This document shows, piece by piece, positions 1 through 64,000 of a stretch of DNA of 64,000 nucleotides (within the stretch, counting starts at the first letter, position 1; each line of letters starts with the position of its first letter). The stretch is from Lentzea aerocolonigenes (GTDB lineage: Bacteria; Actinomycetota; Actinomycetes; Mycobacteriales; Pseudonocardiaceae). The stretch is taken from positions 186,001 to 250,000 of the forward strand of contig NZ_BBOJ01000008.1 in assembly GCF_000974445.1 (NCBI RefSeq). Direction: 5' to 3'. The notes under the pieces were generated by a model. It did not search any database. It worked only from the letters and a program-made list of their open reading frames with translations, and was not told the DNA's origin. Position numbers and translations under genes: made by a program.

Positions 1-150
1 GTCGGGGTAGGTGAGCCGGGTACCCGGTTCCACGAACACCGCGAGCAGCCCCGGCTCGTCGACGATCACCCTCGTCGGCATCTCCGACCAGACCTTGCCG
101 TGCAGCACCTCACGCCGCACCACGACCTCACCCGGCGTGAACCACCTCAT
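1..150 (-). CDS. DUF402 domain protein, N-terminal part only
   Basis: Fifty codons are visible from an ATG at 150 and then the gene leaves the window on the left. The start (MRWFTPGEVVVRREVL) followed by a VW...TRVIVDEPGLLAVFVEPGT stretch resembles the N-terminal beta-strands of DUF402 proteins, a family of small phosphatase-like or nucleic-acid-linked proteins in actinobacteria. No function can be assigned from this fragment. The gene lies on the same strand as the upstream FAD monooxygenase and overlaps its end by 23 bases, so the two are probably co-transcribed and translationally coupled. The family call rests on pattern memory of a short segment. Confidence 0.65.
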   Translation of the reverse strand, partial: MRWFTPGEVVVRREVLHGKVWSEMPTRVIVDEPGLLAVFVEPGTRLTYPD

Positions 151-1402
151 GGGCTGAACTTACGTGATCACGCCGCGCCGCGTCCTGGGCCATCATCCTC
201 CGCTTGAGCGCGGGCACGGCGTTGGTCACGCGCAGGAACGTCCGCAGGAACGCGAGCACGATCCGTCCGATGACGGGCTTGTGGATCGCGCCGTTGCCGT
301 CCATCTGCGCGCGCGAGGCCAGCACCGCCTCGAACCCGTACTGGATCATCTCCCGCTCGTACTCGGAGATCGCCTGGACGACGTCCTTGCCGTGGTGGGC
401 CTCCGTGAGCTTGCGGCAGAGCAGTTCCGCGTCCCGCAACGCCGTGTTCGCGCCGATGCCGCGGCCGGGCGTCATGAGGTGGATCGAGTCGCCGATCATC
501 GTGACGTTGCTCGCCTCCCACGGTTCCAGCGGTTCGGACGTGCGGACCTTGATCGGGAACACGGTCGCGGGGTCGGCCAGCGCGAAGAGCTTGCGCAGGT
601 TCGGGTGGAACTTCGGCGTCATGTCCAGCACGACCTGCTTGAGCTGCTCCTGGCTCAGGCCCTTGAGGTCCCCGAACTTGTCGTGCGAGGCCGCGTAGCC
701 CCACATGATGTAGTCGTCCTCGGCGCTCCTCCCGTCGAAGCGCATGACGTGGATGATCACGAACGCGCCCTTCGGCCCGTACAGCAACGTCACGCCGCCG
801 TCGGCCTGCGGCGGCAGGAGGTTCGCGTTCTCCGGCGTGAGCGGCAGCTTGGCCGCGATCGACGTGATGCCGGTGTCCACGATCTTCGCGTGCGGCAGGT
901 ACTGCCTGCGCACCTTGGACTGCGCCCCGTCCGCGCCGACCAGCACGTCACCGGTCTCGGACGTGCCGTCGTCGAAGAACGCCGTGACCGAGCCGTCGTC
1001 GTTGCGGCTGAAGTGCGTGAACGTCTTGTCGAACCGGACGACGTCGTCCAGGCCGTTCAGCAGCGCCGTCCGCATCGCGATCCGGCTGACCGAGTTCTCC
1101 CGGTGGGCGGGGTCCTTGGCCTGAGGGATCTCGCCGACCAGCAGCTCCCCGTACTTCTCGGTCCGCATGTTGATCCGCACCGCCGGTCGCGCGGTGGTGC
1201 GGACGAACTCGGCGAACACGTCCGGCGGCAAGCAGCTCTGCAACGCCTTGCTGCCGTCCGGGCTGATCCCGACCCGGAACCCGATCAACATGCTGCGCGG
1301 CGTGCGGTCGCGTTCGAACAGCGCCACCTCCACGCCGGCCTTCTTCAGCCCGTGCGCCAGGCACAGGCCACCTGTCCCCGCTCCGATGATGAGCACCCGC
1401 AT
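128..1402 (-). CDS. FAD-dependent monooxygenase (PHBH-like fold)
   Basis: A 424-residue flavoprotein of the aromatic hydroxylase/UbiH-like superfamily, expected to oxygenate a small substrate using NAD(P)H and O2 in the cytoplasm. The N-terminus carries the FAD-binding GAGTGG loop (residues 7-12), a mid-protein VGADGAQSKVRR segment (the DG motif), and MIGDSIHLMTPGRGIGAN near residue 305, the second FAD-binding GD motif. Length is normal for the family. I chose the ATG at 1402 because it sits directly before the beta-strand of the Rossmann fold and has a strong GGGGAGG Shine-Dalgarno; the open frame extends ten codons further without one. A sigma70-like promoter and a palindrome lie just upstream. 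The substrate is unknown; no pathway genes adjoin it. Confidence 0.88.
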   Translation of the reverse strand: MRVLIIGAGTGGLCLAHGLKKAGVEVALFERDRTPRSMLIGFRVGISPDGSKALQSCLPPDVFAEFVRTTARPAVRINMRTEKYGELLVGEIPQAKDPAHRENSVSRIAMRTALLNGLDDVVRFDKTFTHFSRNDDGSVTAFFDDGTSETGDVLVGADGAQSKVRRQYLPHAKIVDTGITSIAAKLPLTPENANLLPPQADGGVTLLYGPKGAFVIIHVMRFDGRSAEDDYIMWGYAASHDKFGDLKGLSQEQLKQVVLDMTPKFHPNLRKLFALADPATVFPIKVRTSEPLEPWEASNVTMIGDSIHLMTPGRGIGANTALRDAELLCRKLTEAHHGKDVVQAISEYEREMIQYGFEAVLASRAQMDGNGAIHKPVIGRIVLAFLRTFLRVTNAVPALKRRMMAQDAARRDHVSSAHEVVHAG

Positions 1403-1416
1403 GACAGCCTCCCCTA

Positions 1417-1429
1417 CTAAGTCTCTTAG
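1417..1429. promoter_or_regulatory. Palindromic operator candidate at the monooxygenase promoter
   Basis: The sequence CTAAGTCTCTTAG is an inverted repeat with 5-bp arms and a 3-bp centre. It lies between the predicted -10 box and the Shine-Dalgarno of the monooxygenase, overlapping the expected transcription start, a position typical for a TetR- or MarR-type repressor site. No cognate repressor is adjacent. Confidence 0.5.
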
Positions 1430-1434
1430 CAAGA

Positions 1435-1464
1435 AAGATATTCAGTTCGTGAGACTCTTGTCAA
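1435..1464 (-). promoter_or_regulatory. Sigma70-type promoter for the FAD monooxygenase
   Basis: Read on the minus strand, a perfect -35 box TTGACA (1459-1464) is followed after 18 bases by TATCTT (1435-1440), four of six matches to the -10 consensus. The predicted start lies near 1428, inside the palindrome at 1417-1429. Confidence 0.55.
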
Positions 1465-1532
1465 ACACTTCTAGTGGGGCAGCTGGCTCGCCACGTCGGA
1501 GAGCTGCACGAATGGATCCCGCGCCTGGGCGA

Positions 1533-1555
1533 AGGAGTGCGAGACACGCACTCCT
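1533..1555. terminator. Hairpin in the gap after the GAF regulator
   Basis: AGGAGTGCG (1533-1541) and CGCACTCCT (1547-1555) form a perfect 9-bp stem with a 5-nt loop, about 110 bases downstream of the GAF regulator stop. There is no T-run. The remainder of 1465-1662 shows no gene. Confidence 0.4.
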
Positions 1556-1662
1556 GGCGGTGGGTCGCGTGTTCGAGGTGTTCAGCAGTGGCCCCGCAGC
1601 GCCTCTCCTGAGGGGCGGTCCTCCGCTCGCGGTGACCGACTGGGCCACAAGGCGGCGCGATC

Positions 1663-3114
1663 TCAGAAGTCGTCGCTGCCGAGCCGCTTCAACCGCGCCG
1701 ACCCGATCGAACGCCGCACGTCGTCCGCCGGCAGCAGCCTGACCAGCTGTTCCAGCGCCTCGACGTCGTGCTCGCCGGAGTCGGTCTGCGTGAACGTCCA
1801 CAGCGCGTTCGCGTCCCCGCGCGAAAGCACGGCCTTGCGCACGCCGGTCGCGAGGTCGTCCCGCTCGGCCAGCACGAACGGTGCCTCGGAGCGGCGCAGC
1901 AGGGAGCCGCGGTAGCGGGAGGCGGCCAGCGGGACGTCGCCGTCCTTGAGCGCGGCACGGACGGCGAGGAAGTCCGCCTCGACGTCCGCGGTGAGCCGGT
2001 AAGGCCTGGTCGCGAGCACGTCGGCGCCGAGTTGGGCGCGCAGGCGGTGCAGCTCGGCGCGCACGGTCGTGGGGTTGCCGCGTTCGCCGTAGAGCCGCAG
2101 GGCGAGCTGGTCTGCCGACAGCCTGCCGTGCAACGTCAGCGCGCACAGGATCTCGGCGTGCCGTGAGGAGATCGGAACTTCGCGCCCGTCCAGCACGACC
2201 TTGGGCTCGGGCAGCAGGAACGACAGCGACAGCACGCTGCGCCGCACGTGGCGTTGCCTCGGCACGCGCAGCAGGTAGCCCTGGGCGAGCGGCTCCAGCA
2301 GCGCCTCGCGGCCGTCGGGCAGGCGCACCCGGTCGGTGGAGACGTCGACGCGCGACGGCAGCAGCCCGTACGGCTCGACCGCGACGACCCGGCCGGTCTG
2401 GCTGAGCAGGGCGCCGGGTTCGCCGCGCAGCGCGATGAGGTGCCGCATGTTGCGCGCCCGCAGCTCATCGTCCTGCGCGTGCATCCTGGCGAGCATCGCG
2501 GACTCGGCGAGCCTGGCCGAGGCGGACACCAGCGCCACCATCGACGGGTGGACCGTCTCGATCGGGCCGCTGAGGTCGACGACGCCGATCGTCGTGCCGG
2601 TGTCGGGATCGCGGATCGGGCTCGCCGCGCACGTCCAGCGGTGGTAGGTCCGCACGAGGTGCTCGGCGGAGTGGACCGTCACCGGCGCGTTCGTCGCGAG
2701 CGCGGTGCCCATGCCGTTCGTGCCGGCGGCGTCCTCCGACCAGCACGTTCCCTCGGCCAGGCCGACGTCCTCCGCACTGCCGCGGGTGTCCTTGGAGCCT
2801 TCGCACCACAGGATGTGGCCCTGCGCGTCGGCGACGATCATGATGTGCCTGGCCTCTTCCGCGAAGCCCAGCAGGGTCTCGCGCAGCACCGGCAGGCTCG
2901 AGTGCAGCGGGTGCCGTTCGCGCAGGTCGGGGAGCTCGTCGGCGGCGAACACGGTCGGCGCGGTGTGCAGGTCGGGATCGACGTTGGCGGCGAGTGACCG
3001 TTGCCACGACGCGGAAATCACCGAGCGTGGCGAATCAGCCGTGCGAGTACCACTCAACACGGCTTCTCTGACGCGACTCAGCAACAGCGCGTGTTGCCCG
3101 GGGTCGTGGGTCAC
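1663..3114 (-). CDS. GAF-domain transcriptional regulator
   Basis: A protein of about 483 residues with a central GAF sensor domain (about residues 60-195, including the conserved WCEGSKD, GTNGMGTAL and HRWTCAASPI segments) and a C-terminal winged-helix-like region (about 310-370, SSRHAEILCALTLHGRLSADQLALRLYG read in parts). This is the actinobacterial AcoR-like architecture without an AAA+ domain, commonly sitting beside ExaC-type aldehyde dehydrogenases as their regulator. The divergent neighbour at 3218 is such a dehydrogenase homologue, so control of that gene is the natural inference. The start is uncertain: TTG 3135, GTG 3126 and GTG 3114 are all in frame. I take GTG 3114 because a GGATGGA stretch lies just before it. 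The ligand is unknown. Confidence 0.8.
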   Translation of the reverse strand: MTHDPGQHALLLSRVREAVLSGTRTADSPRSVISASWQRSLAANVDPDLHTAPTVFAADELPDLRERHPLHSSLPVLRETLLGFAEEARHIMIVADAQGHILWCEGSKDTRGSAEDVGLAEGTCWSEDAAGTNGMGTALATNAPVTVHSAEHLVRTYHRWTCAASPIRDPDTGTTIGVVDLSGPIETVHPSMVALVSASARLAESAMLARMHAQDDELRARNMRHLIALRGEPGALLSQTGRVVAVEPYGLLPSRVDVSTDRVRLPDGREALLEPLAQGYLLRVPRQRHVRRSVLSLSFLLPEPKVVLDGREVPISSRHAEILCALTLHGRLSADQLALRLYGERGNPTTVRAELHRLRAQLGADVLATRPYRLTADVEADFLAVRAALKDGDVPLAASRYRGSLLRRSEAPFVLAERDDLATGVRKAVLSRGDANALWTFTQTDSGEHDVEALEQLVRLLPADDVRRSIGSARLKRLGSDDF

Positions 3115-3130
3115 TGATCCATCCACGGCT

Positions 3131-3148
3131 TGCAACGAGCATGCAACG
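3131..3148. promoter_or_regulatory. Direct repeat in the GAF/ALDH divergent promoter
   Basis: TGCAACG occurs at 3131-3137 and again at 3142-3148, an 11-bp period that places both copies on the same face of the helix. It lies between the two divergent genes and is a plausible site for the GAF regulator. This is inferred from position only. Confidence 0.3.
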
Positions 3149-3217
3149 TTCTGCTGCTTACTTTCTCATTTTCCCCAGCGATGTCCTTCAGCGGGCCTTT
3201 GTTCAGCAGGAGCGAGA

Positions 3218-4555
3218 ATGACGCAGTACGCGGCACCGGGTCGGCCCGGCAGCGTGGTCGCGTACCGGCAGAGGTACGACCACTTCATCGGCGGCGACTA
3301 CGTGGCCCCCGTGTCCGGTGAGTACGCCGGGAACGTCACGCCGGTGACCGGCGAGGTGTTCACGGAGGTCGCACGCGGTACCGACGCTGACCGCGCACGT
3401 GCCCTGCACGCGGCCAGTGGCGCCGCACGGGCGTGGGGGAGCACCACGGCACGAGAGCGCGCAACGGTCCTGTGCGAGATCGCGGACCGGGTCGAGGAGC
3501 ACGCGACCGAGCTCGCCGTCGCCGAGACGTGGGACAACGGCAAGCCGGTGCGCGAGGCCCTGGTCGCCGACGTGCCGTTGCTGATCGAGCAGTTCCGCCA
3601 GTTCGCCGCGGCCATCCGCACCGAGGTGGGTCAGGTCGAGCAGGTCGGCCGCGACACCTGCGACTACCGCTCGTACCAGCCGCTCGGTGTCGTGCACGAA
3701 CGGCTGTCCTGGACGTTCCCGCTGTTGAACGCGGGCCGCGTCCTCGCCCCGGCGCTGGCCGCGGGCAACGCCGTGGTGCTGGAGCCCGCGCTGCAGACGC
3801 CGGCGTCGATTCACGTCCTGCTAGGCGTGATCGCGGATCTGCTGCCGCCCGGTGTGGTGAACGTTGTCACTGGATCGGATGACCACCCGGTCGTGTCCGC
3901 CCGGTGCCCGAACATCTTCTTCGCGGACGTGCCCGCGCACCGCGACAACTTCTTGGACAAGGCGCTGGAAGGCTTCGCGATGTTCGCGGCCAACCAGGGC
4001 GAGATCTCCACCGCCCCGTCGCGCGCGCTCATCCAGACCTCGATCTACGAGGAACTGCTCACCCTCGCGACCGAGCGCACGCGGCAGCTCCGGCTGGGCG
4101 ACCCGCTCGACACCGACACGATGGTCGGCGCTGTCGTCAGTCTCGCCCAGCGCGACCGGGTCATGGCCTACGTCGAGCGCGGCAGGGCCGAGGGCGCGCG
4201 CCTGGTGACCGGTGGCGAGGCGGACGGTCACTACGTCCAGCCCACGATCTTCGAGGGCGACCACCGTTCCGCGGTGTTCGCCGCCGACGTGCTCGGCCCG
4301 GTCGTGTCGGTGACCAGGTTCGACGACCGCGACGACGCGCTGAAGATCGCCAACGAGTCCACGGCCCAGCTCGGCGCCGGCGTCTGGTGCCGCGACGTGA
4401 CGCTGGCGCACAACGTCGGCCAGGAACTGCGCGCCGAGCGGGTGTGGGTCAACAACTACCACGCGTACCCGGCGAACACCGCCGCGCTCGCCGAGTACCG
4501 CCGTCCGAAGCACCTGCTGGTCAGCTACTCCGACCGCGCGCAGGGCTACTTCTGA
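3218..4555 (+). CDS. Aldehyde dehydrogenase homologue lacking catalytic residues (pseudoenzyme)
   Basis: A 445-residue homologue of ExaC/AldB-type NAD(P)-dependent aldehyde dehydrogenases, which are normally about 506 residues. Several family landmarks remain (YQPLGVV, ALAAGNAVVL, LLPPGVVNVV, PNIFFADV, LDTDTM, YVQPTIFEGD). The active site is destroyed: the catalytic Asn is Thr166, the NAD-binding Lys is Glu189, the segment holding the general-base Glu (ELGGKSPN in relatives) is deleted between about residues 219 and 231, and the nucleophilic Cys in the NQGE(V/I)CT motif is Ser264 (codon 4007-4009). A second deletion removes the conserved GGYKQSGIGRE region near the C-terminus. The frame is fully open and GC-rich, so this is not simple decay by frameshift. 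A GAF regulator sits divergently upstream. It may be a retained pseudoenzyme or a slowly eroding gene. Confidence 0.85.
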   Translation: MTQYAAPGRPGSVVAYRQRYDHFIGGDYVAPVSGEYAGNVTPVTGEVFTEVARGTDADRARALHAASGAARAWGSTTARERATVLCEIADRVEEHATELAVAETWDNGKPVREALVADVPLLIEQFRQFAAAIRTEVGQVEQVGRDTCDYRSYQPLGVVHERLSWTFPLLNAGRVLAPALAAGNAVVLEPALQTPASIHVLLGVIADLLPPGVVNVVTGSDDHPVVSARCPNIFFADVPAHRDNFLDKALEGFAMFAANQGEISTAPSRALIQTSIYEELLTLATERTRQLRLGDPLDTDTMVGAVVSLAQRDRVMAYVERGRAEGARLVTGGEADGHYVQPTIFEGDHRSAVFAADVLGPVVSVTRFDDRDDALKIANESTAQLGAGVWCRDVTLAHNVGQELRAERVWVNNYHAYPANTAALAEYRRPKHLLVSYSDRAQGYF

Positions 4556-4559
4556 GGGC

Positions 4560-6122
4560 CTACTTCTTCCACGGCACCTGCGTGGACGCGTAGTAGTTGA
4601 TGCCCTGGAGCTTCCAGCGCGGCCCCTGCGCGCCCAGCCGCGGCGCGAAGCGGTCCCAGTTGTGGGTGGCTGCGCTCGACCAGCCGAGCTCGGCGGCCAC
4701 CGGCAGGCGCGGGAACGCCATGTACTCGATGTCGGCGGAGGTCCTGATGGTCTCCGTCCACAGTGGAGCTTCAACGTCGCGGATGCTGGTTTCGGTGACA
4801 CCGTTGAGGTACGCGCCGGGGTTCCAGCTGTAGGCGTCCCTGACCTCGACGAGTCCTGCCCAGTCCAGGCCGAGCTTGGTGTTCTTGTTGTACTTCATGT
4901 CGAGGTAGACGCGGTTCGCCGGCGACATCAGGACCTTGTTGCCGCGCTGGGCCGCCGCGGCGACGTTCGCGTCGGACCTCGTCGTACCCCAGAACTGCGG
5001 GACGAGCGCGGTGTCCGTGGTGGTCTTGATGAACTCGTGCCAGCCCGCCGTGGTCTTGCCGTACTTCTTCACGATCGGCAGGACCCGGTTCATGAACGTC
5101 ACGTAGTCCGCGTCGGGCGTGCTCAGCGCCTCGTCGCCGCCGATGTGGAAGTACGGGCCGGGCGTGATCGCGGAGACCTCGCGGACGACGTCCTCGATGA
5201 ACTTGTAGGTGATCTCCTTGCTGATGCACAGGCTGGAGAAGCCGACGTCCGTGCCGGTGTAGAGCGGGCGCTTTTTGCCGTCGCAGTTCAGTTCGGCGTA
5301 GCTCGCCTGCGCGGCGTTGGTGTGGCCGGGCATGTCGAACTCCGGGATCACCGTGATGCCGCGGTTCTGGGCGTAGGTGACGAGGTCCTTGTACTGCTCC
5401 TGGGTGTAGTAGAGCTTGCCCGTCCTGCCGCCGACCTCGGTGCTGCCGCCGATCCTGGTCAGGTCCGGCCAGCTCTTGATCTCCAGCCGCCAGCCCTGGT
5501 CGTCGCTCAGGTGGAGGTGGAAGTAGTTGATTTTGAACGCTGCTGTCTGGTCGATGTAGCGCTTCACCTGGTCCGGCGTGAAGAAGTGCCTGCTCACGTC
5601 GAGCATGGCGCCTCGGTGCTGGTACCTCGGGTGGTCGAGGATGCTGGCGCCCGGGACCTGCCACGGGCCTGGCTGCTTGGTCCTGGCCTCTGATTTGGGC
5701 GGCAGGAGCTGGCGCAGCGTTGCTGTGCCGTTGAAGTGGCCGGCTGTGGTGTTGGCTCGGATGATCACCTGGTTCGGGGTCACGTCCAGCTGGTAGCCCT
5801 CTTGGCCGGTTTTCGGGTCTGCGCCTGATGTCAGGACGATTCCGTCTCCGGTTATGCCGTCGGTGATCGGGAGTTGGAAGCCTGTCGAGGGGCGGAGGAT
5901 TTCTGCCAGGCGTTCTGCTGGTTTGCGGGCGTCCGGGGTGGTCAACTGGATCTTGGCGGAGGCGGTCAGGGTGAAGGTGATGTCCGTGCGGGGTTGGACC
6001 TGTACGGGCTGGGGGACCAGTTCCTGGAGCGGGGTCGCTGCCTCTGCTGTTCCGGTCATCAGGGCTCCTGATGCGGTGATCGCCAGGGCTGCCAGGGCGG
6101 CCTGCAGTTGTTTTCTTCTCAC
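4560..6122 (-). CDS. Secreted beta-N-acetylhexosaminidase, GH20
   Basis: A 520-residue exported glycosidase that removes terminal N-acetylglucosamine or N-acetylgalactosamine from chitooligosaccharides or glycans. Residues 1-29 are a signal peptide ending AEA-A. Residues about 35-165 form the GH20b alpha/beta domain, and from about 168 the TIM barrel begins (RGAMLDVSRHFF; FHLHLSDDQGWR; EFDMPGHTNA). The catalytic Asp-Glu pair is D330-E331 in HIGGDEAL. The GTG start at 6122 has a GGAGG six bases ahead. The stop lies four bases from that of the convergent ALDH homologue. The first roughly 170 codons use many A-ending codons (ACA, GCA, GGA, CAA), unlike the rest of the gene and most of the window. 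Confidence 0.93.
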   Translation of the reverse strand: MRRKQLQAALAALAITASGALMTGTAEAATPLQELVPQPVQVQPRTDITFTLTASAKIQLTTPDARKPAERLAEILRPSTGFQLPITDGITGDGIVLTSGADPKTGQEGYQLDVTPNQVIIRANTTAGHFNGTATLRQLLPPKSEARTKQPGPWQVPGASILDHPRYQHRGAMLDVSRHFFTPDQVKRYIDQTAAFKINYFHLHLSDDQGWRLEIKSWPDLTRIGGSTEVGGRTGKLYYTQEQYKDLVTYAQNRGITVIPEFDMPGHTNAAQASYAELNCDGKKRPLYTGTDVGFSSLCISKEITYKFIEDVVREVSAITPGPYFHIGGDEALSTPDADYVTFMNRVLPIVKKYGKTTAGWHEFIKTTTDTALVPQFWGTTRSDANVAAAAQRGNKVLMSPANRVYLDMKYNKNTKLGLDWAGLVEVRDAYSWNPGAYLNGVTETSIRDVEAPLWTETIRTSADIEYMAFPRLPVAAELGWSSAATHNWDRFAPRLGAQGPRWKLQGINYYASTQVPWKK

Positions 6123-6681
6123 GCCAATCCTCCGGGCACGGGGGGACCTGGGGTGGCGGCGTTGGAGTCACGGTTTCAGGTGGTGGTGGGGGTGTCAAGG
6201 TTCAGACCAATTGGGGTGTGCGCCTGGGTTGCGTAGGTCGTCCCCCTGGTGCGTTGGCGTCTGCCGGCTTCGTGTCCGATGGGTGGTTGGGGTTGGGCGG
6301 GTTCCGTTCCTGTTTCGAGATTTCTGGGGCGCCGCCCCAGACCCCGCCAATCTGATCAAGGACCGGTCCAGCGCCGTGGGCGGGTTGATGGCACGCCTGT
6401 TGGGTTGGGCGGCTTGCTGTTGGGTGGGTGGTGCGGTTCGGGCGGTGTGGTCCCGTCGCGAGCCGTGCCAGGAGCTGGTCACACCCGAGGGGAGAGGTCA
6501 AGTCGCGAAAAGCGTGCGACTTGACCTCTCCCCTCGGGCGCGACAAGAGCTGTGGCACGACTCGTGACGGGACCACACCGCCGGAACCTCGCGTTTCAAG
6601 CAAGGACTGCTCGGCTGCGCCATCGCGTCGCCTCGCCTTCGGCCTCGGGCTTGGGCTTGCCTGCGGCGTCGCGTTGCCTTG
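6123..6681. other. Gene-free interval holding a long inverted repeat
   Basis: This 559-base stretch lies between the starts and stops of two minus-strand genes. No open frame here has convincing codon usage or a ribosome site. Its plus strand is rich in G and T. The main content is the hairpin at 6441-6582; the part next to 6122 should hold the GH20 promoter, but I see no clear consensus boxes. Confidence 0.6.
6441..6582. repeat. Long inverted repeat with about 66-bp arms
   Basis: The left arm 6441-6506 and the right arm 6516-6582 are near-complete reverse complements separated by a 9-nt loop (GAAAAGCGT). Both ends match strongly: GGCGGTGTGGTCCCGTC on the outside and CCGAGGGGAGAGGTCAAG on the inside. 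Mismatches cluster in the middle around 6461-6485. It is far longer than an intrinsic terminator. It could be a MITE-like or REP-like element or an extended transcript-end structure. Confidence 0.9.
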
Positions 6682-8154
6682 CTAGAGGTGTTCCTTGCTC
6701 AGCTTGCGCCACAGGGCCGGGAGGTCTGCTTCCGTCTTGTGGGCTCGCTCCACTTCCTTGCCGTACAACAGGCCGAAGGTGAAGCCGTTCTCGTCGCCCC
6801 TGCCCAGTTCCAGCAGAACGGGGCGGGCTACGACCGAGTCCTGGTGCTCGCCCAGGAGGGTTTGGACGTCCTTTGCACGCTTGCGCAGGGCCTTCGCGTG
6901 CTTGCCCAGGGCGGGCTCGGCCACCTCTGCACTGTAGCGCAGGCGTTTGGCGGCCTTGCGGGCCTCGTGGAGGGGCTCGTCGCTGTCTTGGGTGGAGAGG
7001 GCTGCTTGTACGCGCTCGTCCAGGCGGTGGCGGGCCTTTTCCACCAAGGCGGGGAGGACGTCTTTGGCCTTGCCTGCGGCTTGCTTGGTCAGAGGTGGGG
7101 CGGAGAGCAGCGCGTCGATGGCGTTCAGGAGGGTGAAGTAGCGCTTGCTGTCCAGGGCGGCGATGGAGTCCTTGTGCGCCTTGGCTTCCAGTGGGGCGAA
7201 GTGTCGGGTGAGGCGGGCGGCCACGTCGCCCAGGACCACCTCTGGGGGGAGGGCGTGGAGGCCGTCTTCGAAGCGGGCGCGGAGTACTTCCAGGTCTCGG
7301 GACGCGCCCAGGACGGTGGCCAGCCACTTGAGTTCGTCGGTCAGTTCTCGGGTGGCTTCGCGGGGGACGACCTTGCTGAAGGCTTGCAGGGCCGAGCGCA
7401 TTCGGCGGGTGGCCACTCGCATCTGGTGGATGGCGTCCGGCTCGTTGCGGCGGACTCGGGGGTCCTGGTTCTGGAGGGCGGCGCGTTGTTCGTGGAGGTA
7501 GGCGAGGACCACGTCGCCCGCTGTGGATTTTTTGGTGAGGGTGGGGATGGCGTCTCGTTTCACGCCGATCACCTGGGAGAGCTTGGACTTCGAGGACGAG
7601 GGGCGGATGCCCGCGTCGCCCAGGTGGCGTTCGACGGTGTCCAGGAGGGCGCGGTCGCCGCTTTCGCCCAGTTCCACCTCGATCTCGCGCCACGACGTTG
7701 TGGTGGTGGAGGAGCCCATGGTCTGGGCGGTGACCACGTCGTCCACGACCTCGGCCAGCAGTTCGCCGGTGCCGTTGGTGAGTTGCCAGCGGCGGCGGTT
7801 GGTGTGGATTTCGGCGACGGGGGCCAGACCTTGGCCGCGGGTGTGGGCTCGGACCAGGGAGGAGAGGTCCTTCGGCGGGTTCTTGGTGCCTCGGCCCAAG
7901 GGGACTCGGATTTCCTGGCGGGAGTCTTCGCCTGCGGGGAGTTTGAGGTGCCAGCCTTCGTCGTCGCCGCCCACTCGGCGGCGCAGCGTCACGCCTGCTC
8001 GGGCCAGGCGGTAGTCCGTGGTGTCGAAGTACGTGGCTGCCAGGTCGAACTCCTCCGGGCCCGTTGCCACGCCGGTGATCTCCGTGAGGTCTGGCAGGCT
8101 CGCGTCCGATGGTGCCTCGTACTTGCGTTCGGTCTCAGTAACAGAGGTCGCCAT
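6682..8154 (-). CDS. CYTH and CHAD domain protein
   Basis: A 490-residue fusion of an N-terminal CYTH domain (residues about 5-200) and a C-terminal CHAD domain (about 215-480). The CYTH signature ERKYE (9-13) is the ExExK metal- and triphosphate-binding motif; R/K-rich strands such as TLRRRVGG and WHLKLPAG follow. CHAD is all-helical with conserved basic and His residues (AIHQMRVATRRMRSAL and LHEARKAAKRLRYSAE). CHAD domains bind inorganic polyphosphate, and CYTH-CHAD fusions are linked to polyphosphate granules or triphosphate hydrolysis. Substrate and activity of this member are inferred from the family only. Codons prefer C- over G-ending forms, unlike most of the window. ATG 8154 is preceded by GAGG and a TTACTAGTAA palindrome. 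Confidence 0.9.
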   Translation of the reverse strand: MATSVTETERKYEAPSDASLPDLTEITGVATGPEEFDLAATYFDTTDYRLARAGVTLRRRVGGDDEGWHLKLPAGEDSRQEIRVPLGRGTKNPPKDLSSLVRAHTRGQGLAPVAEIHTNRRRWQLTNGTGELLAEVVDDVVTAQTMGSSTTTTSWREIEVELGESGDRALLDTVERHLGDAGIRPSSSKSKLSQVIGVKRDAIPTLTKKSTAGDVVLAYLHEQRAALQNQDPRVRRNEPDAIHQMRVATRRMRSALQAFSKVVPREATRELTDELKWLATVLGASRDLEVLRARFEDGLHALPPEVVLGDVAARLTRHFAPLEAKAHKDSIAALDSKRYFTLLNAIDALLSAPPLTKQAAGKAKDVLPALVEKARHRLDERVQAALSTQDSDEPLHEARKAAKRLRYSAEVAEPALGKHAKALRKRAKDVQTLLGEHQDSVVARPVLLELGRGDENGFTFGLLYGKEVERAHKTEADLPALWRKLSKEHL

Positions 8155-8306
8155 TTACTAGTAATACCTCGTTTTGTCGCAGTTCACCCACTGTGGTGAC
8201 CGTGCGTGAGGAGTGGTGGCCACGGCTGGGCGGAACGTGAACTCGAATGCGTGTATTCAGTGGTCGGCGCCTTTCGTAGGGGTGTGGTGTCCGGTTCGCT
8301 GGGTGG

Positions 8307-9116
8307 GTGCCCACGGAGAAGGAACGGCTTGACGTCGTCGAGCCGCAGGTCGCCACGTTGATCAGTCACGTCGGTCAGCTCGCGGCCGAGCTCGAACGTG
8401 TTTCGGCTCGGTTGACCGTGTTGGAGCGGCGGCTGTCCGGTGCGGGGGACGGGCCGCTGGCCGACCTCGACGCGGTGGAGGGGGAGATCGCGCCGCTGGT
8501 CTTGGCGTTGCGGAAGGCGTGGGACGCCGAGCAGGAGATCCTGGCCGATCCGGCTCGGGTCGAGCTGAAGCAGGAAGTGCTGGAGTTCGACGGGCTCAAG
8601 GCTCGGCGGGACGAGGCCCGGTCCAAGTTGGACGGTGGGCGCGTGCCGCGGTTCGAGCGGGACGCGTTGTCGCACGAGGTTCGCCAGATGGAGTGGCTGA
8701 TCAACGCCAACGAGGCCAGTGCCAAGCGGGCGGCGGAGCGGCTCGAGGCCGACGAGGACGCGGCTGCCGAGGAGTGGCGGACCGAGGCCGTGCTCGCCGG
8801 GGACAAGGCTCGCGGTGAGATCAAGGACGCGGCCGCGCGGCGCATTTCCGAGGCGCTCGGGCAGTACTCGCGGATGCCCGTGTGGTTCCGCGTGGGGCTG
8901 GGGGAGATCCCGACGCCGGACCCGTCGTTCTGGCTGGAGTCGGCGATCGCGGTGCTCGCGTACCGGCTGGAGTACGGGGTCACGGACGCCGTGTCGCCGC
9001 TGGGGACGCCGCCGTCGGCTTCGTCCGGGTGCCAGAACTGGGTTCGCCGCACGAACGTCCACGCCGACATCACCGACCGGCTCACGACGCTCGCCGCCAC
9101 GTTCCACCTGCAGTAA
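8307..9116 (+). CDS. Hypothetical coiled-coil protein
   Basis: A 269-residue protein that I do not recognise. Residues about 5-45 and 90-175 are highly charged with heptad-like spacing (ERVSARLTVLERRL; RQMEWLINANEASAKRAAERLEADED) and should form coiled coils. The C-terminal 90 residues look globular, with several Trp, a single Cys and a WFRVGLGEIPTPDPSFW segment. There is no signal peptide or membrane segment, so it is probably cytoplasmic. The GTG start at 8307 is inferred, because the frame opens there after an intergenic region shared with the divergent CYTH-CHAD gene. The next gene begins 36 bases downstream on the same strand. Confidence 0.7.
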   Translation: MPTEKERLDVVEPQVATLISHVGQLAAELERVSARLTVLERRLSGAGDGPLADLDAVEGEIAPLVLALRKAWDAEQEILADPARVELKQEVLEFDGLKARRDEARSKLDGGRVPRFERDALSHEVRQMEWLINANEASAKRAAERLEADEDAAAEEWRTEAVLAGDKARGEIKDAAARRISEALGQYSRMPVWFRVGLGEIPTPDPSFWLESAIAVLAYRLEYGVTDAVSPLGTPPSASSGCQNWVRRTNVHADITDRLTTLAATFHLQ

Positions 9117-9152
9117 CCTCCGCGGCAACCGCGCGGTTGCGGGAGGTGTCGA

Positions 9153-9503
9153 GTGGACCGGATCGAACGCGATGTGCTGATCAACGCGTCGCGGCGGCGC
9201 GTCTGGGACGCGCTGACCTCGGCCGTGCACGGCACCGGACGTGGGGTCACCGAGAAGGTCGAGCCCGAGTCGTTCCTCTCGTGGCGCCGGCCGGGTCCGC
9301 TGGGGCCCGACCCGGTGCCCGGCAACGCGACGCTGGTCGAGTTCACGCTCACGCCCGCGGACGGCGGCACGTTGTTGCAGGTCGTGGAGAGCGGGTTCAC
9401 GCAGCTCGACCTGCCGCCGGAGGAGCAGGAGCGGTACGCGGCCGGCAACGTCGGTGGCTGGGGACGCGAACTGGACGAGCTGCGGGAGCACCTGGAGAAG
9501 TGA
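9153..9503 (+). CDS. SRPBCC (START-like/AHSA1) domain protein
   Basis: A 116-residue single-domain protein of the SRPBCC ligand-binding superfamily. The opening (DRIERDVLINASRRRVWDALT) is the first strand and helix typical of AHSA1-type members; LVEFTLTPADGGTLLQVVESGF and the final helix (NVGGWGRELDELREHLEK) complete the fold. Such proteins bind hydrophobic ligands and are often encoded with ArsR regulators, but no ArsR gene is present here. The start is GTG at 9153, following GGGAGG. The stop codon overlaps a GTG (GTGA) that opens a 17-codon frame ending at 9553. Confidence 0.85.
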   Translation: MDRIERDVLINASRRRVWDALTSAVHGTGRGVTEKVEPESFLSWRRPGPLGPDPVPGNATLVEFTLTPADGGTLLQVVESGFTQLDLPPEEQERYAAGNVGGWGRELDELREHLEK

Positions 9504-9553
9504 GTCAGGTCGACGACGTGCTGACCGCCATCAAGAGGATCGCTGAAAGCTGA
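9500..9553 (+). other. 17-codon open frame coupled to the SRPBCC stop
   Basis: GTG at 9500 overlaps the SRPBCC stop as GTGA and reads MSQVDDVLTAIKRIAES before a stop at 9551-9553. The overlap is a classical coupling arrangement, but the frame is too short to classify and its end lies under the 3' end of the convergent amidohydrolase. It may be the remnant of a truncated partner gene or chance. Confidence 0.25.
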
Positions 9554-11066
9554 AGCTGCCGCCCACCACCGTCGCGAGTACCGGGATCTCCGCGATCGAC
9601 TCACTCGTGCGGGGATCGTCGCCGAGCACCACGAGGTCCGCGAGCTTGCCCGGCGTGAGGCTGCCCAGCACGTGCTCCTTGCGGCAGGCGTGGGCGCTGC
9701 CGAGCGTGTACGCGCGGATCGCCTCCTCCACGGTGATCGCCTCGTCCGGCCCGACCGCGCGGCCGCCGGACGAGCGGCGCCGCACCATGAACTCGATGGC
9801 GCGCAACGGGGCTCCGTCCGCGACCGGCCGGTCCGAGCTGCCCGCGACGATGATCCCGCGGTCGAGGAACGACCGTCCGCGGTACATCCAGGGCGCTCGT
9901 TCCTCGCCCATGATCTCGCTGTAGTCGTCGCCGTACGACCAGAGGAACGTCGGCTGGACGACAGGGATCAGGCCGAGCGCGGCGATCCGGTCGAGCTGGT
10001 CGGGGCGCACCAGGCCGCAGTGCTCGATGCGGTGCCGGGCATCGGCGCGCGGTCGTTGCCGCTGGGCTTCCGCCACCGCGTCCAGCGTGAAGTCGATCGC
10101 GCGGTCGCCGATCGCGTGGATCGCGAGCTGCCACCCGGCGTGGTGCCCGTCGACGATCGCCGCCCGCATGAACTCCTCGGACTCGGCGAGCTGACCGGTG
10201 TTCGCGGTGCCGGCGTAGGGCTCGGTCAACGCGGCCGTGCGCGCGATCATGCCGCCGTCGGTCCACAGCTTCATGGCGCCCAGCGACAGCATGTCGTCGC
10301 CGAACCCGGTGTGCAGGCCCAGGTCGATCGCGCGGGGAACGCCGTCCGCGGGGTCGGCTGCGACCTCGTGCAGGACGTGCGCGGAGACCATGAGCTGCAC
10401 GCGGATCGGCAGCTGGGCGCGTTGGTACGCGGCTGCTTCCAGCGGGCTGCCGGCGATCAGGCCCGCGCCGATGCCCGCCTCCGCGCACATCGTGACGCCC
10501 TCGGACAGGACCTGCCGCGCGCTGGTGTGCAGTTCGGCGGCGATCTCGTCGAGCGAGTACGGCAGCCGCAACGAGCGGGCGGCCAACTGCTCGTTCTCAG
10601 TCAGCCAGCCGTCGCTGCTGATGCCGGGAAGCCGGTCGAGCACCGGTGAGTTCACGACGCACGCGTGCCCGGAGATGTCGGCGACGTAGACCGGCCTGCC
10701 GCCGCTGACCTGGTCGAGGTCGGCGGCGGTGAGCGGGGAGTCCATGATCCGGCGGTCGTAACCGGACGCCTCGATCCAGCCCTCGCCGGGCGCGCCGGCG
10801 AGACGGTCGAGGATCTGGGCGACGGTCGACAGCCCGGACAGGTCGACGGTGCGGCGGCCGTTCCACGCGAGGTGCGTGTGGGCGTCGATGAAACCGGGCA
10901 GCACCACGGCGGTGCCGAGGTCGACGGTCTCGGTGGCCGGCAGGTCCTCGACCTGCTCGTCCAGCCCGGCGATGCGGCCCTGCCAGATGCCGATCGTGTG
11001 CGCGGCGGGACGTGCCGGGTCCATCGTGAGGGCCCGGCAGCCCGTCAGTTTCAGGTCCAGCTTCAC
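9531..11066 (-). CDS. YtcJ-like amidohydrolase (amidohydrolase_3 family)
   Basis: A 511-residue metal-dependent hydrolase. Motifs in order are the N-terminal beta-sandwich, LPGFIDAHTHL (HxH metal ligands, about residues 57-67), LAIHAIGDRAID with a metal-ligand His, RIEHCGLV, and AGSSDRPVADGAPL near the end. This family includes N-substituted formamide deformylase and many uncharacterised imidase- or deacylase-type enzymes. The GTG start lies 10 bases after the stop of the N-hydroxylase, so both genes are probably read from the iron-controlled promoter at 12334-12392. That placement suggests a role in hydroxamate siderophore turnover, for example deformylation; this is inference. The family call is secure but the substrate is not. 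Confidence 0.85.
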   Translation of the reverse strand: MKLDLKLTGCRALTMDPARPAAHTIGIWQGRIAGLDEQVEDLPATETVDLGTAVVLPGFIDAHTHLAWNGRRTVDLSGLSTVAQILDRLAGAPGEGWIEASGYDRRIMDSPLTAADLDQVSGGRPVYVADISGHACVVNSPVLDRLPGISSDGWLTENEQLAARSLRLPYSLDEIAAELHTSARQVLSEGVTMCAEAGIGAGLIAGSPLEAAAYQRAQLPIRVQLMVSAHVLHEVAADPADGVPRAIDLGLHTGFGDDMLSLGAMKLWTDGGMIARTAALTEPYAGTANTGQLAESEEFMRAAIVDGHHAGWQLAIHAIGDRAIDFTLDAVAEAQRQRPRADARHRIEHCGLVRPDQLDRIAALGLIPVVQPTFLWSYGDDYSEIMGEERAPWMYRGRSFLDRGIIVAGSSDRPVADGAPLRAIEFMVRRRSSGGRAVGPDEAITVEEAIRAYTLGSAHACRKEHVLGSLTPGKLADLVVLGDDPRTSESIAEIPVLATVVGGSFSFQRSS

Positions 11067-11076
11067 CCGATGAGTC

Positions 11077-12327
11077 TCATGCCGTCGCGAGGACCGGCAC
11101 GGGAGTGTTGGTCAGCACGGAAGCCAGGATCTCACCCGAACGCACCGCGACGTTGGACAGCAGCGACGACGTGATGCCGTGCGAGTGCTCGGTGCCGCCC
11201 TGCAGGTAGATGCCACCGCGCAACGTCGACTGCACGCGGTAGTCGCGGCCCACGACCAGACGGCCCGCATCGTCGCGTGCGCACGTCACGTCGAGTGAAC
11301 CCAGTGCGGGCGCGGCCTCGTCGTAGCCGGTCGCGAGCAGCACGAGGTCGGCGTCGACGAACTCCTGCTCACCGGTGACGAGCGACTGGATCACCGCGCG
11401 GGCGCCGTCCGCGGACTCCTCGACCGCGACGAGCCTCGTCATGTTCATCATCTTCAGGCGCTCGGTGCCGAGGACCTTCTCCTGGTACGCGGTGCGGTAG
11501 AGCTGCGCGATCAGATCGACGTCGACGACCGAGTAGTTGGTGTTGCGGTGGTAGTCCATCAACCGCTGCTTCACGGCGTCCGGGGCGTCGTAGTAGTGGT
11601 CGACGGCCTCGGGGTCGAAGATCCGGTTCGCGAACGAGCTGTCGTCCGCGGGGGAGTAGCCGTAGCGGGAGAACACCGAGCACACCTCGGCGCCGGGGAA
11701 CTCGCGGTGCAGGTGCGCCACGGCCTCGGCGGCGCTCTGGCCGGCGCCGACGACGACGCAGCGCTTCGGGTCGTCGAGCTCGCCGATGCGGTGCAGGAAC
11801 TGGCTGTTGTGCCAGACGCGGTCCGACAGCGCGATGCCCTCGGGCACGGCCGGGCACAGTCCGGTGGCGAAGACCAGGTTGCGTGCGTGGTACACGTCAC
11901 CGGTGGCCGTGGTCACCTCGAACAGGTCGTCCTGGATCGCTTCCACGCCAACGGCTTCGGTGCTGTACGCGACCAGGTCGTCCACCTGCGCCGCCGCCCA
12001 CTCGAAGTAGTCGTGGAACTCGACCCGCAGCGGGAACAGGTTCTTGTGGTTGACGAAGTCGATGAGCCGGTCGCGGTCTTTGAGGTAGCAGAGGAACGAG
12101 AAACCGCTAGCCGGGTTCCTCATCGTGACCAGGTCCTTGAGGAACGACACCTGCATGGTGGCGTCGTCGAGCAGCATGCCCCGATGCCAGCCGAACGTCT
12201 GCTGACGTTCCAGGAACACCGCGGTGACAGGGGTTTCGGCCTGCTCGTTGTGCTCGGTGAGAGCGATGGCGAGCGCCAGGTTCGAGGGACCGAACCCGAT
12301 GCCGACGATGTCGTAGATCGGATGCAT
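11077..12327 (-). CDS. L-lysine/L-ornithine N-hydroxylase of siderophore synthesis
   Basis: A 416-residue flavin N-monooxygenase of the SidA/PvdA/IucD family, which hydroxylates the side-chain amine of ornithine or lysine with NADPH and O2 as the first step to a hydroxamate. FAD-binding GIGFGPSNLALA lies near the N-terminus, the substrate-region MQVSFLKDLVTMRNP follows, an NADPH-binding VVVGAGQSAAEA is central, and the C-terminal ATGYD motif is present. The divergent neighbour is a formyltransferase, which fits conversion of ornithine to N5-formyl-N5-hydroxyornithine. Starts at ATG 12327 or GTG 12333 are both possible; neither has a good ribosome site. Two IdeR-type iron boxes in the intergenic region indicate repression by iron. 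Confidence 0.92.
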   Translation of the reverse strand: MHPIYDIVGIGFGPSNLALAIALTEHNEQAETPVTAVFLERQQTFGWHRGMLLDDATMQVSFLKDLVTMRNPASGFSFLCYLKDRDRLIDFVNHKNLFPLRVEFHDYFEWAAAQVDDLVAYSTEAVGVEAIQDDLFEVTTATGDVYHARNLVFATGLCPAVPEGIALSDRVWHNSQFLHRIGELDDPKRCVVVGAGQSAAEAVAHLHREFPGAEVCSVFSRYGYSPADDSSFANRIFDPEAVDHYYDAPDAVKQRLMDYHRNTNYSVVDVDLIAQLYRTAYQEKVLGTERLKMMNMTRLVAVEESADGARAVIQSLVTGEQEFVDADLVLLATGYDEAAPALGSLDVTCARDDAGRLVVGRDYRVQSTLRGGIYLQGGTEHSHGITSSLLSNVAVRSGEILASVLTNTPVPVLATA

Positions 12328-12333
12328 GAGCAC

Positions 12334-12352
12334 TTAACTTAGGGAAGCCTAA
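12334..12352. promoter_or_regulatory. Iron box 1 (IdeR/DmdR-type)
   Basis: TTAACTTAGGGAAGCCTAA matches the DtxR-family consensus TWAGGTWAGSCTWACCTWA at 14 of 19 positions and contains the perfect arms CTTAGG/CCTAAG. It lies directly upstream of the N-hydroxylase start, where a bound regulator would block transcription. Confidence 0.65.
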
Positions 12353-12373
12353 GCTTGCTTGGCAAGCCGTCAG

Positions 12374-12392
12374 TTAGGTTAGCCTGACCGTA
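12374..12392. promoter_or_regulatory. Iron box 2 (IdeR/DmdR-type)
   Basis: TTAGGTTAGCCTGACCGTA matches the DtxR-family consensus at 17 of 19 positions. It is 28 bases upstream of the formyltransferase start and 40 bp centre to centre from box 1, so the divergent pair is probably co-repressed when iron is available. Confidence 0.8.
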
Positions 12393-12420
12393 TCGCACCG
12401 GAGTAGAGGGAGGCACCCCC

Positions 12421-13368
12421 ATGCGGGTCGTCATGTTCGGGTTCCAGACCTGGGGTCATCGCACCCTGCAGGCACTTTTGGCGTCCGAGCACGAGGTCGT
12501 CCTGGTGGTGACCCACCCCGGGGGTGAGGGTGCGTACGAGAAGATCTGGAGCGATTCGGTCGAGGACCTGGCGCGCGAGAACGGCGTCGAGGTCGTCGTC
12601 CGCGAACGTCCGGAGGACCAGGAACTGCTCGAGAAGCTGCGCGCGGCCGACCCGGACGTGATCGTCGCCTGCAACTGGCGGACCTGGATCCCGCCGCAGG
12701 TCTTCGCGCTGCCCAAGCACGGCACGTTGAACGTGCACGACTCGCTCCTGCCGAAGTACGCGGGCTTCTCGCCGTTGATCTGGGCGCTGCTCAACGACGA
12801 GAAGGAAGTCGGCGTGACGGCGCACATGATGGACGACACGCTCGACGCCGGCGACATCGTGCTGCAACGCTCGGTCCCGGTCGGCCCACGCGACACGACG
12901 GCGGACCTGTTCGCGAAGACGCTGGAGCTCTTCGGCCCGATCACCGTCGACGGCCTCGCCGAGATCGCGTCCGGCCGGACGGACTTCGTGAAGCAGGACC
13001 GGTCGCAGGCCTCGTTCTTCCACAAGCGCGCCGAGGAGGACCTGCGAATCGACTTCTCGTGGACGGCCGAGGAACTGGACCGCCTGGTGCGGGCCCAGTG
13101 CGCGCCGTACCCGAGCGCGTTCTGCTTCCACCGCGGCCAGCGCCTGGAGATCATCGAGGCGGAGGTCTCGGAGGCCGTGTACGGCGGCACTCCCGGCCGG
13201 ATCTTCTACCGCGAAGGCGACGGCGTGGCGGTCGTCGCGGGCGCCGAGGCCCGGCGCGGCCGCAGCAAGGCGTTGCTGGTCAAGAAGGTTCGCGTCGCCG
13301 ACGGCACCGAGCTCAAGGCCCACGAGTACTTCAAGAACATGGGCGGCTACCTGACCTCCCGTCCCTGA
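12421..13368 (+). CDS. N5-hydroxyornithine formyltransferase-like (Fmt family)
   Basis: A 315-residue formyltransferase with the same two-domain layout as methionyl-tRNA formyltransferase. The N-terminal Rossmann domain holds the catalytic Asn-His region (LNVHDSLLPKYAGFSP) and the essential Asp (LDAGDI), and the C-terminal OB-like domain runs from about 205 to 300. In siderophore pathways such as coelichelin this family transfers formyl from 10-formyl-THF to N5-hydroxyornithine. Its divergent pairing with the N-hydroxylase and the shared iron boxes support that role over initiator-tRNA formylation. No NRPS is present in the window, so the assembly line must be elsewhere or absent. ATG 12421 follows GGGAGG. 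Confidence 0.88.
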   Translation: MRVVMFGFQTWGHRTLQALLASEHEVVLVVTHPGGEGAYEKIWSDSVEDLARENGVEVVVRERPEDQELLEKLRAADPDVIVACNWRTWIPPQVFALPKHGTLNVHDSLLPKYAGFSPLIWALLNDEKEVGVTAHMMDDTLDAGDIVLQRSVPVGPRDTTADLFAKTLELFGPITVDGLAEIASGRTDFVKQDRSQASFFHKRAEEDLRIDFSWTAEELDRLVRAQCAPYPSAFCFHRGQRLEIIEAEVSEAVYGGTPGRIFYREGDGVAVVAGAEARRGRSKALLVKKVRVADGTELKAHEYFKNMGGYLTSRP

Positions 13369-13432
13369 ACTGTGACACGCGGATCACGGGCCGCTTGATC
13401 GGCTCGTGATCCGCATGGTCGATCATTGCCGC

Positions 13433-14074
13433 ATGAATCGCGCGGCGGTGACGTCACTGGTGGTCTTCGTACTGCTCGTGGCAGTGGGCTGGTACCTGAC
13501 GAAGCTCCAGTCGTCCCAGGAGAATTCGCCCGTCCCGACCGGCGCCGCGCCGTCGGGCTCCAAGGACCTCGGCGCGCTGAAGATCGCGCCGGAGGGCAAG
13601 ATGGCCGGCTACAGCCGCGACCGGTTCCCGCACTGGGCCTCGCAGGGGAACTCCTGCGACACCAGGGAGATCGTGCTGCAGCGCCAGGGCACCGACGTGA
13701 AGACGGACAAGGACTGCAAGGCCGTCTCCGGCACCTGGAACAGCCCCTACGACAACGTGGTGATCAAGGACGCGGCCGAGGTCGACATCGACCACACCGT
13801 GCCCCTGGCCGAAGCGTGGCGTTCCGGCGCGGACAAGTGGACCGACGACGAGCGCAAGGCGTTCGCCAACGACCTCGGCGGCATCCAGCTGATCGCGGTG
13901 ACCGCGAAGTCCAACCGCGGCAAGGGCGACCAGGACCCGGCGAAGTGGAAGCCGCCGGTCGAGGCGTACTGGTGCACGTACGCGCAGCACTGGATCTCGG
14001 TGAAGGTCACCTACAAGCTGACCGCGGACCAGGCGGAGCACGACGCGCTGGCCGTGATGCTCAAGGCCTGCTGA
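13433..14074 (+). CDS. Secreted or membrane-anchored HNH nuclease-like protein (DUF1524 type)
   Basis: A 213-residue protein with an N-terminal hydrophobic segment (residues 5-22, VTSLVVFVLLVAVGWYL), either a signal peptide or an anchor. The mature part has a DUF1524/GmrSD-C-like HNH core: DIDHTVPLAEAW with the catalytic His, NDLGGIQLIAVTAKSNRGKGDQDPAKW with conserved Asn and Lys, and a WCTYA...W end. Cysteines at CDTRE, KDCKA, WCTY and the C-terminal LKAC could form disulfides. Such proteins are abundant extracellular nucleases in actinomycetes. ATG 13433 is chosen because it precedes the hydrophobic segment directly; the frame is open nine codons earlier. The downstream gap holds repeats. 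Confidence 0.85.
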   Translation: MNRAAVTSLVVFVLLVAVGWYLTKLQSSQENSPVPTGAAPSGSKDLGALKIAPEGKMAGYSRDRFPHWASQGNSCDTREIVLQRQGTDVKTDKDCKAVSGTWNSPYDNVVIKDAAEVDIDHTVPLAEAWRSGADKWTDDERKAFANDLGGIQLIAVTAKSNRGKGDQDPAKWKPPVEAYWCTYAQHWISVKVTYKLTADQAEHDALAVMLKAC

Positions 14075-14671
14075 TCGGTTCGCCCGGACGCCGGTCGGGC
14101 CCGCCTTCTGCCGCGCCAGAACCGGGTCGACGCCGTGTTCGGCCCTGCTCCACGGGTCGGCCCTGCCGCAGCACGCGACGTCGTGTGCACCGCCGGCAAC
14201 CCGAACACGCCCAGCCGAGGCAACCTCCGCGCTGTCGCCTCCGCGCCGCTGCCTCCTCGGTGACGACGACGCAGCCCGCCCCAGGTAGGCCGCGTCGCCC
14301 ACGCCCCACTGGTCAGCCTCCGCCTCAGCGCCGCCACGAGGTCGCCTGCACGGCCGGCGACCCGAACACCTCCAGCTGAGGCAACCTTCAGCCGTGGCAA
14401 CCTTCGCGCCGTCGCCTCCTCGGTGACCACGCCTGCTCGGTGACGACGTGGCCCGACCCAGGCGGGCCTCGTCGCCCACCCCCGAGTCAGCTTCCCCACG
14501 AGGTTGTCCGCACCGTCAGCGACCCCAACATCTCCGGCCGCCGCCTTCCCGGTGCCGCGCAAACCTCTGCGCTGCCGCCTCCCGCCGGCGCCGTCGCAAC
14601 CTTCGCGCCGCCGCCTCCCGCCGGCGCCGCCGCAAACCTCCGAGCCGCAAACCTCCGAGCCGCAACTTCCC

Positions 14672-14773
14672 CGATGACGACGCTTCCCCGATGACGACGC
14701 TTCCCCGATGACGACGCTTCCCCGATGACGACGCTTCCCCGATGACGCCGTCTCCCCGATGACCACGCCTCCC
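14672..14773. repeat. 17-bp tandem repeat array
   Basis: The unit CGATGACGACGCTTCCC is repeated four times perfectly (14672-14739) and twice with changes (14740-14773), followed by a partial unit. It is nested inside the third 161-bp copy. Perfect identity of four copies shows recent expansion. Confidence 0.95.
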
Positions 14774-14783
14774 CGGTGACGAC

Positions 14784-14815
14784 GACGCGGCCCGACCCCC
14801 CAGGCGGGCCGCGTC
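14784..14815. terminator. Strong hairpin between convergent genes
   Basis: GACGCGGCCCG (14784-14794) pairs perfectly with CGGGCCGCGTC (14805-14815) around a 10-nt loop, just beyond the minus-strand gene ending at 14828. Weaker versions lie in the other repeat copies near 14446-14471 and 14269-14295, so the terminator was duplicated with the repeat. Confidence 0.65.
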
Positions 14816-14827
14816 GCCCACCGCCCC

Positions 14828-15478
14828 CTACACGGCGTGAACCGACTCGAACAGCCCCGACAGCTTCCAGTGCGTCACGTACCCCATGGCCTCGGCCGCG
14901 ATGAGCACGTCCAGCTTCCCGAGGTTCGTCCGCGCGGGCATCTGGTACGCCTTGCCGCGCCGCACATCGAGGATCATCGGCGTGGCGCCCGGCAGCGTGT
15001 CCGCGATCGTGTGCTGCAGGATCCGCAGCCCGACGTTCGCCGCCTCCCTGGTCAGCGGCGTCTCCTTGGTGTGCACGAGCACCGCGTAGGTCGATCCGTC
15101 CTTCTTGCGCAGCCCCAGGTGCGGACGGACCTTCAGGGTGAGCTCGCCGGCGCGGTAGGTGGCCCCCTCCACCGGCACGCCGGTCGCCTTGAACGACGCC
15201 AGCCAGGGCAGGAAACCGTCGGCGATCTCCTCGAACGCCCGCGGCTGCCCCGTCCGGTTGGCGTTCATGACCGCCTTCTTCAGCTCCAGTTCAGGTTCGG
15301 TGGAGTTGACCGCTCGGCGCATGGCGTCGCGGATCGGGTTGTAGAACCCGCAGACCCTCGTGTCGGAGGCCAGGTACATCCCCCGCTGCTCGGAGACGAT
15401 GTTGATGCGTCCACGCTGGCCGCTCATGACGTACTCGGTGAACGACAGTGCGGTGACGCTGACGTTGTTGTCCGGCAA
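14828..15478 (-). CDS. Conserved actinobacterial hypothetical protein
   Basis: A protein of 216 residues that I recognise only as an actinomycete conserved hypothetical (opening VSVTALSFTEYVMSG). It has no signal peptide or membrane segment. The N-terminal half is helical and charged; the C-terminal half alternates strands and helices (YRAGELTLKVRPHLGLRKKDGSTYAVLVHTKE read in parts), resembling a small alpha/beta domain with several conserved Lys/Asp residues. The start is probably TTG 15478, because GAGGGGAG sits six bases ahead of it, whereas the GTG at 15508 has no ribosome site. A strong hairpin follows the stop. Function unknown. Confidence 0.75.
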   Translation of the reverse strand: MPDNNVSVTALSFTEYVMSGQRGRINIVSEQRGMYLASDTRVCGFYNPIRDAMRRAVNSTEPELELKKAVMNANRTGQPRAFEEIADGFLPWLASFKATGVPVEGATYRAGELTLKVRPHLGLRKKDGSTYAVLVHTKETPLTREAANVGLRILQHTIADTLPGATPMILDVRRGKAYQMPARTNLGKLDVLIAAEAMGYVTHWKLSGLFESVHAV

Positions 15479-15793
15479 CGCTTTCTCCCCTCGTACCGCT
15501 CTCTTCACCTGACGTTATCCGAGGGGTCTGACAAAAACGGGACTGCGCCGAACGGGCTAACCGTCACAGAGAGTTGAACATTCAACCGAACGGGTGGCAC
15601 TCACAGTTGCGACTTCGGCCTCAATCGGTGAGCGGACGGTGATGGACTGGCTGCTGATCGCATGGATGACCGTTCGTCTGCCGTTCGCCGACGCTCACTG
15701 AACGCTCACCGCACGGCAGTCGGAAGTCACACTCCGTAGAAGATCAACTCAGGAGAATGGAACCCGTCAGGAAGAACACGGCGAGGGAGCACG
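15479..15793. other. Divergent intergenic region with palindrome and paired repeats
   Basis: No gene is visible. A palindrome GTTGAACATTCAAC lies at 15573-15586. GGTGAGCG (15627-15634) is followed 11 bases on by GGTGATGG, and CGCTCACT (15692-15699) is followed 11 bases on by CGCTCACC (15703-15710); the outer members are perfect reverse complements. This symmetry suggests operators for the flanking divergent genes. Confidence 0.45.
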
Positions 15794-16051
15794 ATGGCGG
15801 TCAAGGCGGAGCGTTCACCCGATAGAGCGGGTGACGTCGAGGTTCCGCAGCCGCGGCAGCCGACGAGGTGGCTCGTCCACCCCGACCAGTGGCCGCACGC
15901 GGCCCAGGTCACGGTCATCCTCGTGCTGATCGCCCTGCTGCTGTGGGCCATCGCCGTGACGCTGGGGCCTGACCAGGCCTTCATCGTCGGTTCCGCGGGC
16001 ATCGCGGCCAAGCTCATCTGCATGTACCTGGACACCCGCGTCCGCCACTGA
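15794..16051 (+). CDS. Small membrane protein
   Basis: An 85-residue protein with a hydrophilic N-terminus of about 36 residues and two predicted membrane segments (about 38-57, VTVILVLIALLLWAIAVTL, and 62-78, AFIVGSAGIAAKLICMYL), leaving both termini on the same side. I do not recognise the family. The ATG follows GGGAGCACG. Such small two-pass proteins in actinomycetes are often envelope or respiratory accessories, but nothing here identifies a partner. It stands alone between divergent and convergent neighbours. Confidence 0.7.
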   Translation: MAVKAERSPDRAGDVEVPQPRQPTRWLVHPDQWPHAAQVTVILVLIALLLWAIAVTLGPDQAFIVGSAGIAAKLICMYLDTRVRH

Positions 16052-16055
16052 GCGG

Positions 16056-16331
16056 TCAGCCCGTCCGCCCGTACCGCTCCGCCGCGCGTGCCTTCGCCTT
16101 CGCGGCCTCGATCTCGCGGTCCTTCGGCGGCGCGGTCGTCACCAGCGCGTCGAGCAGTTCCTGCGTCGCCGCCGCCACCGCCGCGACGGCCTGGTCGAAC
16201 GCGGCCTGGTTTGCCGCCGACGGTTTCGCCGCCCCGCTCACCTTCCGCACGTACTGCAGCGCCGCGGCCTGCACCTCGTCGGACGTGGCAGGCGGTTCGA
16301 AGTTGTGGAGCACCCGGATGTTTCGGCACAT
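16056..16331 (-). CDS. DUF2277 family protein
   Basis: A 91-residue cytoplasmic protein starting MCRNIRVLHNFEPPAT, the hallmark opening of DUF2277. The rest is Ala-rich and helical (DEVQAAALQYVRKVSG; QAAFDQAVAAVAAATQELLDAL). Length fits the family, whose function is unknown. It lies seven bases after the stop of the XRE-cupin regulator on the same strand, so the two are probably one transcript. The ATG is at 16331. Confidence 0.88.
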   Translation of the reverse strand: MCRNIRVLHNFEPPATSDEVQAAALQYVRKVSGAAKPSAANQAAFDQAVAAVAAATQELLDALVTTAPPKDREIEAAKAKARAAERYGRTG

Positions 16332-16338
16332 GCCTCCA

Positions 16339-16899
16339 CTATGACCTGTTGGGCGGCGCCGCGCGGGTGTGGATGCGTTCTCCCTGCTTGCCGAACAGGC
16401 TGATGATCTCGGCGGGCCGGCCGTCCGCGCTGCTGAGCGCGTGCGGCTGACGGCAGTCGAACTCGGCCACCTCGCCCGCCCGCAGCACGACCTCCTTGTC
16501 GCCGAGCCGCAGCCGGATCCGTCCGCTCAGCACGTAGAACCACTCGTAGCCCTCGTGCACGCGCGGCTCGTGCAGCTCGGCGTCGCTGAGGATCATCTTC
16601 CACGCCTGCAGCGGGCCGATCGAGCGCGTCAACGGGATGCCGACGCGGCCGTGGTCGAGCTCGCGCGGCTTCATCGCGACGCGCGGATCACCCACCTCGG
16701 GCGCTCCGACCAGGTCGTCCAGCGTCACCTGGTAGGTCCGCGACAACGGCAGCAGCAGCTCCAGCGTCGGCTTGCGCTGGTCGGTCTCCAGGCGCGACAG
16801 CGTCGACTTCGAGATGCCCGTCATCTCGGACAACGTCGCCAGCGTCAGGTCGTGCTCGGCTCGCAGCGCGGCGAGCCGTTGTCCCACGGTTGTTGCCAT
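16339..16899 (-). CDS. XRE-family regulator with C-terminal cupin
   Basis: A 186-residue repressor. Residues about 5-60 are a Cro/cI-type helix-turn-helix (LSEMTGISKSTLSRLETDQRKP) and residues about 110-175 a small cupin (YEWFYVLSGRIRLRLGDKEVVLRAGEVAEFDCRQPHAL) with the usual metal-ligand His and Glu positions partly kept. ATG 16899 is chosen because it directly precedes TTVGQRLAALR; an upstream TTG in frame lacks support. A -35/-10 pair with 17-bp spacing ends six bases before this ATG, suggesting leaderless translation, and a 7-bp-arm palindrome overlaps the -10 and start codon, consistent with autorepression. The divergent oxidoreductase is the likely target. Confidence 0.9.
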   Translation of the reverse strand: MATTVGQRLAALRAEHDLTLATLSEMTGISKSTLSRLETDQRKPTLELLLPLSRTYQVTLDDLVGAPEVGDPRVAMKPRELDHGRVGIPLTRSIGPLQAWKMILSDAELHEPRVHEGYEWFYVLSGRIRLRLGDKEVVLRAGEVAEFDCRQPHALSSADGRPAEIISLFGKQGERIHTRAAPPNRS

Positions 16900-16909
16900 A
16901 ACGGCAACA
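16891..16909. promoter_or_regulatory. Palindromic operator TGTTGCC-5-GGCAACA
   Basis: Perfect 7-bp arms (16891-16897 and 16903-16909) flank a 5-bp centre. The palindrome covers the XRE gene start codon and part of its -10 box. A further half-site-like TTTGCCAA lies at 16913-16920 toward the divergent gene. Confidence 0.6.
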
Positions 16910-16934
16910 TACTTTGCCAAAACTGGACTGTCGA
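16906..16934 (-). promoter_or_regulatory. Promoter of the XRE-cupin regulator
   Basis: On the minus strand, TCGACA (16929-16934, five of six to consensus), a 17-bp spacer, then TATGTT (16906-16911, four of six). Transcription would start at or near the ATG at 16899, giving a leaderless message, common in actinobacteria. Confidence 0.5.
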
Positions 16935-16949
16935 CCGCACTGTTGAGCC

Positions 16950-17756
16950 ATGGGACACGAAGTAGTGATCATCGGTGGGGGAGCGGCCGGACTCAGCGCC
17001 GCTCTGGTGCTGACCAGGGCGCGCCGCAGGGTGCTCGTGGTCGACGGTGCCGAGCCGCGCAACAAACCGGCCGCGCACATGCACAACTACCTCTCTCGTG
17101 ACGGGCTCTCGCCGTTGGACCTGCTCAAGCACGGTCGCGCCGAGGTCGAGGGCTACGGCGGAGAGATCGTCAACGACACGGTCACCCGCGTGACCAAGAC
17201 GGACGACGGGTTCGCCGTCGAGTTGTCCGAACGCACGGTGCACGCCCAGCGCCTGCTGTTCGCGACAGGTCTGGTCGACGAGGTGCCGGACCACCTGCGC
17301 GAGCGCTGGGGACGCGACGTCTTCAGCTGCCCGTACTGCCACGGCTACGAGGTCCGCGACCAGAAGCTCGCGGTGTTCGGCGAGGAGATGAAGGTCGCGC
17401 TGGTCCGGCAGTGGTCGGACGACGTCACGCACGTTCCGTCGGTGGACGGCATCGAGGTGGAGGACGACCGGCTCGTCGCGGTGATCTCCGGTTCCGACCG
17501 CATTCCGGCCGACGCGCTCGTGTACTCCGCACCGGTCAAACCGCGGGACGAGTTCCTGCTGGCGTTGGGTGCGGAAACCGAGAAGACACCAGTCGGTCCG
17601 TTCGTGCGCACGGATGGAAAGGGCCGCACGAGCGTGCCTGGTGTCTACGCAGCAGGCAACGTCACGGACCCGGCGGCCATCGTGATCGTCGCCGCCGCCC
17701 AGGGCGCCCAGGCGGCCGGAATGATCAACATGGACCTGGTCACAGCGGCAGGCTGA
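16950..17756 (+). CDS. Thioredoxin reductase-like flavoprotein with shortened NADPH domain
   Basis: A 268-residue FAD protein of the thioredoxin-reductase-like family, normally 300-330 residues. The FAD-binding GGGAAG loop is at 9-14, the redox-type motif SCPYCHGYEV at 116-125, and the C-terminal FAD-binding GVYAAGNVTD at 231-240. The expected NADPH-binding GxGxx(A/G) motif after the CPYC motif is replaced by VFGEEMKVALVRQW (132-145), and about 40 residues of that domain are missing. NADPH use is therefore doubtful; the protein may accept electrons another way or be a partial pseudoenzyme. Its divergent XRE-cupin neighbour probably controls it. Its end overlaps the convergent histidine kinase gene by 17 bases. 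Confidence 0.85.
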   Translation: MGHEVVIIGGGAAGLSAALVLTRARRRVLVVDGAEPRNKPAAHMHNYLSRDGLSPLDLLKHGRAEVEGYGGEIVNDTVTRVTKTDDGFAVELSERTVHAQRLLFATGLVDEVPDHLRERWGRDVFSCPYCHGYEVRDQKLAVFGEEMKVALVRQWSDDVTHVPSVDGIEVEDDRLVAVISGSDRIPADALVYSAPVKPRDEFLLALGAETEKTPVGPFVRTDGKGRTSVPGVYAAGNVTDPAAIVIVAAAQGAQAAGMINMDLVTAAG

Positions 17757-19467
17757 TCCGGAACACCGAACCGCGGCCGAGCTCGCTGGTCACCGACACC
17801 GTGCCGCCGTGCGCCTCCACCAGGTGCCGCGTGATCGCGAGGCCGAGTCCGCTGCCGCCCGTGCGGCGGCTGCGGGACTTGTCGGCACGCCAGAACCTGT
17901 CGAACACGTGCGGCAGGTCGTCCGGGGCGATGCCCGTACCGGTGTCGGCGACCTCGAGAACCGCGTTGCCCTGCTCCTGGAAGAGCTTCACGACGACCTC
18001 GCCGCCAGGCGGGGTGTAGCGGACGGCGTTGGCGACGAGGTTGCCGAGCGCCTGGCGCAGCCGCACCGGGTCCGCGCTGAGGTGCACCGGCGTGGTCTCC
18101 GCCCGCAGCAGGATCTCGCGGTTCTGCTGGGAGTTCACGACCTGCTCCACGACGTCGTCGAGTGCGATCGGTTCGGGGTGCAGCCGCAACGTGCCCGCGT
18201 CGGCCTGCGCCAGGTCGTGCAGGTCGTCCACGAGTCGTTGCAGGAGAAGGGATTCCTCCAGCAGCATGGCGATCAGGTGCGGGTCCGGCTCGGCCAGCCC
18301 GTCCTGCGTCGCCTCCAGCCAGCCGGTGATGTTGCCCAACGGCGTGCGCAGCTCGTGCGCCACATCGCTCACCATGGCCTGCCGCTGCCGTTCGGTCTCG
18401 GCGAGCTTCTCGGACATCGCGTTGAACGACTTCGCCAGCTCGCCGATCTCGCCCGCGCCGCCGTCGACGCGCACGGTCCGATCGCCCTCGGCGGTGCGCC
18501 TGGTGGCGGTGGTCAACGCCCGGATCGGCCGGACCAGCTGCGTCGCGGTGATCCAGGACGCGAACCCGGCCAGCGCGAGAATTCCCAGCGCCACCAGGAT
18601 GATCCGCTTGGTCCCGGTCGTCGACAGGTCGATCGTCTGCGGTCCGGCACCGGTCGGTTCGGTGATGAACGCGTGCGCGTACTCGGCCACCCACGGTCGC
18701 AGCTGCTCGCGGCGCGCGGTGTCCATGCACTCCGCGACCGGGGGATCCGAGTACTTGACGACCGTGATCTCCCAGTCGAGTGGGATCGGCCCGTCCTTCG
18801 GCGCGAACCGGTAGGTCTGGGGCAGCCGGCTGATGCACCCCTCGAACAGGCCGTGCAGCTCGGCGTAGGCGGCTGTCTCGGTCGGCGTCAGCGTGTAGAG
18901 CTGGTCGCCCACCGTGCAGTCCTCCCACTGGGACAGGTTGCCAGGCTCGTCGCTCGCGAGCCGCGGCCTGCGGTTGGGCTGCTCCACGATGGTGATCTTG
19001 TCGTTGCACTGCAACAACCGGTCCGCGTAGCTCCGCAACTTGGCGTGCTCGTCGTCGGTGAGCATGAACGGTCCGACCGCTCTCGGGTCGATCTTGCCCG
19101 CACCCGGCTTGAGCCACGAGTCGACGTTGAGCGGGTCGACCGACACCTTCGGGTTGACGGGCAGTGGTGGAGAACTCGCGTTGCCGGTGTCCAGCAACGG
19201 TTTGCCGTTGCGGTCGGTCAGCGCGATGCGCCGGCTGAACGCCCGCGCCAGATCGTCCACTTCGGACTTGGCGGCGGCCCAGCTCCGGTGCGTGGCCGCC
19301 GCCTTCAGCAGCCCGTCGTAGATCTGCGCGTCCGTGGCGAGCGCTTCACCCTGCTCCTGCCGGATCGCGCCGGTGGTCGCCTGGCTGGCGAGCCACGCCG
19401 TCACCGCGATCGAGCACGCCGCGATCACCAGGGAGAACAGGAAGAACCGGACCAGGAGGCTCTTCAT
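17740..19467 (-). CDS. Sensor histidine kinase
   Basis: A 575-residue transmembrane kinase. TM1 lies at about 7-28 and TM2 at about 288-310, enclosing a 260-residue extracytoplasmic sensor with four cysteines (154, 184, 211, 247) that could form two disulfides. A HAMP domain (311-360), HisKA with the phosphorylated His371 (VSDVAHELRTPLG), and an HATPase_c domain with N-box (NLVANAVRYTPPGG), DTGTGIAPDDL and GSGLGLAI follow. It autophosphorylates and passes phosphate to the response regulator encoded directly upstream, whose stop overlaps this ATG by four bases (ATGA). The signal is unknown; the cysteine-bearing sensor suggests an envelope or redox cue. Confidence 0.95.
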   Translation of the reverse strand: MKSLLVRFFLFSLVIAACSIAVTAWLASQATTGAIRQEQGEALATDAQIYDGLLKAAATHRSWAAAKSEVDDLARAFSRRIALTDRNGKPLLDTGNASSPPLPVNPKVSVDPLNVDSWLKPGAGKIDPRAVGPFMLTDDEHAKLRSYADRLLQCNDKITIVEQPNRRPRLASDEPGNLSQWEDCTVGDQLYTLTPTETAAYAELHGLFEGCISRLPQTYRFAPKDGPIPLDWEITVVKYSDPPVAECMDTARREQLRPWVAEYAHAFITEPTGAGPQTIDLSTTGTKRIILVALGILALAGFASWITATQLVRPIRALTTATRRTAEGDRTVRVDGGAGEIGELAKSFNAMSEKLAETERQRQAMVSDVAHELRTPLGNITGWLEATQDGLAEPDPHLIAMLLEESLLLQRLVDDLHDLAQADAGTLRLHPEPIALDDVVEQVVNSQQNREILLRAETTPVHLSADPVRLRQALGNLVANAVRYTPPGGEVVVKLFQEQGNAVLEVADTGTGIAPDDLPHVFDRFWRADKSRSRRTGGSGLGLAITRHLVEAHGGTVSVTSELGRGSVFRISLPL

Positions 19468-20129
19468 ACCAGCTTGTACCCGATGCCGTAGACGGTGAGC
19501 AGTCGTTCCGGCCGGCGCGGATCCTGCTCGATCTTGCGGCGCAGCTTCATCATGTGCACGTCGACCGTCCGTGCCGTGATGAACCCGTCGTCCAGCAGCT
19601 GTTCGCGCGTGAACACCCGGTGCGGCTGCGCGGCCATCTTCGCCAGCAACCGGAACTCCGCGGGCGTGAGGCTCACCAGCTCGTCGTCGATGCGCACCTC
19701 GTGCCGGATCGGATCGACCGTCAGGCCGCCGACCTTGAGCACGGTCGCGCTGGTCTCACGCGCACGCCCGGTGCGTCGCAGAATCGTCCGCACCCGCGCC
19801 ACCATCTGCCTGGGCCGGAACGGTTTGGTGATGTAGTCGTCCGCGCCCAGGTCGAACCCGAGCAGCACGTCGTCCTCGGTGGACCTCGCGGTGAGCAGCA
19901 CGATCGGCACGTCCGACTCGGTGCGGACGGCCCGCATCACGTCGATCCCGTCCACCAGCGGCATCATCACGTCCAGCACCAGCAGGTCGGGGTTGCGCCG
20001 CCGGGTCTCGTCGATCGCGGCCCGCCCGTCGTGGACGACCACCACGGAATGCCCGTCGTGCTCGAGGTACCGGCGCACGAGCTCCGCCTGGTGAACGTTG
20101 TCCTCGGCGACGAGGATGTGTGCACACAC
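19464..20129 (-). CDS. OmpR-family response regulator
   Basis: A 221-residue regulator. The receiver domain (about 1-115) has ILVAEDN acidic residues, the phospho-acceptor Asp in DLLVLDVMMP, and the conserved LLTAR and YITKPF. The C-terminal winged helix (about 130-220, LTPAEFRLLAKMA through MMKLRRKIEQDP and GIGYKLV) binds DNA. The start is uncertain: ATG 20186, GTG 20153 and GTG 20129 are in frame. I prefer GTG 20129, because it puts VCAHILVAEDN at the N-terminus as in relatives; no Shine-Dalgarno is seen for any. It is the first gene of a two-gene operon with the kinase, and its start region faces the divergent DUF3152 gene. Confidence 0.93.
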   Translation of the reverse strand: MCAHILVAEDNVHQAELVRRYLEHDGHSVVVVHDGRAAIDETRRRNPDLLVLDVMMPLVDGIDVMRAVRTESDVPIVLLTARSTEDDVLLGFDLGADDYITKPFRPRQMVARVRTILRRTGRARETSATVLKVGGLTVDPIRHEVRIDDELVSLTPAEFRLLAKMAAQPHRVFTREQLLDDGFITARTVDVHMMKLRRKIEQDPRRPERLLTVYGIGYKLV

Positions 20130-20209
20130 AGTTCGAAGTATGCAGGTCTTCACGACAGTCAAGCGGGACGTAAACAGGTTCTTCATCAGTTCCGGCGAGC
20201 GTTGCGGTC

Positions 20210-20998
20210 ATGAAGGTGCACCTGGTTCTGGGGGCTGTCGCACTGACGGCGCTCCTGCTGACCACCTCGCAACTGGCAGGTGAGACATCTCCGGCGGCCG
20301 CGCCGACCACCGCTCCGCCGCCGTCTTCTTCCGCCGCGCCTTCGCCGATCCCACCGCCCCCATCGCCGCCGCGCGTCTACGCGTCCAGTTCGGACCTGCC
20401 CGACGGCCCCGACTTCCCCGCCACCGGAGCCGCCAGCTTTCACGTCGTCCCCGGCTCGGGACCGGTCGTCGGCACCGGCCCGTTGCGCACCTACGCCGTC
20501 GAGGTCGAAGACGGCGTCACGGTCGACGAGCAGGCTTTCGCGTCGTTCGTCGACGCCACGCTGGCAGATCCGCGCGGCTGGACAGCGAAAGGCGAGCGTT
20601 CGGTACAACGTGTCTCTGGCCCGGCGTCGGTGCGCATCAGGTTGACCTCGCAGCAGACCGCACGCGCCGTGTGCGGCTACGAGATCCCGGTGGACGTCTC
20701 GTGCCGCAACGGCAACCTGGTGTTCCTGAGCGCCGCCCGCTGGTTCCGCGGCGCCGTCGCCTTCCTGCCCGACCTGACCTCGTACCGCCGGTACATGGTC
20801 AACCACGAGGTCGGCCACGCGTTCGGCCAGGGACACCGCCCGTGCGAGGTGGAGGGCGGTCCGGCGCCGGTCATGATGCAGCAGACGTTCAGCGTGGCGA
20901 ACGACGAGATCGTGCGCATCACTCAGGGCGTGCCACAGGGCGCGGTCATTCCGCAGGACGGGAAGGTGTGCACGCCGAACGGGTGGCCGTATCCGTGA
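20210..20998 (+). CDS. Secreted DUF3152 protein, metzincin-like
   Basis: A 262-residue exported protein. Residues 1-23 form a signal peptide; residues about 27-55 are a Pro/Ser/Ala linker; the DUF3152 domain follows. It contains NHEVGHAFGQGH, the HExxHxxGxxH zinc-protease signature of metzincins, and three cysteines in GYEIPVDVSCRNG and around HRPCEVEG. Peptidase activity is inferred from the motif. It is divergent from the two-component operon, which could regulate it. Its 3' end overlaps the convergent methyltransferase gene by 53 bases. ATG 20210 lies two codons before the hydrophobic signal segment. Confidence 0.88.
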   Translation: MKVHLVLGAVALTALLLTTSQLAGETSPAAAPTTAPPPSSSAAPSPIPPPPSPPRVYASSSDLPDGPDFPATGAASFHVVPGSGPVVGTGPLRTYAVEVEDGVTVDEQAFASFVDATLADPRGWTAKGERSVQRVSGPASVRIRLTSQQTARAVCGYEIPVDVSCRNGNLVFLSAARWFRGAVAFLPDLTSYRRYMVNHEVGHAFGQGHRPCEVEGGPAPVMMQQTFSVANDEIVRITQGVPQGAVIPQDGKVCTPNGWPYP

Positions 20999-21575
20999 CC
21001 TTGCGGGCCACGACCACCGTCGTGGTCTCGCCCTCGACCGCGAACACCGGTTCCACGTGCCCGAACACCTTCCTGAGCTCGGTGACGACGTCGGCGCCGC
21101 TGAAGCCCGCGATCAGCCGGTAGCCCGTGCGCAGGAGCTTCGTGGTCCAGGTCTTCTTGGCGAGCCGCACGTCGAACACGAACAACCGCCCACCCGGCTT
21201 GAGCGCGTCCGCCGCGTTGGCGATCGCCGCCGGCACGTCCGGCATCGCGCTGAACGCCCCGAGCGCGACCGCTGCGTCGAACTGCCCGGCCCCGTGGTCG
21301 GTGGTGCACGCGTCGGCCTGCCGCACATCGACGTTCGCCGCCCGCTTCCTGGCGATGGCGACCATGCGCGGGCTGAAGTCCATCGCGACCACACGTCCTT
21401 GCGGCCCAACGGCTTCGACGAGGGCGGGGATCAACGCCCCGGTGCCGCACCCGATGTCGAGCACGGCCTCGCCGGGTTTCAGGTCCAGTTCGGCGATCGC
21501 CAGCGCGTTGAGCTTTCCGGAGAACCGGTCGAGCACGCGGTAGTAGGTGAGTGCGGCGAAGTCCCAGAGCTGCAT
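20946..21575 (-). CDS. SAM-dependent methyltransferase (class I, UbiE-like)
   Basis: A 209-residue methyltransferase. Motif I VLDIGCGTGALIPAL (about residues 36-50) binds S-adenosylmethionine, VVAMDFSPRMV supplies the acidic residue after beta-2, and FDAAVALGAF and LKPGGRLFVFD are motifs II and III. ATG 21575 is chosen because it gives the usual short N-terminal helix; the frame is open much further upstream, across the divergent TetR gene. The acceptor is unknown. Two copies of an almost identical 16-bp palindrome lie between this gene and the TetR gene, so it is almost certainly under that repressor. Confidence 0.88.
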   Translation of the reverse strand: MQLWDFAALTYYRVLDRFSGKLNALAIAELDLKPGEAVLDIGCGTGALIPALVEAVGPQGRVVAMDFSPRMVAIARKRAANVDVRQADACTTDHGAGQFDAAVALGAFSAMPDVPAAIANAADALKPGGRLFVFDVRLAKKTWTTKLLRTGYRLIAGFSGADVVTELRKVFGHVEPVFAVEGETTTVVVARKVTDTATRSACTPSRPAE

Positions 21576-21594
21576 GGCGTCCCCCTTCGTTTTG

Positions 21595-21610
21595 CAATGC
21601 GATCGCATCG
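21595..21610. promoter_or_regulatory. TetR operator copy 1
   Basis: CAATGCGATCGCATCG differs at one position from the perfect palindrome at 21634-21649. It lies 20 bases upstream of the methyltransferase start. Partial symmetry extends to TTTG...TAAA on the flanks. Confidence 0.75.
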
Positions 21611-21633
21611 TAAAACAGGGTGCAGCTAGGATG

Positions 21634-21649
21634 CAATGCGATCGCATTG
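21634..21649. promoter_or_regulatory. TetR operator copy 2
   Basis: CAATGCGATCGCATTG is a perfect 16-bp palindrome, 11 bases before the TetR start codon and 39 bp centre to centre from copy 1. The arrangement fits autorepression plus control of the divergent gene. Confidence 0.8.
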
Positions 21650-21659
21650 GAGATGTCGC

Positions 21660-22223
21660 ATGCCGAAGCAGGTGGACCACGACGAGCGCCGGCGCCAGAT
21701 CGGTGACGCCGTGTGCCGGTTGATCGCCGCGCGTGGCCTGGACGCCGTGAGCCTGCGTCACGTGGCCGCCGAGGCGGACGTGTCGATGGGGCGCGTCCAG
21801 CACTACTTCGCGACCAAGGACGAGATGCTGATGTTCGCGTTCGAGATGATCAGCGAACGCGTCGCCGCCCGCCTCGGCGCGGTCTTCTCGGACGACCCGG
21901 CGCGGTACCTGCGCGCGATCCTGCTGGAGCTGCTGCCGTTGAGCCCCGCGGCTCGTGCGGAGGCGCCGGTGCTCGCGGCGTTCCTCGCGCACGCCGTGGT
22001 CGAACCGCGCGTCGCGGAACCGTTGCGCCAGGGCCACGGCGAGATGGTGGCGTGGCTGGCGGGGATGATCGGCGCCGTGCGTCCGGGCGGTGATCCGGAG
22101 CAGGACGCCGCGGCGCTGCTGGCGTTCGCCGACGGGCTGATGCTTCAGGTGTTGATGGGTCAGGTGTCACCGAAGGCCGCGGAAGCGTTGGTGGACCACC
22201 AACTCGGCCGTGTGCTCACTTGA
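21660..22223 (+). CDS. TetR-family repressor
   Basis: A 187-residue regulator. The N-terminal helix-turn-helix (DAVSLRHVAAEADVSMGRVQHYFATKDEML) is typical of TetR proteins, with the GRVQHYF recognition helix. The ligand-binding domain is helical and resembles the TetR_C group seen with BetI-like members. ATG 21660 gives the usual short N-terminus (MPKQVDHDERRRQIGDAV); the frame is open eight codons earlier across the operator. It is divergent from a methyltransferase and flanked by two palindromes, its probable binding sites. The effector is unknown. Confidence 0.92.
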   Translation: MPKQVDHDERRRQIGDAVCRLIAARGLDAVSLRHVAAEADVSMGRVQHYFATKDEMLMFAFEMISERVAARLGAVFSDDPARYLRAILLELLPLSPAARAEAPVLAAFLAHAVVEPRVAEPLRQGHGEMVAWLAGMIGAVRPGGDPEQDAAALLAFADGLMLQVLMGQVSPKAAEALVDHQLGRVLT

Positions 22224-22253
22224 TGTTGATGTCCGTCTCCATAGCCTGACCGG

Positions 22254-23159
22254 ATGGACGTGGACACGAGGCTGCTGAGGTACTTCGCCGCCATCGCAGA
22301 GGAGGGCAACCTCACGCGCGCCGCGCATCGGCTGTTCGTGTCGCAACCGTCGTTGACCAAACAGCTCAAACACCTCGAGTCGCAGCTGGGTGTGCGGCTG
22401 TTCACCAGGTCCAGCACCGGAATGACGCTGACGGACGCCGGTCACGCCCTCGCCGCGCGCGTGCCGCCGGTGCTCGCGGACTGGGACGCCGCGGTGAGTC
22501 AGACCAGGAGCGCGGCGCGCGTGCTGCGCGTCGGATTCCTCATCAGCGCGGCGAACGACGCGACGCAGGACATCGTCACGTCGTTCGGCAGGCTGAGGCC
22601 GGGGTGGCAGGTCGATCTGAGGCAGGCGTCGTGGTCGGACCCGACGGCGGGCCTGGGTGCGGAGGAGGTGCCGGTCGCCTTGCTGCGCCTGCCCTTTCCC
22701 GGTCAGGAGTCGTTCGAGGTGCGCCCGCTGTTCACCGAACCTCGTTGCGCCGCCTTGCCTTCCGCGCATCCGCTGGCCGGACGTGACGAGATCGCCTTCC
22801 CGGAACTGTGGGACGAACCGGTGATCGTCGCCCCGTCGCTCGAGGGAACCTGGCGCGAGCACTGGCTGGCTCTGTCCGAACGGGACGGTCGCGAGGTCCG
22901 CGTCGGTGCCGTCACGGAGCGGCCGGACGAGTTCCTGAGCGCGATCGCCGACGGCCACGGCATCGCGCTGGTGCCGGCGTGCGCGTCCCGGTTCCACGCC
23001 AGACCGGACGTGGTCTACGTGCCGGTGACCGGCGTGAGCCCCAGTGAGGTGGCCGTGGCGTGGCTCCCGGACGCGGGCGACGTGGTGGCCGACTTCGTCC
23101 GCTGCTGCCTGGACGTCACGCGCTCGCGGCGCACCGGCTGCGGCACTCGCTCGGGCTGA
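22254..23159 (+). CDS. LysR-family transcriptional regulator
   Basis: A 301-residue regulator. The N-terminal winged helix (LLRYFAAIAEEGNLTRAAHRLFVSQPSLTKQLKHLE, residues about 7-42) is diagnostic for LysR proteins. The substrate-binding domain starts near 90 (RVLRVGFLISAANDATQDIV). It lacks an obvious divergent target: the upstream TetR gene runs the same way and ends 30 bases before. Its C-terminal 14 codons overlap the convergent AraC gene by 44 bases and read as an Arg/Ser-rich tail, perhaps a recent extension after loss of a stop. Targets and coinducer are unknown. Confidence 0.9.
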   Translation: MDVDTRLLRYFAAIAEEGNLTRAAHRLFVSQPSLTKQLKHLESQLGVRLFTRSSTGMTLTDAGHALAARVPPVLADWDAAVSQTRSAARVLRVGFLISAANDATQDIVTSFGRLRPGWQVDLRQASWSDPTAGLGAEEVPVALLRLPFPGQESFEVRPLFTEPRCAALPSAHPLAGRDEIAFPELWDEPVIVAPSLEGTWREHWLALSERDGREVRVGAVTERPDEFLSAIADGHGIALVPACASRFHARPDVVYVPVTGVSPSEVAVAWLPDAGDVVADFVRCCLDVTRSRRTGCGTRSG

Positions 23160-23877
23160 ACCCGTGCACGCGCTTGAACGCGGCGCTGAACCCGAACGCG
23201 TCCGCGTACCCGACCTGCCGCGCCACCGCTGCCACCGTCCGCGACGGGTCGGCGAGCAGATCGGCCGCCACGGTCATCCGCCACTCGGTCAGGTAGGTCA
23301 GCGGCGGCACCCCGACCAGCCTGGCGAACCGCCCGGTGAGCGTCGTCCGCGACACCCCGGCCTCCTTGGCCAGCAAGGCGAGGGTCCACGCCTTCCCCGG
23401 CTGCGCGTGCATCGCTTCGAGGGCCGGTCCGACCACCGCGTCCGCCCGTGCCGCGAGCCACCCGGAGCTATGTTCGCGGTCGAACCACTCCCGCAGCGCA
23501 CACACCATCAGCCAGTCCAGCAACCGATCCGTCACCACCCCGGGCCCACCGGTTCCCACAGCCGAATAGAACGCAGCGCACTCGTCGGTCCCCGGAGCCA
23601 CGAGCGCATCCGGCAACACTGCCGTCAGCCGCCGCGCCACGGCCCCCGTGACCTCGTACGTCCCGCTGACCACCGTCGCACGTCCTTCCGCGACAACGGA
23701 TTCCTGCACCACGACGATGTCCCCGGCCTTCGCGGTCTCGCCCAGCACCGTGACCTCGCCCGACGCCACCGCGTACAACGTGAGCCCGGACAACACCCGC
23801 GTCCCGGCCATCTCGACCCGGCGCACCCCGGCCCCATCCGCGCGCACCCCGCGCAGCAGTTCGTCGAACGGCTCCAT
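23116..23877 (-). CDS. AraC-family regulator with cupin_6 domain
   Basis: A 253-residue regulator. Residues about 1-135 form an AraC-type cupin_6 effector domain (LLRGVRADGAGVRRVEMAG...). The C-terminal 100 residues carry two helix-turn-helix motifs (TLALLAKEAGVSRTTLTGRFARLVG and RTVAAVARQVGYADAFGFSAAFKR) ending in a typical HGFSPSECR. It is divergent from the NmrA-like gene at 23966, an arrangement very common for this cupin_6 AraC subfamily, whose members often control short-chain reductase genes. A CGTCCGGACG palindrome lies at 23891-23900 between them. ATG 23877. Confidence 0.92.
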   Translation of the reverse strand: MEPFDELLRGVRADGAGVRRVEMAGTRVLSGLTLYAVASGEVTVLGETAKAGDIVVVQESVVAEGRATVVSGTYEVTGAVARRLTAVLPDALVAPGTDECAAFYSAVGTGGPGVVTDRLLDWLMVCALREWFDREHSSGWLAARADAVVGPALEAMHAQPGKAWTLALLAKEAGVSRTTLTGRFARLVGVPPLTYLTEWRMTVAADLLADPSRTVAAVARQVGYADAFGFSAAFKRVHGFSPSECRSRCAASA

Positions 23878-23965
23878 GCCTCACACGATACGTCCGGACG
23901 ATCGAACATCATCGATGAACTCTCGGCCATGTCCGCCGCCCACGATGCCGGGTTGGCTGCAGTGC

Positions 23966-24769
23966 ATGACACAAGAGATCCTGGTCCTCGGCGCCACCGG
24001 CAAGACGGGCCGTCGCGTTGTCCGCACCCTGGAATCCTCAGACGCCGAGGTCCGCAGCGCTTCCCGTGCCACCGGCTTCGACTGGAACGACCCCACGACG
24101 TGGAAACCGTTCGTGCACGGCACCCACGCGGCCTACGTGATCGCGCCGGAAGACCCGCGGAGGGCAGCCCCGTTCGTGGAACTGGCAGAGTCGTCCGGCG
24201 TCCAACGCCTGGTCCTGCTCTCGGGCCGAGGCCTCGACGAAACGCCCGAGGAGTTCTTCCAGGGCATGCACGCCGCCGAGAAAGCGGTCCGGGCCAGCAC
24301 CCTGCCCTGGACCATCCTGCGCGCCAACAACTTCAACCAGAACTTCTCCGAGGACGTCTGGCACCCCGAGATCCGCGCCAGCCGCCTGTCCCTCCCGGTC
24401 GACGACACCCCGGAACCGTTCGTGGACGTCCAGGACGTGGCCGACGTGGCAGCACTCGCCCTGACCACCGACGACCACAACGGCCAGACCTACACCCTCA
24501 CCGGCCCGGAAGCCATCACGTTCACCGCGGCCCTGGCCAAGATCTCCACGGCCAGCGGCCTCCCAGCAGAACTGGTCCGCCTCACCCCGGAGGAGTACCG
24601 GAACCTCCTGCTCTCCCAGGGAGTCCCGGAACAGGTGGCCGCCGAGCTGAACGAGATGTTCGACGGCATGCGCCGCGGCCGGCTGGCCACCCCGACCGAC
24701 GACGTGAGCCGCCTGCTGGGCCGCCCGGCCACCAGCTTCGACACCTACGTGGCCACCGCCCGGTTCTAG
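23966..24769 (+). CDS. NmrA-like NAD(P)-binding protein
   Basis: A 267-residue atypical short-chain dehydrogenase of the NmrA/NAD(P)H-binding family. The N-terminal ILVLGATGKTGRRVVRTL (residues 5-22) is the dinucleotide-binding GxxGxxG motif; ASRATGFDWND specifies the cofactor; VQRLVLLSGRG and the LRANNFNQNF segment are typical of the family, which lacks the SDR catalytic Tyr-Lys pair. It may be a redox sensor or an oxidoreductase. ATG 23966 gives the usual MTQEILVLGATG start; earlier in-frame starts run under the AraC gene. Divergent from the AraC regulator, its likely controller. Its TAG stop shares bases with the convergent membrane gene. Confidence 0.9.
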   Translation: MTQEILVLGATGKTGRRVVRTLESSDAEVRSASRATGFDWNDPTTWKPFVHGTHAAYVIAPEDPRRAAPFVELAESSGVQRLVLLSGRGLDETPEEFFQGMHAAEKAVRASTLPWTILRANNFNQNFSEDVWHPEIRASRLSLPVDDTPEPFVDVQDVADVAALALTTDDHNGQTYTLTGPEAITFTAALAKISTASGLPAELVRLTPEEYRNLLLSQGVPEQVAAELNEMFDGMRRGRLATPTDDVSRLLGRPATSFDTYVATARF

Positions 24770-25131
24770 CGCCGAGGCAACAACAGGTGCACGGCAAACC
24801 CGGCCGCCGTGGCCATGACCGCCTGGTAGACGACCGAGAGCTGGTACAGCGAGCCCACGACGAAGGCCGCCTCCAGCCCGGTCGCCCACCACCCGGCCAA
24901 CTCGCCGAGCCCGAGCACGTGCCACCCGAAGAACCCGGCACACCACCCGGCCACGACCCACCCGGCCCGCCCGCCCCGCCTGGCCAGGAGCACGGTGGAC
25001 ACAGCGGCGACGGCGTTGAACGCGAGCGCGACCCCGGTCAGCGTCGCGTCGGGGCTCCAGAGCAGGCCGGCGAGCGTCTGCACGACCAGAACAGTGATGA
25101 CGAGCCCGATGCCCAACCGCGTCTTGTCCAC
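24766..25131 (-). CDS. Four-helix membrane protein
   Basis: A 121-residue hydrophobic protein with about four membrane helices: IGLVITVLVVQTLAGLLW (7-24), GVALAFNAVAAVSTVLLA (33-50), WVVAGWCAGFFGWHVLGL (58-75), and SVVYQAVMATAAGFAVHLLL (99-118). I do not recognise the family. The GTG at 25131 (VDKTRLGIG) is chosen because it precedes the first helix; no better start exists in frame before the divergent DUF4303 gene. The stop overlaps the NmrA-like stop in the tetranucleotide CTAG. Confidence 0.7.
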   Translation of the reverse strand: MDKTRLGIGLVITVLVVQTLAGLLWSPDATLTGVALAFNAVAAVSTVLLARRGGRAGWVVAGWCAGFFGWHVLGLGELAGWWATGLEAAFVVGSLYQLSVVYQAVMATAAGFAVHLLLPRR

Positions 25132-25179
25132 GCGGCAGGGTAACCAGCCGTGCGCGTCCCGGCGTGGTTCCATGCCCTG

Positions 25180-25701
25180 ATGATTCCGACCGAAGCGGAC
25201 CTCGCGGATGCGTTGACCACGGCCGTTCGTGCGGCCGTCATGGACCTGTTCCGCGACAACCCAGGTCACACGTTCTACTTCATCACGCTGACCACGCCCG
25301 GCGAGGCGTTCGGCCCGGCGCTGTCGGCGTGGTCGTACGAGGCGCTGGCGCAGAGAACGGACGCCGACGACGTTCGCTACTCCTACGCCGATTCGCCGTT
25401 CTCGATCGTGGGCGAGGAGCACCTGAAGCCGGTCCGCGAACTGTTCGCCGCGCGGCCCGAGGTGTTCGCCATCGACTACGACGACGTGTCCGAGGCGGAG
25501 TTCGATCTTCGCCTGCGCGCGATGGAGACGGCGCTGCAGAGGCTGTCTGACGAAGGGCTGTTCGGTGTCGGCGAGGCTCGCGCGGGCGTGCTGGTCCTGG
25601 TCGAGGTCGTTCCTGACGACGAGGAGAACACCGCTGCCAGGGCTCGTCGGCTCAACCCGCCGGGGCCGGCGCTGGACGCTTGGCTGGCCTACTGGACCTA
25701 G
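25180..25701 (+). CDS. DUF4303 family protein
   Basis: A 173-residue cytoplasmic protein. The pattern TEADLADALTTAVRAAVMDLF...HTFYFITLTTPGEAFGPALSAWSYEAL (read in parts) and the ADDVRYSYADSPFSIVGEEHLKPV block match DUF4303 (immunity/SMI1-like fold candidates in contact-dependent and polymorphic toxin loci). Here there is no toxin gene next to it, so an immunity role is not supported by context. ATG 25180 is preferred to GTG 25150, as it starts MIPTEADLADAL. A large hairpin separates it from the tRNA gene. Confidence 0.8.
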   Translation: MIPTEADLADALTTAVRAAVMDLFRDNPGHTFYFITLTTPGEAFGPALSAWSYEALAQRTDADDVRYSYADSPFSIVGEEHLKPVRELFAARPEVFAIDYDDVSEAEFDLRLRAMETALQRLSDEGLFGVGEARAGVLVLVEVVPDDEENTAARARRLNPPGPALDAWLAYWT

Positions 25702-25718
25702 ACCTGTTCAAGAGCCAC

Positions 25719-25770
25719 GGAACGAAGAAGGCCGCTGACCTGTCTGTGCAGGTCAGCGGCCATTCGTTCC
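25719..25770. terminator. Large bidirectional terminator hairpin
   Basis: GGCCGCTGACCTG (25730-25742) pairs perfectly with CAGGTCAGCGGCC (25749-25761) around a 6-nt loop. Outside a small internal bulge the stem continues, GGAACGAA (25719-25726) with TTCGTTCC (25763-25770). It lies between the DUF4303 stop and the convergent tRNA gene. Confidence 0.85.
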
Positions 25771-25772
25771 AG

Positions 25773-25845
25773 CGCCCCTGGCAGGATTCGAACCTGCGAC
25801 CTCGGGATTAGAAGTCCCTCGCTCTCTCCACTGAGCTACAGAGGC
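25773..25845 (-). tRNA. tRNA-Arg (anticodon TCT)
   Basis: The minus strand reads GCCTCTG as the 5' acceptor strand, TAGCTCAGT in the D-arm, an anticodon loop CTTCTAA with anticodon TCT, GGTTCGAATCC in the T-arm, and CAGGGGC plus discriminator G at the 3' end. The CCA is not encoded. All four stems pair. It reads AGA codons, rare in this GC-rich genome. Confidence 0.97.
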
Positions 25846-25976
25846 TGGAGGGGGTTCGGAGACGGCCACGAATCGTGGTCGCCTGGCGCCCCCACCGGAC
25901 ACATCGTCCGAAGACGATCGACTGTTTCCGCCCTACGTCCAAACGGGTGACGAAAACAGTCTAAACGTGATGAGGG

Positions 25977-27056
25977 TCACGTCCGTGGGGCCGTTGAGGC
26001 TCTCTCCACGAGAGAAACGTCGAGTCTCGTCGGCCGCGGCGGTCTGCCGCCGGCCAGTAATTTCAGCGCCAGCTCGCCGGCTCGGCGACCCTTGTCGGCC
26101 AGGGGTTGACGCACGGTAGTCAGTGGCGGGTCGCTGTAGGCCGCTTCAGGCACATCGTCGAAGCCGACCACGGAAAGGTCGCGCGGGACGGTCAGGTTCA
26201 GGTCGCGGGCCGCTTGGAGGGCGCCGAACGCCAGTTGGTCCGACGCGCACAGCAGGGCGCTCGGGCGCGGCTCGCGGGTGAGCAACCACCGCGCGCCTAG
26301 ACGTCCGAGTTCGCGATCACTGCCGCGCGCCTCCCACACCGGAACATTGTCCGGTCGCACCCCGCCTTTTTCCAAAGTGTCGAGGTAGCCGCCGAGTCGG
26401 TCGCGGCTGACGCGAAAGCCCACGTCCGAACGGCGCTCGGCCGACACGGGGCCGGTTGCTCCGTCCGGGTGCAGTGCGAACGTCAGAACGCCGAAGCGGG
26501 TGTGTCCCAAGCCGAGCAGGTGTGCCGCGGCGAGCGATGCGCCCTCGTGGTCCTGCACCTCGACTCGTGCCGTGCCGGGCAGCACCGGCTGGTCGATGAC
26601 CACCAACGGGAGTCCGCGGGCGGCCACCGCGTCCAGTGCGGGGGCCGAGTCCGGCAGCGAGTACGCCACCATCACGTCGGCCTGGGCTCGCGTCACGATC
26701 GAGGGGCGCGGGCCGCCCGTGGCGTCGCCCGGCATCAGGACCAGGCTGTGGTCGTGGCCGTCGACGGTCGACGCCAGGCCGTCGAGCACGATCGACAGCG
26801 CCGGATCCGAGAACGCGCCGGACAGGCCCTGCGGCAGCATGAAGCCCACGGCTGCCGACGACCGTGTGGCCAGAGAGCGTGCAACGGGGTCAGGGCCCGC
26901 ATAGCCCAGAGAGCGCGCCGTCTCGAGGATGCGTTCGCGCAACGACGACGAGAGCTGATCGGGACGGTTGTACGCGTTCGACACCGTTGCCCTGGAAACC
27001 CCGACCGCTGCGGCGACGGTGTCCAGCGTCGGCCGGCGTCGGCGATCGGAGTCCAC
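25977..27056 (-). CDS. LacI-family transcriptional repressor
   Basis: A 359-residue repressor. The N-terminal helix-turn-helix and hinge (PTLDTVAAAVGVSRATVSNAYNRPDQLSSSLRERILETA) are diagnostic, followed by a periplasmic-binding-protein-like effector domain (VGFMLPQGLSGAFSDP... to FDDVPEAAYSDPPLTTVRQP). GTG 27056 is chosen because it places the helix-turn-helix at the usual distance; no Shine-Dalgarno is seen, and a TACGAT -10-like box lies six bases ahead, so translation may be leaderless. A perfect 14-bp palindrome at 27101-27114 lies between it and the divergent MFS gene. That transporter is the probable target; the effector is likely its sugar-like substrate. Confidence 0.93.
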   Translation of the reverse strand: MDSDRRRRPTLDTVAAAVGVSRATVSNAYNRPDQLSSSLRERILETARSLGYAGPDPVARSLATRSSAAVGFMLPQGLSGAFSDPALSIVLDGLASTVDGHDHSLVLMPGDATGGPRPSIVTRAQADVMVAYSLPDSAPALDAVAARGLPLVVIDQPVLPGTARVEVQDHEGASLAAAHLLGLGHTRFGVLTFALHPDGATGPVSAERRSDVGFRVSRDRLGGYLDTLEKGGVRPDNVPVWEARGSDRELGRLGARWLLTREPRPSALLCASDQLAFGALQAARDLNLTVPRDLSVVGFDDVPEAAYSDPPLTTVRQPLADKGRRAGELALKLLAGGRPPRPTRLDVSLVERASTAPRT

Positions 27057-27100
27057 GAAAGCATCGTATGCGACAGATCGCACCCAAATCACTGGCGCGG

Positions 27101-27114
27101 CTGAAGCGCTTCAG
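27101..27114. promoter_or_regulatory. LacI-type operator CTGAAGCGCTTCAG
   Basis: A perfect 14-bp palindrome with the central CG typical of LacI-family sites. It ends two bases before the MFS start codon, so bound repressor would block both promoters. Confidence 0.85.
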
Positions 27115-27116
27115 TC

Positions 27117-28292
27117 ATGCTGGAACGCATGTCCCCGCGCCTGGCCACGTTCGTCGTCTTCCTGTTGAACGGCGCTGTCTTCGGCACCTGGGCGGCCCGC
27201 GTGCCCGCGCTGGCCGAGCAGGTCGGCGCGGAGGTGGGCAGCCTCGGGCTGGCGTTGCTCGGGGCGAGTGCCGGGCTGGCCGTCACGGCGCCGCTCGCGG
27301 CACGGGTGTGCGCCGTCTACGGATCGCGCGGAGTGCTGATAGCGAGCAGCGTCCTCAGTCCGTTGCTTCTGCCCGTGCTCGCGCTTTCGCAGTCGCCCTT
27401 GCAGTTGGGATTGACGCTCATCGCACTGGGCGCGAGTGTCGCCGCGATGGACGTGTCGATGAACGTCGCCGCGGTCGTCGTCGTCCGCGATCTCCAACGG
27501 CCGTTGATGCCGCAGTTCCACGCGGGCTTCAGCGTCGGCGGTCTCATCGGCTCGTTGGGCAGCGCCGCCGCCGCTCAGGCGCAGTGGTCACCCATGAGGC
27601 ATTTCTTGCTGGCGGCGTTCATAGGTCTGTTGGTGACCGCCGTCATCGCGCAGAAGATCCCTGGGGGAGTAGGGGAGCGTCATAGGGAAGAAGTCACCGA
27701 ACGCACAAACGTGCTCAAGAGCCCTGTCCTCTGGCTGTTGGCGAGCGTCGCGCTGTGCAGTGCCATCGCGGAAGGGTCGGCGGCGGACTGGTCGGCGTTG
27801 TTCATGGTGCGTGAACGGGGCATGGGCGACGCGGCGGGTGCATACGCCTATGCGGGCTTCTCCGTCGCGATGGCGCTCGCACGATGGTTCGGCGAACCCA
27901 TTCAACGCACGCTCGGCCCGCACCGCCTGCTCGCCGCGGGTGGTGGCCTTGCCGCGACCGGACTGGCAACGGCCGTTCTCGTCCCTGTGCCGGCCGCCGG
28001 ATACCTCGGGTTCGGGCTGGCCGGCCTCGGGCTCGCGTTCTCGTTCCCCGTGGTCATGGACCTGGCGAGCGAGACGGGCAAGCGTGCGGACGGCAGCGGT
28101 GGCGAACGGGAGCTGGGGCTCGTGACGACGATCGCCTACACGGGGTTCCTCGCGGGTCCGCCGATCGTGGGCGGGCTGGCGCACGTCAGTTCGCTCGTGG
28201 TGTCGCTCGGGTTCGTGGCGCTGGTCACCGCGCTGATCATCCCGGCGACGTGGCTGGCCAGGCGGGCCGCTAGGCAGTCGGCATCCGTTTGA
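27117..28292 (+). CDS. MFS transporter
   Basis: A 391-residue, roughly twelve-helix major facilitator. The first helix contains LNGAVFGTWAARVPALAEQVG, a signature of the YbjJ-like/fucose-permease-related branch, and a charged loop near residues 180-195 separates two halves of six helices. The direction and substrate cannot be read from sequence; its divergent LacI neighbour suggests a sugar or related metabolite. ATG 27117 lies at the operator with no Shine-Dalgarno; ATG 27129 (residue 5) is an alternative. The 3' end overlaps the convergent DUF3558 gene by 23 bases. Confidence 0.9.
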   Translation: MLERMSPRLATFVVFLLNGAVFGTWAARVPALAEQVGAEVGSLGLALLGASAGLAVTAPLAARVCAVYGSRGVLIASSVLSPLLLPVLALSQSPLQLGLTLIALGASVAAMDVSMNVAAVVVVRDLQRPLMPQFHAGFSVGGLIGSLGSAAAAQAQWSPMRHFLLAAFIGLLVTAVIAQKIPGGVGERHREEVTERTNVLKSPVLWLLASVALCSAIAEGSAADWSALFMVRERGMGDAAGAYAYAGFSVAMALARWFGEPIQRTLGPHRLLAAGGGLAATGLATAVLVPVPAAGYLGFGLAGLGLAFSFPVVMDLASETGKRADGSGGERELGLVTTIAYTGFLAGPPIVGGLAHVSSLVVSLGFVALVTALIIPATWLARRAARQSASV

Positions 28293-28785
28293 GCGCCTGC
28301 TGGCCGATCGGCTCCAGCGCGTCCCGTGCCTTCGCTTCCGTTGCGCCGCTCATGCCGATGGCGACCAACAACGACTCGGTGCGCGTCACGGCGATGGTGG
28401 CCGTGCACACCATGTCCTTCTCCTGCTGGCCGCAGCTGAGCCACGTGGCGTGCTTGCTCGTTTCGACCTCTTGGCCCTTCTTCTGGATGTTCTTCGACTC
28501 GTCGAACGAGCGGTAGGGGACCGCCACCAGCACGTACGCGCTCTCCTTCAGGCTGAAGAGGCACGAGTTCGGCATCTCCTTGCGAGGCGCGGGCTGGACC
28601 TGCAGCGTCCCGATCGGCTTGAGGTCCTTCTCCGTCACCAGGCCGCACGGGTCGACTCCGGCGGTCTTGCGCGGCGTCGCGATGGCGAGCGGAGGCGGCG
28701 GCGCCGCGACAGGTTCGCCCTGGACGCGGTACGAGCAGCCGGCGACCGCGAGCAGGGTGAGCAGGAGGAGGAGAGAACGTCTCAC
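28270..28785 (-). CDS. DUF3558 lipoprotein
   Basis: A 171-residue predicted lipoprotein. The signal peptide (RRSLLLLLTLLAVAGC) ends in the lipobox VAGC with the lipid-modified Cys at about residue 17. The mature domain matches DUF3558: a DPCGLVTEKDLKPIG opening, then SCLFSL and an LSCGQQEKDMVCTATIAV block whose cysteines probably pair. These proteins are widespread actinobacterial surface lipoproteins of unknown role. GTG 28785 is chosen as it starts the signal peptide exactly; the frame extends upstream without support. It lies divergent to the CopD-CtaG gene with 35 bases between starts. Confidence 0.9.
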   Translation of the reverse strand: MRRSLLLLLTLLAVAGCSYRVQGEPVAAPPPPLAIATPRKTAGVDPCGLVTEKDLKPIGTLQVQPAPRKEMPNSCLFSLKESAYVLVAVPYRSFDESKNIQKKGQEVETSKHATWLSCGQQEKDMVCTATIAVTRTESLLVAIGMSGATEAKARDALEPIGQQALKRMPTA

Positions 28786-28820
28786 ACGGCGCAACCCTAG
28801 AGGGTCGTAGGCTCCCGGAC

Positions 28821-30752
28821 GTGGCAATCGAACGCTCCACCAGAACGGGTTTGGTGCCCCTCGTCGTCATCGGCTTCGCGGTGGCGGCGCTGGCCGCCGT
28901 CGCGCTGAGCGCGCTCTCGGGCAACCCTCCGGCAGGGCTGCTCGTGGTGCGCGTGCTGACTGAGACAGGCGCGGTGGTGACCATCGGCTCGTTGCTGCTG
29001 GCGGCGTTCCTCGTGCCACCGCAGAAGAACGGCACTCTCGCAGCAGACGGTTACGCCGCGATGCGCACCGCGGGGTGGTTCGCGTTGGTGTGGCTGGTCG
29101 GTGCCGTGCTGTCGGTGCCGTTCACCACGGCCGCCGCGATCGACCGCCCGGTCGGCTCCTTCACCCTCAGCCAGATGATCGCGACGGCGATGCTGCTGGA
29201 GCAGTCCAAGGCGTGGATGCTGACGGCGATCATCGTGAGCTTGCTCGCACTGGCCTGCCGGTTGGTGCTGTCGTGGGGATGGACGACGGTCCTGCTGTTC
29301 CTGGCGATCTTCGCGCTGGTCCCGGTGGCCGTCACCGGTCACTCGTCGTCCGGCGGTTCGCACGACATGGCGACGAACAGCCTGTTGTTCCACCTGGTCG
29401 CCGCGGTGCTGTGGGTGGGCGGGCTGATCGCGTTGCTCGCGCACGGCAGGCGTGGCGGTGCTCACCTGCCTCTCGCCGCGACGAGGTTCTCGAAGGTGGC
29501 GCTGGTCTGCTGGATCGTCATGGCGGTCTCTGGCGTGGTGAACGCGTTCGTGCGCATCACTCCCGTTGACCTCTTCACGTCGACCTACGGCATGCTCACG
29601 CTCGGCAAAATGGCGTGTCTGCTGCTGTTGGGCGTCTTCGGCTACTTCCAGCGCGAACGCGGCGTGAAGGGTGTTGTCGACGGCAAGCCGCACGCGTTGC
29701 TCAAGCTCGCCGGCCTCGAAGTGCTGCTGATGATGTTCACCATCGGTCTCGCGGTGGCGTTGGCGCGCACTCCTCCTCCGTCGGGCAGCACCGAACTGCC
29801 CAGCCGCACGGAGATCGCCATCGGGTACGACCTGGCCGGGCCGCCCACGCTGGCGAAGATCCTGTTCGACTGGCGCTTCGACCTGATCTTCGGAACGGCG
29901 GCGCTGGCGCTCGCCCTGCTGTACGTCCTGGGTGTGCGCAGGCTCGTCAAGCGCGGTGACAAGTGGCCGGTCGGCCGCACGGTCGCGTGGCTGTGCGGGT
30001 GTTTCTCGTTGCTCTTCGCGACGTCGTCGGGCATGGGGCGGTACTCGCCGGCGATGTTCAGCGTCCACATGGAAGCGCACATGGTGCTGTCCATGCTGAC
30101 GCCGATCCTGTTCGTCCTGGGTGGACCGGTCACGCTGGCGTTGCGCGCGTTGCCGGTCAACAAAGAAGTGCCGGGGTCACGAGAGTGGGTGCTGGCCTTC
30201 GTGCACTCACCGTTCGCGCGTCTGCTGACGAACCCCTTCGTCGCGTTGGCGTTGTTCGTCGGGTCCTTCTACGCGCTGTACTTCTCCGGCCTGTTCGAGG
30301 CTGCGCTGCCGTACCACTGGGCGCACCTCGCGATGAACGCACACTTCATCCTCGCCGGCTACGTCTTCTACTGGCCCGTGATCGGCGTTGACCCGTCACC
30401 GAACAAGCTGCCGCCGCTCGGCCGGTTGGGGCTGTTGTTCGCGTCGATCCCGTTCCACGCGTTCTTCGGTGTCGTGCTGATGAGTTCGCAGACCGTCATC
30501 GGTGAACAGTTCTACCGCGGCCTCTCGTTGCCGTGGGTGCAGAACCTGCTGGAGGACCAGCGACTCGGCGGCGGCATCGCGTGGGCGGCGGGGGAGCTGC
30601 CGTTGCTGGTGGTCATGGTCGCCCTGCTCACGCAGTGGGCGCGGCAGGACACCCGCGACGCGAAGCGGTTGGACCGCAAGGCCGACGCCGATGGCGACGC
30701 CGACCTCGAGGCCTACAACGCGATGCTCCGCAAGATGGCCGGAAAGGATTAG
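28821..30752 (+). CDS. CopD-CtaG fusion: copper import/cytochrome oxidase assembly membrane protein
   Basis: A 643-residue protein with about 15 membrane helices. Residues about 1-330 resemble the CopD copper-resistance domain (including VAVTGHSSSGGSHDMATNSLLFHLVAAVLWVGGLIALLAHG read in parts, with conserved His residues). Residues about 350-610 are caa3_CtaG, with MGRYSPAMFSVHMEAHMVLSMLTP and ALPYHWAHLAMNAHFILAGYVFYW, whose His and Met residues could carry copper to cytochrome oxidase. This fusion is typical of actinobacteria and is linked to copper delivery to CuB of aa3 oxidase. The start is GTG 28821; the C-terminal tail is charged and cytoplasmic. Convergent stop overlap with the ABC permease gene is four bases. 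Confidence 0.92.
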   Translation: MAIERSTRTGLVPLVVIGFAVAALAAVALSALSGNPPAGLLVVRVLTETGAVVTIGSLLLAAFLVPPQKNGTLAADGYAAMRTAGWFALVWLVGAVLSVPFTTAAAIDRPVGSFTLSQMIATAMLLEQSKAWMLTAIIVSLLALACRLVLSWGWTTVLLFLAIFALVPVAVTGHSSSGGSHDMATNSLLFHLVAAVLWVGGLIALLAHGRRGGAHLPLAATRFSKVALVCWIVMAVSGVVNAFVRITPVDLFTSTYGMLTLGKMACLLLLGVFGYFQRERGVKGVVDGKPHALLKLAGLEVLLMMFTIGLAVALARTPPPSGSTELPSRTEIAIGYDLAGPPTLAKILFDWRFDLIFGTAALALALLYVLGVRRLVKRGDKWPVGRTVAWLCGCFSLLFATSSGMGRYSPAMFSVHMEAHMVLSMLTPILFVLGGPVTLALRALPVNKEVPGSREWVLAFVHSPFARLLTNPFVALALFVGSFYALYFSGLFEAALPYHWAHLAMNAHFILAGYVFYWPVIGVDPSPNKLPPLGRLGLLFASIPFHAFFGVVLMSSQTVIGEQFYRGLSLPWVQNLLEDQRLGGGIAWAAGELPLLVVMVALLTQWARQDTRDAKRLDRKADADGDADLEAYNAMLRKMAGKD

Positions 30753-31546
30753 AGCGACAGCGGCCTGCGGAACCCGCGGACCGCGAAGAACGCGCCGACG
30801 GCGGCGATCGCGCCGCTCGTGGCCAGTGCGCCGACCACGCCGGTGACGGGGTGGGCGAGCGCGAGGCTGCGGGCGGCGTCGACCGCGTAGGTCAGCGGGT
30901 TGACCTTCGCGATCGCCTGCAGCCAGCCGGGCAGGCCGCCCACCGGCACGAACGCGCTGGACGCGAACATCAGCGGGAACATCGCCAGGAAACCGACGGT
31001 CTGCATCAGTTCCGCCTTGCGCACCCACGCCGCGATCGCGATGAACACCCAGCTCAACGCCCATCCGACGACCAGAGCGAGGCCGAGGGCGGCGAGCGTG
31101 CCGACCATGCCGCCGTCGGGGCGGAAGCCGAACACGAGCACGCCGAACGCGATCATCAGCACGAGCTGGAACGCCGTGCGAACCGCGTCGGAGAGGTTGC
31201 GTGCCAGCAGAACCGTGCTCGGGCGGATGGGCAGCGAACGGAACCGTGCGAGCACACCGTTCGACATGTCCTGCACGAGCCCGATGCCGGACGCGAGAGA
31301 GGACTGCATCGCGGTGTTCACGAGGATCGCGGGCAGCAGGTAGTTGATGTAGGTCATGCCGGGCGGGAAGTTCGCCGTGGACGTGATGCTGCTGAAGATC
31401 TGGCTGAACAGCGTCAGCATGATCAACGGCTGTAACACGCTGAAGAACACCAGTGCGGGCGTGCGCAACAGAGCTCTGAGTGAACGGCCGGTCAGCACGA
31501 GAACCTGTGTCGGGTAGCTGCTGCCGTGCCAGGTCAAGGTCGCCAT
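30749..31546 (-). CDS. ABC-2 type exporter permease (DrrB-like)
   Basis: A 265-residue permease with six predicted membrane helices. The N-terminus (LTGRSLRALLRTPALVFFSVLQPLIMLTLFSQIF) and the ARFRSLPIRPSTVLLARNLSD coupling region are characteristic of the daunorubicin-resistance DrrB/ABC2 family. It is the membrane half of an efflux pump whose ATPase is encoded immediately upstream (stop 31555, eight bases before this ATG at 31546). A TetR repressor opens the operon. The pump probably exports a hydrophobic toxic compound; its substrate is unknown. Confidence 0.92.
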   Translation of the reverse strand: MATLTWHGSSYPTQVLVLTGRSLRALLRTPALVFFSVLQPLIMLTLFSQIFSSITSTANFPPGMTYINYLLPAILVNTAMQSSLASGIGLVQDMSNGVLARFRSLPIRPSTVLLARNLSDAVRTAFQLVLMIAFGVLVFGFRPDGGMVGTLAALGLALVVGWALSWVFIAIAAWVRKAELMQTVGFLAMFPLMFASSAFVPVGGLPGWLQAIAKVNPLTYAVDAARSLALAHPVTGVVGALATSGAIAAVGAFFAVRGFRRPLSL

Positions 31547-31554
31547 GATTCCCC

Positions 31555-32478
31555 CTAGTTCGCGGCGAGAGTGAGGTAGACGTCGTCCAGGGTCGGCTCT
31601 TTGAGGCCGATTTCGTGCGCTTCCAAGCCGTTGTCGTCCAACGCGCGCACGACCGTTGCAAGGTCCCGTGAGGCGCTGACGGGCGTAGTGAGCGTGAGGC
31701 CTTCCACGACGGGATGGAGTCCCACGGCGTTGACGGCCTTCATCGCTATGTCCACATCGGACGCCGAGTCGAGCGTCACCGTCACCGTGCGCTGGCCGAC
31801 CTGGGCCTTGAGCTCGGCCGACGTGCCGGACGCGACGACCTTGCCCTTGGACAGCACGGTGATCGTGTCGGCGAGCCGGTCAGCTTCGTCCAGGTACTGG
31901 GTTGTGAGCAGAACGGTTGTGCCGTCCGCAGCGAGCTTCTCGACGATCTCCCACATGGCGAGCCGGCTGGCCGGGTCGAGTCCGGTGGTCGGTTCGTCGA
32001 GGAACAGCACCTCGGGACGGCCGACCAGGCTGGCGGCCAGGTCGAGACGGCGCCGCATACCGCCGGAGTAGGTCTTGGCGTTGCGCTTGGCGGCCTCGGT
32101 GAGGTCGAACTGTTCCAGCAGGTCGTCCGCGCGCTGGTGGGCCTGGTTGCGGCTGGCGCCCAGCAGGCGGGCGATCAGAACGAGGTTGTCGTGGCCGCTC
32201 AGCTGTTCGTCGACGGCCGCGAACTGGCCGGTCAGCCCGATCCGGCTGCGCACCTCGTGACCCTGGCGGACGACGTCGAACCCGGCGATCTTCGCGCTGC
32301 CACCGGACGGCGGCAGCATCGTCGTGAGAATGTTGATCAGTGTGGTCTTGCCGGCGCCGTTGTGGCCCAGCAGGCCGAGTACGGAGCCCCTCTTCGCGGT
32401 GACGCTCACGCCGTCGAGCGCGTGCACGTCGCCGAACTTCTTGCTGACATCGGTGGCTTCGATCATGAGCTCACTCAT
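31555..32478 (-). CDS. ABC exporter ATP-binding protein (DrrA-like)
   Basis: A 307-residue ATPase. Walker A GHNGAGKTT, the Q-loop region, the signature YSGGMRRRLDLAASL, Walker B VLFLDEPTTGLDP and the switch-region TTQYLDEAD are all present, with the DrrA-type C-terminal domain after residue 220. ATG 32478 is chosen because GGGGGAGA lies seven bases ahead and it overlaps the TetR stop by four bases (ATGA), showing translational coupling. It pairs with the permease at 30749-31546. Confidence 0.94.
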   Translation of the reverse strand: MSELMIEATDVSKKFGDVHALDGVSVTAKRGSVLGLLGHNGAGKTTLINILTTMLPPSGGSAKIAGFDVVRQGHEVRSRIGLTGQFAAVDEQLSGHDNLVLIARLLGASRNQAHQRADDLLEQFDLTEAAKRNAKTYSGGMRRRLDLAASLVGRPEVLFLDEPTTGLDPASRLAMWEIVEKLAADGTTVLLTTQYLDEADRLADTITVLSKGKVVASGTSAELKAQVGQRTVTVTLDSASDVDIAMKAVNAVGLHPVVEGLTLTTPVSASRDLATVVRALDDNGLEAHEIGLKEPTLDDVYLTLAAN

Positions 32479-33080
32479 CTGTCTCCCCCTTTGAGTGCGC
32501 CGTGCAGGAAAAGGTCGACGATGGTCGCGGGTTCGGCGGTGGTCTGGCCGAAGCCCGCGCCCATGCGGTTGGTGAAGACGGCGCCGAGCAGCATCCGGGC
32601 GGCGAGATCGGGGCTGACCCGCATCTCCTCCTCGCCGAACAGGCCTGCCACGGCCTCGGACAGCTGCTGCATGCCGATCGGCGGTCCCTTGTGCTTCTTG
32701 TGGTCCTCGTCGTGCGGTTGGTAGCCGGTCTCGCGCAACGTGCCGATGAGGCCCCACATGCGGTCGAGGTAGCCGCTGAACGTGGCGACTCCCGAAGTCA
32801 GCCGTTGCTCCAACGGCATGTCCGCCGGGATCGCTTCGAGGCGGGCGACTTCCTCGTCCGACCGCAGCGCGCGTTGGACGCACGCGTCGAGCAGCTCCGC
32901 CTTGTCCCTGAAGACGCGGAACACCGTGCCTTCCGCGATGCCCGCGGCCGCGGCGATCTGGCTGGTGGTGACGTTCGCGCCGGCCTTCACGACGAGCGGC
33001 AACGTCGCCTGGACGATCGCTTCTCGGCGATCTTCCGGGCTCATCGCGGGGGCGCGGCGGCGGCGAGGTTCCTCTGACAC
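32475..33080 (-). CDS. TetR-family repressor of the ABC exporter operon
   Basis: A 201-residue regulator. The basic N-terminus (SEEPRRRRAPAMSPEDRREAIVQA) leads into a TetR helix-turn-helix (VTTSQIAAAAGIAEGTVFRVFRDKAELL). The remainder is a helical ligand-binding domain. The GTG start is at 33080. It is the first gene of the repressor-ATPase-permease operon. Two TGAGTG/CACTCA palindromes at 33093-33135 lie immediately upstream, so it should repress its own operon until the pump's substrate binds. Confidence 0.93.
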   Translation of the reverse strand: MSEEPRRRRAPAMSPEDRREAIVQATLPLVVKAGANVTTSQIAAAAGIAEGTVFRVFRDKAELLDACVQRALRSDEEVARLEAIPADMPLEQRLTSGVATFSGYLDRMWGLIGTLRETGYQPHDEDHKKHKGPPIGMQQLSEAVAGLFGEEEMRVSPDLAARMLLGAVFTNRMGAGFGQTTAEPATIVDLFLHGALKGGDR

Positions 33081-33092
33081 GTCCGCAACTGT

Positions 33093-33112
33093 ATGAGTGA
33101 GTCCTCACTCAT
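33093..33112. promoter_or_regulatory. TetR operator 1 of the exporter operon
   Basis: ATGAGTGAGTCCTCACTCAT has perfect 9-bp arms around a 2-bp centre, 12 bases upstream of the repressor start. Confidence 0.85.
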
Positions 33113-33117
33113 GTCAA

Positions 33118-33135
33118 TGAGTGGGCGCTCACTCA
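33118..33135. promoter_or_regulatory. TetR operator 2 of the exporter operon
   Basis: TGAGTGGGCGCTCACTCA has 6-bp arms TGAGTG/CACTCA with a 6-bp centre, 24 bp centre to centre from operator 1. Both fit the TGAGTGNNNNNNCACTCA form seen upstream of related TetR-ABC operons. Confidence 0.75.
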
Positions 33136-33317
33136 CTCGCCCGGCTCGAGCGTCGCCCTAGCAGACACCTCCGACAATTCCGCGGTCCGAGGCGGTCCAA
33201 GATCCCGACCTGTCCACAACCCGCGAGTAATCCACAGATCCCCGGCCACCCCACTCCCTCCGCCCCCTCCAGGAGCAACCTGGACCAGCAACCCCACGAC
33301 CTGGAGGCAAGAACCCG

Positions 33318-33731
33318 ATGTCCTGGAATTCCACGCTGGTCACCGTCGTTGGACATGTGGCGAGCGACATCTCGTACCGCTTCGGCGACGACGGCAAGAC
33401 GAACGCCTTCTTCCAGCTGAGCTCGACCGAACGCCGGTACAACACGGCGATCGGCGACTGGGAGGACGGCGAGACGCTCTGGCTCGGCGTGTCGTGCTGG
33501 CGCAAGTTGGCCGACAGCGTGAAGACCGCGCTGTCCAAAGGTGATCCCGTGATCGTCCAGGGAAAGCTGCGCATGCGTCAGTACGAGAAGGACGACGTGA
33601 AGAAGACGGTGTTCAACCTGGACGCGTCGCACATCGGGCTGGATCTGAGCCGTGTGCAGTCACTCGGCTCCGCTCCCGTCGTTGAACCGCGGGTGAGTCA
33701 CGATCTCGCCGAGGAACCCGTGCCGTTTTGA
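33318..33731 (+). CDS. ssb: Single-stranded DNA-binding protein, secondary paralogue
   Basis: A 137-residue OB-fold protein that coats single-stranded DNA. The fold is recognised from TLVTVVGHVASDISYRF, FFQLSSTERRYN, WLGVSCWRKLADSV and GDPVIVQGKLRMRQYEKDD. The C-terminus ends DLAEEPVPF, an acidic tip related to the protein-interaction tail of SSB. It is shorter than the replication SSB and is not next to rpsF or rpsR, so it is a second SSB, like Rv2478c in M. tuberculosis, which also precedes ettA. The ATG follows GGAGGC. The gap to ettA (33732-33996) holds a small GCCC-TTCG-GGGC hairpin at 33738-33749 and no gene. Confidence 0.93.
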   Translation: MSWNSTLVTVVGHVASDISYRFGDDGKTNAFFQLSSTERRYNTAIGDWEDGETLWLGVSCWRKLADSVKTALSKGDPVIVQGKLRMRQYEKDDVKKTVFNLDASHIGLDLSRVQSLGSAPVVEPRVSHDLAEEPVPF

Positions 33732-33996
33732 TCTTGCGCCCTTCGGGGCAACCGGGCACGAGAGTTCCCCGATCCCACCCGATCCGGCAGCGCCGCCGGT
33801 GAAGATGTACGCACTGCGATCCACGAAGGAGGGAAGCTCGTAGATCGGGGCCGCTGAGGACCGATCGCCGAGAGTCGTTCACGTTCGAACGGAACGGGCA
33901 GGTCACCGACTCGCGTGACGCTTGATCCGAGGGTGAACACGGGCTTGTCGGCGACCGAGGTCAGGAGCCTCCGAGCACCGCTCTACGATCGCCGCC

Positions 33997-35673
<1,677 letters not shown>

Positions 35674-35691
35674 GAGGGCAACGGCGACGTC

Positions 35692-38600
35692 GTGGCGGCG
35701 AGGGGCGAGACGCAGGCGAACGTCGAGGTGAGCACGCTGGTCGTGCCCGCCTGGCGGCTGCGTTGGCGCGCACCGGAGCTCGCTCTGGTGCTGGGTGAGC
35801 GCGCACTCGCGCTCGCCTCCGCCCGTCACGACGAGGCCGACCGCCTGCGGGCGGAGTCGCTGGTGGTCTTCGCGGGCAACCGCGTCGGCCGCGGCGTCCG
35901 CGTCGCCGACCGCGCGATCGACGCGTTGAAGGCGGCCGAGGCCGCCGGTGAGTACGAGACCGCGTGGCTGCTGCGGGTGGAGCTCGCCGCGTGCGCGCGA
36001 TCCGTGGGCGCACCGCTGACGGGGTTCGCGGCGGTGACGCCCGTGCTGGAGGCGCCGGACGTGCCCGCGGAACTGCGGGCGTCGGCCCTGGTGCAGGCCA
36101 GCGAATGCCTCGTCACCGTCGGCCGCGGTGACGAACCCACCCTCGCGCTCGCGGAGGCGGACCAGCTCTACGTCGCCGACACGACGCTGGACGACGACAC
36201 TCGCCTGCTGCTGCGCGGACTGATCCGCGCGGTGCAGGCGGCGCGGCACCGGCGGTGGGGCGACATCGCCGCCGCCATCGGTGCCGCACGCGAAGGCCTC
36301 GACCTGCTGAGCAGGTTCGCGGACCCGTCGGCGGACAGCGGCCAGGGGCTCGGCCGGCTCACGCTGGAGCTGGTGCTCGCGTTGATGGACGCGAACCGCC
36401 TGCTCGACGCGAGCGCGGCCGGCACCCCGCTGCTCGACCGCCCGGTGCGCGCGCCCTCGGCCTCCACCACCGGCTGGCTGCGCCTGGCTCTGGCGACCCG
36501 AGTGCACCTGCCCGCGGGCAGGGTCGCACTCGCCAGGGAGATGCTGCACGAAGCCGCGGTGAGCGCCGAACGCCATCAGCTCGACACCCTGATGGCGGAA
36601 AGCCTGCTCGCGCTGGCTCACGTGCACGAGGTGTCCGGTGAACTGGCTGAGGCGCTGACCAACCTGCGTTCGGCCCACGCCGCCGAACGCCGCCGGGCCC
36701 GCGCCGTCTACGCGGTGCGCGCCCGACTCGCCGCCGAGTTCTCCGGTGTCCACAGACAGCCGGCCGACCTGCACCAGCAACTGGCGAGCCTGCTCCGCCC
36801 GGTCGAGGGCATGCCCGCCGTCACCGACGGCGTGCTGTCCGCCGCGCTGAAGCAACAGCTGCGCCAGTGGCGCCCTGTCCAGGTCCGCAAGGGCGAGGGC
36901 TTGAAGGACAGGCGCGTTCGCCGCGCCGCCGAAGACATGACCGTGGAAGGCTTGTCCGCGGCCCGCCAGCACGCCGCCGACCGGTGGCGCATGGTCCAGC
37001 CGTTCGGCGAGCCCGACGACAAAACCCCGGAACCTGTGGAACTGCCACCCGCATCCCCGTCCTCTTCCTCTGATCGCACCGTCCCGGCCTCGGGCCTGAT
37101 CGCCTCCGCCGGAGCCATGGTGAGCGGCCGCCGTCGCGCCGCCCGTGTGGCCGCTGGCGAGATCGAGGACGACCAGCCCACCACCGTCGCCGAAACCCCT
37201 CCCGCTCCGGAGCCGTCGGCGCCGCAGCTGTCCGTCGAGCAGGAACGCAAGCGCAAGGTCGAGCAGCAGCTCATGGAGCTGCAGCGCGAGGCTCGCCGCC
37301 AGATCGAGGCGGAACGCCAGGCCCGCGCAGAACAACGTGCTCAGGCGGAACGCGAAGCCCAGGCCGCGGAGGAAGCGGCTCGCCAGGAGGCCGCGCGCCA
37401 AGAGGCTGCCCGCCAGGAAGCCGCCCGTGAAGAGGCCGCGCGGCAGGAAGCCGCCCGTCAGGAGGCCGCGCGTCTGGAAGCGGCTGCCCGCGAGGAGGCC
37501 GCGCGGCAGGAGGCGGCTCGTCTGGAGGCCGCGCGTCAGGAAGCGGCCCGTCTGGAGGCTGCCCGCGAAGAGGCCGCTCGCAAGGAAGAGGCTCGCCGGG
37601 AAGCCGCCCGTCAGGAGGCGGTGCGCCGGGACGTCGCCCGCCAGGAAGCGGCTCACCAGGAAGTCGCGCGTCAGGCCGCCGAACGCGAAGCCGCCGCCCG
37701 CGAGGAGGCAGCGCGCGCGCAAGCCGTCCGCGAGGAAACCGGTGCGTCCCAGCCGGAAAGCGTGCTCGACATGCTCAAGGCCCAGGGCCTGCGAGCCGGC
37801 GGCCGTCGCCGGGCGAAGGACACCGAGTCGCCGTCCGGCACCCCGTCGTGGCGGGTGGAACCCCCGTCCCGCCTCCGCCAGGAGGACTCGGCCGCAGAAC
37901 CGCAGAAACCCTTCGCCGCCTCGGCCGGCGCCCACACGTCTGCGGAGGACCAGCCGAACCACCTCGGCGACCAGAGCACCCCGGACCGTCCCAGCCGCTC
38001 GGGCCTGTCCGCGGCGTTCGCCCGCCCGCCGGCGGCCCCGGACTTCGGCCCCCACCTGGACGAGCCGGCCTACCCGCCGCACACCCCGGCATCGGGCTTC
38101 CCTTCCGCTCCGCAAGACCCGGACGAGCGCAAGCTCCCCGACCTGGACTTCAGCTCACTCGACTTCAGCACCCCGAAGCCGGCCGCCTCACCGGAGCCGG
38201 AACCAGACCGCGAACCGCTGCCGCCCGTCCCGGACCCGATCCCGTCGGTGCCGACGCCGGACGAGATCCCGCAGCCCTCCGAGCCGGACCTGATGTCGAG
38301 CACCTTCCTGAGCTCCGCGGACGTGGAGGACGACGTCCCGACGGTCCCGGTACCCCGCCCCGACCCGGCCGAAAAACCCACCTTCGGCACCCAGCCCGGC
38401 TTCGGCACGCAACCGACGTTCGGCACGCAGACCTTCGGCACCCAGCCCACCTTCGGAACCCAGACGGGCTTCGGCACCCAGCCCGCTTTCGGCTCCGACC
38501 CGGCTCCGGGCACACAGCCCGACCCGGCTGGCCAGTCCGGCTTCGGCTCCGGGGCTGGTTTTGGCGGGCAGTCGGACTCGGCGACCCAACCCGGCTTCGG

Positions 38601-40077
38601 CTCCGGTTTTGGTGCGCAGCCGGACTCTGCGATCCAATCCGGCTTCGGCTCTGGGGCTGGTTTTGGCGGGCAGTCGGACTCGGCGACCCAACCAGGCTTC
38701 GGCTCCGAAGCCGGGTTCGGAGCGCAGCCCGACTCGACCGGTCAGTCCGGCATCGGCTCCGAGACCGGGTTCGGTGCACAGCCCGACTCCGCCACCAAGC
38801 CAGGTGTGACGGTGCCGGAAGGGTCAGCCCAACCAGATTTCGCCGGCGGCTCCGACTCGACCCCGCAGTACGACTTCTTCGCCACGGGCTCCGAGTCTCC
38901 TGACGCGTCGGCTCAAGCGAGCAGCGAGTCGGCAGACGCCACTCCCACCACACCGATCAGCACGCCGTCAGGCGAGCAGGCAGGCGAGCAGGCAGGCGAG
39001 TCCGGTGGCCGGGCGGGCCGTCCGAGCAGCCGTCGCAGGCCGAGCGATCTCAGCCTCGCGGATCTGCTCGCCGAGGCGTTGGTGGCCTACGAAACAGGCC
39101 GTCGCTCGGACGAGGAGCAGCTCGAAGCCGCCGACCTGTCTCCCGCGGACTGGTCGGCCGGCGAATCAGGGTCCAGCGCCGAAACCGCCTCCGAGCCGGC
39201 CGGCGCGGACTCCGCGGCTGGTCCAGGGGAGTCGTTCGGCTCGTCGCAGGCGTCGGCGGTGTCGGAGACGTCGTTCGGCTCGCAGGAGTCGGCGGAGTCC
39301 GGGTCGGATGCCGAGTCGAACTCCGACTCGATCTTTCGCTTCGGCTTGCCGCCGTTCTCAACGGAGTCGACGGCGGACGCTCGCCCGGCCGCGGACTCAG
39401 GTTTCGGCTCTACGTACAGCTTGCAGCCGGATGACTCCTCGGCGGAGGCCCGGCCCAGCTCCGACTCGTACTTCGGCACCGGCCAGTCCTTCGGCACGCG
39501 GCAGGACACCGCGGCCGAAGCCCTGCCCAGCTCGGACGCCTTCGGGACGAGTCCGTCGTTCGGGTCCCCGCAGGTACCGCGGGAAACAGGTGACAGCCGG
39601 CTGAGCTCGGAGTCGTACTTCCTCCCGGAGCAGCCCTCGGCCGAGCCGCAGCCCTTCACCCCTCAACCCACAGCTGAGCCGTTCCTGACACAGCCCGCAG
39701 CCGAGCCCTTCGTGCCGCAGCCCGCTTCTGAGCCCTTCCTGACACAGCCCGCGGCCGAGCCGTTCGTGCCACAGCCAGCGGCCGAGCCCTACGTCCCACA
39801 GCCCGCGGCCGAGCCCTTCGCCCAGCCGTTCGCCGAACAGCAGCCCTACACCCAGCAGCCGTTCAGCCAGCAGACCTTCGGCTCGCAGCCCTTAGCTTCC
39901 CAACCCTTCACCCCCCAGCCGGAAGCGAACGCCACCACGGCTCCACCTGCCGAGTCCGAGCAGGAGAAGACCGGCCCGATCGTCCCCGTGGGCGCCGCCC
40001 CGGACAGCGAGACGACCGGTCCCATCCGTCCCGTTCGCCCGGACGGGCCCGCCGGGTGGACGTTGCCGGGGGCGTGA
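35692..40077 (+). CDS. Large TPR, coiled-coil and low-complexity protein
   Basis: A 1461-residue protein not recognised beyond its architecture. Residues about 1-400 are TPR-like helical repeats (ALASARHDEADRLRAESLVVFAG; ALVQASECLVTVGRG). Residues about 515-685 are a long charged coiled coil built from AARQEAARQE-type units. Residues about 700-890 are Pro-rich and disordered. Residues about 898-1050 repeat FGTQP and GFGSGAGFGGQSDSATQP units. A short conserved-looking helix, DLSLADLLAEALVAYETGRR, lies near 1112-1131. Residues about 1317-1403 repeat EPFVPQPAA units. The C-terminus ends PDGPAGWTLPGA. There is no signal peptide. The GTG start is 18 bases after ettA, inside an otherwise conserved ettA-gdh block, so it is likely co-transcribed. 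A scaffold or polar-organising role is only a guess. Confidence 0.8.
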   Translation: MAARGETQANVEVSTLVVPAWRLRWRAPELALVLGERALALASARHDEADRLRAESLVVFAGNRVGRGVRVADRAIDALKAAEAAGEYETAWLLRVELAACARSVGAPLTGFAAVTPVLEAPDVPAELRASALVQASECLVTVGRGDEPTLALAEADQLYVADTTLDDDTRLLLRGLIRAVQAARHRRWGDIAAAIGAAREGLDLLSRFADPSADSGQGLGRLTLELVLALMDANRLLDASAAGTPLLDRPVRAPSASTTGWLRLALATRVHLPAGRVALAREMLHEAAVSAERHQLDTLMAESLLALAHVHEVSGELAEALTNLRSAHAAERRRARAVYAVRARLAAEFSGVHRQPADLHQQLASLLRPVEGMPAVTDGVLSAALKQQLRQWRPVQVRKGEGLKDRRVRRAAEDMTVEGLSAARQHAADRWRMVQPFGEPDDKTPEPVELPPASPSSSSDRTVPASGLIASAGAMVSGRRRAARVAAGEIEDDQPTTVAETPPAPEPSAPQLSVEQERKRKVEQQLMELQREARRQIEAERQARAEQRAQAEREAQAAEEAARQEAARQEAARQEAAREEAARQEAARQEAARLEAAAREEAARQEAARLEAARQEAARLEAAREEAARKEEARREAARQEAVRRDVARQEAAHQEVARQAAEREAAAREEAARAQAVREETGASQPESVLDMLKAQGLRAGGRRRAKDTESPSGTPSWRVEPPSRLRQEDSAAEPQKPFAASAGAHTSAEDQPNHLGDQSTPDRPSRSGLSAAFARPPAAPDFGPHLDEPAYPPHTPASGFPSAPQDPDERKLPDLDFSSLDFSTPKPAASPEPEPDREPLPPVPDPIPSVPTPDEIPQPSEPDLMSSTFLSSADVEDDVPTVPVPRPDPAEKPTFGTQPGFGTQPTFGTQTFGTQPTFGTQTGFGTQPAFGSDPAPGTQPDPAGQSGFGSGAGFGGQSDSATQPGFGSGFGAQPDSAIQSGFGSGAGFGGQSDSATQPGFGSEAGFGAQPDSTGQSGIGSETGFGAQPDSATKPGVTVPEGSAQPDFAGGSDSTPQYDFFATGSESPDASAQASSESADATPTTPISTPSGEQAGEQAGESGGRAGRPSSRRRPSDLSLADLLAEALVAYETGRRSDEEQLEAADLSPADWSAGESGSSAETASEPAGADSAAGPGESFGSSQASAVSETSFGSQESAESGSDAESNSDSIFRFGLPPFSTESTADARPAADSGFGSTYSLQPDDSSAEARPSSDSYFGTGQSFGTRQDTAAEALPSSDAFGTSPSFGSPQVPRETGDSRLSSESYFLPEQPSAEPQPFTPQPTAEPFLTQPAAEPFVPQPASEPFLTQPAAEPFVPQPAAEPYVPQPAAEPFAQPFAEQQPYTQQPFSQQTFGSQPLASQPFTPQPEANATTAPPAESEQEKTGPIVPVGAAPDSETTGPIRPVRPDGPAGWTLPGA
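38539..38706. repeat. 102-bp in-frame tandem repeat
   Basis: The stretches beginning at 38539 and 38641 are identical over 66 bases apart from two mismatches, giving a 34-residue period (SGFGSGAGFGGQSD core). Two of the roughly six FG/Q-rich units are thus recent duplicates. Confidence 0.85.
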
Positions 40078-40412
40078 GGTGGTCAGCGCCACACCTCAAG
40101 CCTTGCCCAACTCGCCCGCGCGCGCCTGAGCGGGCGGGTGGGTGAGTTCCTCGGTTCGGCGGTCGTGTCACGCCGGGCCCGTGATCTGTTGTGTGCCACG
40201 GATCGGGTGGTTGCGGACCGTCCGAACCAGCCGCGTTCCTGGCTCGCCCGCGATGCGGAATGTGTTGTCACGACTGATGATGTGACTCGATTCAGCCCTC
40301 GATTCAGTGGTTCGACAGTGCCCCTCCCGTTGCCGGTGACGGCCCTCACCCCATCTAGGGTGGGGGCGGACCCGGCACACAGAGGTGCCGGATAGCGTGG
40401 AGTCGCCTGAAG
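40078..40412. other. Intergenic region upstream of gdh
   Basis: No gene is visible in these 335 bases. TCGATTCAG is repeated at 40287-40295 and 40299-40307 with a 12-bp period, and CACCC/GGGTG around 40350-40366 can form a small hairpin. The region presumably carries the gdh promoter and its control site, but no consensus boxes are convincing. Confidence 0.5.
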
Positions 40413-43400
40413 ATGACCTCGACTGGAGCCCCGACCCGAACCGACGACGTCTCCGCGGTACCCGCCGCGGGTGATGACAGTCGATCGGCCAGTCCTGAGC
40501 AGGTCCGTGACGAGCTGATCGAACGGGCCGCCGCCAATGCCCCCGAACTCGCTGATCTGATCCGCCTCTTCTACCGGCACGTGCCCGCCGAGGAAGTCAA
40601 CGACGACGACCCGGTGGACCTGGTCGGAGCGGTGCGGTCGAACTACCAGCTCGCCGAGAGCCGCGTTCCCGGACGCGCCGCGGTGCGCATCCTCAACCCG
40701 ACGCGGGCGACCGACGGGTGGCAGTGTCCTGTCACCGTGGTCCAGGTCGTCACGGACGACATGCCGTATCTCGTGGACTCGGTGGCGTCCGAGCTCACGC
40801 GGGGCGGTGTGCAGGTGCAGCGCGTTGTGCACCCCATCGTCGTCGTGCGGCGTGACCCGGTCACCGGTGAGCGCACCGAGGTGCTGCCGCTCGCGGATCC
40901 GGCCGACCCGCCGGCTGATGCGCTGGCCGAGTCGTGGATGAACATCGAGGTCGACCTCATCACCGACCCCGATCGGGCCCGCGAGCTCGAGACCCGGCTG
41001 CTGACGGTGCTCACCGACGTCCGCGAGGTCGTCGAGGACACCGACCGCATGGTGACCACGGCGCTGCAGCTGGCCGACGAGCTGGAGAAGGACTCGTCCG
41101 AGGACACCACGGACGGCGCGAAGCTGCTCAAGTGGCTCGCGGACGGGCACTTCACGTTCATGGGCTACCGGCAGTACGAGCTGGTGCAGGAGGACGGCGA
41201 ACCGGCGCTGCGGGCCGTGCTCGCGAGTGGTCTCGGTGTGCTGCGGCAGGACAGCCTCGCGGCGCGCAGCCTCACCGCCGGGCCGGACAACGGCGCGCAG
41301 GCGCTCAGCCCCGAGCTGCTGGTGCTGACGCAGGCGAGCGCGCAGAGCAGCGTGCACCGCAGCGTCTACCCCTACTACGTGGGCGTGAAGACGTTCGACT
41401 CCGAGGGCAACGTCTCCGGTGAGCACCGGTTCCTGGGCATCTTCAGCACCACCGCGCTGCACGAGGACGTGCTCGACATCCCGGTGATCGAGCGCCGCGT
41501 GCGCGAGGTCATCCACCGCGCGGGCTTCCCGCTGCAGTCCTACTCGGGCCAGCGGATGCTCGAGGTGATCCAGAACTACCCGCGCACCGAGCTGTTCTCG
41601 GTGGACAGCGACACGCTGTACCAGACCACGACGGGCGTCATCGCTCTCGCGGAACGGCGGCGGCTGCGGCTGTTCCTGCGCCGCGACCCGTTCGGCCGCT
41701 TCTTCTCGTGCCTGGTCTACCTGCCGCGCGACCGCTACACGACGACGAGCCGCCTCGCGATGCAGGAGGTGCTGCTCGCCGAGCTCGGTGGCCTGAACCT
41801 CGAGTACAGCGCGCGCATCGGCGAGTCGGCGCTGGCCCGCGTGCACTTCATGGTGCACACGGACCCCGCGCGCACGCTGGAGCCGGACGTCCACGCGATC
41901 CAGGCCAAGCTCGCCGAGGCCGTGCGCAGCTGGGACGACCGCATGGTCGAGGCCGTCGGGGGCGACGACCTCGGCGCCGAGTCGGCCACGGAACAGGGCC
42001 AGCGGTTCGCCTCGGTCTTCCCGGAGGCCTACAAGGAGGACTTCCCGGCCTCCACGGGTCTCGAGGACTACCGGCGCATCGAGAAGCTCGTCGAGGGCGA
42101 CCTCGACATGGTCTTCTACGTGCCCGAGGACGCCGAGCCGGGGGAGCGGCGCTTCAAGCTGTTCGTGACCGGTGCGGGCATCACGCTGTCCGACGTGCTG
42201 CCGATGTTGCAGCGCATGGGCGTCATCGTGGTCGACGAGCGGCCGTACGAGATCGCCCGCGAAGACGGCGTGCAGTGCTGGATCTACGACTTCGGCCTGC
42301 GGATCGACCAGGCCGCGCTCGCGCAGCTGTCCGAGGCCGACCTCGAGAACGTCCGCGAGCGGTTCCAGAACGCGTTCGCCGCCGTCTGGCGCGGTGAGGC
42401 CGAGGTCGACCGGTTCAACTCGCTGGTGCTGCAGGCCGGGCTCACCTGGCAGCAGGCCGCGATGCTGCGCGCGTACACGAAGTACCTGCGGCAGGCGGGC
42501 ACGCCGTACTCGCAGGACTACATCGAGGACGCCGTGCTCGGTCACACGAGCGTGGCGATCGCGCTGGTCGCGTTGTTCGAGGCGCGGTTCGACCCGCGCC
42601 TGGACGAGCCGACGCGGGCCGACCGCACCGAGACGATGGTCGTCGAGATCGGCAAGCTGATCGACGACGTGACGAGCCTCGACGCGGACCGGATCCTGCG
42701 CAGCCTGCTCGCTCTGATCAACGCCACGCTGCGGACGAACTACTTCTTCCGCGACGCCGACGGCAACTCCCGGCCGTACCTGTCGGTCAAGCTCGACCCG
42801 CAGGCGATCCCGGACCTGCCGGCGCCGCGGCCGAAGTTCGAGATCTTCGTGTACTCGCCGCGGGTCGAGGGCGTGCACCTGCGGTTCGGCAGCGTCGCGC
42901 GTGGTGGTCTGCGCTGGTCCGACCGCCGTGAGGACTTCCGCACGGAGATCCTCGGCCTGGTCAAGGCACAGGCCGTGAAGAACGCGGTGATCGTGCCGGT
43001 CGGCGCCAAGGGCGGCTTCGTCGTCAAGAAGCCGGTCCCGCCGACGGGCGACCCCGGCATCGACCGCGAGAACTTCATGTCCGAGGGCATCGCCTGCTAC
43101 AAGATGTTCATCTCGGGCCTGCTCGACCTCACCGACAACCTGATCAACAACGAGGTCGTGCCCGCGCCGCAGGTCGTGCGCTACGACGGCGACGACACGT
43201 ACCTCGTCGTGGCCGCGGACAAGGGCACCGCGACGTTCTCCGACATCGCCAACGGCGTGAGCCAGAGCTACGGCTTCTGGCTGGGCGACGCGTTCGCCTC
43301 CGGTGGCTCGATCGGCTACGACCACAAGGCCATGGGCATCACGGCCAAGGGCGCGTGGGAGAGCGTGAAGCGCTCGTTCCGCGAGCTCGGCGTCGACACG

Positions 43401-45350
43401 CAGTCCGAGGAGTTCACCGTCGTCGGCATCGGCGACATGTCCGGTGACGTGTTCGGCAACGGCATGATGCTGTCCGAGCACATCCGGCTCGTGGCCGCGT
43501 TCGACCACCGGCACGTGTTCATCGACCCGAACCCCGTCGCGGCCACCTCGTTCGCCGAGCGGGTGCGGCTGTTCAACGTGCCGCGCTCGTCGTGGGACGA
43601 CTACGACCGCTCGCTGATCAGCGAGGGCGGCGGCGTCTTCCCGCTGTCGGCGAAGTCGATCCCGATCTCGGAGCAGGCCCGCGTCGCGCTGGGACTGGCC
43701 GAGGGCGTGGAGAAGCTGTCGCCGCCGGAGCTCAAGAAGGCGATCCTGCTCGCGCCGGTCGACCTGCTCTGGAACGGCGGCATCGGCACCTACGTCAAGG
43801 CGTCGACCGAGTCGCACGCCGACGTCGGCGACAAGGCCAACGACGCGATCCGCGTCAACGGCGCCGACCTGCGCGTCAAGGTCGTCGGTGAGGGCGGCAA
43901 CCTGGGCCTGACCCAGCGCGGCCGCATCGAGTTCGCGCGCAGCGGCGGCAAGGTCAACACCGACGCGCTCGACAACTCCGCGGGCGTCGACTGCTCCGAC
44001 CACGAGGTCAACATCAAGATCCTGCTGGACCACCTGGTCCGGGAGGGCTCGCTGGAGCAGCAGCAGCGCAACGAGGTCCTCGGCGAGATGACCGACGAGG
44101 TCGGCGAGCTCGTGCTGGCCGACAACTACTCGCAGAACAACGTCCTCGGCGTCAGCAGGGCGCACGCCGCCCCGATGCTGTCGGTGCACGCGCGGCTCAC
44201 GGCCGACCTCGAGCAGCGCGGTGCGCTCAACCGCGAGCTGGAGGCGTTGCCGAGCCCGGCGGAGTTCAAGGCGCTGGAGAAGAACGGCGAGGGCCTCACC
44301 TCGCCCGAGCTCGCCACGCTGCTCGCTTTCACCAAGCTCACGCTGAAGGAAGAGCTGCTCGCGAGCGACATCCCGACGATCGACACGTTCAAGAACAAGC
44401 TGCCGGACTACTTCCCGACCCTGCTGCGCGAGCGTTTCGGGACTGCCATCCCGAACCACCCGCTGGCCAGGGAGATCATCACCACGGTGGTCGTCAACGA
44501 GGTCGTCGACGGCGGCGGCGTGTCCTACGCGTTCCGGCTGGCCGAGGAGATGAGCGCGTCGGCGACCGACGCGGTCCGCTCCTACGCCGTCGTGACCGAG
44601 GTCTTCGACCTGCCGGCGATCTGGCGCGAGATCCAGGCGCTGGACAACGTGGTTCCGACGGCGGTCCAGGACAGCATGGTCCTGGAGACCCGCCGGCTGC
44701 TCGACCGCGCGTCGCGGTGGCTGCTGTCGAACCGCCCGCAGCCGCTGGCGGTGGGCTCGACGATCAACCGCTTCCGCGGCGTGGTCGAGGGGCTCAGCCC
44801 GTACGCCTTCGACCTGTTGCAGGGCAAGGAGTACGACGTGGTCGCGGGCAAGGCGGACCGGTACGTCGAACAGGGCGTCCCGGCCGAGCTGGCCCGCAAG
44901 GTCGCCGCGCTGCTGTACATGTACGGCCTGCTCGACGTCACCGAGATCGCCGAGCTGGCCGAACGCGAGTTCGGGCCGACCGGCGGCGCGGGCCCGGAGC
45001 GCTCGCACCGGGAGACGGCCGAGGTGTACTTCGCGCTGTCCGACCACCTCGACATCGACCACATGCTGGACTCGGTGACGAACCTGGAGCGCGGGAACCG
45101 CTGGCACGCCCTGGCCCGGCTGGCTCTGCGCGACGACTTCTACTCGTCGTTGCGGGCCATCTCGATCGACGTGCTGAGGGCGAGCGACGACGGCGACACG
45201 CCGACCGAGAAGATCGCCAAGTGGGAGCAGGCCAACGCTTCCCGCCTGGCCCGCTCGCGCGGTGCGCTGGAGGAGATCAACCGGGCCCACCAGCTGGACC
45301 TGGCCACGCTCTCCGTCGCCGCACGCCAGGTGCGGAGCATGGTTCGCTAG
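40413..45350 (+). CDS. gdh: NAD-specific glutamate dehydrogenase, large type
   Basis: A 1645-residue enzyme of the L_180/GDH_115-family that converts glutamate and NAD+ to 2-oxoglutarate, ammonia and NADH. It has the long N-terminal ACT-like and regulatory part (about 1-720), a central catalytic domain with the substrate-binding lysine in [13 protein letters not shown] (about residues 860-875), the [29 protein letters not shown] block ahead of it, and a C-terminal domain of about 500 residues. It matches Rv2476c (1624 residues) in size and position after ettA. In mycobacteria this enzyme is controlled by the FHA protein GarA, which is not in the window. A terminator hairpin follows at 45363. 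ATG 40413 has only a weak ribosome site. Confidence 0.97.
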   Translation: [1645 protein letters not shown]

Positions 45351-45362
45351 TACGTGCAGACC

Positions 45363-45394
45363 GGGGCGCAGCGGATACCGGTCCGCTGCGCCCC
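45363..45394. terminator. Terminator hairpin after gdh
   Basis: GGGGCGCAGCGGA (45363-45375) pairs perfectly with TCCGCTGCGCCCC (45382-45394), a 13-bp stem with a 6-nt loop, between two convergent stops. Confidence 0.85.
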
Positions 45395-45401
45395 GTTCGC
45401 G

Positions 45402-45899
45402 TCAGACGACCTGTTCCAGCTCCACGCGCTGTGCGATGGCGCGACGCAGCCAGTGCCGTCCCACCACGAGCAGCAACGCCACCCCGATCGCCGCGACCGT
45501 GCCGACGGCGGACCCCAGCCACAGTCCCAGCGTGTCCATGCCGTCGGCGGGGGAGGGGATGTCGGCGAACGTGACGTAGACGAACAGCCAGGCGAGCACC
45601 ACGGCTCCTGCGGCGATGGCGCCGATCGCGATGTTCGTCCACGTGATCGCGCCGGACTCGAACACGGTGCCCTGGCCCGCCCGGTGCAGCATTGCTCCCA
45701 ACGCCACCGCCAGGACCTGGCAGCACGCGACGAAGATGATCGCGGACGTCACGAACGGCACGCGCACGGCCTCGTAGGGCGGGAAGAACGCGACCTCGTC
45801 GGCGGCGGCCGTCGGGATCACCACCACCTGCGCGAACAGCCCGCCGAGGAACGCGATGGCGAGCAGGGACTGCAGGAAGATCACCAGTAGGCGAGACAT
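45402..45899 (-). CDS. DUF2975-like four-helix membrane protein
   Basis: A 165-residue membrane protein with four predicted helices: about 5-25, 50-72, 87-108 and 128-146. The pattern of a short cytoplasmic N-terminus, two helices, an extracellular loop (VTFADIPSPADGMDT) and two more helices with a basic C-terminus (HWLRRAIAQRVELEQVV) resembles DUF2975, which is often encoded next to a small XRE regulator. No such regulator is present here. It is inserted between gdh and the thioesterase relative to M. tuberculosis. Start ATG 45899. Confidence 0.6.
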   Translation of the reverse strand: MSRLLVIFLQSLLAIAFLGGLFAQVVVIPTAAADEVAFFPPYEAVRVPFVTSAIIFVACCQVLAVALGAMLHRAGQGTVFESGAITWTNIAIGAIAAGAVVLAWLFVYVTFADIPSPADGMDTLGLWLGSAVGTVAAIGVALLLVVGRHWLRRAIAQRVELEQVV

Positions 45900-45984
45900 A
45901 GATCGAGTATCGAGAGTTGCCTATCGACTTTCAATCGGCTGGCGTGGAGATCCTGTGAAGGTTCGCGGGCTGTAGGGTCCCTGC

Positions 45985-46416
45985 ATGGGTGTCTTCGTCA
46001 CGGGTGTGCGACCGCGGTGGTCGGACATGGATGCGTTCGGCCACGTCAACCACGCGAACACGGTGACGTTGCTGGAAGAGGCCCGCATCGAGCTGCTGTT
46101 CACCGAGGCCGCCCGGCACGGCGTCAAGGAGATGGCCGAGGGCATGGTCGTGGCGCGGCTCGTCGTCGACTACCTGGCGCCGATCGTGTTCACGGGCGAG
46201 GACGTCGTGGTCGAGATGTCGGTGCGGGAGCTCAAGTCCGCGTCGTTCACGCTCGACTACGTGGTGCGCGGCAGCCGCGAGCCGAACAGCCCCGTGGTCA
46301 CCAGGGCGGAGACGCTCATGGCGCCCTACAACGTGACCACCGCACGGCCTCGGCGCCTGACCGATGCCGAGCGCGATTTCCTCGCCGGGTGGCGAGCAGG
46401 GGGTAATGGTGCCTGA
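45985..46416 (+). CDS. Acyl-CoA thioesterase (4HBT hot-dog fold)
   Basis: A 143-residue hot-dog-fold thioesterase hydrolysing acyl-CoA. The active-site region is WSDMDAFGHVNHANTVTLLEEARIELL with the catalytic Asp (DMDAFGHVNH). The rest (LVVDYLAPIVFTGEDVVVEMSVREL; FTLDYVVRG) matches the long beta-sheet of the fold. It corresponds to Rv2475c by position and family. The next gene starts before its stop (overlap of 11 bases), so the two are coupled. Substrate is unknown. Confidence 0.92.
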   Translation: MGVFVTGVRPRWSDMDAFGHVNHANTVTLLEEARIELLFTEAARHGVKEMAEGMVVARLVVDYLAPIVFTGEDVVVEMSVRELKSASFTLDYVVRGSREPNSPVVTRAETLMAPYNVTTARPRRLTDAERDFLAGWRAGGNGA

Positions 46417-47035
46417 GCTGGTGCTGGCCGACGCGGCCGAGAGAGACGACCTCGGGGCGTTCGCGGCGCGGGCGGTGCGGCTCGACGGCCAGACCGTCGT
46501 GCGGCTGCGCAACCGCAACTCCGAGCTGCTCGACGCGTGGGTCGCAACGCCGTTCGACACGCTCGCCACGCGAACCGTTGCGGGGCAAGCGAATCCGGCC
46601 GACGTGACGGTGTCGGGCTCCGAGTTGCTGACGGGCCTCGCGGTCATGCGGGACGAACGCATCGACCCCGGAGCGGCCAAGGACCTGATGTGGCGGTCGG
46701 CCCTGCCGCCCGTCGAGGGCTGGCTGGTGGTGGACCGCCTGCCCGTCGAGGTCGTCTCGAAGCTCGCGGACGAAGGTGTCGAGGTGGCGCGGGAGAACAC
46801 CGGCCCGCACGGGACGCCGCCCGCGTCGTTGCTCGACCAGACCGTGCTGACGGTCAGCGGGTCCGGGCTGGACGTGAAGATCCCGCTGCGGTGCCTGTTC
46901 GCCTTGTCGGGCATGGGTTTCCTCGGCGAGAACGGCGACGTCCGGGTCACCGCGACCGACTCGTGGCTGCGGATCGACGCCAAGTTCGGCGCGGTGGTCC
47001 GCAGAAGGCACTCGATGCTGCCGCTGATCGTCTGA
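46406..47035 (+). CDS. Conserved hypothetical protein (Rv2474c-like)
   Basis: A 209-residue cytoplasmic protein with alternating strands and helices and no membrane segment. The opening VPELVLADAAERDDLGAFAARAVRLDGQTVVRLRNR and the FALSGMGFLGENGDVRV block are typical of a conserved actinobacterial hypothetical that always follows the hot-dog thioesterase; in M. tuberculosis this is Rv2474c. ATG 46406 with GGGGG just ahead is chosen, overlapping the thioesterase stop. Function is unknown, but the invariant coupling suggests they act together. Confidence 0.8.
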   Translation: MVPELVLADAAERDDLGAFAARAVRLDGQTVVRLRNRNSELLDAWVATPFDTLATRTVAGQANPADVTVSGSELLTGLAVMRDERIDPGAAKDLMWRSALPPVEGWLVVDRLPVEVVSKLADEGVEVARENTGPHGTPPASLLDQTVLTVSGSGLDVKIPLRCLFALSGMGFLGENGDVRVTATDSWLRIDAKFGAVVRRRHSMLPLIV

Positions 47036-47059
47036 TCAGGACCGCATGATCGTGGCACG

Positions 47060-48181
47060 ATGTCGCGCGTGTCCGCCGATACGCACGAGGAGATCGAGTA
47101 CCGCGTCTCCACGCTGGAGCTCTTCTTCGACCTGGTCTTCGTCTTCACGATCACGCAGCTGACCGGCAAGCTGGCCGACGACACGTCGCCACTGGGGTTC
47201 GCGCAGATCGTGATCATGCTGTTCGTGATCCTCTGGATGTACTTCGGGTACGTCTGGCTGACGAACGCCGTCCCGCCGAACACCACTCTCCGGCGGTTGC
47301 TGCTCATGGGCGGTATGGGTGGGTTCCTGGTCATTGCGCTGGCCGTGCCGAACGCGTTCGGGTCCGCCGGAATCGCGTTCGGTGTCGGGTACCTGATCGT
47401 GAACCTGGTGCACTCCGGGCTGTTCATCTCGGCGGCCGGGCCGGGATCGGCGGCGGCCATGGCGAGGCTCGCGCCGTTCAACCTCGGGTCGGCGGGTCTG
47501 GTGTTCATCGGCGGGTTCCTGCCCAGCACGTGGCGGGCGGTGGCGTGGACCGCGGCGGTCGCGCTCATGATCCTGTCGCCGTACGTGAACCGGCGGCACG
47601 GCGAGTTCCAGATCAGGTCGGCGCACTTCGTGGAACGGCACGGGCTCGTGGTCATCGTGGCGCTCGGCGAGTCGATCATCGCCATCGGCATCGGGGCGGC
47701 GGGACTGCCGATCAACCTGCAGCTCGTCGTGGCGTCCCTGCTCGGTCTCGCGCTGGTCTACCAGCTCTGGTGGTGCTACTTCGGCCGTGAGCAGGACGCG
47801 CGCGCAGAGCACAACCTCGCGAGCATGACGCCGTCCGACCGTGCACGTGCGGCGCTCTCGGCGTTCGGGTTCGCGCACGCGCCGATCCTGCTCGGCATCG
47901 TCGTCGTCGCGGTCGGGGTGAAGAAGACGATCGGGCACGCCACCGAGCACCTCTACTTCAGCGGAGCGCTGGCGCTGGGCGGCGGCGCGGCGATCTTCCT
48001 GCTGGGCGAGATCTACTTCCGGTGGCGGCTGCGGATCGGCAGCAACACGTGGCGGGCCGCCGCGGTGATCGCGGCACTCGCGACCGTGCCGATCGGGTTG
48101 TGGCTCGCGATCGCCCAACTCGGCGCGCTCGTACTCGTGTTCGGTGTACTTCTGGTCGTGGAGGGCAAACGGGCCGTGTGA
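47060..48181 (+). CDS. Low temperature requirement protein A (LtrA)
   Basis: A 373-residue integral membrane protein with about ten helices. Diagnostic segments are STLELFFDLVFVFTITQL near the N-terminus (residues about 16-35) and the mid-protein HFVERHGLVVIVALGESIIAIGIG, both LtrA family hallmarks. The family name comes from a Listeria cold-growth phenotype; the biochemical role is unknown. ATG 47060 starts 24 bases after the Rv2474c-like gene, so it may be the last gene of that operon. Confidence 0.9.
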   Translation: MSRVSADTHEEIEYRVSTLELFFDLVFVFTITQLTGKLADDTSPLGFAQIVIMLFVILWMYFGYVWLTNAVPPNTTLRRLLLMGGMGGFLVIALAVPNAFGSAGIAFGVGYLIVNLVHSGLFISAAGPGSAAAMARLAPFNLGSAGLVFIGGFLPSTWRAVAWTAAVALMILSPYVNRRHGEFQIRSAHFVERHGLVVIVALGESIIAIGIGAAGLPINLQLVVASLLGLALVYQLWWCYFGREQDARAEHNLASMTPSDRARAALSAFGFAHAPILLGIVVVAVGVKKTIGHATEHLYFSGALALGGGAAIFLLGEIYFRWRLRIGSNTWRAAAVIAALATVPIGLWLAIAQLGALVLVFGVLLVVEGKRAV

Positions 48182-48267
48182 TACGGATCGCACTTCCGCT
48201 CCGACGTCATGTTCCGGGCCCCCTGACGTTTTACAAAGGACGAAGGACTAGTTCTGGGGGTTGACCA

Positions 48268-51084
48268 GTGGAGTTTCGCCTCCTGGGACCGATCGAGGTC
48301 GTCGACGGGGGCCGGGCACTGCCGGTGGGAGGGCCGAAGCCGCGGACGCTGCTCGCGGTCCTCGCGCTGTCGGCCGGCCGCACGGTGCCGGTCGACTCGT
48401 TGATCGACGCCGTCTGGGGCGAGGATCCGCCGGACACCGCACGGGCTGCGCTGCACACGTACGTGTCGTCGATCCGCCGGTCGCTGAAGGTCGACGTCAT
48501 CAGCCGGGACGCCGGCGGCTACCGGCTCGACGGAACCACAGACCACAAGAAGTTCATCGACCTCGTGGCACGCGCACGGGCAGAGCAGGACCCCGCGCTC
48601 TACCGGGAGGCTCTCGGCCTGTGGCGGGGTGAACCGCTCGGCGGCGCGCAGGGGACGTGGGCGGACAACGAACGCGCACGGCTGGGAGAGCTGCGGTACG
48701 CGGCGATCGAGGAAAGGGTCGAGGCCGAGCTCCAGCGCGGTGACGCCACCGACATCGCGGAGCTGACGAGCCTGGTCGCCGGGCAGCCGTTGCGCGAACG
48801 GTTGCGCGCCCAGCTCATGCGCGCGTTGCACCAGGCGGGGCGGCAGGCCGACGCCCTCGCGGTGTACCAGGAGGGCAGGACCGTCCTCGACGAGGAGCTG
48901 GGTCTCGAACCCGGCGCGGAGCTGCGGCAGGCCCACGACCTCGTTCTCCAGGGTGACGACCACCAGCCCGAACCGGTCGAGGTGACCCGGCCGAGCCAGC
49001 TGCCGTTCGACATCGCCGACTTCACCGGGCGCCGCACCGAGACCGCCGAACTGCTCAAGAAGCTCAGGCAGGAGGCGACCGGCTCACGGTTGTGCGCCGT
49101 CTACGGCAAGCCCGGCGCGGGCAAGAGCACGCTCGCCATGCACGTCGCCCACCTGCTGCGCGACGACTTCCCCGACGGCCAGCTCTACGCGTCGTTGCGG
49201 GGAGTGCAGACCGTGAGGTCCGATCCCGCCGAAGTGCTCGGTGGGTTCCTGCGCGCGCTCGGCGTCGCGGACCTGCCACAAGACCTCGACGAACGCACAC
49301 AGCTCTACCGCTCGTTGCTCGCCAACCGGCGCGTGCTCGTCGTACTGGACGACGCGTCGGACGAACGCCAGGTGCGGCCGTTGCTGCCCGGCAGACACAC
49401 GAGCGCTGTGCTCGTCACGAGCCGAGAGCGGCTCAGCGCTCTGGAGGGAGCCGCCCAGCTCGACCTGGGCGTTCTCGACGACGAGGAGGCACTGGAACTC
49501 CTCGACACCGTCGTCGGCAACCGGCGCGTCGGAGCCGAGCTCGACGAAGCCCGCGACATCGTGCGGCTGTGCGGACATCTGCCGCTGGCCCTGCGCATCG
49601 CGGGCGCCCGGCTCGCCGCACGGCCGCAGTGGCAGCTGCGCAGGCTCGCCGACCGGCTGCGCGTGCAGCACCGCGTTCTCCAGGAGCTCACCCTCGGCGA
49701 TCTCGAGGTGCGCGGCAGTCTCGCGTTGAGCTACGACGGGCTGGAAGAGACCGAACGGGCAGCGCTGCGGCGGCTCGGGTTGCTGGACGTCTCGTCGTTC
49801 GGCGGCTGGGTCGTCGGGCCGTTGCTCGGCTGCGACCGCTACGACGCCGAGGACGTCGTGCAACGGCTCGTCGACGCGCAGCTGCTGGACGACACCGGCG
49901 GCGACCGGTACCGGCTGCACGACCTGACCAGGGCGTTCGCCAGGGAGCGCGGCGAGACCGAGGAGACGGACTTCGCCACCGCCGCCACCCGCGCCGCCGA
50001 GGCGTGGCTCGCGCTGGTCGAGACCGCGGGCAGCCGGATGCCGCACGCCACGTTCGACATCGACGTCGTGAACCCGCACCTCGACGCCGACCAGGTCGAC
50101 GAGATCCTCGCCGACCCCGAGGCGTGGTTCGACGCGGAGCAGACGGGGCTCGTCGGCGTCGTCGAACGGGTCAGCGAGCTGGACCTGACCGACGTCGCGA
50201 CCAGGCTCGCGGCCGCGCTGTGCTCGTCGCGGTTCTCCGTGCGCAACCTGTTCGGCCAGTGGTGGCGCACGCACTCCGCGGCTCTCGAAGCCGCCCGCCG
50301 TGCCGGTGACACCGACGGCGAGGCGAGGCTCCTCGCCGGGCTCGGCTGGCTGCGCTACGAGCAGGACCGCTTCGACGAGGCCGCGTCCTGCTACCAGCAG
50401 TCGCTCGCGTTGCGCGACGACCCGAAGGTGTGGCTCGACCTCAGCACCGTGCAGCGCGAGACCGGCCGGCTGGCCGACGCCCGCGCGTCACTGGACCGCG
50501 CGCTCGCCGACCTCACCGAACCCCAGCTGCGCGCCCAGGCGTTGCACGGGCTCGGGCGCGTGCTCACCGAGCAGGACGAGCTGACCGAGGCGCTGGCCGC
50601 GTGCGAGGAGGCCGTGCGCCTCTACACCGAACTCGGTGACGAGCGCGCCAGGGCCATCGCGGCCCGGTCGGTCGGCATCGTCCACCGCGCCGCCGGCAGG
50701 CTCGACGACGCCGCCCGGTGGTGCGAGGAGGCCGTCACGCTCCTGCGCGGCATGGACGACCCGCTCATGTCCGCCTACGCGGTGCAGGCGCTCGCCAAGG
50801 TCCGCATCCGGCAGGGACGCGGTGCCGAGGTGCACGAGGAGCTCCTCGCGAGCCTGACCGTGTGCAACGAGATGGGCGACGGCTTCGGCCAGGCCCTCGT
50901 CCTGCGCACGCTCGGCGAGCTGCACCTCGCGGACGGCGACTACGCCGAGGCGGTGCGCCGCCTGGAGCGCTCCCTGCAGTGGTGGGAGGCGCTGGGCCTG
51001 CCCGTCTGGCGTGAGCGAACCGCCCGTGACCTGCGGGAAGCTCGTCAGGGTGAAGCTTCGCTGTCCGTTCTGAAAGTTTTCTGA
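48268..51084 (+). CDS. AfsR-type regulator: BTAD, NB-ARC and TPR
   Basis: A 938-residue SARP/AfsR-family activator. Residues about 1-95 form an OmpR-type winged helix (MEFRLLGPIEVVDGG...VWGEDPP), about 100-235 the BTAD domain (YREALGLWRGEPLGG; ALAVYQEGRTVLDEELGLEPG), about 250-560 an NB-ARC-like ATPase with Walker A GKPGAGKST (280-288) and VLVVLDDASD, and about 640-938 TPR-like repeats. Such proteins activate secondary-metabolite or developmental genes by binding heptameric direct repeats. The GTG start at 48268 has GGGGG ahead. The CHAP gene 129 bases downstream is the nearest possible target, and a TCTGAAAG direct repeat with 11-bp period lies between them. Confidence 0.93.
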   Translation: MEFRLLGPIEVVDGGRALPVGGPKPRTLLAVLALSAGRTVPVDSLIDAVWGEDPPDTARAALHTYVSSIRRSLKVDVISRDAGGYRLDGTTDHKKFIDLVARARAEQDPALYREALGLWRGEPLGGAQGTWADNERARLGELRYAAIEERVEAELQRGDATDIAELTSLVAGQPLRERLRAQLMRALHQAGRQADALAVYQEGRTVLDEELGLEPGAELRQAHDLVLQGDDHQPEPVEVTRPSQLPFDIADFTGRRTETAELLKKLRQEATGSRLCAVYGKPGAGKSTLAMHVAHLLRDDFPDGQLYASLRGVQTVRSDPAEVLGGFLRALGVADLPQDLDERTQLYRSLLANRRVLVVLDDASDERQVRPLLPGRHTSAVLVTSRERLSALEGAAQLDLGVLDDEEALELLDTVVGNRRVGAELDEARDIVRLCGHLPLALRIAGARLAARPQWQLRRLADRLRVQHRVLQELTLGDLEVRGSLALSYDGLEETERAALRRLGLLDVSSFGGWVVGPLLGCDRYDAEDVVQRLVDAQLLDDTGGDRYRLHDLTRAFARERGETEETDFATAATRAAEAWLALVETAGSRMPHATFDIDVVNPHLDADQVDEILADPEAWFDAEQTGLVGVVERVSELDLTDVATRLAAALCSSRFSVRNLFGQWWRTHSAALEAARRAGDTDGEARLLAGLGWLRYEQDRFDEAASCYQQSLALRDDPKVWLDLSTVQRETGRLADARASLDRALADLTEPQLRAQALHGLGRVLTEQDELTEALAACEEAVRLYTELGDERARAIAARSVGIVHRAAGRLDDAARWCEEAVTLLRGMDDPLMSAYAVQALAKVRIRQGRGAEVHEELLASLTVCNEMGDGFGQALVLRTLGELHLADGDYAEAVRRLERSLQWWEALGLPVWRERTARDLREARQGEASLSVLKVF

Positions 51085-51109
51085 AAGACCGCTCTGAGGT
51101 TTCTTTCAG
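51069..51109. promoter_or_regulatory. SARP-like direct repeat upstream of the CHAP gene
   Basis: TCTGAAAG occurs at 51069-51076 and 51080-51087, an 11-bp period with 8-bp identity, as in SARP-family sites. An inverted copy CTTTCAG follows at 51103-51109, so a 7-bp stem is also possible. The first two copies overlap the end of the AfsR-type gene. Confidence 0.45.
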
Positions 51110-51212
51110 TTCTCTCCCGCAGTCTTTCCCCATCGCACCGAGAGCAGATGACGAGCCGGTGAGCCACCTGGGGGTGCTCACCGCCTCGTGTGACAGCTGG
51201 GGGGAACCAGTC

Positions 51213-52577
51213 ATGATCCGCAAGACGATGACCACCGCGATCGTCGGCGTGATCCTCGCTCTCGGTGCGATTCCCGCCAGCGCGGACACCCGCCTCGACG
51301 TCCGCGACCTCGCCGCCGCGAACCTCGGCAAGACGACCTGCGACACCAACAGCCTCGGTGGCCGCGGCTTCATGGACAGCTGCCGCCTCCAGCACGCCTG
51401 GTGCGCGGACTTCGCCAGATGGGTCTGGGGCAACCGGAACCTCTACACGGACCGGCTGAACCCCGCGGCAGGCAGCTTCTACCTCTACGGCGAGCAGAAC
51501 GGCACGATCCACAAGGACGCGTCGTACGTCCCGCAGGTCGGTGACGCGATCGTCTACGACTACTTCGGTGCCGGCCGGGCCAAGCACGTCGCCCTCGTCG
51601 ACGCGGTCAACGCCGACGGCACGATCCGCGCGATCAACGGCAACTCCGGCGGCACCACCGAGATGAACTCGACCGTCCGGTACTCGACCGGTGTCGGCCG
51701 CGTCGGCCAGGTGATCAACGGTCAGACCGTCTCCGCGTTCGTGAGCCCTGTCGGTGCCGGCAACGTCCGTTCCGCCGTGTCCCGCATCGGCGTCCGCTTC
51801 ACCGACTCGTCCGTCCACGTCAAGGAGGGCAACCTCTACGACGGCTGGCTCAACGAGTACGGCGGCGGTGTGGTGAAGTCTGAAGTGGACGGTGACATGA
51901 TCGGTGTCCTGACCACGTCCGGTGACCTGTTCGTCAAGCAGGGCAACCTCTACGAGACCTGGTACAACCAGGCCGGTGGCGTGAAGGACTTCTCGCTGGA
52001 GTCGTCGAAGGGCCGCGTCGGCATCGTGCGCACCGACGGCACCGTCGCGGTGAAGGAAGGCGGCCCGCAGGGCACCTGGGTCGAGCAGATGGGCAATGCC
52101 AAGGAAGTCGAGCTCTCCGGCGACTACCTCGGTGTGGTCAGCAACGACAGCACCGCGTACGTGAAGAAGGGCAACCTGTACGAGTCCTGGACGACGCAGC
52201 TCGGTGACGTCGCCGACCTGGAGATCTCGGCCGACCGGATCGGCGCGCTGCGCACGGACGGCACGCTGACGGTCAAGGACGGCGGCCTGTACGGGTCGTG
52301 GGTCGAGCAGACCAGCGGTGTCAAGGACTTCGACCTCTCCGGTGACTACATCGGTGTCGTGTTCAACGACGGGCTGGCCACGGTGAAGCAGGGCACCCTC
52401 TACGCGGGCTGGGTCAACCAGCTGGGTTCCGCGAAGGCCGTCGAGGTCAACGCCAAGGCCGGACGCATCGGTGTCCTGACCGACAACGGCGCGCTGACCG
52501 TGAAGGAAGGCGGCCCGTACGGCTCCTGGGTCGACCAGACGAGCGGCGTCGCAGAGTTCCAGCTGACCAACTACTGA
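51213..52577 (+). CDS. Secreted CHAP hydrolase with seven C-terminal repeats
   Basis: A 454-residue exported cell-wall hydrolase candidate. Residues 1-24 are a signal peptide (ends PASA). The CHAP domain (about 25-185) has the catalytic Cys64 in HAWCADFARW and His125 in AKHVALVDAV; GDAIVYDY is the usual turn before it. Residues 189-454 hold seven repeats of about 37-39 residues, each DxIGVLxxDGxLxVKxGxLYxxWVxQ in outline. These look like a beta-propeller or carbohydrate-binding array. CHAP enzymes cleave peptidoglycan cross-links or stems as amidases or endopeptidases. ATG 51213 has GGGGGG eight bases ahead. A terminator follows at 52589. Confidence 0.88.
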   Translation: MIRKTMTTAIVGVILALGAIPASADTRLDVRDLAAANLGKTTCDTNSLGGRGFMDSCRLQHAWCADFARWVWGNRNLYTDRLNPAAGSFYLYGEQNGTIHKDASYVPQVGDAIVYDYFGAGRAKHVALVDAVNADGTIRAINGNSGGTTEMNSTVRYSTGVGRVGQVINGQTVSAFVSPVGAGNVRSAVSRIGVRFTDSSVHVKEGNLYDGWLNEYGGGVVKSEVDGDMIGVLTTSGDLFVKQGNLYETWYNQAGGVKDFSLESSKGRVGIVRTDGTVAVKEGGPQGTWVEQMGNAKEVELSGDYLGVVSNDSTAYVKKGNLYESWTTQLGDVADLEISADRIGALRTDGTLTVKDGGLYGSWVEQTSGVKDFDLSGDYIGVVFNDGLATVKQGTLYAGWVNQLGSAKAVEVNAKAGRIGVLTDNGALTVKEGGPYGSWVDQTSGVAEFQLTNY

Positions 52578-52588
52578 TCGGGGGACGA

Positions 52589-52620
52589 GAGGGCCGCGGG
52601 GTGAAGATCCCGCGGCCCTC
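52589..52620. terminator. Terminator hairpin after the CHAP gene
   Basis: GAGGGCCGCGGG (52589-52600) pairs perfectly with CCCGCGGCCCTC (52609-52620), a 12-bp stem with an 8-nt loop. It spans a possible upstream GTG start (52601) of the next frame, arguing for translation from ATG 52631. Confidence 0.85.
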
Positions 52621-52630
52621 TCGCGCATTC

Positions 52631-53080
52631 ATGAACGACATCCTGCTCAGGGCCGCCAGCTGGGTCGGCGTGCCGTACAGCCAGGAAGCGCTGCACACCA
52701 ACGAACACGGCACCTACCGCACCGACTGCTCCGGCTACGTCTCCATGGCGTGGGGACTCACCTGCGCCCGCGGGGGCCTCAACACCGTCGACCTCGTCGG
52801 GGTGAGCACACTCATCACGAAGGACGAGCTCCAGCCGGGGGACGTGCTGATCGACGCGAACGGGGACCGCACCACCCGGCACGCCACGATTTTCGTGGGC
52901 TGGGCCGACGTCCGCCGCGAGTCGTACTGGGCCTTCGAGCAACGCGGCGGGTACGGCACCACGATCAGGGTCGTGCCGTACCCGTACGACGACCGCGCCG
53001 ACAACTACCGGCCGTACCGGCGGCCACGGCTGGTGGCAGCCGGTCAGACGAGCCAGACCGCGGTGTCCGGCGGCAGCTGA
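52631..53080 (+). CDS. NlpC/P60-like cysteine hydrolase, no signal peptide
   Basis: A 149-residue domain with the NlpC/P60 layout: an N-terminal helix (MNDILLRAASWVGVPYSQ), catalytic Cys33 in YRTDCSGYVSMAWGL, GDVLIDANGD, and the catalytic His84 in RHATIFVGW. There is no signal peptide, unlike typical cell-wall NlpC proteins, so it may be exported by another route or act in the cytoplasm. ATG 52631 is preferred over GTG 52601 because the latter lies in the terminator loop; no Shine-Dalgarno precedes either. It sits directly behind the CHAP gene and overlaps the convergent alpha-glucosidase by 37 bases. Confidence 0.75.
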   Translation: MNDILLRAASWVGVPYSQEALHTNEHGTYRTDCSGYVSMAWGLTCARGGLNTVDLVGVSTLITKDELQPGDVLIDANGDRTTRHATIFVGWADVRRESYWAFEQRGGYGTTIRVVPYPYDDRADNYRPYRRPRLVAAGQTSQTAVSGGS

Positions 53081-54636
53081 TCGCCGTCCATCGGGCCGGA
53101 CGACAGCAGCACCTGCCCGGGAGGCAGCGGCACGGACGCACCCGACGTGTTCAGAGCACAGATCAGCCCGCCACCCTTGCGGCGGAACGCGAAGCAGCCC
53201 GCCGGGGCGCCGTACCACTCGAGCTCCTCGCCGGAGAACGCCGCGTTGGACTTCCGGTGCTCCAGCGCCTCGCGGTACAGCGACAGCATCGAACCGGGGT
53301 CCTCGAGCTGGGCCTCCGCGGTGAGGTGGTCCCACTCGTTCGGCTGCGGCAGCCACGTGTTCACCGCCGTGGAGAACCCGAACGGCGGGGTCGTGCCCTC
53401 CCACGGGATCGGCACGCGGCAGCCGTCACGGCCGCGCTCGGTGTGGCCGGAGCGCTCCCAGGTCGGGTCCTGCAGGGCCCAGTCCGGCAGCTCCACGTTC
53501 GGCAGGCCGAGCTCTTCGCCGTTGTAGAGGTAGATCACGCCTGGGAGCGCCAGTTCGACCAGCGTCATCGCGCGGGCCCGCTGCTCGCCCAGCGCGCCGC
53601 CGCCGTAGCGGGTCACGTGCCGCACCACGTCGTGGTTGGACAGCGTCCACGTGGCGGGCGTGCCGGTGAGAGCCACGGCGCCCAGCGAGTGCTCGATGGC
53701 CGACCGCACGGCGTCTGCGTCGAAGCCCGCCTCGACCAGGCGGAAGTTGAAGCCCAGGTGCAGCTCGTCGGGACGGACGTAGGCGGCGAAGCGCTCGTCG
53801 TCCTTCACCCAGATCTCGCCGACGGCCATCGTGCCGGGGTAGCCGTCCATGACCTTGCGGATCATGCGGTGGATCTCGTGCACGCCGTCGTTGTCGAAGC
53901 GCGGGTCGTGCGCGTCGTCGGACAGCACGCCGGGCACCTGGACGCGGATCTCCATGTCCGGCAGGCCCTCTGGCTTGGCCATGCCGTGCGCCACGTCGAT
54001 GCGGAAGCCGTCGACGCCGCGGTCCAGCCAGAAGCGCAGCGTGTGCTCCAGGTCGGCGCGGACCTCCGGGTGGTCCCAGTTGAGGTCCGGCTGCTCCGGC
54101 GCGAACAGGTGCAGGTACCACTGGCCGTCGGGCACGCGGGTCCAGGCGGGGCCGCCGAATACGGAGACCCAGTTGTTCGGCGGCTGCGAGCCGTCGAAGC
54201 CGCGGCCCTCGCGGAAGATGTAGCGCGACCGCTCCATGCTGCCGGGACCGGCCTGCAGCGCCTCCTGGAACCACTCGTGCAGGTCGCTCGTGTGGTTCGG
54301 GACCAGGTCGACGGTCACCCGGATGTTGTGCTCGTGCGCGTCCGCCACCAGCCGGTCGAACGCGGCCAGGTCGCCGAAGAGCGGGTCGACGTCGCGCGGG
54401 TCGGCGACGTCGTAGCCGTGGTCGGCCATCGGCGAGCGGTAGAACGGGGTGAGCCACAGGGCGTCGACCCCGAGCAGTTCCAGGTAGCCGAGGCGGGACC
54501 GGATGCCGTCGAGGTCGCCGACGCCGTCGCCGTTGGAGTCGGCGAAGGAGCGCACGTAGACCTGGTAGAAGACGGCGTCACGCCACCAGGCGGCCTCTTC
54601 GGCGATCTCGGGGGTGAGGTCGGAGGATCGTCGCAC
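53044..54636 (-). CDS. aglA: Alpha-glucosidase, GH13
   Basis: A 530-residue GH13 enzyme hydrolysing alpha-1,4 or alpha-1,6 glucosidic bonds of maltose, isomaltose or trehalose-related sugars. The catalytic nucleophile is D214 (DGFRIDVAHG), the acid/base E274 (AVGEIWVKD), and the transition-state Asp336 (TLSNHDVVRH); YQVYVRSFADSNGDGVGDL at the start is the region I hallmark of the oligo-1,6-glucosidase subfamily. It matches Rv2471 by position and strand relative to gdh and glbO. The start is a GTG at 54636. It is cytoplasmic, with no signal peptide. Confidence 0.95.
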   Translation of the reverse strand: MRRSSDLTPEIAEEAAWWRDAVFYQVYVRSFADSNGDGVGDLDGIRSRLGYLELLGVDALWLTPFYRSPMADHGYDVADPRDVDPLFGDLAAFDRLVADAHEHNIRVTVDLVPNHTSDLHEWFQEALQAGPGSMERSRYIFREGRGFDGSQPPNNWVSVFGGPAWTRVPDGQWYLHLFAPEQPDLNWDHPEVRADLEHTLRFWLDRGVDGFRIDVAHGMAKPEGLPDMEIRVQVPGVLSDDAHDPRFDNDGVHEIHRMIRKVMDGYPGTMAVGEIWVKDDERFAAYVRPDELHLGFNFRLVEAGFDADAVRSAIEHSLGAVALTGTPATWTLSNHDVVRHVTRYGGGALGEQRARAMTLVELALPGVIYLYNGEELGLPNVELPDWALQDPTWERSGHTERGRDGCRVPIPWEGTTPPFGFSTAVNTWLPQPNEWDHLTAEAQLEDPGSMLSLYREALEHRKSNAAFSGEELEWYGAPAGCFAFRRKGGGLICALNTSGASVPLPPGQVLLSSGPMDGDQLPPDTAVWLV

Positions 54637-54693
54637 GGGGGGTCATCCTGCCATTCGTATCGCTGCGAAAGGACCCGTTCGGGTGATGGGCGC

Positions 54694-55077
54694 TCAGGAC
54701 CAGCTGTTCATCAGACTGTTCGCGGCCATCTCCAGGTAGTCCCAGAGCTGCTTGCGGTGTGCCTCGTCCAGGCCGGCCTCGTCGACGGCGATCCGCATGC
54801 AGCGCAGCCACGCGTCGCGTTCGATCGGTCCGATCTTGAACGGCACGTGACGCATCCGCAGCCTCGGGTGGCCCCGGTTCTCCGAATAGGTGTGGGGGCC
54901 GCCCCAGTACTGCATGAGGAACAGCCGCAGGCGCTCTTCCGCAGGTCCGAGGTCCTCTTCCGGGTACAGGGGCAGGAGGATCTCGTCGGCCTTCACCTCT
55001 TTGTAGAAGCGCGCGACGATGCGGTGGAACGTCTCCTCGCCACCGACCTGTTCGAAGAAGCTCACGGGGTTGCCCAC
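54694..55077 (-). CDS. glbO: Truncated haemoglobin, group II (TrHbO)
   Basis: A 127-residue truncated haemoglobin. The group II pattern is visible: [63 protein letters not shown] read in parts, with the proximal His in RMRH and distal Trp and Tyr residues typical of TrHbO. It binds oxygen tightly and supports respiration or nitrosative stress defence in mycobacteria. GTG 55077 is chosen as the start, since upstream codons look unstructured. It lies 57 bases upstream of aglA on the same strand, as Rv2470-Rv2471. Confidence 0.95.
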
Positions 55078-55215
55078 ACGTCCATCCTGACTCACGCCGG
55101 CCACCGCGCGCAGGCCGCCCCGCCTGTTCGTTTCGCCATAGGGGTGTGAACTGGCAGGACGCCGGGTGATCACCGTCTCGAATGGGTGTTCTAACTCACC
55201 CTGCGCCGTGCGCGG

Positions 55216-56124
55216 TCACTTCGCGGTGAAGCCGGCTTCCTCCAGCGCGGGCATCAGCTGCGCGCGCAGGTTGCGCTGGACCGCCCACTGCCGGCCCGGC
55301 CGCGTCTTCACGGTGACGCGCAGGGTGATGTTGTCGGCGGTGAACTTCTCCACGCCGAGCACCTCGGGCTTGGCCGTGATGTCCGTCTTGACCGGGTCCA
55401 TCTCCGCGACCTCGGAGACCTTGCGCTCCAGCACCTTGGTGGCCTCGGCGAGGTTCGCGCCGTAGCTCAGCGGCAGGTCGACGACCGCGACCGCGAAGCC
55501 CTGCGACGAGTTGCCGACGCGCAGGATCTCGCCGTTGCGGACGTACCAGACGGTGCCGCCCGTGTCCCGGATCGTGGTGGTGCGCAGCGCGACCGCCTCG
55601 ACAGTTCCGGTCGCCGGGCCGAGGTCGACGACGTCGCCGACGCCGTACTGGTCCTCCAGCAGCATGAACATGCCGGACAGGAAGTCCTTGACCAGGTTCT
55701 GGGCGCCGAAACCGATGGCGACGCCCAGGATGCCGGCCGAGGTCAGCACCGGTGTGATGTCCATGCCGACCACGATCATGATCTCCAGGAACGCTATTCC
55801 GAAGATCAGGATCGTCACGATCGACTTGAGCACCGAGCCGATGGTCTTCGCGCGCTGCTCACGGCGCTCGGAGATCAGGTTCCCGAGCGCCTGCGGTGCG
55901 CGTTCCCGCAACGGCTTGAGCAGGCCAGGCTTCTTGCCCTCCTTGCCCGGCGTCGTGATCCGGTCGATGACCTTGCGGAGCAGCGCCCTGATCACGATGG
56001 CGGCGATCAGGATCACGACGATCTTGATCGCGCCCGCCAGGATCGTGGGACCGTACTTCTCGAAGAAGTCGATCGCCTGGGCCGTCTTGTTCGCGGCGTC
56101 ATCCACGGGACTCTGCGCCAACAC
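55216..56124 (-). CDS. MscS-family mechanosensitive channel
   Basis: A 302-residue channel. Two or three membrane helices are seen (about 28-50, 96-115, 125-150), with the pore-lining GVAIGFGAQNLVKDFLSGMFMLLEDQYGVGD hallmark of MscS, followed by the cytoplasmic beta and alpha/beta domains. A charged loop (TPGKEGKKPGLLKPLRERAPQALG) separates the helices. It opens on membrane tension to release solutes. The start is GTG 56124 with AGGAGG ten bases ahead. It lies 14 bases after the oligopeptidase gene stop on the same strand and may be coupled to it. Confidence 0.92.
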   Translation of the reverse strand: MLAQSPVDDAANKTAQAIDFFEKYGPTILAGAIKIVVILIAAIVIRALLRKVIDRITTPGKEGKKPGLLKPLRERAPQALGNLISERREQRAKTIGSVLKSIVTILIFGIAFLEIMIVVGMDITPVLTSAGILGVAIGFGAQNLVKDFLSGMFMLLEDQYGVGDVVDLGPATGTVEAVALRTTTIRDTGGTVWYVRNGEILRVGNSSQGFAVAVVDLPLSYGANLAEATKVLERKVSEVAEMDPVKTDITAKPEVLGVEKFTADNITLRVTVKTRPGRQWAVQRNLRAQLMPALEEAGFTAK

Positions 56125-56138
56125 GTGGTCGTGCCCTC

Positions 56139-58235
56139 CTACAACTCCATGCCGGTGGCATTCGCGAGAAACGTCAGCTGGTCCACGGCGAGAGCGACCG
56201 TCCGGCTGACCGAACGGCCCGCGTGACCGACCTCGGTCTCGCGGCGGATCAGCACGGGGTGCTTGGTCGGATCACTTGACGAAGCGTGCTGCAGTGCCGC
56301 GCACATCTTCCTGGCGTGGTTGGGGTCCACACGAGAATCCGACTCGAACACCGTGAACAACACGGAAGGGTACTCAACGTCCGTTACCACTCGGTGATAA
56401 GGCGAGTAGGAGAGCAGCCAGTCCAGCTCCTCGGAAACGCTTGCGCTGCCGTACTCGTCGGCCCACAACCGTCCGAGCAGGAACTTCTCGTAGCGCACCA
56501 TGTCCAGCAGTGGCGCTGAGCACACCACGGCGGCGTAGAGCTCTGGCCGCTGGGTCAGCGCGGCGCCCACGAGCAGGCCGCCGTTGGAGCCGCCCATGAT
56601 CGCCAGCTGCTGGGGCGTGGTCCAGCCGTCGCGCACCAGGCGTTCCGCGGCGGCGTGGAAGTCGTCGAACACGTTCTGCTTGTTGGCGCGCATGCCGGCG
56701 ACGTGCCAGTCCTCGCCCTCCTCGTCGCCGCCGCGCAACGACACGTGCACCCACACACCGCCCGCTTCCACCCAGGCCAGCGTGGTCGCGCTGTAGCCGG
56801 GGCCGCGGCCGATCGCGAAGCCGCCGTAGCCGGTGAGCAGCGCGGGGCGGGGCAGGTCGGGCTTCTGCTCGCCGCTCACGACGAACATGCGGACGGTGGT
56901 GCCGTCCTTGGACGTGTACGCGATCTGCTGCGTCTTCACGGCCGGCAGCTCGACGCGGCCCGGCGAGGCCTCGTGCAGCACCGTTTCGCCGGTGGACGTG
57001 GAGAAGCGGTACACCGACTGCGGCGTGACGAAGTCCGTCCACCCGAACCACACCGTGTCCTGGTCGTGGCCGGTGTGCGCGTCCACGACGGACATGCCGT
57101 GCACCGAACCCGTGCCGGGCAGCGGGATCTGCCGCTGGTGCGCACCGGTCGCGGCGTCGTGCAGGTGCAGCTCGGACACCGCGTGCCGGGTGCGGGCGAC
57201 GACGAGGTCGCCGTCGAGCCAGCGCACACCGTCCAGCACGGAGTCCGGTTCCTCGCCGATGAGCTCGGTCCACTCGGTGGGGTTCGCCGGGTCCGCGACG
57301 CAGAGGCGCTGCCGCGGTGCGTTCAGGGTGGTGTGCAGGTAGAGCCTGCCATCGCGCGCGACGAACGCCGAGCACTGCACGCCGGCCTCGGACAGGATCA
57401 CGGGCTTGAGCTCGCCGTCGCCGTGCAGGTCCGCGATCCACACGGAGTCGTGCTTCGTCGTGCTCGGTGCACCGCTCACGATCAGCCAGCGGCCGTCCTG
57501 CGAGAGGTTGAGCGTGTAGTAGAAGGTGTGCTCCAGGCCGTCGCCGTGCACGTTGAGGTCCGTGTCCGGGTCGGTGCCGACGCGATGGCGCCACACGCGC
57601 CGATGGAACAGCTTCTCGTCGTCGGGCAGCAACGCCGGGTCGACCTGGCGTACGTAGTAGAACTCCTCACCGCCGGGCAGCCAGCCGATCGCGGAGTAGC
57701 GGCACCGGTCGATGGGGCCCTCGATGAGCTCGCCGGTCTCGACGTCGATGACGTGCAGCAGCGAGTGCTCGTTGCCGCCGATCGAGACCTGGTAGGCCAG
57801 CCGCGTTCCTTCGAGACTGGGGGACCAGCCGTCCAGCGTGGTCCTGCCGGACGGGTCGAGCGCGCTGACGTCGAGCAGCACGCGTTCGGTGCCGTCGGTC
57901 TCGCGCACCACGACGACGGGGTGGTCCTGCTCGGGACCGCGGCTCGTGAAGAACGCCCTGCCCGCGCGCCAGGTCGGGGTGGACACCGAACCCGTGCGCA
58001 TCAGCTCCTTCAGCCGCTCGCCCAGGCGTGCGCGGCCCGGCATCGCGTCCAACCAGGAGCGTGCGAGCACGTCCTGCGCCTGCGACCACGCTTCGGTGCG
58101 AGGGTCCGCGGTGTCCTCGAGCCAGCGGTACGGATCGGCGACTTCGCGCCCGTGAATCTGCTCGGCGAGGTTTAGCCGCTCGGCGATCGGGTAGATGATC
58201 GTCGCAGGCAGTGGAGTGGAAGGTGCCTCTGTCAC
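56139..58235 (-). CDS. Prolyl oligopeptidase family serine peptidase
   Basis: A 698-residue S9A peptidase, expected cytoplasmic, cleaving short peptides after proline. The N-terminal beta-propeller spans about 75-420. The alpha/beta hydrolase part carries the nucleophile Ser550 in MGGSNGGLL, the Asp in ESDSRVDPNH and the His in TEVGHAGRS. DPYRWLED near residue 35 is the family opening. GTG 58235 is chosen because it gives TEAPSTPLPATIIYP, the usual short lead; the frame continues upstream to 58328. Absent at this place in M. tuberculosis, so it is an insertion in the conserved block. Confidence 0.94.
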   Translation of the reverse strand: MTEAPSTPLPATIIYPIAERLNLAEQIHGREVADPYRWLEDTADPRTEAWSQAQDVLARSWLDAMPGRARLGERLKELMRTGSVSTPTWRAGRAFFTSRGPEQDHPVVVVRETDGTERVLLDVSALDPSGRTTLDGWSPSLEGTRLAYQVSIGGNEHSLLHVIDVETGELIEGPIDRCRYSAIGWLPGGEEFYYVRQVDPALLPDDEKLFHRRVWRHRVGTDPDTDLNVHGDGLEHTFYYTLNLSQDGRWLIVSGAPSTTKHDSVWIADLHGDGELKPVILSEAGVQCSAFVARDGRLYLHTTLNAPRQRLCVADPANPTEWTELIGEEPDSVLDGVRWLDGDLVVARTRHAVSELHLHDAATGAHQRQIPLPGTGSVHGMSVVDAHTGHDQDTVWFGWTDFVTPQSVYRFSTSTGETVLHEASPGRVELPAVKTQQIAYTSKDGTTVRMFVVSGEQKPDLPRPALLTGYGGFAIGRGPGYSATTLAWVEAGGVWVHVSLRGGDEEGEDWHVAGMRANKQNVFDDFHAAAERLVRDGWTTPQQLAIMGGSNGGLLVGAALTQRPELYAAVVCSAPLLDMVRYEKFLLGRLWADEYGSASVSEELDWLLSYSPYHRVVTDVEYPSVLFTVFESDSRVDPNHARKMCAALQHASSSDPTKHPVLIRRETEVGHAGRSVSRTVALAVDQLTFLANATGMEL

Positions 58236-58386
58236 CTTGTCAAGGGTAGCGGGCGATGAAAACCATCTCCGATAGGGAGCTGGTTCACCCCGGGTTTGAT
58301 CACACATCCATGACGCGTCACTTATCACACGTGATTTTTTGCTGGTAAGTGTGGTCTCCTATGGCTGAACCGGTGGAGGTGGTCGC

Positions 58387-59055
58387 GTGCCAGACCGACA
58401 ACCGACCCCTATCGGCGCCTCGCAGGCCGGCGAGACGGCGCCGACGGTGCCCCCATGCCGAAAACAGGCCGAACTGCGGGCAGTGCCCGATGGGGAGCGA
58501 GACGGGGGAGGTTCCGGTCAGACACCGGCGATTTTCCCCTGGGGAAGACGCAAGGTCCTGCTGCTGAACGCCACGTTCGAGCCGCTCACGGCCCTGTCAC
58601 TGCGCCGGGCGGTCGTCCTGGTGGTGTGCGGCAAGGCCGAAGTCGTGCACGGAGACGCCTCCGGGCTGGTGCTGCACTCGTCGAAGTCCGAGGTGCTCGT
58701 GCCATCCGTGATCCGGCTGAGCACCTACGTGCGGGTGCCTTATCGCGGTCGTGTGCCGATGACCCGTGCCGGGCTCATGCACCGGGACCGTTATCGCTGC
58801 GCCTACTGCGGCGGGCGGGCCGAGACGATCGACCACGTCGTGCCGCGCTCTCGTGGCGGACCTCACGCCTGGACCAACTGCGTCGCCTGCTGTGCGAAGT
58901 GCAACCACCGCAAGGCGGACAAGCTGCTGTCCGAACTGGGCTGGCGGCTGCGCGTCGTTCCCGCGGCGCCACGTGGTCCTCACTGGCGGCTGCTCGCCGG
59001 GGTGGCCGAGGCTGATCCGCAGTGGCTGCCGTACCTGGGTGAACCCGCGGCCTGA
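58387..59055 (+). CDS. HNH endonuclease (Rv2469c-like)
   Basis: A 222-residue protein. After a disordered N-terminus of about 50 residues, the fold begins at RKVLLLNATFEPLTALSLRRAVVLVV. The HNH core is YRCAYCGGRAETIDHVVPRSRGGPHAW plus CAKCNHRKAD, with Cys138, Cys141 and a second Cys pair binding structural zinc, and the catalytic His in TIDHVV. GTG 58387 has GGAGG six bases ahead; the overlapping frame from 58349 is not preferred. By position and strand it corresponds to Rv2469c. DNA cleavage is inferred; the cellular role is unknown. Its stop lies 14 bases from that of the convergent repeat protein. Confidence 0.93.
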   Translation: MPDRQPTPIGASQAGETAPTVPPCRKQAELRAVPDGERDGGGSGQTPAIFPWGRRKVLLLNATFEPLTALSLRRAVVLVVCGKAEVVHGDASGLVLHSSKSEVLVPSVIRLSTYVRVPYRGRVPMTRAGLMHRDRYRCAYCGGRAETIDHVVPRSRGGPHAWTNCVACCAKCNHRKADKLLSELGWRLRVVPAAPRGPHWRLLAGVAEADPQWLPYLGEPAA

Positions 59056-59069
59056 TCAGCGTTGCAGGG

Positions 59070-59582
59070 TCAGGCCGCGAGGGAGAAGTCGTTCTGGCGC
59101 GCGGTGATGCGCACGGAGTCGTTCGCGGTGATGCGGACCGAGTCGTCCATCGTGATGCGCACGGAGTCTTCACGCGCGGTGATGCGGACGCTGTCCTGCT
59201 GAGCGGTGATGCGCACGGAGTCGTCGAGCGCCGTGATCCGGACCGAGTCGTCGTGCGCGGTGATCCGGACCGAGTCGTCCATGGTGATCCGGACGGAGTC
59301 GTCGTGAGCGGTGATGCGCACCGAGTCGTCGTGAGCGGTGATGCGGACCGAGTCGTCCATGGTGATCCGGACCGAGTCCTCGGCCGTGATGCGCACGGAG
59401 TCGTCCATCGTGATGCGCACCGAGTCGTCGAGCGCCGTGATCCGGACCGAATCGTCAGCGGTGATCCGAACGGAGTCGCTCATCGTGATCCGGACGGAGT
59501 CACTGGCCGTAATACGCACTGAATCGTCCTTGTAGCTCGGAAGAGTGAAGGTCACGGCCTGGGGGCGGGTCATCGTGAACAT
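59070..59582 (-). CDS. DSVRIT repeat protein, 17 repeats (unknown function)
   Basis: A 170-residue protein that I do not recognise. Residues 1-19 (MFTMTRPQAVTFTLPSYKD) act as a lead; residues 20-163 are 17 tandem units of 8 or 9 residues, each beginning DSVRIT without exception; residues 164-170 (NDFSLAA) end the protein. Five units have the form DSVRITM(D/S), twelve DSVRITA plus one or two variable residues, often HD or LD. There is no Cys, Gly or Pro in the repeats and no signal peptide or membrane helix. ATG 59582 has an excellent GGAGG seven bases ahead. Codons for the invariant residues vary (Ser as TCG, TCC, AGC and TCA), so the repeat is kept by protein-level selection rather than recent copying. 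It interrupts the HNH-ctaJ order. A beta-solenoid, amyloid-like or multi-core peptide precursor is possible. Confidence 0.85.
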   Translation of the reverse strand: MFTMTRPQAVTFTLPSYKDDSVRITASDSVRITMSDSVRITADDSVRITALDDSVRITMDDSVRITAEDSVRITMDDSVRITAHDDSVRITAHDDSVRITMDDSVRITAHDDSVRITALDDSVRITAQQDSVRITAREDSVRITMDDSVRITANDSVRITARQNDFSLAA

Positions 59583-60130
59583 TTTGTGTCCTCCAGGACT
59601 CTCGGGGCGGGTGCGCAAGACCCGTATAGGTGAAAAGCTAAGAGGTGGGTGTTCCGGGAACAAGACCCCAAACCGGCACCCGTTCGCATCCGACCGGGTG
59701 AGGACTGACCGGGTGTAACCGCTGCGCCGCACGAGAGCACTCATTGCCTCTACTGGCCGGTATCGGCACGCTGCGTAGCCCCCGAACCGGTCGAACGTGA
59801 TATGCGTCATACCCCGGAAGGTGTGACTGGAGCCTGCGGCCCGCGCTCGTGACCGCACGAGGCCGTCGACCCGCTGTCACTGGTAGTTGCTGCCGCAATC
59901 ACGGCCGTTCTGCACGGCCACGACCCGCGCCCTGCTCCATCCAGGTGCTCGGTCTCGCCGAACCGGTGGTTCCGCGCCGTGTCGCGTCCACGGCGGCCGG
60001 AGCTCTGCTAGGGCTTCGGTCGACGTCTGATCCGCGACAGCCGGGCCCGAGGCGGCTCGATCGTGGGATTGATCGCGATCACGCTGGCCCGGCCGCTCAC
60101 GCGCGGGTGAGTTGGGCTACCGTACCCGCC
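59583..60130. other. Intergenic region between repeat protein and ctaJ
   Basis: No convincing gene is seen in 548 bases. A TATACG -10-like box on the minus strand at 59623-59628 lies about 40 bases before the repeat-protein ATG, without a clear -35. GACCGGGTG is repeated at 59692-59700 and 59707-59715, and GGCCGT/ACGGCC at 59903-59919 forms a small 6-bp hairpin. The minus-strand frame of the repeat protein stays open to 59858, but no ribosome site supports a longer form. Confidence 0.5.
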
Positions 60131-60376
60131 GTGACCATCGTGGAGACCGTTCTCGTCTTCGCGCTGATCCCGCTGGCGATCTACGGCGTGATCACGCTGC
60201 TGACGGTGAGGCCAAAGGCCACCCGGATTCCCCGGTACCGGCCCGGCCAGGAGTGGGGCTACGCCCCGGTGTGGTGGAGCGCGAACCCGGCCGGGTTGAG
60301 CGCGGAGCACCACAGCGCCGCCGAGCCCGCTACCTCGGGCTCGACCGCCAAGGGAGGTGCCCGTGGCAACTGGTAA
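60131..60376 (+). CDS. ctaJ: CtaJ-like small membrane subunit of cytochrome aa3 oxidase
   Basis: An 81-residue protein with one N-terminal membrane helix (IVETVLVFALIPLAIYGVITLL, about 3-24) and a hydrophilic tail containing RYRPGQEWGYAPVWWSANPAGL, the conserved block of small actinobacterial proteins found as CtaJ in mycobacterial aa3-oxidase/bcc supercomplexes. Its coupling to a DUF5130 gene upstream of pepN is the same as in mycobacteria. GTG 60131 is the start. The downstream gene begins inside its last codons. The identification comes from family memory and context. Confidence 0.7.
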   Translation: MTIVETVLVFALIPLAIYGVITLLTVRPKATRIPRYRPGQEWGYAPVWWSANPAGLSAEHHSAAEPATSGSTAKGGARGNW

Positions 60377-60842
60377 GGCGATCGAGGCCGTCGACCCGTC
60401 GACGCTGCCGGTCGGTGCCGTCGTGACGAACAGCGGCCGTGTGTCCGTGGCGAAGATGTACGAGCCGCACGCACCGGAGCTGCCGTTCACGCCGACCCAG
60501 CTCGCGCAGCTGGACGAGGCGCTGACCCTGTCGAGCCGCACGACCGGCCTCGACTTCAGCGTGTACCTGGGCGAGCTCGGCTCGTCCTCCCGCGAGCGCG
60601 CGGAGGAACTGCACGCCTCCACCGACCGCCCGTCGCACCACGTCCTGGTGGCCGTGTCGCCGGGCGAGCGCGTCGTCGAGGTCGTGACCGGCGAGGAGTC
60701 CCACCGCCGTCTCCCCGACCGCGGCGCCAAGCTCGCGGTGATGAGCATGGTGGCGTCCTTCAAGGAGGGCGACCTCGCGGGCGGCCTCGTGTCGGGCCTG
60801 CGCATGCTGACCGACCAGGCGGGCAACGCACCGCGTTCCTGA
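60363..60842 (+). CDS. DUF5130 family protein (Rv2468c-like)
   Basis: A 159-residue protein. GRVSVAKMYEPHAPELPFTPTQLAQLDEAL and DFSVYLGELG, then LVAVSPGERVVEVVTGEESHRRLPDRGAKLAVMSMV, form a TPM-like alpha/beta domain characteristic of DUF5130. In mycobacteria the equivalent protein has been seen as an accessory subunit (CtaI) of the aa3 oxidase supercomplex; I recall this and cannot check it here. GTG 60363 is chosen because GGGAGG lies six bases ahead; it overlaps ctaJ by 14 bases. A strong terminator follows. Confidence 0.8.
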   Translation: MATGKAIEAVDPSTLPVGAVVTNSGRVSVAKMYEPHAPELPFTPTQLAQLDEALTLSSRTTGLDFSVYLGELGSSSRERAEELHASTDRPSHHVLVAVSPGERVVEVVTGEESHRRLPDRGAKLAVMSMVASFKEGDLAGGLVSGLRMLTDQAGNAPRS

Positions 60843-60853
60843 TCCCCGTTGTG

Positions 60854-60883
60854 AAGGCCCCCGGTGCGCGCGCCGGGGGCCTT
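60854..60883. terminator. Terminator hairpin after the DUF5130 gene
   Basis: AAGGCCCCCGG (60854-60864) pairs with CCGGGGGCCTT (60873-60883), an 11-bp stem with an 8-nt loop followed by CTTACGT. It lies between convergent genes. Confidence 0.88.
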
Positions 60884-60884
60884 C

Positions 60885-61364
60885 TTACGTCTTGAGCAGG
60901 ATCACCACGTCGGACACCTGAGTCCAGCCCCGGTACTGGCCGGGCTCGGCGGTGATCACGAACCCCGTGCGCGCGCCGGCTTTCCGCGCCTCGTCGACGA
61001 GCACGCCGAGCACCACCTCGAACCGGCCGCTGATGTCGTGCGGAGCCGCGTCCTCGCCGTGCACGCCGATCGTGCCGGACCCGATCAGCTCGCCGTCACG
61101 GGTGATGCGCACCGAGATCACCTCGCCGCGCGTCACCGACACCGTGCAGCCCTCCGGAATCTCGGTGGGCGCGGTGAGATCGGTGCGCAGGAACTTCTCC
61201 GGCGGACCCGCGGGACGACCGCGCAGACGGGCGTGGGCGAGCACGTCGTCCACGTCGATCGTGGGGTACACGAGCCGGTCCGCGTGTTCGGTGTTGACGC
61301 TCACGTGGAAGTTCGGTGAGTCCGAACTGGCCACGACGACCTCGCCGTCCCGTCCGGGAAGCAT
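60885..61364 (-). CDS. Hypothetical protein
   Basis: A 159-residue protein that I do not recognise. It is Val/Asp/Gly-rich with alternating strands, and the C-terminal half (FEVVLGVLVDEARKAGARTGFVITAEPGQYRGWTQVSDVVIL read in parts) looks like a small alpha/beta domain. There is no signal peptide. ATG 61364. It follows the GNAT gene by 40 bases on the same strand and may belong to that operon. Confidence 0.65.
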   Translation of the reverse strand: MLPGRDGEVVVASSDSPNFHVSVNTEHADRLVYPTIDVDDVLAHARLRGRPAGPPEKFLRTDLTAPTEIPEGCTVSVTRGEVISVRITRDGELIGSGTIGVHGEDAAPHDISGRFEVVLGVLVDEARKAGARTGFVITAEPGQYRGWTQVSDVVILLKT

Positions 61365-61404
61365 GTTGTGCGACGGGTTGCGAGGCTTGCGGCCGATCGT
61401 CTTG

Positions 61405-62460
61405 CTACCACCGGCGCACCTGCCGGGACAGTCCGAAGTGCGGGTGGTGCTCGGCCACCAACGCCGACAGCCTGCCGTCCAGGACGCCGTACTCGTTCAG
61501 CAGCGCGAAGACGCGTTCGAAGTACGTCGGCATCGCCTCGGAAGCGACGTACCACTGGTGCCACTTCTTCAGCGTGAAGCCGGAGCGGGCGGCGAGGTGA
61601 ACGCGCAGTTCGTCGAGTGTGCGGCCGAAGTGCCGGCCAGGTCCGAGCAGGGCTTCGCCGAGCGCGAGGTGGAAGCCCGGTTCGTCGGTGACGAACTGCC
61701 CCTCCATCTCGTGTTCGCCCTCGACCACGTCGTCCAGACCGGGGCCGGTGGTGTCGTCGAGGCACGCTTGTCGTGCGACCGTGTCGAGGTCCACCCACGG
61801 CTGCACGTCGGCGCGGTCGTTGCGCGCCACCACGAGATCGGACACCTTCTCCCAGCCGAGCCGGGTGTAGAGGTGCGCGCCCTCCGCGGAGGCGAACAGG
61901 AACCCTGTCGTCGCGCCTTCCGCGACCGCCGCGTGCACCAGGGCACCCATCAGCACGCTCGCCAAGCCGCGCCGCCGGTGCTCGGGTTCGGTCCAGATGC
62001 GGTGTGCCACGGCGTCTTCACCGACCACGGCCATCAGTCCGCTCGCCGCTTCCTCCCCGGCCGACGTCAGGAGCCGCGCCTGGATCACGTGCGTGCGCTT
62101 CACTTCCACCGTGTAGCCGGTTGGCGCGGACGGCCGCAGATGGCCGGTCAGCGCGCACCGCATGAAGGCTTCATCCGGCCGGGCCACCACCAGTCCGGCC
62201 TTCTCCACGGCCCGGCACACCGCGTCCGGCGACTGCGTCGGCACGCTGAGCCAGGTCGGTTCGCGCTTGAGGGCGACGCGGTGGGCCATCGCCGTCGCGT
62301 TCGCCTCGTCGGTGGCGATCCACTCGGCCCGCCGATGAGGTCGCTTGACGTCGACGACCAGGTAGCCGTCCTCGTAGTGGGAAGTCAGCTGGTCGGCCGC
62401 GATCCAGCCGCGGTGCCAGCGCTCCACCGGGGTCTCAGTCCCTGCGGGCGACGACGACAT
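61405..62460 (-). CDS. GNAT acetyltransferase with C-terminal extension
   Basis: A 351-residue protein. A lineage-specific N-terminal region (about 1-110, WHRGWIAADQLTSHYEDGYLVVDV) precedes a GNAT fold (about 115-215) with the acetyl-CoA pyrophosphate loop PEHRRRGLASVLMGAL and the final ASAEGAHLYTRLGWEKV. A further C-terminal domain (about 225-351) is His-, Trp- and Glu-rich and lacks a family I know. The upstream gene is a shorter paralogue sharing the N-terminal and GNAT parts; the two overlap by 26 bases. ATG 62460. Acceptor unknown. Confidence 0.85.
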   Translation of the reverse strand: MSSSPAGTETPVERWHRGWIAADQLTSHYEDGYLVVDVKRPHRRAEWIATDEANATAMAHRVALKREPTWLSVPTQSPDAVCRAVEKAGLVVARPDEAFMRCALTGHLRPSAPTGYTVEVKRTHVIQARLLTSAGEEAASGLMAVVGEDAVAHRIWTEPEHRRRGLASVLMGALVHAAVAEGATTGFLFASAEGAHLYTRLGWEKVSDLVVARNDRADVQPWVDLDTVARQACLDDTTGPGLDDVVEGEHEMEGQFVTDEPGFHLALGEALLGPGRHFGRTLDELRVHLAARSGFTLKKWHQWYVASEAMPTYFERVFALLNEYGVLDGRLSALVAEHHPHFGLSRQVRRW

Positions 62461-63046
62461 CGGCGACCTCCTCCCAGCCGAGCCTGCGGTAGAGGTGCAG
62501 GCCGTCGTCCGAGGCGAACAACAGCCCGGTCGTCGTGCCGTCCGCCACGGCCTCCTGGGCGAGCACGCCCATCACGACACTGCCGAGGCCTCGGCGCCGA
62601 TGCTCCGGTGACGTCTGGATGCGGTGCGGCACAGCGTCTTCACCGACGACGGCCATCAGTCCGCTCGCCGCTGGTGCGCCGTTGTGCAGCAGGCGGACTT
62701 CGATGACGTTCTCGCGCTTCACCACCACCGAGTAGCCATCGGGCGGTTGCGGAGCAGGGTGATCGGCGAGCGCACGTCGCATGAACGTCTCCGGTGCGCG
62801 CACGGTCAAACCGGCGTCCTGCAAGGCTTTCAAGACAGCTTCCGGAGAGTTCGTCGGCACCGTCAGCCAGTCGTCCTGACCGGTCAGAGCGGTGAGTCCG
62901 GTCACGGTGGACTCGTCGGTGACGACACGTTCGACGCGCCGGCCCGGCCGGTCGACGCGGATTTCCAGCCACCCCGGGCCTTCGCGTTCCACCAGCCCGT
63001 CGGCCTTGGCCCAGCCCGCGCACCAGCGCTTCACGAGTTCTTTCAC
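62435..63046 (-). CDS. GNAT acetyltransferase (paralogue of the downstream gene)
   Basis: A 203-residue protein with the same two-part layout as the first two thirds of its neighbour: a strand-rich N-terminal region (RWCAGWAKADGLVEREGPGWLEIRVDRPGRRVERVVTDE in parts) and a GNAT domain with PEHRRRGLGSVVMGVL and SDDGLHLYRRLGWEEV. Blocks such as GLMAVVGEDAV and HRI are identical in both, showing tandem duplication. GTG 63046 is chosen because GGGGGAAG lies ahead; the frame is open 16 codons more. Substrate unknown. Confidence 0.85.
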   Translation of the reverse strand: MKELVKRWCAGWAKADGLVEREGPGWLEIRVDRPGRRVERVVTDESTVTGLTALTGQDDWLTVPTNSPEAVLKALQDAGLTVRAPETFMRRALADHPAPQPPDGYSVVVKRENVIEVRLLHNGAPAASGLMAVVGEDAVPHRIQTSPEHRRRGLGSVVMGVLAQEAVADGTTTGLLFASDDGLHLYRRLGWEEVADVVVARRD

Positions 63047-63065
63047 AACTTCCCCCAAGAGACGG

Positions 63066-63103
63066 GACGGCCCCGTGACGCGTCGAAGCGCCACAGGGCC
63101 GTC
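63066..63103. terminator. Terminator hairpin after pepN
   Basis: GACGGCCC (63066-63073) pairs with GGGCCGTC (63096-63103), continued inward by GTG/CAC and CGC/GCG pairs with single mismatches. It lies 15 bases beyond the pepN stop, before the GNAT start. Confidence 0.7.
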
Positions 63104-63118
63104 ACCACCAAGCGAAAT

Positions 63119-64000
63119 TCAGGAGCGGTCGAACTCCTGAGCCGCCAGAGCACGCACGATGCCGGCACGCCCCTCGGACACCAGGCGGCGCAACGCCGGC
63201 GGGTGTTCGTCGGCGAGCCACGCGTCCGCGGCCTCCACAGTGGACCTGGCGATCGACCACGCCGGGAACATGCCCACGACCATGGACTGCGCGCGCTCGG
63301 ACGTGCGGCGGTCCCACACGCTCTTCACGTCGGCGAAGTAGCGCTCGACGTACGGCGCGAGCAGCTCCTTCTGGCCGGGGTGCGAGATGCCCGCGATGAT
63401 CGCCTCGCTGACCGCGTTGGGCAGGTCGTCGTCGTTCACCGCGCGGTCCCAGGCCTCGTCCTTGGCCTCGATCGTCGGGCGCAGGGCACGGGCCTGCTGC
63501 GCGCGGCGGTGGCCGGTGGAGGTCGGGTCGCGCTCCTCCTCGGCGTTGATCTCCGGCAGGTCCGCCTTGCCGTGCGCCACGAGGGCCTGCAGCAGACGCC
63601 AGCGCAGGTCCGTGTCGACGTCCAGGCCTTCCAGGACAGCGCTGCCGTCGTACCAGCCGCGCAGCACGTCCAAAGTGGACTCGTCCAGCACGGACGACGA
63701 CAGCGCGTTCACGAACGCCAGCTGGTGGTCCGAGCCCGGTTCGGCCGCCTGGGCCAGCTCCAGCGCCTTCGCCACGAACCGGCGCCAGCCCTCCGCACGC
63801 CACGAGTCGTCCGCGTACGAGGACAGCGAGGTCTGGGCCTGCAGCAGAAGCCGTTGCACGACACCGACCTCGGACTCGGAGTGCAGACCGCCGAGCACCA
63901 GGTTCACGAAGTCGCGGGCCTTCAGCTCGGCCTCGCGGGTCATCTCCCACGCGGCCGACCAGCACAGCGTGCGCGGCAGCGGCTCGGCGATGTCGGAGAT
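63119..64000 (-). CDS. pepN: Aminopeptidase N, C-terminal part
   Basis: The last 293 codons of an M1-family metalloaminopeptidase, which removes N-terminal residues from peptides. The gene is cut by the window's right edge, so the zinc-binding HExxH part is outside. What remains is the ERAP1_C-like helical-repeat domain, with the recognisable segment LPRTLCWSAAWEMTREAELKARDFVNLVLGGL (read in parts), typical of actinobacterial PepN. Position and strand match Rv2467. A terminator hairpin follows at 63066-63103. Confidence 0.93.
   Translation of the reverse strand: MSDIAEPLPRTLCWSAAWEMTREAELKARDFVNLVLGGLHSESEVGVVQRLLLQAQTSLSSYADDSWRAEGWRRFVAKALELAQAAEPGSDHQLAFVNALSSSVLDESTLDVLRGWYDGSAVLEGLDVDTDLRWRLLQALVAHGKADLPEINAEEERDPTSTGHRRAQQARALRPTIEAKDEAWDRAVNDDDLPNAVSEAIIAGISHPGQKELLAPYVERYFADVKSVWDRRTSERAQSMVVGMFPAWSIARSTVEAADAWLADEHPPALRRLVSEGRAGIVRALAAQEFDRS

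Follow-up and report, generated by a model that had tools for sequence, protein, structure and literature searches.

The minus strand of the window (the whole 64,000-nucleotide stretch of Lentzea aerocolonigenes DNA that was analysed) contains an open reading frame at 59070-59582 that encodes a 170 aa repeat protein, P0001. Translation yields a 19-residue lead, MFTMTRPQAVTFTLPSYKD; an array of seventeen 8-9 residue units, 17/17 of which begin with exactly DSVRIT, as the original prediction had read them; and a 7-residue C-terminal tail, NDFSLAA. Because the HNH endonuclease gene is convergent on one side and ctaJ and a DUF5130 gene are divergent on the other, the repeat gene is probably its own transcription unit. 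The features of the locus, with the basis of assignment in brackets where one applies, are:

58387..59055, plus strand: HNH endonuclease gene, convergent neighbour, conserved flank
59070..59582, minus strand: repeat protein gene, 170 aa, 17 SVRIT cores (translation; protein match in 24/24 genomes of the genus)
59073..59093, minus strand: C-terminal tail NDFSLAA, like the end of the genome's own tmRNA tag, ATSNDKRAFALAA
59094..59525, minus strand: array of 17 units, DSVRIT plus 2-3 variable residues, conserved core SVRIT
59526..59582, minus strand: 19-residue lead (translation; alignment of ends across genera)
59589..59594, minus strand: strong Shine-Dalgarno GGAGGA, before the ATG (sequence)
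59615..59636, minus strand: conserved start-site element TTTTCACCTATACGGGTCTTGC (alignment; genome-wide and family searches)
59635..59640, minus strand: probable -10 hexamer TAGCTT (inferred from alignment)
59658..59663, minus strand: probable -35 hexamer TTGTTC, 17 bp upstream of the -10 (likewise from alignment)
60134..60376, plus strand: ctaJ (aa3-type oxidase subunit), divergent neighbour, conserved flank
60357..60842, plus strand: DUF5130/TPM-domain gene, conserved flank

The array locus is single in this genome. A protein search with P0001 matches only the window locus in the 10.7 Mb, and a degenerate codon pattern for the SVRIT word matches 17 times at the gene and otherwise at just two single stray sites (in other frames or antisense to other genes), a disproportion that leaves chance no candidate for the origin of the array. 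Seven neighbouring genes were scanned against Pfam and NCBIfam: HNH, DUF5130, an S9 peptidase, MscS, a globin, and two genes that match no Pfam family, of which one is CtaJ by NCBIfam. The S9 prolyl-oligopeptidase-type gene (56139-58328) adjoins HNH in many genera; it was not found in the fetched loci of GTRVT type (see below) of genera g11, g12, g4 and g6, some of whose flanks are short, and MscS is the next match past HNH in those of these loci whose flank extended that far.

Distribution and upstream element

P0001 has a protein match in 24/24 Lentzea genomes, where the 23 catalogued arrays contain 14 to 29 units, and in 109 of the 390 GTDB genomes of the family Pseudonocardiaceae. The repeat gene was found at the same locus in 39 of 46 family genera (44 of the 46, all but g20 and g44, being covered at the locus); HNH adjoins it, as does ctaJ or DUF5130 wherever the fetched flank was long enough. 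Five further genera, represented by 1-2 genomes each, are without an array: g15, g41, g45, g30 and g5. In one genome each of g15, g41 and g45 the gene is absent and HNH and ctaJ lie 42-96 bp apart, while the fetched stretches of g30 (two genomes) and g5 (one) contain no array; two g30 genomes match P0001 weakly (G276, 1.6e-4; G309, 3.3e-5). The comparison of the HNH-ctaJ interval across the family, proposed with the original prediction, supports its description of an insertion in a conserved block: the gene occupies this interval in most genera and is missing from three genomes whose flanking genes lie close together.

Orthologues were collected in a hand-assembled catalogue of 127 genomes from 39 genera, whose proteins contain 3 to 62 units (median 16). 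Its loci were drawn from the P0001 protein search, the upstream element described below and DUF5130, and are therefore partly element-selected; an open frame was required for inclusion, so the open frames are no separate evidence. Three Lentzea matches (G005, G013, G021) were flagged with an internal TGA, and their catalogued frames are open. Outside the catalogue are non-syntenic element matches (L171, L174, L194), duplicates, one Lentzea genome (G011), and two g7 genomes for which no array frame was chosen (G072 and G075, in which 5 and 2 cores were later seen).

When a GTRVT protein was searched at class level for arrays beyond the family, 89 of 296 genomes matched at E<=0.001, two of them family members, and of 12 class-level loci fetched, at least 2 cores occur in a family member only. 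The best non-family match, L225 in G501, has a repetitive frame reading TGTRVP... at 63% identity and no run of cores. Scans of viral_contigs with one GTRVT and one SVRIT protein found no relative, and tblastn matches in phages (2 records) and plasmids (15 records), one of them an annotated Vgr protein, are all below 60% identity; on these results a phage origin was rejected.

Alignment of 64 loci brought in by array matches reveals a shared element, TTTTCACCTRTACGGGTCTTGC or a close variant. Upstream of it stand a likely -10, TAGCTT or a hexamer like it, and, a further 17 bp up, a TTGT-type -35. These loci come from an element-independent set of 70 (L009-L078), in which L057, L075 and L076 lie elsewhere and L041, L046 and L061 were missed by the alignment script (their genomes carry the element too); the 64 include at least three second copies of one genome and a degenerate locus, L060. 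From the alignment a -35/-10 promoter is probable. A consensus scan of 58200-60400 recognised no sigma-70-like site and no terminator, and no RNA family reaches the gathering threshold in the window between 50000 and 64000. The distance from the end of the element to the start codon is 49-54 nt, or 31-32 nt in Lentzea.

The element is locus-specific. At <=3 mismatches it matches once per genome in 6/6 tested genomes, always at this locus, which rules out a regulon box. At <=2 mismatches it occurs in 273/390 family genomes and 38/46 genera, the downstream gene having been inspected in part of the 273; the opened g15 and g20 matches lack synteny. As a probe for the locus this DNA outperformed the protein sequence. 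In a class-wide sample it is present in 11/394 genomes, two being family members. It is found in 122/127 catalogue genomes with a full upstream stretch, a figure partly conditioned by how the catalogue was selected. The loci of g27, g3, g38 and one g35 genome have an array and no element recognisable at <=4 mismatches. With the upstream element and Shine-Dalgarno common to many genera, the earlier contention that the gene is meant to be expressed is probably correct.

Genus-specific cores under selection

The arrays follow a general core form, [GS]-[TVI]-R-[VI]-[TSNHE], realised as eleven cores: SVRIT, GTRVT, GVRIS, GTRIT, GVRVT, GIRVT, GIRVN, GVRVN, GVRIH, GVRIE and GVRIN. Each genus keeps to one core in its arrays (the exception, g24, has both GIRVN and GVRVN), some cores are common to several genera, and Arg is the sole residue present in all of them. 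The invariance originally ascribed to DSVRIT thus extends over Lentzea and near genera; family-wide it gives way to a kept five-residue core. Spacers are free in length and content, and unit spacing differs by genus, being uniformly 6, 8-9, 10, mostly 11, or irregular (mostly 6 to 12, up to 35), variation that weakens the fixed-coil form of the solenoid first envisaged. The net charge per residue has a median of -0.03 in Lentzea (23 proteins, all net acidic) and, at the other extreme, of +0.16 in g11 (9 proteins), and GTRVT and GVRIS arrays are strongly basic; Asp directly precedes 629 of the 699 SVRIT cores in all genera. Since spacing and net charge both vary between genera, the kept part is the core alone.

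Within proteins the core is nearly always exact: across the 127 proteins of 39 genera, 2312 units carry the dominant core of the protein they belong to, and 54 depart from it at a single residue. Exact units compared pairwise within one protein show synonymous differences at a mean of 2.38 of 5 codons. The window gene has 12 DNA versions of SVRIT among its 17 units, with a mean of 2.43/5 codons differing per pair and no amino-acid change among the repeated residues. Third codon positions, Ser (TCN/AGY) and Arg (CGN/AGG) codons vary between units as the residues stay constant, and exact core identity is therefore held by selection, as had been claimed from the window gene. A codon test of the window array gave a pN of 0.026, which, the 17 units being identical in residues, must stem from synonymous changes that take several steps (Ser TCN/AGY). 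Codon use for SVRIT is broadly like that of nearby Lentzea genes, apart from over-use of GTT (77/699 Val codons, versus 2% nearby). The same codon variation makes it scarcely credible that this is a DNA- or RNA-level repeat whose translation is incidental, even though tandem repeats are visible in the DNA and the upstream element is conserved more than the protein outside the core; the 5' element itself may act at the nucleic-acid level.

The spectrum of the 54 variants is informative. T-to-S at core position 5 occurs zero times, though S is normal there in other genera, and I-to-V occurs 6 times in GVRIS arrays; the absence of Lys for Arg is less telling, because two base changes are required from CGN. 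Conservative exchanges are thus scarce inside an array, yet they distinguish genera. This scarcity points to a lock-and-key reading of each unit rather than to a strand-forming pattern alone, and the core is stricter than folds normally need.

A quick-method tree built from 59 rows of HNH plus DUF5130, with 16 of its 56 inner branches open, requires 14 changes among 12 states, including 'no gene', where the floor is 11. With eleven cores and 14 state changes on this flanking-gene tree, whole arrays have switched core repeatedly. Rows without the gene are nested among gene-bearing ones, which suggests loss (support is weak, and the g41 branch long). A longer period also appears in hexamer arrays of g6, g11, g12, g28 and g33, where the residue after each GTRVT tends to A-R-R-A-R-R; the lag-3 match is 0.56-0.9 in those five genera and only 0.33-0.36 in g19 and g46. 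This 18-residue superperiod could be structural or inherited. In 4/8 g23 genomes (G239, G236, G241, G238; loci L236-L239, respectively) we observed a separate small protein in which 3-5 DSVRIT units come after what looks by eye like a signal peptide, two of the four having the tail GVCEGPDREHILC; the g23 array at the usual locus uses GTRVT in the two genomes examined.

The lead is loosely conserved across genera, many of which have a Gln at about position 8-9 and T(R/L)(S/P) at about 13-16, and inspection of the arrays by eye recognised no signal peptide. Among the 127 C-termini, 51 end in LAA or LAG, 67 end in AA, and 76 are without LAA/LAG; the LAA/LAG ends occur in some or all proteins of Lentzea and 11 other genera. 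The tmRNA tag of the Lentzea genome itself ends FALAA, one residue away from the FSLAA of its repeat protein, which in this respect has the tag-like C-terminus of a ClpXP C-degron. Array C-termini (FSLAA, FALAA, LALAA) likewise resemble the YALAA end of the tmRNA (ssrA) tag (PMC7652416), differing from a tag in that they are genome-encoded in a normal protein and that 76/127 proteins lack such an end. In E. coli, GFP ending in YALAA is reported to be degraded by ClpXP and GFP ending only in LAA is not (PMC7652416).

Relation to described families and proposed role

P0001 passes three Pfam cut-offs: DUF2345 (PF10106; 61.2 bits against 30.7), DUF3540 (29.5 against 27.9) and ChapFlgA (27.0 against 23.8). 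DUF2345, the VgrG beta-helix family, matches neither of two controls (P0001 reversed, or with its core letters permuted), indicating that the resemblance is to the actual strand pattern beyond composition. Membership was nevertheless not accepted: the DUF2345 scores of GVRIS and GVRIE orthologues (27.1 and 28.7) are below cut-off, a GIRVN protein has no match, a GTRVT orthologue has no Pfam match of any kind at E<=0.01, and only a 19-residue lead stands ahead of the array, where in VgrG the gp27 and OB domains precede the helix in the same protein. DUF3540 falls to 20.1 and 18.5 bits in two orthologues. A match to a described family, which the original prediction said would remove the novelty, thus formally exists for P0001; we do not count it as membership. 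No type VI or phage-tail gene is among the 7 scanned neighbours. Octapeptide-like strand repeats are shared with the VgrG beta-helix and with the T4 gp5 needle (the latter described in PMC3004832); the repeat protein differs from both in having no other domain and a spacing of 6 to 11 instead of a constant octapeptide.

The bacterial hexapeptide transferase repeat, a left-handed beta-helix, was rejected too: the best score (GVRIE, 26.6) is below the cut-off of 27, GTRVT has none, and the six-residue phase is lost in 8- to 11-residue arrays. The GTRVT array has six weak NCBIfam matches, three of them to left-handed beta-helix families. Altogether, searches of NCBIfam, PHROGs, PADLOC and PDB sequences returned no convincing match; PADLOC returned no match for two array proteins, and a defence role was set aside on that result. 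The strings DSVRIT, GVRISG, GTRVTA and SVRITA occur in no paper of the open full-text literature searched (subscription papers and preprints lying outside this scope), and broader searches there listed nothing on the subject, as judged from titles and the openings of abstracts.

Two systems built on short repeats were compared. CsoS2 of alpha-carboxysomes, a protein of about 90 kDa, binds Rubisco through its N-terminal domain and has seven repeats in its middle region; its repeated (V/I)(T/S)G triplets, 8 residues apart, bind shell proteins weakly and multivalently (PMC11365436). Triplet type and spacing resemble those of GVRISG arrays, for which the rule of (V/I)(T/S)G at 8-residue spacing is largely true, as it is not of SVRITA or GTRVTR arrays; unlike CsoS2, the repeat protein consists almost wholly of array and its core centres on Arg. 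A CsoS2/microcompartment identity was rejected because the BMC shell gene (PF00936) was not found in 10/10 gene-bearing genomes tested. Two BMC shell matches were seen in G380 (contig 9, 268891-272420), a family member without the gene, and none in the other 11 genomes tested. Graspetide precursors with several core repeats exist (PMC8939145) and share with the arrays a short leader followed by repeated cores; they differ in that the arrays have many exact copies and a core without the Thr/Glu/Asp arrangement. Membership among multicore RiPPs or graspetides fails on the 7 scanned neighbours, which include no ATP-grasp or other known peptide-modifying enzyme, and the cross-linking chemistry entertained in the original prediction is for that reason unsupported at the locus.

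We tentatively propose, as a real possibility somewhat short of an even chance, that the array is a degradable docking array, acting as sponge or scaffold for a partner protein. This reading follows from the strict per-residue core combined with indifference to spacing, spacer and charge. The repeat protein would be cytoplasmic, probably flexible, and multivalent; each core would act as a short linear motif that likely joins a sheet of its partner as an extra beta-strand and places its Arg in a pocket, with one conserved partner protein reading the cores one-to-one. With 3 to 62 cores per protein, the array would gather or sequester many partner molecules, and in arrays ending in LAA/LAG turnover by ClpXP would release them. 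CsoS2, with its weak and multivalent binding through short triplets that recur, offers a precedent (PMC11365436). This proposal must be tempered by several observations. None of the 7 scanned neighbours encodes a candidate partner; switches of whole arrays need a change of partner or tolerance of mixtures, as self-stacking would not; the 18-residue A-R-R period in hexamer arrays may be structural, or else inherited; and the degron is weakened by the 76/127 proteins without LAA/LAG and by the reported insufficiency of LAA alone on GFP in E. coli (PMC7652416).

The main rival to a docking array, which we consider doubtful if serious, is a self-stacking beta-prism or amyloid, in which the cores are amphipathic strands of a left-handed beta-helix, trimeric needle or functional amyloid, with positions 2 and 4 turned towards the inside, R and position 5 exposed on the outside, and Arg/Thr ladders along the rod. 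The core does alternate as an amphipathic strand, and the DUF2345 score with both controls unmatched favours a strand-stacking protein, as do the near-threshold hexapeptide-repeat score of GVRIE and the left-handed beta-helix fold of half of the weak GTRVT NCBIfam matches. The T4 gp5 needle is built on an octapeptide of which the 8-residue units are reminiscent (PMC3004832), the 18-residue pattern would fit three hexapeptides per turn, and like-on-like stacking would explain both uniform arrays and switches within one gene. Such a fold is hard to reconcile with spacing that is uniform at 6 in some arrays and mostly 11, irregular or broken by long inserts in others, and with the near absence of V/I exchanges inside and T/S exchanges outside; the GTRVT array lacks a Pfam match, and the permuted control reaches 26.8 bits with Gp5_trimer_C (cut-off 30.9), so periodic strings attract such models. 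It is unlikely that the protein is a polypeptide precursor from which ClpP and peptidases, or cleavage at Arg, would release numerous copies of one short peptide, which would serve as a message or be modified in the manner of multicore RiPPs, with genus-specific dialects. A leader with many identical short cores and free spacers, strict residue identity as in the multicopy precursors of yeast alpha-factor and ustiloxin, the tag-like C-terminus and, most intriguingly, the secreted-looking DSVRIT small protein of g23 agree with it; the arrays themselves show no signal peptide by eye, neither a modifying enzyme nor an exporter is among the scanned neighbours, the S9 peptidase, two genes away, does not accompany the array in every genus, and the GTRVT hexamer cores, one residue apart, leave no constant cutting signal. 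A polyanion or nucleic-acid binder, with the repeated Arg contacting DNA, RNA or polyphosphate, suits an Arg in every core and the strongly basic GTRVT and GVRIS arrays, and is very unlikely given that 23/23 Lentzea proteins are acidic and Asp so regularly precedes SVRIT, meaning that general charge is not kept.

The repeat gene belongs to a gene family for which no description was found: a one-site gene in most genera of the family, with its own conserved start-site element, that encodes almost only one exact five-residue word. The exactness of the core together with its wholesale change between lineages is natural evidence for a recognition event. On a bolder and quite improbable reading, the arrays are polyproteins of one peptide word that is read by a receptor or enzyme, with genus dialects around the fixed Arg, and cut or degraded into copies; if so, they would be the bacterial equivalent of precursors that contain a peptide hormone in many copies, and the DSVRIT peptides of g23 would be a relative's dialect, used for eavesdropping or jamming. 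The differences between genera offer a ready specificity code, in which a partner should prefer the core of its own genus and could therefore be fished with a short peptide, a neighbour's core serving as negative control. Should a receptor or enzyme be found, the family would provide an orthogonal set of five-residue tags.
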